Origin: a virus | Strand: one strand, 5' to 3' | DNA: 20,216 nucleotides | Virus record (IMG/VR): IMGVR_UViG_3300009080_000078 | Coordinates: 1 to 20,216 of that record | Shown: positions 1 through 20,216 of the stretch, one piece after another | Position numbering within the stretch: the first letter of the stretch is position 1 | Layout: each line of letters begins with the position of its first letter | Position numbers and translations under genes: made by a program | The notes under the pieces: model-generated | What the model was told of the DNA's origin: nothing | Databases searched by the model: none | The model's input: the letters and a program-made list of their open reading frames with translations, nothing else

Positions 1-252
1 TACATCTTCTTCAGTCATTTCTGTGTAAGCAAGACTAATGAAAGGTTGATCGTTGGCAGACTTCTTAGTCCAACCGCTGATCCAATACCACTTACCACCA
101 ACCATAGCCTTACCACGGCTATTTGGGTGAGAATCCTTCATGCGCTTCTCATTCTTAAAGAGGGCGCCTGAGTTGTTCTGGTCGTACTTAACAGTTTCTT
201 CTGCACCAACCAGATCTTCTGCAACTACTTCCTGCTTATTTACTTGAGTCAT
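1..252 (-). CDS. Small conserved phage protein, 3' end cut by the window
   Basis: An open frame of 84 codons runs from the ATG at 252 off the left edge. It is preceded by AAAGGATATAAAG, a good Shine-Dalgarno with 7 bases of spacing. The visible product starts MTQVNKQEVV and contains NNSGALFKNEKRMKDSHPNS followed by RGKAMVGGKWYWISGW. This GALF-(N/K)xxR...HPxxxG...WxISxW layout resembles a small hypothetical protein found in many phages, usually near replication or early genes. Its function is unknown to me. The family resemblance is from memory of the pattern and should be treated as moderate. The gene lies downstream of the 64-residue ORF on the same strand, with a hairpin repeat copy between them. 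Confidence 0.75.
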   Translation of the reverse strand, partial: MTQVNKQEVVAEDLVGAEETVKYDQNNSGALFKNEKRMKDSHPNSRGKAMVGGKWYWISGWTKKSANDQPFISLAYTEMTEEDV

Positions 253-317
253 CTTTATATCCTTTCAATTACAATTGTCGGCACTATTGCCATTTACTTC
301 ATTTTACAAGGCTCTAG

Positions 318-336
318 GCTCTTGTTCAAAAAGAGC
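318..336 (-). repeat. Intergenic hairpin repeat, copy A
   Basis: GCTCTT (318-323) and AAGAGC (331-336) form a 6-bp stem with a 7-base loop. It is one of three related intergenic sequences (copies B at 684-709 and C at 1130-1154) sharing TTAGCTCTTTYTGAA on the minus strand. Copies A and C also share CACGGAG about 20 bases away. It sits between the 64-residue gene and the left-edge gene. A role as processing site, terminator or promoter element is inference. Confidence 0.55.
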
Positions 337-377
337 TAAAGCCAAGGAAGAAACACGGAGCCGAAGCCCGCAATACC

Positions 378-572
378 TTATTTACAAATCCTTGCATACT
401 TACGGAGATAACCATCTATCTCTTCTGTTGCAATGAGATTATATGTACGAGATTTACCATTAAGAACAAAGGTATGTTTCTCAATGTCACCTGCACACAT
501 ATTATCCCAAATCTCTTCCATGATGTTATCAACTTCTTCATTGCTTGTAACTTCATGCACTGTAGCTTCCAT
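378..572 (-). CDS. Hypothetical acidic 64-residue protein
   Basis: I place the start at the ATG at 572 (product MEATVHEVTSNEEVDN...). It has GAGGTG upstream with about 8 bases of spacing. A GTG at 581 is also in frame, but it overlaps this Shine-Dalgarno and has no good site of its own. The protein is acidic in its first half (EEVDNIMEEIWDN) and basic at the C-terminus (YLRKYARICK). It has two cysteines and no signal peptide or membrane segment. I do not recognise the family. It sits alone between two non-coding stretches, with an 11-base direct repeat (TATATGATAAC) just upstream that could be an operator. A small early regulatory or host-takeover protein is possible but unproven. Confidence 0.6.
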   Translation of the reverse strand: MEATVHEVTSNEEVDNIMEEIWDNMCAGDIEKHTFVLNGKSRTYNLIATEEIDGYLRKYARICK

Positions 573-586
573 TAACAACACCTCAA

Positions 587-609
587 TATATGATAACCTA
601 TATGATAAC
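587..609. repeat. Tandem 11-base direct repeat upstream of the 64-residue gene
   Basis: TATATGATAAC occurs at 587-597 and again at 599-609, a 12-base period (roughly one helical turn). It lies 15-37 bases upstream of the ATG at 572. The position fits an operator or a promoter element, but no regulator is known. Confidence 0.5.
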
Positions 610-683
610 TTACAGAACTAGTATATGCAGTAATAGCTACAACATATATACCAAAGCAAGATGTTGCTCTGCTCTTGCTCTGT

Positions 684-709
684 GCTTTTGATCTGTTTCA
701 AATAGAGCT
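684..709 (-). repeat. Intergenic hairpin repeat, copy B (degenerate)
   Basis: On the minus strand it reads AGCTCTATTTGAAACAGATC then AAAAGC. It aligns with copy C (AGCTCTTTCTGAAAAAGATC then AAGAGC). The stem is weaker than in copies A and C. ACTTGAAGCC follows at 731-740, matching ACTTGAAGTC after copy C. Confidence 0.5.
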
Positions 710-770
710 AATGTATTTGATGTAGTAAGAACTTGAAGCCCTCACACATATAATTTATACATCAGCAGGA

Positions 771-796
771 TTATCTACGTTCGACCGGTATAATTT
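771..796 (+). promoter_or_regulatory. TCGACC element, candidate phage RNA polymerase promoter
   Basis: TTATCTACGTTCGACCGGTA (771-790) followed by TAATTT matches the sequence just upstream of the lipoprotein gene (5230-5211, minus strand) at 18 of 20 positions. It resembles the CGAC...TATA arrangement of T7-family promoters. This copy points to the plus strand, where no gene follows. It may therefore drive antisense RNA, or the element may work as a structure or binding site instead. Confidence 0.4.
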
Positions 797-845
797 ATTG
801 CATATACTCCAGAGCAATACATAGGTAGCATAGTCTGTAAGCCCC

Positions 846-949
846 ATGATTCAAGGGCTGCCATAAGACTATAGCAATATTGTATCCAATAAATTAGAAG
901 GGCTATGATTCAAGGGCTGAAGAAGAAAGAAAAAGATTAGCAGCCCTTG
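846..949. repeat. Paired 15-base repeats with a 9-bp inverted repeat
   Basis: ATGATTCAAGGGCTG is repeated exactly at 846-860 and 905-919. The second copy also forms an inverted repeat, CAAGGGCTG (911-919) with CAGCCCTTG (941-949), around a 21-base purine-rich loop. Related AAGGGCT/AGCCCTT words recur at 1281-1300 and 4538-4543. The function is unknown. Confidence 0.5.
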
Positions 950-977
950 TATTAATTAAAGATAAGAAAAAAGAGAG

Positions 978-1005
978 AAGCGTGGTGTGTCCGTCTACCA
1001 CACTT
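978..1005 (-). terminator. Candidate rho-independent terminator
   Basis: AAGCGTGGT (978-986) pairs with ACCACACTT (997-1005): 9 bp with one G-U pair in the minus-strand RNA, around a 10-base loop. On the minus strand the stem is followed by CTCTC and six T. On the plus strand it is followed by TTCTG, so weak bidirectional use is possible. It would end transcripts reading through from the polymerase operon. Confidence 0.45.
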
Positions 1006-1129
1006 TTCTGTATTAATTGCGAGCACAGATTCCAAGTGTTAACAGACTTGATTCGTCTGCCAAGAGTCTAGAACATCTTGTTGGTCTACTGTAGCTTACA
1101 GAACATGACGCTCTTGATCTTGATTTTAA

Positions 1130-1154
1130 GCTCTTGATCTTTTTCAGAAAGAGC
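1130..1154 (-). repeat. Intergenic hairpin repeat, copy C
   Basis: GCTCTT (1130-1135) and AAGAGC (1149-1154) form a 6-bp stem with a 13-base loop. GCTCTTGATCTT is repeated directly at 1110-1121 and 1130-1141. ACTTGAAGTCTGCACGGAG follows and leads directly into the cloverleaf-like fold at 1162-1218. Confidence 0.5.
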
Positions 1155-1161
1155 TAAACTT

Positions 1162-1218
1162 GAAGTCTGCACGGAGTCCTTATGTTGGACTAATACCTAG
1201 CGATAGCTCACAGACTTC
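1162..1218 (-). other. Cloverleaf-like structured element, possible ncRNA
   Basis: An 8-bp outer stem (GAAGTCTG 1162-1169 with CAGACTTC 1211-1218) encloses two hairpins. One is AGTCC/GGACT (1175-1179, 1187-1191) with a 7-base loop; the other is AGC/GCT (1199-1208) with a 4-base loop. The minus-strand 7-base loop is AACATAA, reminiscent of a CAU anticodon loop, but there is no T arm and no T-loop consensus, so it is not a standard tRNA. It may be a tRNA-like remnant, a processed RNA or a chance fold. Confidence 0.35.
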
Positions 1219-1274
1219 TAGCTTCTTTGATTCTTGATTCAACTATATATACTAATTAAATAATATATATAGGT

Positions 1275-1302
1275 GAATCAAGGCTGTACAAGCCCTTGAT
1301 TC
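1275..1302 (-). terminator. Hairpin just after the RNA polymerase gene
   Basis: On the minus strand GAATCAAGG...CCTTGATTC pairs perfectly over 9 bp and extends through GCT/AGC with one bulged G, closing on a TGTAC loop. It begins about 10 bases after the polymerase stop codon. No T-run follows directly, only an AT-rich tract, so it may be an RNA-stabilising 3' hairpin rather than a classical terminator. Confidence 0.45.
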
Positions 1303-1311
1303 GTCTGCTGC

Positions 1312-3309
1312 TTATTCGAAGAAATATGCTCCTTCTATCTCTAACATTGATTCATTGAATACATTCTCCACAATATTCAGCTTGTCATAATCAAATCCTA
1401 CTTGATCACACAAATGCTTCAATGGATTGTTATCAATGAATATAGTCTTGTAAGCTCGCTTGATACATCCTTGCAACAAGTGAACACTAGCAGCATCACA
1501 ACGGAAGCAATCATGAATACTTACAAAGCCCTTGATTCCAGCTTTCTTAGCTTCAACTGCCACAGTTCTTGCTATCAAAGCATCTAAGCCTTGAATGAAG
1601 TTGACTAGGAACGATGTTGCAAACCTCTCAACATCATACTCATTAGTCTTTATGGTAATGCCTGTGTTATCTATCTTACTACCAAACTCAAGTATCTTTT
1701 GTGCATCATACCTGATCTCAGTATAATCACGAGTTATCTCCTCCATACGATAACTAGCATGATCTACAACAGTACCATCAATATGTGTATAGATGATATG
1801 TGTCACATCATTACTCAAACACATCTCCTCAATGTGTTCTGCAAAGGCTTGTTGGAAGTTGGTTATCTTAGCTCCTAATACTTTCTTAACAGCATTGATA
1901 ACAAGGTCAGCACGTTGATCATCATCTAGATCAGGATGCAGACTCAACAGCTTACTCATTAACACCTTACATCCTTTAACAGCAGGACGACCACCACTAT
2001 ACATGATAGCCATGTAAGCCTTCTTAATATCTTCCCTGAGAATACGATGATCTAACTTCTCAACTGTCAGGTGATATGGATCAGGTATCCTTGTGCTACT
2101 AAAACCACAGGCTTGCAGTAATCCTAACTCATGGAACAAGATAGCATATATCTGTGTACCAGATGACTTAGCATCATCACCTATTGATATACGGCAGTCT
2201 ACACTACCTTTAACAATGATCTGAGCTATATCAATACACAGTCTCACATACATGAATGGTGATTTAACTTTACAGTCATCACCCTCATTCAGATATTGTG
2301 CAAGTGCCTGAGAAGGCTTGATAGCTACGTTACGGATATAACGCTCATCAAGATACTTGTCATCACTAACACAATCTGCTAACTCTACAAGCAACTTCTT
2401 ATGAGCATATGATCCAGCATGTACAATGCTTACATTCTGTGAAGAATATAAAGCACGATTCATATCATCACCTTGTGGGTTAACACCGTATGTAGCTCTG
2501 AAGTACATACGTCCACGGTCATCCATATCATACTCACTATAGTATGAACTTGATGGATGTAGAGATTGTGCTCCTTTCAATGTTGCAAATGCTGACAACC
2601 AAAGCTCATGTTTATATGTTAGCTTCTTAGTTGCAAGTACCACATTCATCATATGCTCATTAGTAGAGTATTCTGAACTCTGGAGATAATCACATGCTTC
2701 AACAGCTAAGATACTTGCAGCAACCAAGTTCTTCTTGAAGTAGTGAACACGACGATCAGCAGGATCACTTGATGTAAGTGGGCTGAACTTCATTCCCTTC
2801 ATTATCAAGCTCTTGAACTTAGTGCTAGGGATGAAGCCATAATCTTCATCCTCTTGCAAGAAGCCACAAGTAGCAAGATACTCCCTTACTGGTTGAGATG
2901 CTATCTCTGTCTCTTTCCAGTTAAACTTATCACGATTCTTCTTAATGAAGTAATCAAGATACTCGAAGTACTCAGCCTCAAGATGATGTAGTTCATCAGC
3001 TTCTTTGCAGTTATATATTGTGGCAAATACTGCCAAGGCCATTATCTGCCTTTCTACAATATTGAACACAAAGAACTCCTCTCTCCTCATAATACTCACG
3101 AAGATGCTAGGTACAGTAGATTGAATCATGAACTCATAGTTCTTCTCTACTGTTGTCTCCTCGAAGTGTATGGTACGAAGATCATCAACTTCGATCTTGT
3201 TGATCTTGTTGACTTTGTTAGCTGCTTTCGCAGACGCCAGTGTTAATGCTTTCATAGGTGTTGCTCCTTTAGTTACAGTTGAAGTTACAGTGTTGAATAC
3301 ATTATTCAT
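1312..3309 (-). CDS. Single-subunit (T7-type) DNA-directed RNA polymerase
   Basis: This is a phage-encoded RNA polymerase of the T7/N4 family, expected to transcribe phage genes from its own promoters. In 665-residue numbering: the DxxGR motif is at D263-R267 and leads into NPQGDDM; motif A is GDDAKSSGTQIY with D379 at the place of T7 D537; motif B has R425, K429 and Y437 with the same 4- and 8-residue spacing as T7 R627, K631 and Y639; motif C is HDCF with D600 matching T7 D812. The DxxGR-to-motif-A distance (116 residues) also equals T7's. The N-terminal region is about 160 residues shorter than T7's and the A-to-B segment about 44 shorter, nearer to the compact N4-type enzymes. Two in-frame starts have good ribosome sites: ATG 3309 (GGAG, 7 bases) and ATG 3255 (AAAGGAG, 8 bases). 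I give the longer. It is the last gene of the operon starting at 4270. Confidence 0.93.
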   Translation of the reverse strand: MNNVFNTVTSTVTKGATPMKALTLASAKAANKVNKINKIEVDDLRTIHFEETTVEKNYEFMIQSTVPSIFVSIMRREEFFVFNIVERQIMALAVFATIYNCKEADELHHLEAEYFEYLDYFIKKNRDKFNWKETEIASQPVREYLATCGFLQEDEDYGFIPSTKFKSLIMKGMKFSPLTSSDPADRRVHYFKKNLVAASILAVEACDYLQSSEYSTNEHMMNVVLATKKLTYKHELWLSAFATLKGAQSLHPSSSYYSEYDMDDRGRMYFRATYGVNPQGDDMNRALYSSQNVSIVHAGSYAHKKLLVELADCVSDDKYLDERYIRNVAIKPSQALAQYLNEGDDCKVKSPFMYVRLCIDIAQIIVKGSVDCRISIGDDAKSSGTQIYAILFHELGLLQACGFSSTRIPDPYHLTVEKLDHRILREDIKKAYMAIMYSGGRPAVKGCKVLMSKLLSLHPDLDDDQRADLVINAVKKVLGAKITNFQQAFAEHIEEMCLSNDVTHIIYTHIDGTVVDHASYRMEEITRDYTEIRYDAQKILEFGSKIDNTGITIKTNEYDVERFATSFLVNFIQGLDALIARTVAVEAKKAGIKGFVSIHDCFRCDAASVHLLQGCIKRAYKTIFIDNNPLKHLCDQVGFDYDKLNIVENVFNESMLEIEGAYFFE
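3264..3270 (-). promoter_or_regulatory. Second ribosome binding site inside the polymerase ORF
   Basis: AAAGGAG on the minus strand, 8 bases before the in-frame ATG at 3255. It reads as codons 13-15 of the long ORF, yielding TKGA. The same AAAGGAGCAACA block precedes an in-frame ATG in the neighbouring 228-residue gene. Translation from here would give MKALTLASAKAANKV and a 647-residue enzyme. Confidence 0.6.
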
Positions 3310-3333
3310 GGTTATTCTCCAGTTACAGTTATG

Positions 3334-4020
3334 TTAGAAAGGTAAAACTTCACGGTTATCTTCAATCCAATTGTAGAGTTCAACATCCAACTCCTTATCT
3401 TCCATCTCCCTCCTGAAGCTATGTTCCCAGACTCTGATCTGATCAGCTATACCATCATCTTCAGCCCAAGGTGCTCCAAGCTCATAGTGAATGCCACCAC
3501 AAGCATGATCCTCAGCTTGCGTTAGATACCATTGCTCATCGATATACTGATTCATGTCATCAATGATATTAAGTATTGCCAAGCGTTCCTTGGTATTCTC
3601 AATACCAAATTCCCTACGCAGACAATCTTCTGTCAAGATAGACCACATGTAGTTAAGTGTTAAGTTATTCATAGTTTGATCCTTAAGGTATACTGTAAGA
3701 TGAACATCATTCTCAACTTGTTTGATCTTCCAATCTATTACACTACTCACACACTTCAACCTCTCAATAAACTGACACTCTATGTAAGGGCGAACACTAC
3801 TAACAGCAGTGCCATAAATAGCCCATAACTCCATCTTACCATCAATGCTACCAATCTTCTTGATATCCAACAGTTCTTCTCCTAGTATGATGCAAGTGCT
3901 ATTCTTCAGGGTGTTGTCAGCTTTAGCTTGAATGTTGCTCAGTTTGCGAATGAACATGGTTGTTGCTCCTTTAGTAGTTACAGTAGTGTTGGTAGTACAG
4001 GTGTTAGTTACAATAGTCAT
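3334..4020 (-). CDS. Unknown 228-residue protein upstream of the RNA polymerase
   Basis: I do not recognise this protein. It is mixed alpha/beta in appearance, with no signal peptide or membrane segment, and ends in an acidic, tryptophan-rich stretch (about residues 165-228; WAEDDGIADQIRVWEHSF). It has a CGG and several histidines around residue 170 but no clear metal-site spacing. The start at 4020 overlaps the preceding 53-residue gene as TAATG and has AAAAGGA upstream. A second in-frame ATG at 3957 has a stronger AAAGGAG site and would give MFIRKLSNIQAKA. The polymerase gene follows 24 bases after its stop, so the two are probably co-expressed. A partner or regulator of the polymerase is a reasonable guess from position only. 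Confidence 0.8.
   Translation of the reverse strand: MTIVTNTCTTNTTVTTKGATTMFIRKLSNIQAKADNTLKNSTCIILGEELLDIKKIGSIDGKMELWAIYGTAVSSVRPYIECQFIERLKCVSSVIDWKIKQVENDVHLTVYLKDQTMNNLTLNYMWSILTEDCLRREFGIENTKERLAILNIIDDMNQYIDEQWYLTQAEDHACGGIHYELGAPWAEDDGIADQIRVWEHSFRREMEDKELDVELYNWIEDNREVLPF
3966..3972 (-). promoter_or_regulatory. Second ribosome binding site inside the 228-residue ORF
   Basis: AAAGGAG on the minus strand, 8 bases before the in-frame ATG at 3957. The flanking text TGTAACTACTAAAGGAGCAA closely matches TGTAACTAAAGGAGCAACA before ATG 3255 in the polymerase ORF, so the leader block appears duplicated. Confidence 0.6.
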
Positions 4021-4181
4021 TACTTCATATCCTTTTCATTACATACATTAGCAACATACGTGTTATGTGCATGAGCATCATAACACACAATAACATCATT
4101 ATCATTACCACTAATAACGAGCATTGCAAATAGCGTCACGGCTATTATGAGTGTGAGTAAGACATACATTATCTTAGTCAT
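4020..4181 (-). CDS. Small membrane protein, 53 residues
   Basis: The ATG at 4181 gives MTKIMYVLLTLIIAVTLFAM, a strongly hydrophobic segment of about 18 residues, then LVISGNDNDVIVCYDAHAHN and a polar tail with two cysteines, ending NEKDMK. It is probably a single-pass inner-membrane protein, with the basic N-terminus in the cytoplasm and the tail in the periplasm. The ribosome site is AAGGTG about 8 bases upstream. It overlaps its upstream neighbour and its downstream neighbour by TAATG, so all three are likely translationally coupled. Family unknown. The chain of matched signals argues that it is real despite its size. Confidence 0.65.
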   Translation of the reverse strand: MTKIMYVLLTLIIAVTLFAMLVISGNDNDVIVCYDAHAHNTYVANVCNEKDMK

Positions 4182-4270
4182 TACTTAGTCACCTTACGTA
4201 GAGTGTTAATAACAACAACACTAATTGGATAAGACGCAACAACACACATAGCCAAGATTGCAATAGTCAT
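4181..4270 (-). CDS. Tiny membrane peptide, 29 residues, first gene of the polymerase operon
   Basis: The ATG at 4270 follows TTAAGGAGAAACAT, one of the best Shine-Dalgarno sites in the left half of the window. The product, MTIAILAMCVVASYPISVVV followed by INTLRKVTK, is one hydrophobic segment with a basic C-terminus. Its stop overlaps the next start as TAATG. Its function is unknown. It could be a membrane-active peptide or mainly a leader that couples translation of the operon. Its reality rests on the ribosome site, the hydrophobic profile and the overlap. Confidence 0.6.
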   Translation of the reverse strand: MTIAILAMCVVASYPISVVVINTLRKVTK

Positions 4271-4284
4271 ATGTTTCTCCTTAA

Positions 4285-4321
4285 GTACAACACGTATACA
4301 TTGTGTATACATACATTGTAC
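4285..4321. promoter_or_regulatory. Imperfect 37-base palindrome in the polymerase operon leader
   Basis: GTACAA (4285-4290) mirrors TTGTAC (4316-4321). Inside, the palindromic GTATAC occurs twice (4294-4299 and 4305-4310), 11 bases apart. It lies 15-51 bases upstream of the ATG at 4270. It could be an operator or a 5' leader hairpin. Confidence 0.45.
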
Positions 4322-4343
4322 AAAACCTGAGTATATAGCAAAA

Positions 4344-4359
4344 GAGTCTTAAGAGACTC
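4344..4359. other. Short hairpin in the polymerase operon leader
   Basis: GAGTCT and AGACTC form a 6-bp stem around a 4-base loop. On the minus strand TTTTGC follows, making it a weak attenuator-like candidate ahead of the ATG at 4270. Confidence 0.35.
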
Positions 4360-4381
4360 CTTATACCAGACACCCATAGTC

Positions 4382-4441
4382 GGACACATACTGTATTTTT
4401 ATTTTTATTTAGGACACACACCGTATTTATAAAAATTTTAC
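4382..4441. repeat. Two imperfect 30-base tandem repeats starting GGACACA
   Basis: GGACACATACTGTATTTTTA at 4382 and GGACACACACCGTATTTATA at 4412 begin units of 30 bases. A shorter GGACACACG follows at 4452. The tandem layout in a promoter region suggests protein-binding sites. Confidence 0.45.
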
Positions 4442-4593
4442 AAACGCTAAAGGACACACGTGGCTTCAGCCACTACTACACACTACACACACGGGATTTT
4501 AAAATTTTTTGCGACTGCGGAAAAAAGACATTGTATCAAGGGCTAAAAAAAAATTTTTTTATAACACAGACTATCTACTATATGTAATACTAT

Positions 4594-4617
4594 ATAATTA
4601 TATTGGTCGATCTTAAC
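4594..4617 (-). promoter_or_regulatory. TCGACC element upstream of the polymerase operon
   Basis: The minus strand reads GTTAAGATCGACCAATATAA then TTAT. It shares TCGACC(A/G)(A/G)TATA with the elements at 771 and near 5230. It points toward the polymerase operon about 330 bases downstream, as expected if the polymerase activates its own operon. Confidence 0.4.
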
Positions 4618-4660
4618 TTTGGAAAAGATTATGCAATAACACTGTAGGAGGGAGCTAAAA

Positions 4661-4693
4661 AATATATTCTGAGCGTAAGCGAAAGAATATATT
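4661..4693 (-). terminator. AT-rich terminator-like hairpin
   Basis: AATATATTCT (4661-4670) pairs with AGAATATATT (4684-4693). An inner GC/GC stem closes a 4-base loop. On the minus strand the stem runs into TTTTTTAGC. It is placed to end late-operon transcripts just before the TCGACC element. Confidence 0.45.
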
Positions 4694-4773
4694 CTTTAGG
4701 TCACTCCGTAACAAATATAGATTATAAACAAAAGAAAGAAGAAGAAGAGCTTTCTTTTTATAATATTGAAATG

Positions 4774-4803
4774 GGAAAAGCTCCTTTTGGAGGGAGCTTT
4801 TCC
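4774..4803 (-). terminator. Strong hairpin, likely late-operon terminator
   Basis: GGAAAAGCTCC (4774-4784) pairs perfectly with GGAGCTTTTCC (4793-4803) over 11 bp with an 8-base loop. The 3' arm carries the T-run (CTTTTCC) in either direction. It lies 130 bases beyond the last gene of the late block. Confidence 0.55.
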
Positions 4804-4911
4804 TTATTTCATAAGTTACAATATTGTTAAAATACTATAATAGTATTGTTCACTTTTTTATTTAAAAGCTTTTTTAAGGCTCTTTTTCACTCATTTTTCC
4901 CAAAAATAGTT

Positions 4912-4929
4912 AATATTTAGCTAAATATT
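4912..4929. other. Perfect 18-bp palindrome after the lipoprotein gene
   Basis: AATATTTAG and CTAAATATT meet with no spacer, two bases beyond the stop codon at 4932. It may be a protein-binding site or part of the 3' end structure of the lipoprotein mRNA. Confidence 0.45.
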
Positions 4930-4931
4930 CC

Positions 4932-5189
4932 TTACTTTTGAGCGGCTTTTTGCAGTAAAACTTCCAGTGCGCGAGAGGTAACTTCTGCAGAATTCTGGCT
5001 TGCAATCAAAGCATCATCAGCAGTTTGTTGTGCTACAGCAATTTTCTGATCTTGTACAGCTTGTTGTGCAGCAACTTTGTCACGATAAGAAACAAATTCA
5101 CCTTGAACCTTTTCTACGTCACCGTTAGTTGCACAGCCAGCCAAAACCATAGTTGCTACCAGAGCCATTGCAGTCATAAATACTTTCAT
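4932..5189 (-). CDS. Lpp/OprI-like outer-membrane lipoprotein
   Basis: This 85-residue protein has a basic start (MKVF), a hydrophobic core and a lipobox L16-A17-G18-C19. Lipidation at C19 and an Ala at +2 predict sorting to the outer membrane. The mature part (67 residues) is Ala/Gln-rich with heptad-like spacing (QQAVQDQKIAVAQQTADDAL) and is probably a coiled coil. It ends RALEVLLQKAAQK, much like the murein lipoproteins OprI and Lpp, whose final Lys is joined to peptidoglycan. A C-terminal Lys (K85) is present. Being phage-borne, it could alter the envelope during infection, serve as a spanin-type lysis partner or block superinfection. The sequence does not decide between these. A TCGACC promoter-like element lies directly upstream, so it may have its own transcript. 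Confidence 0.8.
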   Translation of the reverse strand: MKVFMTAMALVATMVLAGCATNGDVEKVQGEFVSYRDKVAAQQAVQDQKIAVAQQTADDALIASQNSAEVTSRALEVLLQKAAQK

Positions 5190-5210
5190 TTGTATCTCTT
5201 TATATAATAT

Positions 5211-5242
5211 TACTGGTCGAATGTAGATAAGCTCGACCAGTA
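5211..5242. promoter_or_regulatory. Inverted pair of TCGACC elements upstream of the lipoprotein gene
   Basis: TACTGGTCGA (5211-5220) and TCGACCAGTA (5233-5242) form a perfect 10-bp inverted repeat with a 12-base loop. Read on the minus strand, TTATCTACATTCGACCAGTA (5230-5211) is the near-copy of the element at 771 and lies about 20 bases before the lipoprotein start. The pair could be a promoter for the lipoprotein gene, a terminator for the gene upstream of it (stop at 5260), or both. Confidence 0.5.
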
Positions 5243-5259
5243 TAGTTAACTATTCCCAA

Positions 5260-5898
5260 TTAAAGGAACAGTGCAATCAGCCCGACTGGAAGAATTTCCA
5301 AGAAGAACGAGCCAATGTTTTTGGGATAATAGTGGAAGTCAGCACTCTCGCTGGCTTTAGCCACATACTTATCCATCATTTCTTTATGCATAGCTGCTTG
5401 GTTAGTATCTCCCATTTCAGTATACATAACCCAATACTTTTGGTGTACTTCAGCCATTTTCAAGTTCTGACACATAGCAGACTCAAATACAGTAGAACCA
5501 CCTGCACTAACAGTAGAACCAGAAGCACCCTCTTGACAAGACTGAGGGAACACTCCAGCAGCAGATGAAGCAGCTACATCTTTATTATTAGATGCGTCTA
5601 CAAAAGTGTCAGTAGTAATATCAATAGAACTACTAGAAGAAGAACCAGAGCTAGAGCCGGAAGCTGCACTGGAACCTTCTGAGATAGCTTGTTGAATTTG
5701 CTGCTGCTTTTGTTGTTGCTCTTGTTGCTGTTGTTGTTGCTGCTGTTGTTCAGCAGTGCTTCTACTATTACCATTGTTGCCATTGTTGCCGTTATTACCG
5801 TTATTTAGTCCTGGAGGTATCTCAAATGGTGGTACAGCATAACTAACTGCTGAAACAGACATGAAGATACATACAACCAACATCTTTACAAGTTTCAT
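5260..5898 (-). CDS. Secreted Gln/Asn/Ser-rich membrane protein, unknown function
   Basis: This 212-residue protein starts MKLVKMLVVCIFMSVSAVSY, a typical Sec signal peptide likely cleaved near residue 21. The mature part holds NNG repeats (about 32-44), a run of nine Gln with more Gln to residue 69, a Ser/Gly/Ala-rich linker (75-91), a region with two Cys (121 and 143) that could form a disulfide, and a helical stretch with HKEMMDKYVAKA. The last 17 residues (SFFLEILPVGLIALFL) are hydrophobic, suggesting a C-terminal membrane anchor. The periplasm or outer face of the inner membrane is its likely site. The start has AGAAGGA 5 bases upstream. I know no homologue. Its place beside a lipoprotein suggests a lysis, superinfection or envelope role. 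Confidence 0.75.
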   Translation of the reverse strand: MKLVKMLVVCIFMSVSAVSYAVPPFEIPPGLNNGNNGNNGNNGNSRSTAEQQQQQQQQQEQQQKQQQIQQAISEGSSAASGSSSGSSSSSSIDITTDTFVDASNNKDVAASSAAGVFPQSCQEGASGSTVSAGGSTVFESAMCQNLKMAEVHQKYWVMYTEMGDTNQAAMHKEMMDKYVAKASESADFHYYPKNIGSFFLEILPVGLIALFL

Positions 5899-5933
5899 TT
5901 ATTTATTCCTTCTAGAATTGGTTTCTCCAGTTT

Positions 5934-5953
5934 GCCACAGGAAGTGCTGTGGC
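5934..5953 (-). other. Hairpin before the secreted protein gene
   Basis: GCCACAG (5934-5940) and CTGTGGC (5947-5953) form a perfect 7-bp stem with a 6-base loop, between the 139-residue gene and the secreted protein gene. No T-run follows on the minus strand. It may be an RNA-processing or weak terminator element separating structural genes from the last two genes. Confidence 0.45.
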
Positions 5954-5957
5954 TCAC

Positions 5958-6377
5958 TTAATGTTGTTCCACTTTAGGTTCAGGTGGCAATTCAATTGGT
6001 TGAGATACTTCGGGAGAACCTGCTGGAAGCTGTCCTCCAAATTCTACCTCAAACCATGCTTTACCTAAATAATATGAAACAGCATTTTCATCACCTGGAG
6101 GAACATAGTCTTCACCATATGTCTCCATTAAATACATAGCTTTAGTAACTGGAGGTGTCTTAGGCCCAAATACTGTTAGCATCTGTTGGTAATAACCAGC
6201 AGCTGTTTTTGGCTCACCTGTAGATAGTTCTTCATCGCTATTAAACGGTGTAGCTCTAGTTGCAGCTTGCAGTTTAGCTCTGGTAAGAACTTCAGGTCTA
6301 AATGGTTTAGATAGGGCTTTTAATTGAAAGTCGTGATTATCTAAGATTATCTCTTGTTCACTCCTCATTTCATCCAT
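5958..6377 (-). CDS. Hypothetical 139-residue protein
   Basis: I start it at the ATG at 6377 (MDEMRSEQEIILDNHDFQL), which has GAGG 9 bases upstream and lies 1 base from the stop of the preceding gene. A longer in-frame extension to 6449 overlaps the preceding gene and lacks a ribosome site. The protein is soluble and acidic, with a Pro-rich C-terminus (ELPPEPKVEQH). Its middle part contains AAGYYQQMLTVFGP and VSYYLGKAWFEVEFGG. I do not recognise a family. Coupling to the GNAT-like gene and the fibre genes suggests a structural or assembly role. Confidence 0.7.
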   Translation of the reverse strand: MDEMRSEQEIILDNHDFQLKALSKPFRPEVLTRAKLQAATRATPFNSDEELSTGEPKTAAGYYQQMLTVFGPKTPPVTKAMYLMETYGEDYVPPGDENAVSYYLGKAWFEVEFGGQLPAGSPEVSQPIELPPEPKVEQH

Positions 6378-6378
6378 A

Positions 6379-6810
6379 TTAATAAACCTCTTTATAATAA
6401 GTAAATATTCCATTAGGGTTAACTTGTTGAGAGAAGCCAAACTTAGCAAACACTCTTTGCCAACCTTTCCTAGTTGTATGGAACACTACTCTTTTAGCCT
6501 TAAACACCATACTGGCAACATCATTTATAGCTTCAAATGCAGCAGTTATTCCTGTTATATCATCAGGAGGTCTGATATAGCCATGCCATATAACAAGTTC
6601 TTCCCCATTCATAAAACAAGTGAAGAAACCTTTAGCAACTAAGTCTCTGCCGCCCACAACAAACAACACCCTACCACTGCATATCAAGTCCATCATCTGG
6701 TTAAGGTTTTGTTTTTGACCACACCTATCAAGCCCTTCTTCTAGTAAGGACATTTGAGGGAAAATACCTTCTGCATCACTAATGATACTAAAATTGATTT
6801 TCCCTTTCAT
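6379..6810 (-). CDS. GNAT-acetyltransferase-like phage protein
   Basis: The ATG at 6810 overlaps the TGA of the upstream gene as ATGA, so translation is probably coupled. A TTG two codons earlier is a less likely start. The 143-residue product has a central beta segment (GRVLFVVGG, ELVIWHGYI), a helix and a C-terminal (R)VVFHTTRKGWQRVFAKFGF then IFTYYKEVY. This is the fold pattern of small GNAT-like proteins common in phage structural clusters. I cannot see a convincing acetyl-CoA binding loop (Q/RxxGxG/A), so enzymatic activity is uncertain. It may modify or fold tail proteins, or the fold may be reused structurally. Confidence 0.6.
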   Translation of the reverse strand: MKGKINFSIISDAEGIFPQMSLLEEGLDRCGQKQNLNQMMDLICSGRVLFVVGGRDLVAKGFFTCFMNGEELVIWHGYIRPPDDITGITAAFEAINDVASMVFKAKRVVFHTTRKGWQRVFAKFGFSQQVNPNGIFTYYKEVY

Positions 6811-7290
6811 GGCCAAGTGAACCAGTGGAATGTACCATTAACTGTACCAAACACGTTTGTAGGCATATTGAAAAATGCAACAGTGTTTGGATTACTTGCT
6901 GTCCAGCCCAGATTGGTTACATATAACTTTTCTATCATGTTATTGTCTGTAATACGAAGTGTCTTAGATGCAGGCGCTGATCCATATAAATTAATATATC
7001 CACCAACTCCTGGCATATAACGTAACTGATCTATTTGCACTCCATTATAATCCCCCTCAAAATACCCCGCTACATTTCGATGTGTGCCCCATGAGCCGCT
7101 TCCTTGATCCCAATTCTGACATTTAGTACCAGCCCATTTACCGTGGAAATTAGCTATTGATATCAAACTATCAGGGTCTGGTCTCTGGGCAAGCCCTCTC
7201 CATTGCGTATTATTGAAATTACAATTCAAAAAACTATAAGGCTGTGTATATCTAAGTTGATTTGCAATATCATCAAACCCTAACTCTCCG

Positions 7291-7307
<17 letters not shown>
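6807..7307 (-). CDS. Small tail-associated protein (MALPSSG type)
   Basis: The start MALPSSGELGFDDIANQL followed by PDSLISIANFHGKW matches the N-terminal pattern MALPSSG-(I/L)..DI...L...isl.dfyGk seen at the head of many phage tail fibre and tail-tip proteins. The remaining 100 residues are rich in Gly, Asn and aromatics (NVAGYFEGDYNGVQIDQLRY) and look like a beta-sandwich, possibly a surface or carbohydrate-binding domain. It has two Cys (C29 and C63). The ribosome site is GAGGAG with 7 bases of spacing. It overlaps the end of the giant fibre gene by 17 bases. A fibre accessory or tip protein is likely. Confidence 0.65.
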
Positions 7308-12168
<4,861 letters not shown>

Positions 12169-12178
12169 AGTTATCTCC

Positions 12179-12988
12179 CTACTTATATTTAACGCATTTC
12201 ATCATAAGGATACCAGCAGGCAAGTTAAATGTATTACCTGTTGCGCCTGTAGTTCCTGATTGTGAAGTGGATCTCTGATCTGGAGCACCACCATCATCAG
12301 TGTAGCCACCAATGGGTTGTTGTGCTGTAAAGGTGTGAGTGTGGCTTTTAACTTCACCAGTAGTTGTAAGACCTGCATAAACACCAGCACCGTTAAGTGT
12401 AGGTTGCCAACCTGGACACCAAGGCATACCAAATGTTGTAGAACCATTACCAGCACCCCATTGAGTACCTATTGCAGCAAACAACTTTGCATATGTAGTT
12501 CTTGATATATCAGTTGGTTGAAAAGGTAGTGTTAGATAACCATCAGGAGCCACAGCACCAGCAAAGTCTATAACGCTTCCAATTGGTGTAGGCATAACTA
12601 AGCTGGCAATAAAAGCCCTAATCCAACTTGTGTTAACTACTTTTGTACTATCATCACTTTGAGGTACTGTAGGAACAGTAGCTTGTGTTGTTACATTAAG
12701 TGTAGTTAGTGTAGCTGTACTATTACTTACATTAACACCACTAATATTGCCACCAGAAATAGTTACGTTATTACTATTTTGAGTAGCAATAGTTCCTAAT
12801 CCTAATGTATTTCTTTGTTCAGTGTTGTTGTTATCATCTAGTATGGCTAGTCCAGCAGCAGTAACTACTGCATTGTTTCCTTTAACCTTTTTACCAGTAG
12901 TTCCGTCAAACAACACCATAGAGTTATCTGTGGATGAAGCAGGGCCGGTAACATCACCAGTAGATTGTAGTACAATAGGATCTGTCAT
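12179..12988 (-). CDS. Tail collar domain fibre protein
   Basis: This 269-residue protein begins with the GDVTGPASSTDNSMVLFDG module (11-29) that is also repeated in the giant fibre. A beta-rich stalk follows (TIATQNSNNVTISGGNISG...), then a phage tail collar domain (about 132-192; MPTPIGSVIDFAGAVAPDGY ... RTTYAKLFAAIGTQWGAGNG). The C-terminus has SHTHTF and a Gly/Ser/Thr-rich tail ending LMMKCVKY, as in many collar-type fibres. It is likely a short trimeric fibre or a tip component attached beside the main fibre. The ribosome site AAGGAGG is near-ideal. It lies between the paired fibres and the giant fibre with gaps of only about 10 bases. Confidence 0.85.
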   Translation of the reverse strand: MTDPIVLQSTGDVTGPASSTDNSMVLFDGTTGKKVKGNNAVVTAAGLAILDDNNNTEQRNTLGLGTIATQNSNNVTISGGNISGVNVSNSTATLTTLNVTTQATVPTVPQSDDSTKVVNTSWIRAFIASLVMPTPIGSVIDFAGAVAPDGYLTLPFQPTDISRTTYAKLFAAIGTQWGAGNGSTTFGMPWCPGWQPTLNGAGVYAGLTTTGEVKSHTHTFTAQQPIGGYTDDGGAPDQRSTSQSGTTGATGNTFNLPAGILMMKCVKYK

Positions 12989-12997
12989 ATAACCTCC

Positions 12998-14413
12998 TTA
13001 TGTGTTAGAGACTTGTCTGTCAGTAAGAGCCTTAGCCCATATCTTCAGAGAGTTGTAAGAGTTAGTTATTTGGTAGTCAGGATTTAATACAATCTGACCA
13101 TCTGTTGGTAGATTTACTACAGCAGGAACACTTGCATAAAGAAAACCTTGCACATATGTTCTTATAGTTGTTCCATCATATGTAACGCCAAACTTTAATG
13201 GAGTATTTACTACTAGGAAAGATGCTGGTAAAACTACTATTGATTTTTGTACACCACCTTCTGAGTATAGATATATTACACCTTCGGCATTCCTATAAAA
13301 CCCACTATTCTTTGTTCCAGATGGATAACGCAATAACCAACCCCAAACACTTTGTGCAATACCAAGTTCACAATCTAATACTATTGTATAATTTTGAAAA
13401 CCAGACAAATTATTTAGTGTAGGGTATCTTAAAGATTCTGAACTCAGGCTATCTAACTGTAATCCCTTAACGGATTGTCTAGGCTCATTAAGTCCAGCAG
13501 TTGCAGCTTTACCACTTTTATTTATATAGCCTCTGCCTGCTGGTGCAGTAAATACTACATCACCCATTCCATACTTAATATTAATACTATTTCTAAAGTC
13601 AACACCGAAGTCCATGAAAGGAGGTACAAATGTTGCTTCCACAGATTCCCTTAATGGTAGATAGTCTGCTTCTGATAATAGGTTAGTTGAAGCTCCAAGG
13701 TCATTGATAAATACAGCCTGAGAGGTAGCATCCAAACCAATCTTAGCAACACCTTTTTGAATGAAAGTACCGCCAGTATCACTATTAATTTTTGCATTTA
13801 AGTTAGCAGCACCTACACCTGTAGCTGCGTTCAAATGATTAACAAGTCCAGTATAAGAACCACCAGTTACAGGAACAGCACCAACTTGTGCTGCTGTAAC
13901 TACATGAGGGTTAGCTCTGTTTGCAACGTGGTTATTAATGTCTGTTTGAGGTACATTAACTTTGGCGTCTATTTCAGCTCTTGTGTAGGTATCAAGGATA
14001 GCACAAGTAAGCTGATGAGGATTAGACATATTAGCAGTATGACTATTCCAGCGATTAACTTCTGTATCATACTGTGCCCTTGTAATCTGTATTGAAGATC
14101 TTTCCCATTGTGTAGCATTATTGTTCGGAGTAAGTGTAGTAGATGGAGCATTTACTTTAGATACATAAATAAAACCATCAGCTTCATTCCAAACTGTTGC
14201 ACCATTAACATAAGTAATATCACTTCCCCATTGAAACTGACCACGTTCAGCTAGAGATAGTGTATTAGTATCATGTCTGTTGTTAATAAAGTTAAGCATC
14301 TGATAGATAGGGATCTCAGCAATCCAACCTAAGTTGTACTTATCTGCTCCAGGATCTATATTTGGTGTTGCTGGTGCAGCAGCCCAAACTCTCCCTAAGA
14401 CTTTTGTATCCAT
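12998..14413 (-). CDS. Tail fibre protein with C-terminal lectin-like domain
   Basis: This 471-residue fibre has three parts. The N-terminal region (1-120) includes a carbohydrate-binding-like segment (YVNGATVWNEADGFIYVSKV ... ATQWERSS). The central part carries two NPH-containing repeats (NSHTANMSNPHQLT and NNHVANRANPHVVTAAQVGA), a common fibre trimerisation unit. The C-terminus looks like a concanavalin/LamG-type beta sandwich (FQNYTIVLDCEL, LKFGVTYDGTTIRTYVQG, SLKIWAKALTDRQVSN), which often binds glycans. It is a paralogue of the next upstream fibre. The start at 14413 has GAGG 8 bases upstream. Confidence 0.8.
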   Translation of the reverse strand: MDTKVLGRVWAAAPATPNIDPGADKYNLGWIAEIPIYQMLNFINNRHDTNTLSLAERGQFQWGSDITYVNGATVWNEADGFIYVSKVNAPSTTLTPNNNATQWERSSIQITRAQYDTEVNRWNSHTANMSNPHQLTCAILDTYTRAEIDAKVNVPQTDINNHVANRANPHVVTAAQVGAVPVTGGSYTGLVNHLNAATGVGAANLNAKINSDTGGTFIQKGVAKIGLDATSQAVFINDLGASTNLLSEADYLPLRESVEATFVPPFMDFGVDFRNSINIKYGMGDVVFTAPAGRGYINKSGKAATAGLNEPRQSVKGLQLDSLSSESLRYPTLNNLSGFQNYTIVLDCELGIAQSVWGWLLRYPSGTKNSGFYRNAEGVIYLYSEGGVQKSIVVLPASFLVVNTPLKFGVTYDGTTIRTYVQGFLYASVPAVVNLPTDGQIVLNPDYQITNSYNSLKIWAKALTDRQVSNT

Positions 14414-14425
14414 AATTAATACCTC

Positions 14426-15679
14426 TTAAGTTTGTATGTTGAGTTTCTGTCTAGGAGTTAACCTATTAATCCATACTTGGAAGTTACGGACATTGCCAGT
14501 GTTTCCAAAGTAGTAGGTTAGTGAGTCTGATAGCAAGTGCATATCCCTTACAAACAAAACATCATTGAGAACATAAGCTATAGTACATTGTGTAGCACCC
14601 AACATGTCTGGAATGTCTATGGTTATAGTAGTATTAGCATTTAATTTAAGACCTTTTAATTCAAATGCTGGTACGTTGGGCTGTGCTACTTGAGCGTTAC
14701 CAGACCTATCTGTATAAGCTAATGTCCCACTTCTACTATAAGTTATGTTGGCAGTAGAAGAAAGATCAAACTTTAGTGGTATTGATATATCTCTTACAGG
14801 TAATGTAAATAAACCATTATAAAGATTTCTAGCATCTATATATGTGTCAGCAGACAGTAGCATTTGCCACTTACCACCTAGTCTATAATCCGAAGTACCT
14901 AAGCCAATACCACCATCATTATCTCTGGCAAGAATAATCTTGTCAGAGTTGTACATAAGCTCACCTTGACTACCAACCTTGAAACCATTTAGGTAGTTAA
15001 TTCTGCCAGTGAAATTGCCACCACCAAGTGCAGGAAGTGTACCAACACCTATAGCAGTTTCCACATGAGGGTTTGACTTATTGTTTACATGATTGTTAGT
15101 GGTAGTTACTATTGGAGATAGCAAACCATCTATTTGGCTTTTAGTATATCCACCTATTTGTGCAATAGTCTCACTATGTGCAAGTGGCGTACCAACATGA
15201 GTATTATGTTGGCTGAACATACCTTGTGTAATACCATCATATGCAGCTTTGGTATATGCAAGAACAGGAGTCCAATCTTCATCAGCAAATGTTTCTGGCC
15301 CTTCTTGTTTAAGATAGTCCATGTATTCTGAGTAAAGAGTGTCAACACCATCTTCATGTATAATAGGATTGACAATATCAACCACACTAATAAACATCTG
15401 AGGTACACCATTATATACAGCAATGGCACCAAACTGATAGTTAACTGTAGATTGATATAGCTCCCAACCATTCTGTAGCTTCTGAAGTTCTATATCTTCA
15501 AACCTTTTGAGTATATAGTTTTCCCACTCTTGAGGTTCAGTTTCTGCTTCCCACCCTTTCAAATACTTACCTGGGCCACCTTCACCACTAGGATGATCTA
15601 CATCATCATCAGGGTCTACTACTTGTGAGAAAGAGTCGGTGGCCCAATTGTAATTAAGTCTACTATATCTTGTGGCCAT
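14426..15679 (-). CDS. Tail fibre / baseplate-attached protein, paralogue of the next fibre
   Basis: This 417-residue protein has an acidic N-terminal part (MATRYSRLNYNWATDSFSQV; EWENYILKRFEDIELQKLQNG), probably the baseplate attachment. HNTHVGTPLAHSETIAQIGG and NNHVNNKSNPHVETAIGVG are NPHV-type fibre repeats. The C-terminus (about 300-417) is a beta-rich, lectin-like domain ending NVRNFQVWINRLTPRQKLNI, parallel to SLKIWAKALTDRQVSN in the next fibre. The ATG at 15679 has GGGAGG upstream and overlaps the DUF2612 gene by 17 bases, so it is coupled to baseplate synthesis. Confidence 0.8.
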   Translation of the reverse strand: MATRYSRLNYNWATDSFSQVVDPDDDVDHPSGEGGPGKYLKGWEAETEPQEWENYILKRFEDIELQKLQNGWELYQSTVNYQFGAIAVYNGVPQMFISVVDIVNPIIHEDGVDTLYSEYMDYLKQEGPETFADEDWTPVLAYTKAAYDGITQGMFSQHNTHVGTPLAHSETIAQIGGYTKSQIDGLLSPIVTTTNNHVNNKSNPHVETAIGVGTLPALGGGNFTGRINYLNGFKVGSQGELMYNSDKIILARDNDGGIGLGTSDYRLGGKWQMLLSADTYIDARNLYNGLFTLPVRDISIPLKFDLSSTANITYSRSGTLAYTDRSGNAQVAQPNVPAFELKGLKLNANTTITIDIPDMLGATQCTIAYVLNDVLFVRDMHLLSDSLTYYFGNTGNVRNFQVWINRLTPRQKLNIQT

Positions 15680-16373
15680 ACAACCTCCCTACTTTAAGTA
15701 AACTCTCATTAGTATATGGTGTAGTATCAATGATACCACGGTTGTCTTGTACTACGAACTTTACACCAGTAGGTCTTACCATGTTCATAGTCAGACCAAT
15801 ACCTACACGCTGCAATTGTCCCAAGTTTTCATGGATAGTAATTAATGCATTGTTAGGTGAAGGCTCTGTTATCTCTGTATCACACTGCATACCAACGACA
15901 TAATCTATAAAGTTAAGTACGTGTTCAATTCTACAATTGGTGCTATTTTGGATAATTTTTGCATATATAATGTTACGATAACTTGAGTCATCTAGTATCA
16001 AATCATTACTGTCTAGTTGTCCTCTGCCCTTATATACACCACCTAAAGTTCTATCATAGTAAGAGCCAATAGAAGGAACTTTAGATTCAGGATCATCATA
16101 GAAACCAAAGTAACCAATAGGTGAAGCACCATAGAAGATACGACCTATACCTACAATCTCTCCAATAATATCTAGTTGATAACCATAAGCATCTGCTAAG
16201 TATCTATAGTTAATAGTATCTTCAATAGCTTTAACTAATATATCTATTTCACCCACAAAAGCTTTAATGTAGTTTTGTAGGTTTGGAGAATCTTTGTATT
16301 GCCATATGAGTATATCTACAACTTTTTCTGTTGGTACGATAAACTCTACTGTTTTGCTTGGTTTAAGAGCCAC
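15663..16373 (-). CDS. DUF2612 baseplate / tail protein (gpI-like position)
   Basis: This 236-residue protein has the features of DUF2612 tail proteins: an N-terminal helical part ending DAYGYQLDIIGEIVGIGR, then YFGFYDDPESKVPSIGSYYD, LILDDSSYRNIIYAKIIQNS, and a C-terminal half with an INxVxG-like core. These proteins occupy the place of P2 gpI/Mu gp48 after the J protein and connect the wedge to fibres. The start is GTG (16373), with AAGG about 9 bases upstream, and overlaps the J gene by 11 bases. No other start codon is available nearby. Confidence 0.85.
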   Translation of the reverse strand: MALKPSKTVEFIVPTEKVVDILIWQYKDSPNLQNYIKAFVGEIDILVKAIEDTINYRYLADAYGYQLDIIGEIVGIGRIFYGASPIGYFGFYDDPESKVPSIGSYYDRTLGGVYKGRGQLDSNDLILDDSSYRNIIYAKIIQNSTNCRIEHVLNFIDYVVGMQCDTEITEPSPNNALITIHENLGQLQRVGIGLTMNMVRPTGVKFVVQDNRGIIDTTPYTNESLLKVGRLYGHKI

Positions 16374-17499
16374 TTACCACCACCTTGCTAGTATCTGTCC
16401 TAGCTCGTTGCTGTACAGTTATTGGCAAGTCAGCTGTACCCATAGTGCCAGATGCAGTAAACTTAATAGTAATACTTGTTACTGATACATTAGGTGTAGC
16501 TTCAAGAACCACGTTAAACAGTTTAGACCAAACAACATCATCAGATATTTGCAAGTTGTTTATATACTCTACAAGTGCATTCTGTGCAAGACTTTCACTA
16601 TCAAGTGAAGCACCTTGCAGCTTCTTAATCACAACAGCAATATCAATATCAATAGGTACTGGTCTGCTAATACCAATAGGGTGAGGATAGCCTCTAGTGT
16701 CATAAACTTGAGTAACAATATCACCAAAAGCTTGACAACCAATTGGTTTGTTATCGTAAATAGCCTTAGAGATTTCCTCTGGAGTACCACCCTCTACAAT
16801 AGTTAAGAAGCTGTGAGCAGGTATACCATTAACAGGAACATTTTCATAGTTCTCAATAATAGCAATATAGGGAAGTCTCAATCTAATAACTGCTGCATAT
16901 ATAGCATCAATAGAAGATGTACCAGCGTTAACTACTAAAGATTCCCTTCTGGCTCTTAGTGCTGGATCTTCTTCTGAGATAATACCAGTGATTCCAGGCT
17001 CTAGGTTAGTTGCAGAAGATAAGCCTGCAATAACATCTGTAATGGTATTTACTTCGTTAGCTGCAATGTATATAGCTCCAGGTGTTGTACACTCAGCAGT
17101 TACTACTTCTGGTATTACAGCATCAGCTATAGTAGCAAACTCCAAATCATCAGAAGTTTTAATTATATATCCTTTTGGTATCAGTGTGCCGTTCGATCCA
17201 TTGAAAGTAATAGCAACTGTTGTTGGCTGGTTACTAATCCTAGTTACACCATTCAGTTCACATAGTTTATCTAGTCCTACACCAAAAGAACTGGAAGGAC
17301 TATAGGCATTGTAAGCAGCCTCAGCTTGTTGCCACATAGTTGCAAGCAAGTTTGATATAACACCAATTACTTGACCATCAGCACTTTCAGGTGATGTATC
17401 AAATCCTGTACCAAATTTTGCAACCATGCTGCTATTAATATCGTTTGTAATCTCTACTAGGCTTCTAGGTATGAAGCCTTCATTCGTAACTCCAGCCAT
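16363..17499 (-). CDS. Baseplate J-like wedge protein
   Basis: This 378-residue protein matches baseplate J proteins (P2 gpJ, T4 gp6 core). The N-terminus is GFIPRSLVEITNDINSSMVA, followed by the hallmark helix ATMWQQAEAAYNAYSPSSSF and GVGLDKLCELNGVTR. A carrier domain (TVAITFNGSNGTLIPKGYII) comes next, then GITGIISEEDPALRARRESL and the C-terminal part with PVPIDIDIAVVIKKL. It forms the wedge heteromer with the gp25-like protein, whose gene ends 1 base upstream. The ribosome site AGGAGG overlaps that gene's end. Confidence 0.92.
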   Translation of the reverse strand: MAGVTNEGFIPRSLVEITNDINSSMVAKFGTGFDTSPESADGQVIGVISNLLATMWQQAEAAYNAYSPSSSFGVGLDKLCELNGVTRISNQPTTVAITFNGSNGTLIPKGYIIKTSDDLEFATIADAVIPEVVTAECTTPGAIYIAANEVNTITDVIAGLSSATNLEPGITGIISEEDPALRARRESLVVNAGTSSIDAIYAAVIRLRLPYIAIIENYENVPVNGIPAHSFLTIVEGGTPEEISKAIYDNKPIGCQAFGDIVTQVYDTRGYPHPIGISRPVPIDIDIAVVIKKLQGASLDSESLAQNALVEYINNLQISDDVVWSKLFNVVLEATPNVSVTSITIKFTASGTMGTADLPITVQQRARTDTSKVVVSGS

Positions 17500-17500
17500 A

Positions 17501-17863
17501 TTAGCCTCCTACTGTTATATTGTTTGAGAACTCTCCCCAATCTGATTGGGCAACAAATGTGATTGTAAGTATCCTAGTATCTTTATTCAAACTAAGTTCA
17601 ATATTTAATACATCCTGAACATGATCTACTTTTCTGATCTCATCTGTTACCAGAGCTTGTATTAAGGATATGTCTGGAGCTTTAGTGAATACACTATCAA
17701 ACCAAGGCATACCAAGCTCAGGATTAGGAGGCCACTCACCAAGAATAGTTTGTAGTCTATTCCTAACTAGCTGTGCTGTTAGTGCTAAACCCTCTACTCT
17801 TTCTGCACCTCTGCCTACTATAATGTCCCAAGTAGAGGGATCTAGTTGTAAATTTCCTGCCAT
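17501..17863 (-). CDS. gp25/gpW-like baseplate wedge protein
   Basis: This 120-residue protein has the gp25-like lysozyme-superfamily scaffold of baseplate wedges: ALTAQLVRNRLQTILGEWPP, NPELGMPWFDSVF, and DEIRKVDHVQDVLNIEL. It shares the sheath-initiator role of T4 gp25 and P2 gpW. It is a structural homologue and not an enzyme. The order gp25-like then J-like is the usual one. The start has AAGGAG with 7-8 bases of spacing. Confidence 0.9.
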   Translation of the reverse strand: MAGNLQLDPSTWDIIVGRGAERVEGLALTAQLVRNRLQTILGEWPPNPELGMPWFDSVFTKAPDISLIQALVTDEIRKVDHVQDVLNIELSLNKDTRILTITFVAQSDWGEFSNNITVGG

Positions 17864-17873
17864 ATATTACTCC

Positions 17874-18557
17874 TTAAGCATCAGGTATTGGCCCATGGTT
17901 GTGAGTATGAGTGGACAGGTTAACAGTCTTAGCTGTAACTTCAGTGTTAGACTTTATAGTTCCCGTCACCAGAAGCTCACCAGTTATTTTGACATTACCT
18001 GTGATGTTTGTATTTGGAGCGGTAACTTCTACAAGACTGTTAGCAACTACTTTTACAGTAGGTGTAGTCAAATCAAGTTCCACTTGAGATAGAACTTCTA
18101 TTACACCATTTGGCTTAAGTGTTATACGTTGACCTCTATCTACATTTCTTAATTCTACATCTGTAGGGCTAAAATTAGGTATTGCTTTAGCTACTGGATT
18201 AAAACCAACTATACATAAGGTGTCATCTATATCATGATCCTTAAAATATGCAGGTTTAGGTATACCAGAACTATACTTACCTATCTCATCAGAATTGTTA
18301 TACAACCAATGCTCATAACCTTTCTGGCTGAATATAACTAAACAACTGTCACCAACAGCTATAGGGAAAGTAATACTATAACTACCACACTGAGGGAAGT
18401 GTACAGGAACATCAGTAAGTATTGGATATTGTATAGTTTCATAAAGAGTGCCAATACCATTATAAAACCTTTCCATAGCTAACTTAACTGTAGCTAATTG
18501 TGTCACAGGATCAAATGAAGTAATGGTTCCAGGATATGCAGTATTTGAATTACTCAT
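17874..18557 (-). CDS. Baseplate central spike (gp138/gpV-like)
   Basis: This 227-residue protein begins with an OB-fold region (TAYPGTITSFDPVTQLATVK; DVPVHFPQCGSYSITFPIA; GDSCLVIFSQKGYEHWL), typical of gp138/gpV spikes. The second half is a beta-helical stalk (KPNGVIEVLSQVELDLTTPT; NITGNVKITGELLVTGTIKS) that ends THTHNHGPIPDA. The HxHxH at 217-221 is where spike tips bind a metal ion, usually iron, to harden the point. It pierces the outer membrane. The ATG at 18557 overlaps the upstream stop as ATGA. Confidence 0.9.
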   Translation of the reverse strand: MSNSNTAYPGTITSFDPVTQLATVKLAMERFYNGIGTLYETIQYPILTDVPVHFPQCGSYSITFPIAVGDSCLVIFSQKGYEHWLYNNSDEIGKYSSGIPKPAYFKDHDIDDTLCIVGFNPVAKAIPNFSPTDVELRNVDRGQRITLKPNGVIEVLSQVELDLTTPTVKVVANSLVEVTAPNTNITGNVKITGELLVTGTIKSNTEVTAKTVNLSTHTHNHGPIPDA

Positions 18558-18883
18558 ACATTCACCAATATATTACTGTCATCTATTACCTGAGATAAGT
18601 CTCCAGGTTCTATAATAAATAACCTAATACCGCTAAACTTAATTGGATCTAATTCTGCATCAGCAGCGTTTACAACATAGATATTAAATGGTATTCCATA
18701 CTGTCCCAGTATGTTAACTCCACCTCTAATACATAAACCTTTAATTGATACATCATTATATCTAAAGTCGCATATCCAACAGAAGGTGAATATATTCCAC
18801 CTCATTGCTGACATATATACTGTACCACCTTTATAATCAAAAGTGTTACCATAGCCTCTTTCAACTCTAATTCTCTTAGCCAT
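18554..18883 (-). CDS. Baseplate plug-like protein (cyanophage Pam3 gp18 type)
   Basis: This small protein starts MAKRIRVERGYGNTFDYKGG and has beta-strand-rich, aromatic stretches (MRWNIFTFCWICDFRYNDV; ILGQYGIPFNIYVVNAADAE) and a C-terminus typical of baseplate plug domains (FSGIRLFIIEPGD). It fits the short protein between Dit-like and spike genes in myoviruses such as Pam3. I choose ATG 18883 over 18889 because GGAG is 9 bases from it and only 3 from the other. The start overlaps the upstream gene. The family match is from memory of the pattern. Confidence 0.7.
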   Translation of the reverse strand: MAKRIRVERGYGNTFDYKGGTVYMSAMRWNIFTFCWICDFRYNDVSIKGLCIRGGVNILGQYGIPFNIYVVNAADAELDPIKFSGIRLFIIEPGDLSQVIDDSNILVNV

Positions 18884-19733
18884 TAGCATCTACTCCTGTA
18901 GCTACCTGTAAGATATTAACTCCCTGTTTAGTAAGCATACCGAACATGTTGTCCAGCCATGAACCTGTAGTATCATTCTTTACAGCTTCGAGAGCCTTAG
19001 AAAGTTCAGGGCTTATATAACCTGCTATGCCACCCTCTACCATGTACAACTTTTCAAATGATAAGCTAACAGGTAGCACACTGGAGTTAGAAACGTTCTG
19101 AGTAATTGAGGCACTTCTTATAACACTGTTCTCATATGTACCAAGAATAGTAGATACATGAACAATAGTACCTTGCATTACAAGTTCCTTTATAAGTTCA
19201 AACGCATCTTTTGTAGGACTACTATCTTTGTACATAAGGTTATCAACAACATTACCGGCACTGCCCAGCAAACTTCCAAGTACAGGACTTCCTCCACGAG
19301 CAAGCATACTGCCAGCAACTTTACCTACAGTACCTACGGATACAATATCAACAGGCATAGCAACATCTGTAACCCAACCATTCAAATTGAATTGTGGATT
19401 CTTTCTTATAGTGTGTTCGCTAACAATAAAACCATTACTAATTGGATAACCAGTTACTTCATTAGAGAAGTTATGACTTTCAGATAGTACAACATCTAAT
19501 GACATAGACTTCCAAATAGTTGTGTCTAATTCTTCAGGTTCATTTTTGGCAGCTTCTTCCTCTCCAAATATGGTGCCTTTAATTGCACTAACACCTTTGT
19601 CTAGTTTATCACCTATCCATTCTTGAGCTTCATTTACATAGCCCTGTGCTTGCTGTAAAAGATTCTTTTCTGGTTCAGTCTCTTTCTTACTCTTCTCCGT
19701 ACTCCAGAAGATTATTGATTTAGTAAATGCCAT
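18876..19733 (-). CDS. Dit-like tail / baseplate protein
   Basis: This 285-residue protein has a charged, helical N-terminal extension (1-60; QAQGYVNEAQEWIGDKLDKG), then a Dit-like N-terminal domain (LDVVLSESHNFSNEVTGYPI; IVSEHTIRKNPQFNLNGWVT). A beta region with YENSVIRSASITQNVSNSSV and PVSLSFEKLYMVEGG follows. The Dit-like domain forms the ring at the tail tube end in Dit-type baseplates. A hydrophobic AGSMLARGGSPVLGSLLGSA insert is unusual. The start has AAGGAG 8 bases upstream. It follows the tail transglycosylase gene by 11 bases. Confidence 0.8.
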   Translation of the reverse strand: MAFTKSIIFWSTEKSKKETEPEKNLLQQAQGYVNEAQEWIGDKLDKGVSAIKGTIFGEEEAAKNEPEELDTTIWKSMSLDVVLSESHNFSNEVTGYPISNGFIVSEHTIRKNPQFNLNGWVTDVAMPVDIVSVGTVGKVAGSMLARGGSPVLGSLLGSAGNVVDNLMYKDSSPTKDAFELIKELVMQGTIVHVSTILGTYENSVIRSASITQNVSNSSVLPVSLSFEKLYMVEGGIAGYISPELSKALEAVKNDTTGSWLDNMFGMLTKQGVNILQVATGVDANG

Positions 19734-19744
19734 AATTAATCTCC

Positions 19745-20216
19745 TTAATCATTATGCAGTTGATTAGCCATAGCTAAATAGTTTAGTGAATGTTCACCAA
19801 CTCCTTTCCCTTCATACTTGCCGTGGTTTACTATGTTATCTGACAACTCATTACCAGCAATATAGTTCCCATAGAATGCTTCAGGAGTAAACTTATCTCC
19901 ATACCTTGACTTAATTTGCTCAATGTATTTCTTAACACCTTGCACACTTTGTCTAAAGTTTGTTCTATCTTTTACACCTAAATTGCTGGCTGTATCTGGC
20001 ATAAACTGGAAAGGCCCAACTGCTCCTGCTGGAGATACAGCATTCATTTGTACTTCATTGTGCCCTCTATTTTCTATTTGAGCTACAGTCATTATCATTT
20101 CTTTAACATCTTCTCTTCCACCAGATGCTTCTTCTATAACTCTCATTTGGTCATCATTAAACTTAACCATTTTTGCAGCTTTAACACCTTTATCTACATT
20201 ACGATAAGTATCACCA
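19745..20216 (-). CDS. C-terminal part of a tail protein with lytic transglycosylase domain (partial)
   Basis: The open frame continues past ATG 20170 to the window edge (upstream codons read GDTYRNVDKGVKAAK). No Shine-Dalgarno precedes ATG 20170, so I read it as internal. The domain has the SLT signature: the catalytic Glu in MIMTVAQIENRGH (E33 if counted from ATG 20170), then NAVSPAGAVGPFQFMP and TASNLGV, and later AFYGNYIAGNELSD. It cleaves peptidoglycan glycan strands with a 1,6-anhydro product. At this position it is probably the tip of a tape measure or tail lysin opening the cell wall during DNA entry. How much of the protein lies outside cannot be seen. Confidence 0.85.
   Translation of the reverse strand, partial: GDTYRNVDKGVKAAKMVKFNDDQMRVIEEASGGREDVKEMIMTVAQIENRGHNEVQMNAVSPAGAVGPFQFMPDTASNLGVKDRTNFRQSVQGVKKYIEQIKSRYGDKFTPEAFYGNYIAGNELSDNIVNHGKYEGKGVGEHSLNYLAMANQLHND

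Follow-up and report, generated by a model that had tools for sequence, protein, structure and literature searches.

Two candidate membrane micro-genes ahead of the RNA polymerase gene in a Chaseviridae-like phage

The window, a 20,216-nucleotide stretch of viral DNA (IMG/VR record IMGVR_UViG_3300009080_000078, positions 1 to 20,216), reads on its minus strand from late genes through an AT-rich gap of 660 bp (4931-4271) and two very small ORFs to a 228-codon ORF (4020-3334) and then a single-subunit RNA polymerase gene of 665 codons (3309-1312). The two small frames, ORF29 (4270-4181, minus strand, 29 codons, MTIAILAMCVVASYPISVVVINTLRKVTK) and ORF53 (4181-4020, minus strand, 53 codons, MTKIMYVLLTLIIAVTLFAMLVISGNDNDVIVCYDAHAHNTYVANVCNEKDMK), are each predicted to encode a single-span membrane micro-protein, with one hydrophobic 19-mer per ORF (mean Kyte-Doolittle value 2.53 in ORF29 and 2.77 in ORF53). 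Exact TAATG overlaps join ORF29 to ORF53 and ORF53 to the 228-codon ORF, and the start context ATGACTA recurs in successive ORFs. The ribosome-binding site of ORF29, AAGGAG at 4277-4282 (minus strand), lies 6 nt before its ATG at 4270. The original prediction had described two TAATG-joined ORFs here, each with one hydrophobic segment, and a good ribosome site on the first, and all of this was verified. It had also held both to be too short for standard gene callers; given the length limits of such programs this is true of ORF29 (90 nt with its stop), but not of ORF53 (162 nt). The gap between the late and early regions also holds a strong hairpin at 4773-4804 (14 pairs) with a T-rich tail on the plus strand, readable both ways.

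Frames as short and AT-rich as these, and without homologues, might be chance openings in a non-coding AT-rich leader. We consider this very improbable in view of three results: the rarity of such a chain in shuffled sequence, the codon usage of the two ORFs, and the recurrence of similar ORFs in related loci, described below. When positions 4360-4018 were shuffled 20,000 times with dinucleotides preserved, a two-ORF chain abutting the fixed start of the 228-codon ORF arose in 0.08% of shuffles, and a chain with both ORFs hydrophobic in 0.01%; a chain was defined by ORFs of at least 25 and at least 40 codons, junctions of -8 to +15 nt, and a ribosome site on the first ORF. Codon log-odds, trained on the window's other genes and compared with dinucleotide shuffles, gave z scores of 2.64 for ORF29, 1.74 for ORF53 and 3.05 for the two together (p=0.002), and the proposed frame outscored the other five. 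The coding score of ORF53 by itself is modest. Taken together, ORF29 and ORF53 very likely exist as genes, and they are probably the first genes of the early operon.

Homologues of the two ORFs were detectable only in one near-identical strain, IMGVR_UViG_3300009079_000001 (56,758 bp), which has about 99.3% DNA identity over the shared region. Both ORFs are unchanged in that strain and the polymerase differs at only seven sites, so the two are too similar for the comparison to test selection on ORF29 and ORF53. Protein searches with ORF53 and the 228-residue protein found no match among known phages and only the near-identical strain in IMG/VR, and comparing the region with known phages at the DNA level gave no match either. 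Rfam gave nothing at the gathering score, its four listed matches to the region being at chance level. Pfam and PHROG identified no functional domain in either ORF. ORF29 had no PHROG match, while the weak match of ORF53 to phrog_27458 (E 0.039), a family unrelated to that of T7 gp0.5, does not appear in 23 related phage records except that of the near-identical strain, and we do not rely on it.

The polymerase (PF00940, E 1.7e-11; phrog_414, E 4.9e-53) places the phage. Its best matches are all Chaseviridae, at about 32% identity, with IMG/VR contigs at 36%; it had no match in bacterial and archaeal genomes, and another scan with a polymerase profile yielded no additional relative close to the window. 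Judged by this gene, the phage is a divergent member or a sister of the Chaseviridae. Chaseviridae genomes are about 52-56 kb, compared with 56,758 bp for the near-identical contig, the window itself being a 20-kb piece. In the Chaseviridae early region (Carltongylesvirus, Loessnervirus, Yushanvirus) a homologous polymerase is likewise preceded by a variable slot, and the polymerase operon begins just inside the genome end, a long terminal repeat (about 3 kb) having its start shortly ahead of the operon. The window holds one assembled copy of this region and a candidate end-marking element at 4339-4366.

This leader element (ATAAGGAGTCTC followed by a T-rich stretch, minus strand) lies 93 bp ahead of ORF29 and is predicted to mark the left physical end of the genome. 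Its consensus, (T)AAGGAG[T/G]CTC and then a T-rich stretch, stands ahead of the early genes in nine relatives, L017 (position 3160), L018 (5810), L045 (5251), L051 (5240), L103 (2868), L104 (2284), L019, L047 and L049. Seven genomes have a single exact copy each, and nine others have none. In Cleopatravirinae the equivalent, aligned by eye, is AATACGGTCCCT, which lies 4-9 nt from the start of the record in Mangalitsa, 4HA13, Y2 and PM1. The terminal repeat of Y2 (2,608 bp) starts exactly at the record start, as does the identical stretch in PM1, and Mangalitsa, 4HA13 and Myduc carry PhageTerm terminal-repeat annotations. Myduc begins with CGGGAGAGTAGGAGTCCCATAACCTTTTC, intermediate between the two forms. 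As equivalents of the element mark record or terminal-repeat starts in known Chaseviridae, the window's left physical end appears to lie near 4365, which would make ORF29 and ORF53 its leftmost genes. Such a conserved element would mark the genome end and delimit the early operon in Chaseviridae. It may be a terminase cut region or a transcription signal. ICTV lists the Chaseviridae polymerase promoters as unidentified (PMC12842549). We have for now rejected the element as a general phage promoter, given its single copy in each of the seven carriers, and likewise AATACGGTCCCT, which is present once, or twice where the record duplicates the end repeat. The element is often accompanied by a small hairpin and a T-run. 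Just upstream of it, at 4389-4436, the near-identical strain differs within an AT-rich repeat by several substitutions and an insertion of 34 nt.

This position bears on whether the micro-proteins could instead be small holin-like or antiholin-like lysis proteins adjoining the end of the late region. Both have a single hydrophobic span, and the late region ends just upstream on the same strand. However, the ORFs are downstream of the gap, a terminator-like hairpin and the predicted genome end, and belong to the early operon, whereas in the relatives the annotated holins are part of the late region, ahead of the gap. A lysis role is therefore highly unlikely.

The slot between the element and the polymerase varies among relatives. 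It is empty in L017, L018, L019, L103 and the Cleopatravirinae examined; Spp001 has a 119-aa gene in it, L048 a 113-aa gene and L043 a 197-aa gene. The 114-aa slot gene of L049 (5171-5515) has a weak ADP-ribosyltransferase match (ART-PolyVal, E 6e-5, below the Pfam cut-off) and could plausibly encode an early host-takeover enzyme. L047 has a 54-aa ORF and a second small ORF, L046 a 38-aa hydrophobic ORF and a 337-aa gene, L045 a 65-aa ORF, L051 a 26-aa hydrophobic ORF, and L099, L100 and L104 a 50-aa hydrophobic ORF with a 133-aa gene. The presence of different genes in different relatives points to a variable accessory early-gene site. The window's own micro-ORFs are in none of the Chaseviridae compared.

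The original prediction had proposed looking for hydrophobic ORFs in the same interval of related phages, and they do recur, unrelated in sequence. Sixteen leaders were scanned for ORFs that start with ATG, span 24 codons or more, and have both a ribosome site and a hydrophobic segment. Such ORFs are present in the window and in L046, L045, L051, L099 and L104, representing five lineages, and in none of the other ten loci, two of which are Cleopatravirinae. From shuffles, 0.03 loci would be expected in total, with the window itself accounting for about half; this figure is optimistic as the criteria were picked after examples had been seen, though the margin is still large. No homology was detectable among the slot micro-proteins. 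The 50-aa ORF of L099, L100 and L104 has dN/dS values of 0.17, 0.20 and 0.13, with 8/11, 10/16 and 15/19 of the differences at third positions. This purifying selection shows that in that lineage the micro-ORF is a gene.

The exact overlaps, the repeated ATGACTA and the position directly ahead of the polymerase operon could also mean that ORF29 and ORF53 serve as leader peptides: translating them would set or time translation of the 228-codon gene and the polymerase, and the peptide sequences would be irrelevant. The original prediction had included translational control of the polymerase among its suggestions. The downstream genes, however, have strong ribosome sites of their own. Within the 228-codon ORF, another start that looks stronger lies at codon 22 (3957), behind AAAGGAG in the context AAAGGAGCAACAACC, and the polymerase ORF has a second start at codon 19, preceded by AAAGGAGCAACACCT. 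These two sites are near copies of each other, and no other exact copy of the pattern occurs in the window. The 228-codon gene thus probably starts 21 codons downstream of the TAATG and encodes 207 residues. If translation really begins at the inner starts, ORF53 is coupled through the TAATG at 4020 to nothing more than a threonine-rich leader of 21 codons. The overlap claimed earlier is exact at the upstream start, but strict coupling of the micro-ORFs to the 228-codon gene is doubtful. The 80-nt start regions are no more structured than their shuffles; together with the separate ribosome sites, this weakens the case for control of polymerase translation, an idea that has little support. Leader peptides would also have no need for strong hydrophobicity in both ORFs, and the same-slot analogue is under amino-acid selection. 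We regard the leader-peptide explanation as unlikely.

The near-identical start shared by the 228-codon and polymerase genes (AAAGGAGCAACA..ATG; 3955-3973 and 3253-3271, minus strand) sits 18-21 codons inside an open threonine/asparagine-rich leader, and T/N-rich N-termini are also found on the polymerase ORFs of many relatives (L013, L043, L047, L048, L051). The 228-residue protein has no homologue beyond the near-identical strain, and its AlphaFold model has a pLDDT of 36.7. No relationship was detectable between its gene and the slot genes of L046 and L043, which are related to each other.

By the positive-inside rule, the charge asymmetry around the two spans, which is opposite in the two proteins, predicts an N-in/C-out orientation for ORF53 and N-out/C-in for ORF29; the topology analysis proposed with the original prediction thus yields two single spans of opposite orientation. 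ORF53 carries a 31-residue tail holding Cys33 and Cys47. A single-sequence AlphaFold model gives a confident helix at residues 2-25 and a low-confidence hairpin containing both cysteines, which may form a disulfide. It seems likely that both are early inner-membrane proteins.

A membrane micro-gene ahead of a phage polymerase is not without precedent: T7 gene 0.5, H4/4 gp1, JSF7 and several Chaseviridae-like contigs share the arrangement. The 65-aa protein of L045 matches phrog_21816, phrog_25167 and phrog_19839. Its homologues in Schitoviridae (VCO139, Pollock, FSL SP-058) are among the early genes at the left end, and those of VCO139 and Pollock precede RNAP1. In Autographiviridae, Alteromonas phage H4/4 opens with a homologue (gp1, annotated as 'containing one membrane domain') that overlaps gp2 by 1 nt, gp2 being followed by the RNA polymerase, and in JSF7 an L045-type homologue directly precedes the polymerase. 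ORF53 resembles this N4-like family (phrog_21816, phrog_25167), including H4/4 gp1 and the JSF7 protein, in its N-terminal span, its short two-cysteine tail and its place ahead of an RNA polymerase. It lacks the family motif YQ..C..I..GI.R..I..NG.C.V, however, and its profile match is 3 bits, over the span only. T7 gene 0.5 (phrog_16572) similarly encodes a hydrophobic micro-protein of 47 aa; it is one of the early genes at the left end, stands before a single-subunit RNA polymerase and overlaps the next gene, as the window's micro-ORFs do, but has no sequence relationship to ORF29 or ORF53 detectable by PHROG or blastp, and in T7 more genes, the kinase among them, separate it from the polymerase. 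ORF29 and ORF53 are orphan members of a recurring but uncharacterised arrangement.

The window's micro-genes lie at a predicted leading end and next to the polymerase gene, and similar placement is seen in phages of three families with a single-subunit polymerase. This would suit proteins that help the genome to enter by holding the incoming DNA or the transcription machinery at the membrane, the anchoring role suggested in the original prediction. Many relatives have no such gene at all, however, and neither sequence has a DNA-binding or polymerase-binding feature, which makes a role in genome entry quite unlikely.

Small early proteins acting at the envelope are known from other phages. T4 Spackle and Imm act in superinfection exclusion, and Spackle is periplasmic with a disulfide (PMC7677548). 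PhiNM1 Gp11 is a small membrane early protein that blocks cell-wall synthesis in S. aureus (PMC11237401). ORF29 and ORF53 are like Imm and Spackle in being small, probably early, envelope proteins, but have no homology or family match to them in Pfam or PHROG. Spackle, moreover, is helical, cleaved and 75 residues long, whereas the span of ORF53 looks uncleaved and carries a tail of 31 residues.

The reading we favour is that ORF29 and ORF53 are real early-operon genes whose inner-membrane products act early at the host envelope, and we put the probability of this whole reading at about one half. They would be the first two genes of the early operon, about 90 bp inside the probable left physical end, in the variable accessory slot before the RNA polymerase. 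Host polymerase would transcribe both and, as the first genes to enter, they would be expressed at once after infection. Their products would be two single-span inner-membrane micro-proteins of opposite orientation, with ORF53 exposing its short two-cysteine tail to the periplasm, and could either exclude a second infecting phage or disable an envelope process. Proteins that are early, membrane-bound, periplasm-exposed and lineage-variable fit the pattern of envelope-directed early effectors such as Spackle, Imm and Gp11. By that analogy, a role at the envelope or in superinfection exclusion is a tentative assignment, with chances slightly short of even.

The analysis demonstrates the anatomy of the ORFs, the non-random chain with its coding signal, the variability of the slot, the repeated occurrence of hydrophobic micro-ORFs in it and selection on one analogue; membrane insertion, early timing and function are inferred. 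The non-random chain, the coding signal, the opposite charge asymmetry, the helix model of ORF53 and the genome-end element all favour our reading, as do hydrophobic micro-ORFs placed first in the slot of four other lineages, one of them under purifying selection, and the small membrane proteins ahead of RNA polymerases in Schitoviridae and Autographiviridae. It is weakened by the restriction of ORF29 and ORF53 homologues to the near-identical strain, the lack of a functional domain, the z score of ORF53, and the empty slots of L017-L019, the nearest relatives by polymerase. Of the original picture of early, envelope-acting membrane micro-genes, the part that stands is that they are real, tightly packed and of membrane type; early action at the envelope is plausible.

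This gives the two orphan ORFs a place in a pattern that recurs and can be tested, in which the polymerase operon of Chaseviridae-like phages opens with a tiny membrane gene and a related gene family is present in the early regions of N4-like and T7-like phages. Genes of this sort are small and evolve fast, and most have not been studied. More speculatively, phages with their own single-subunit RNA polymerase might in general open the left-end early operon with a fast-evolving, unrelated membrane micro-protein serving one common envelope task. If so, that task would fall right after DNA entry, for example shutting out a second phage or ensuring that the rest of the genome enters. The lack of detectable relationship among the slot micro-proteins weakens the case for a shared function, and we think this generalisation doubtful.

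Three minus-strand genes across the gap also drew our attention. Two of them close the late region: 4932-5189 is a small lipoprotein-like gene with the lipobox LAGC, and 5260-5898 encodes a secreted-looking protein of 212 residues that contains stretches of GNN and of polyglutamine and ends in a hydrophobic C-terminus. The third, at 7291-12168, encodes a tail-fibre-like protein of 1625 residues in which TAFV modules recur and collagen-like G-X-Y repeats run over long stretches.

Follow-up and report, generated by a model that had tools for sequence, protein, structure and literature searches.

Murein lipoproteins of the Lpp type tether the outer membrane to the wall through their C-terminal Lys, which is joined to peptidoglycan by L,D-transpeptidases. 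A phage-encoded Lpp is already known as an annotated gene of phage PVP-SE1, and the gene described here, a divergent OprI-type candidate in a lysis slot, is probably a variant of this arrangement. A tblastn search with Escherichia coli Lpp returned 23 phage records, 15 of them with at least 80% query coverage; those of the 15 that were listed come from Salmonella and Cronobacter phages of the PVP-SE1 kind and from Erwinia phage FBB1, and some of their products bear the annotation major outer membrane lipoprotein. The Lpps of PVP-SE1 (Seunavirus, YP_004893895.1) and FBB1 (QOI66628.1) both terminate in Lys and are 53–55% identical to E. coli Lpp. PVP-SE1 is also listed with an rv5-family outer-membrane spanin subunit (o-spanin) in the part of PMC6139136 consulted, and with this o-spanin present, the Lpp is probably additional to the spanin rather than the spanin itself. 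The Lpp match in locus L171 was set aside as bacterial DNA, as a pyruvate-kinase-like ORF adjoins it in the pykF–lpp order of E. coli. Our literature search found no paper studying a phage-encoded Lpp.

A second group of precedents comprises five uncultivated virus contigs (L173–L177), which encode alanine-zipper lipoproteins ending in KSQLK. The phage genes of the Lpp type that were looked at repeatedly lie inside or beside tRNA arrays: at 2492–2731 in L168 (PVP-SE1), 2492–2728 in L169 (FBB1), 4004–4237 in L172 and near 4001–4276 in L173–L177 (near 3145 in L175). The gap to the tRNA is 85–283 nt in the four cases measured, as if these genes were members of a host-supply gene set. The first-pass annotation was right that phages rarely carry such a gene, though PVP-SE1, FBB1 and the uncultivated contigs provide precedents.

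The window, that is, the whole stretch of DNA analysed here, is a single IMG/VR record of 20,216 bases, and its lipoprotein gene is base-for-base identical in two further IMG/VR contigs. Between the window and contig G002, the lipoprotein gene differs by 0 bases, the neighbouring slot genes by at most 3 and the polymerase gene by 7. G002 comprises 56,758 bases and looks like a complete genome, since 40-mers taken at each end indicate a terminal overlap of about 123 bases. The polymerase encoded at 1312–3309 has ~32% identity to Chaseviridae polymerases, the baseplate protein J encoded at 16363–17499 gives a ~43% match to Aeromonas Pahsextavirus, and a polymerase profile scan of IMG/VR recovered 25 loci, all of which except G002 lie at 33% identity or below. 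Because of these matches and the distance of every other polymerase locus, the phage represents a lone Chaseviridae-like lineage. The GC3 of the lipoprotein gene is 0.244, as compared with a phage median of 0.30, and since this value is phage-like, a recent transfer or a recent stray fragment from a host was rejected. No tRNA is present in the window.

The lipoprotein gene begins with ATG and is closed by a stop codon; the coordinates of its parts and of neighbouring elements are collected in Table 1. Its product, here termed P0001, has a positively charged N-terminus followed by a hydrophobic stretch and the lipobox LAG-C at residues 16–19, and the predicted mature part starts with CATNGDV and finishes with QKAAQK. 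The lipobox, the length of the mature part and the C-terminal Lys named in the first-pass annotation, which gave no strand, were all confirmed in the sequence, on the minus strand. An Asp directly after the lipobox Cys is a signal for retention in the inner membrane; P0001 combines a signal peptide II with Ala at this position (LAG-C-A) and is thus without the retention signal. Lys-terminated ORFs account for 10 of the 59 in the phage, so a final Lys is frequent by chance and is, alone, weak evidence for an Lpp identity.

Table 1 Features of the lipoprotein locus (positions in the window).
Feature	Position	Strand	Basis
85-aa lipoprotein ORF, Lpp/OprI-like	4932..5189	-	ORF call, sequence, profile scores
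Signal peptide, residues 1-18, ending at the lipobox LAG-C	5136..5189	-	Sequence; strict lipobox scan
Mature lipoprotein Cys19-Lys85, 67 aa	4935..5135	-	Sequence
Predicted continuous helix, residues 22-83, ~93 Å at 1.5 Å per residue	4941..5126	-	AF2, single sequence
C-terminal Lys85, candidate peptidoglycan attachment residue	4935..4937	-	Sequence; Lys end in 28/28 extracted bacterial Ala-zipper relatives
212-aa gene directly upstream, possible partner	5260..5898	-	Signal peptide, C-terminal hydrophobic helix, predicted N-out/C-in
212-aa protein, residues 195-211: hydrophobic helix at the C-terminus	5266..5316	-	Mean hydropathy 1.93 over residues 194-212
Inverted repeat in the lipoprotein gene leader: perfect 10-bp arms (5211-5220/5233-5242), 12-nt loop	5211..5242		Repeat search; folding
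Terminator-like hairpin within the 750 nt that follow the lipoprotein gene	4773..4804		Called on +, hairpin nearly symmetric

The AF2 model of P0001, computed without an alignment, consists of a single 62-residue helix, with a pLDDT of ~92–95 over residues 51–80. The length computed for this helix is on the order of that required to bridge the distance between outer membrane and wall. In the C-terminal half (residues 46–82), a heptad register places Q-I-A-A-A-S-S-T-A-L-K in the core, that is, mostly Ala, Ser and Thr, as expected for an alanine zipper. The single-sequence model thus contains a long helix with a small-residue heptad core, and the earlier description of the mature part as of the coiled-coil type appears fair, the predicted form being an alanine/serine zipper.

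The top NCBIfam family for P0001 is NF040598, the Lpp/OprI alanine-zipper lipoproteins (E = 1.4e-5, 25.5 bits); Pfam gave nothing better than E = 0.03. The score falls below the curated cut-off of 43 bits, which the undisputed phage Lpps fail as well. In a calibration that covered eight phage records, scans of whole records gave 24.7 bits for the PVP-SE1 Lpp and 27.6 for the FBB1 Lpp, and the records of lambda, T7, P2, N4 and T1 had no match at E ≤ 1; the T4 record reached 15.3 bits, over profile positions 2–25 only. A search of the same type gave P0001 23.6 bits. Much of the NF040598 score is contributed by the signal peptide and the CATNGDV start, as the mature part alone matches no NCBIfam family. 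A match of P0001 to PHROG 478 (RDF, E = 0.0018) was dropped, as it is lost for the mature part.

For a second calibration, a profile was built from the mature parts of 28 bacterial alanine-zipper relatives, that is, from 37 loci less eight without a lipoprotein ORF by the extraction rule and less L153, in which the ORF was in the wrong frame; six of the 28 members had been found with P0001 as query, a mild bias in its favour. On this profile, mature P0001 scores 12.4 bits, as compared with 15.6 for E. coli Lpp, 6.9 for the PVP-SE1 Lpp and 8.9 for the FBB1 Lpp. As controls, 11 lipoprotein-like ORFs were taken from parts of six phage genomes; they include the PVP-SE1 Lpp, while lambda Rz1, missed by the lipobox rule, is absent from the set. 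Of the ten controls other than Lpp, nine score between −5.8 and 2.3 bits and the T4 ORF has no score; two of the ten also terminate in Lys. The lipoproteins of L173–L177 reach 42–50 bits on the bacterial profile and lie in the tRNA arrays of tRNA-rich contigs, whereas they share with P0001 a CATN-S/G-D-I/V-x-K-L/V-Q-x-E-I/F start, a Lys-rich end and the final Lys. Likewise, the PVP-SE1 and FBB1 proteins resemble P0001 as small phage lipoproteins with a final Lys and an NF040598 score in the same range, but their genes adjoin tRNA genes, whereas that of P0001 lies in the lysis slot and its product is OprI-like rather than Lpp-like.

Searched as query against 369 gammaproteobacterial genomes, P0001 found alanine-zipper lipoproteins as its best matches, with 7 of the 369 genomes at E ≤ 1e-3. 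Its mature length lies within the range of the bacterial relatives (64–101 residues), all 28 of which end in Lys and 27 of which have a basic residue four or five positions from the end. P0001 shares with the Lpp/OprI family the lipobox, the C-A-T/S-x-x-D start seen in several members, the Ala-rich helix, the mature length, the basic residue near the end and the C-terminal Lys; by comparison, it is without the C-terminal R-M-F/R-M-L motif and is encoded by a phage. In Pseudomonas aeruginosa PA7, the OprI gene was only the second match to P0001 (E = 0.196), and the BLAST alignment with E. coli Lpp covers residues 2–39 only. No close relative was found by tblastn of 50,697 phage records at E ≤ 10; a plasmid search gave two records at E = 7, and the IMG/VR search returned the two identical contigs and locus L004 (E = 1e-4, residues 8–29 only). 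The PDB search yielded no homologue of P0001, only designed helical repeats at E = 0.2. The proposal that the nearest relative might be the Lpp of the host was not borne out: 8-mer patterns found no close relative in the species-genome collection, and the curated cut-off was failed. The broader resemblance to murein lipoproteins noted at first pass holds in that NF040598 is the top family, P0001 scores like the undisputed phage Lpps and other phage lipoproteins score lower; as a claim of membership it falls short of the cut-off. For this reason, P0001 is described here as working like, rather than as proven to be, an Lpp/OprI member. The most likely reading, to which we give a moderate probability, is that of a murein-lipoprotein analogue carried by the phage, of the Lpp/OprI alanine-zipper type and with a predicted function.

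The lipoprotein gene has the tail-fibre genes on one side and the RNA polymerase gene on the other. The slot contains genes for 166-, 145- and 139-aa proteins of unknown function, then that of the 212-aa protein and, last, the lipoprotein gene, which is followed by ~750 nt without a convincing gene; the 145- and 139-aa genes had no tblastn match in phages. In relatives, the same slot holds a holin, a SleB-type hydrolase or an M15 peptidase. Aeromonas phage LA93P2 carries there an M15 peptidase and a Hydrolase_2 cell-wall hydrolase, and several other Chaseviridae-like loci encode a holin-like protein of 117–133 aa and a SleB-like protein, both names being assigned by reading the sequences. At 5260–7307 and 3334–4457 of the window, the lysis cassette typical of Chaseviridae, with its holin and its SleB or M15 enzyme, cannot be recognised. 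Thirteen Chaseviridae slot proteins used as queries against G002 gave no convincing match, the best (E = 0.008) falling on a hydrophobic stretch read from the plus strand. Pfam and PHROGs scans of chosen ORFs, together with these queries, recognised no endolysin in the slot, and the only peptidoglycan hydrolase recognised by Pfam and PHROGs among the chosen G002 ORFs is the lytic transglycosylase (SLT) domain of a tail protein, encoded on the minus strand at 19745–20170 of the window (29208–30743 of G002). Because a choice of G002 ORFs was scanned, an unrecognised endolysin is likely.

A strict lipobox scan of the coding strand of G002 found two ORFs, of which P0001 is the convincing one; the other, of 54 aa, obeyed the rule but looks spurious. 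The same scan was applied to one strand of Chaseviridae-like loci that are mostly partial genomes; LA93P2 (50 of 52 kb scanned), SNUABM27 (22 kb scanned) and 13 of 14 further loci yielded no lipoprotein ORF. Locus L037 has two lipobox ORFs, one of 39 aa and the other downstream of its polymerase. The 212-aa protein has a signal peptide, an Asn/Gly-rich part with NGN repeats and a Gln-rich stretch, three further helices and the C-terminal hydrophobic helix; it is predicted to be periplasmic and anchored in the inner membrane through its C-terminus, in an N-out/C-in orientation. AF2 models it with low confidence (mean pLDDT 61.5). Neither the whole protein nor its C-terminal half has a relative outside copies of the same phage or a family of weight in Pfam, PHROGs or NCBIfam.

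The position of the gene argues against reading P0001 as a murein-lipoprotein analogue, since a lysis protein would be more at home in a lysis slot than a housekeeping protein. On the main rival reading, P0001 may instead be an unusual o-spanin that pairs, once the wall has been degraded, with the 212-aa type I N-out/C-in protein to fuse or disrupt the membranes; we regard this as unlikely, though the arrangement of the locus suggests it. The spanin survey PMC6139136, in the part consulted, describes lipoprotein genes as a rarity in phages and as the point from which a spanin search usually sets out; it lists the Chaseviridae phages pAh6-C and Spp001 as spanin-less and states that a type I inner-membrane protein with a C-terminal TMD could act as the inner-membrane subunit (i-spanin). 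P0001 is the only convincing lipoprotein ORF of the phage genome and is predicted to reach the outer membrane, its gene occupies the slot used by relatives for the holin and the wall-degrading enzymes, and the 212-aa gene, whose product combines a signal peptide with a C-terminal hydrophobic helix, lies 70 nt upstream. However, matches to spanin PHROGs 1275 and 1267 (E = 0.005–0.009) depend on the signal peptide and vanish for the mature part, so a spanin by homology was rejected. Compared with o-spanins such as Rz1, P0001 has no Pro-rich part and no Cys beyond Cys19, and it is unlike other phage lipoproteins. No ordinary type II (N-in, C-out) i-spanin adjoins its gene: the nearest ORFs with an N-terminal TM, of 43 and 53 aa, are separated from it by over 600 nt, and no more than about 30 of their residues lie C-terminal of the TM. 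The lack of a recognised endolysin in the slot also argues against an o-spanin. The o-spanin role raised in the first-pass annotation therefore retains the slot position and a partner-like neighbour but finds no sequence match in the periplasmic part, and the nearest homologues found for P0001 are not o-spanins, given the NF040598 score shared with phage Lpps and the lower scores of non-Lpp controls. A bolder form of the idea, in which an Lpp/OprI-like outer-membrane rod and the C-terminally anchored type I protein (5260–5898) constitute an unrecognised spanin design that replaces the lysis cassette in this Chaseviridae-like lineage, seems to us rather more doubtful still; if true, the phage would convert the wall tether of its host into a membrane-breaking device.

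There are two further explanations. P0001 might be a generic small coiled-coil lipoprotein that is unrelated to Lpp and owes its likeness to the lipobox and an Ala/Gln-rich helix; its family scores are indeed low and lean on the signal peptide, and helical low-complexity sequence inflates matches, as the designed repeats retrieved from the PDB illustrate. By comparison, the signal of the mature part appears to depend on residue order, since only 2 of 2000 shuffles reach its 12.4 bits (a lenient control, as shuffling destroys the helix periodicity) and the reversed sequence scores −1.2 bits, and other phage lipoproteins score lower on the bacterial profile; the likeness is probably not one of chance, and this explanation is in our view improbable. 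A superinfection-exclusion lipoprotein similar to T5 Llp or Cor, which would bind an outer-membrane receptor from the periplasm and block adsorption, is in our view very improbable. Llp is a small phage lipoprotein encoded beside the receptor-binding protein gene (PMC9586334, seen in part), and the gene of P0001 is the fifth downstream of the long fibre gene. However, the Llp/Cor members covered in that part of the source share an intramolecular disulphide, which P0001, having no Cys after Cys19, lacks; its prediction is all-helical. LPS, named as the receptor of many Chaseviridae in the part of PMC13340011 seen, would be left unblocked by such a mechanism.

Returning to the murein-lipoprotein analogue, the ORF, its lipobox, the predicted helix, the family-level similarity and the gene position are consistent with the following course. 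As the product of the last gene in the tail/lysis transcription unit, P0001 would appear late. Sec would export it, Cys19 would receive the lipid, and sorting would take the protein to the outer membrane. There it may form a rod of ~9 nm, probably a trimer, that crosses the periplasm, and host L,D-transpeptidases could join its C-terminal Lys to peptidoglycan, as in Lpp. Such molecules would add links between the outer membrane and the wall, or replace the host lipoprotein once its supply stops, and the envelope might thereby be held together until lysis. A handful of large phages have an annotated Lpp; here, an OprI-type version occurs in a small phage, and the presence of such a divergent gene in a lysis slot raises the question of whether the phage strengthens the link between outer membrane and wall or reuses the host wall tether to break the envelope. 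The answer is also relevant to outer-membrane disruption by phages that are listed as spanin-less.

The claim that the lipoprotein gene has its own promoter-like element was not supported by a count of sigma70-like sites, of which 11 occur in 3900–7400 versus 11.1 expected from shuffles. The 70-nt gap upstream of the gene contains none (the consensus used was that of sigma70, and the phage has its own polymerase). A sigma70 promoter private to the gene was therefore rejected. The inverted repeat in this leader folds with z = −2.54, and its strict pattern, searched among 135 loci, occurs only in copies of this phage; its role could be that of a regulator site or of a hairpin in RNA processing. 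Terminator-like hairpins are not in excess, with two found versus 1.8 in shuffles.

The long fibre protein (7291–12168, minus strand) comprises 1625 aa, among them numerous collagen-like repeats, and carries a Peptidase_S74 chaperone; its copy in G002 has 1676 aa, indicating that the repeat region varies in length. The stretch of ~750 nt at 4180–4932, which separates the late genes from the polymerase region, is rich in inverted repeats, and one of these, at 4647/4684, has 24-nt arms that are 88% complementary.
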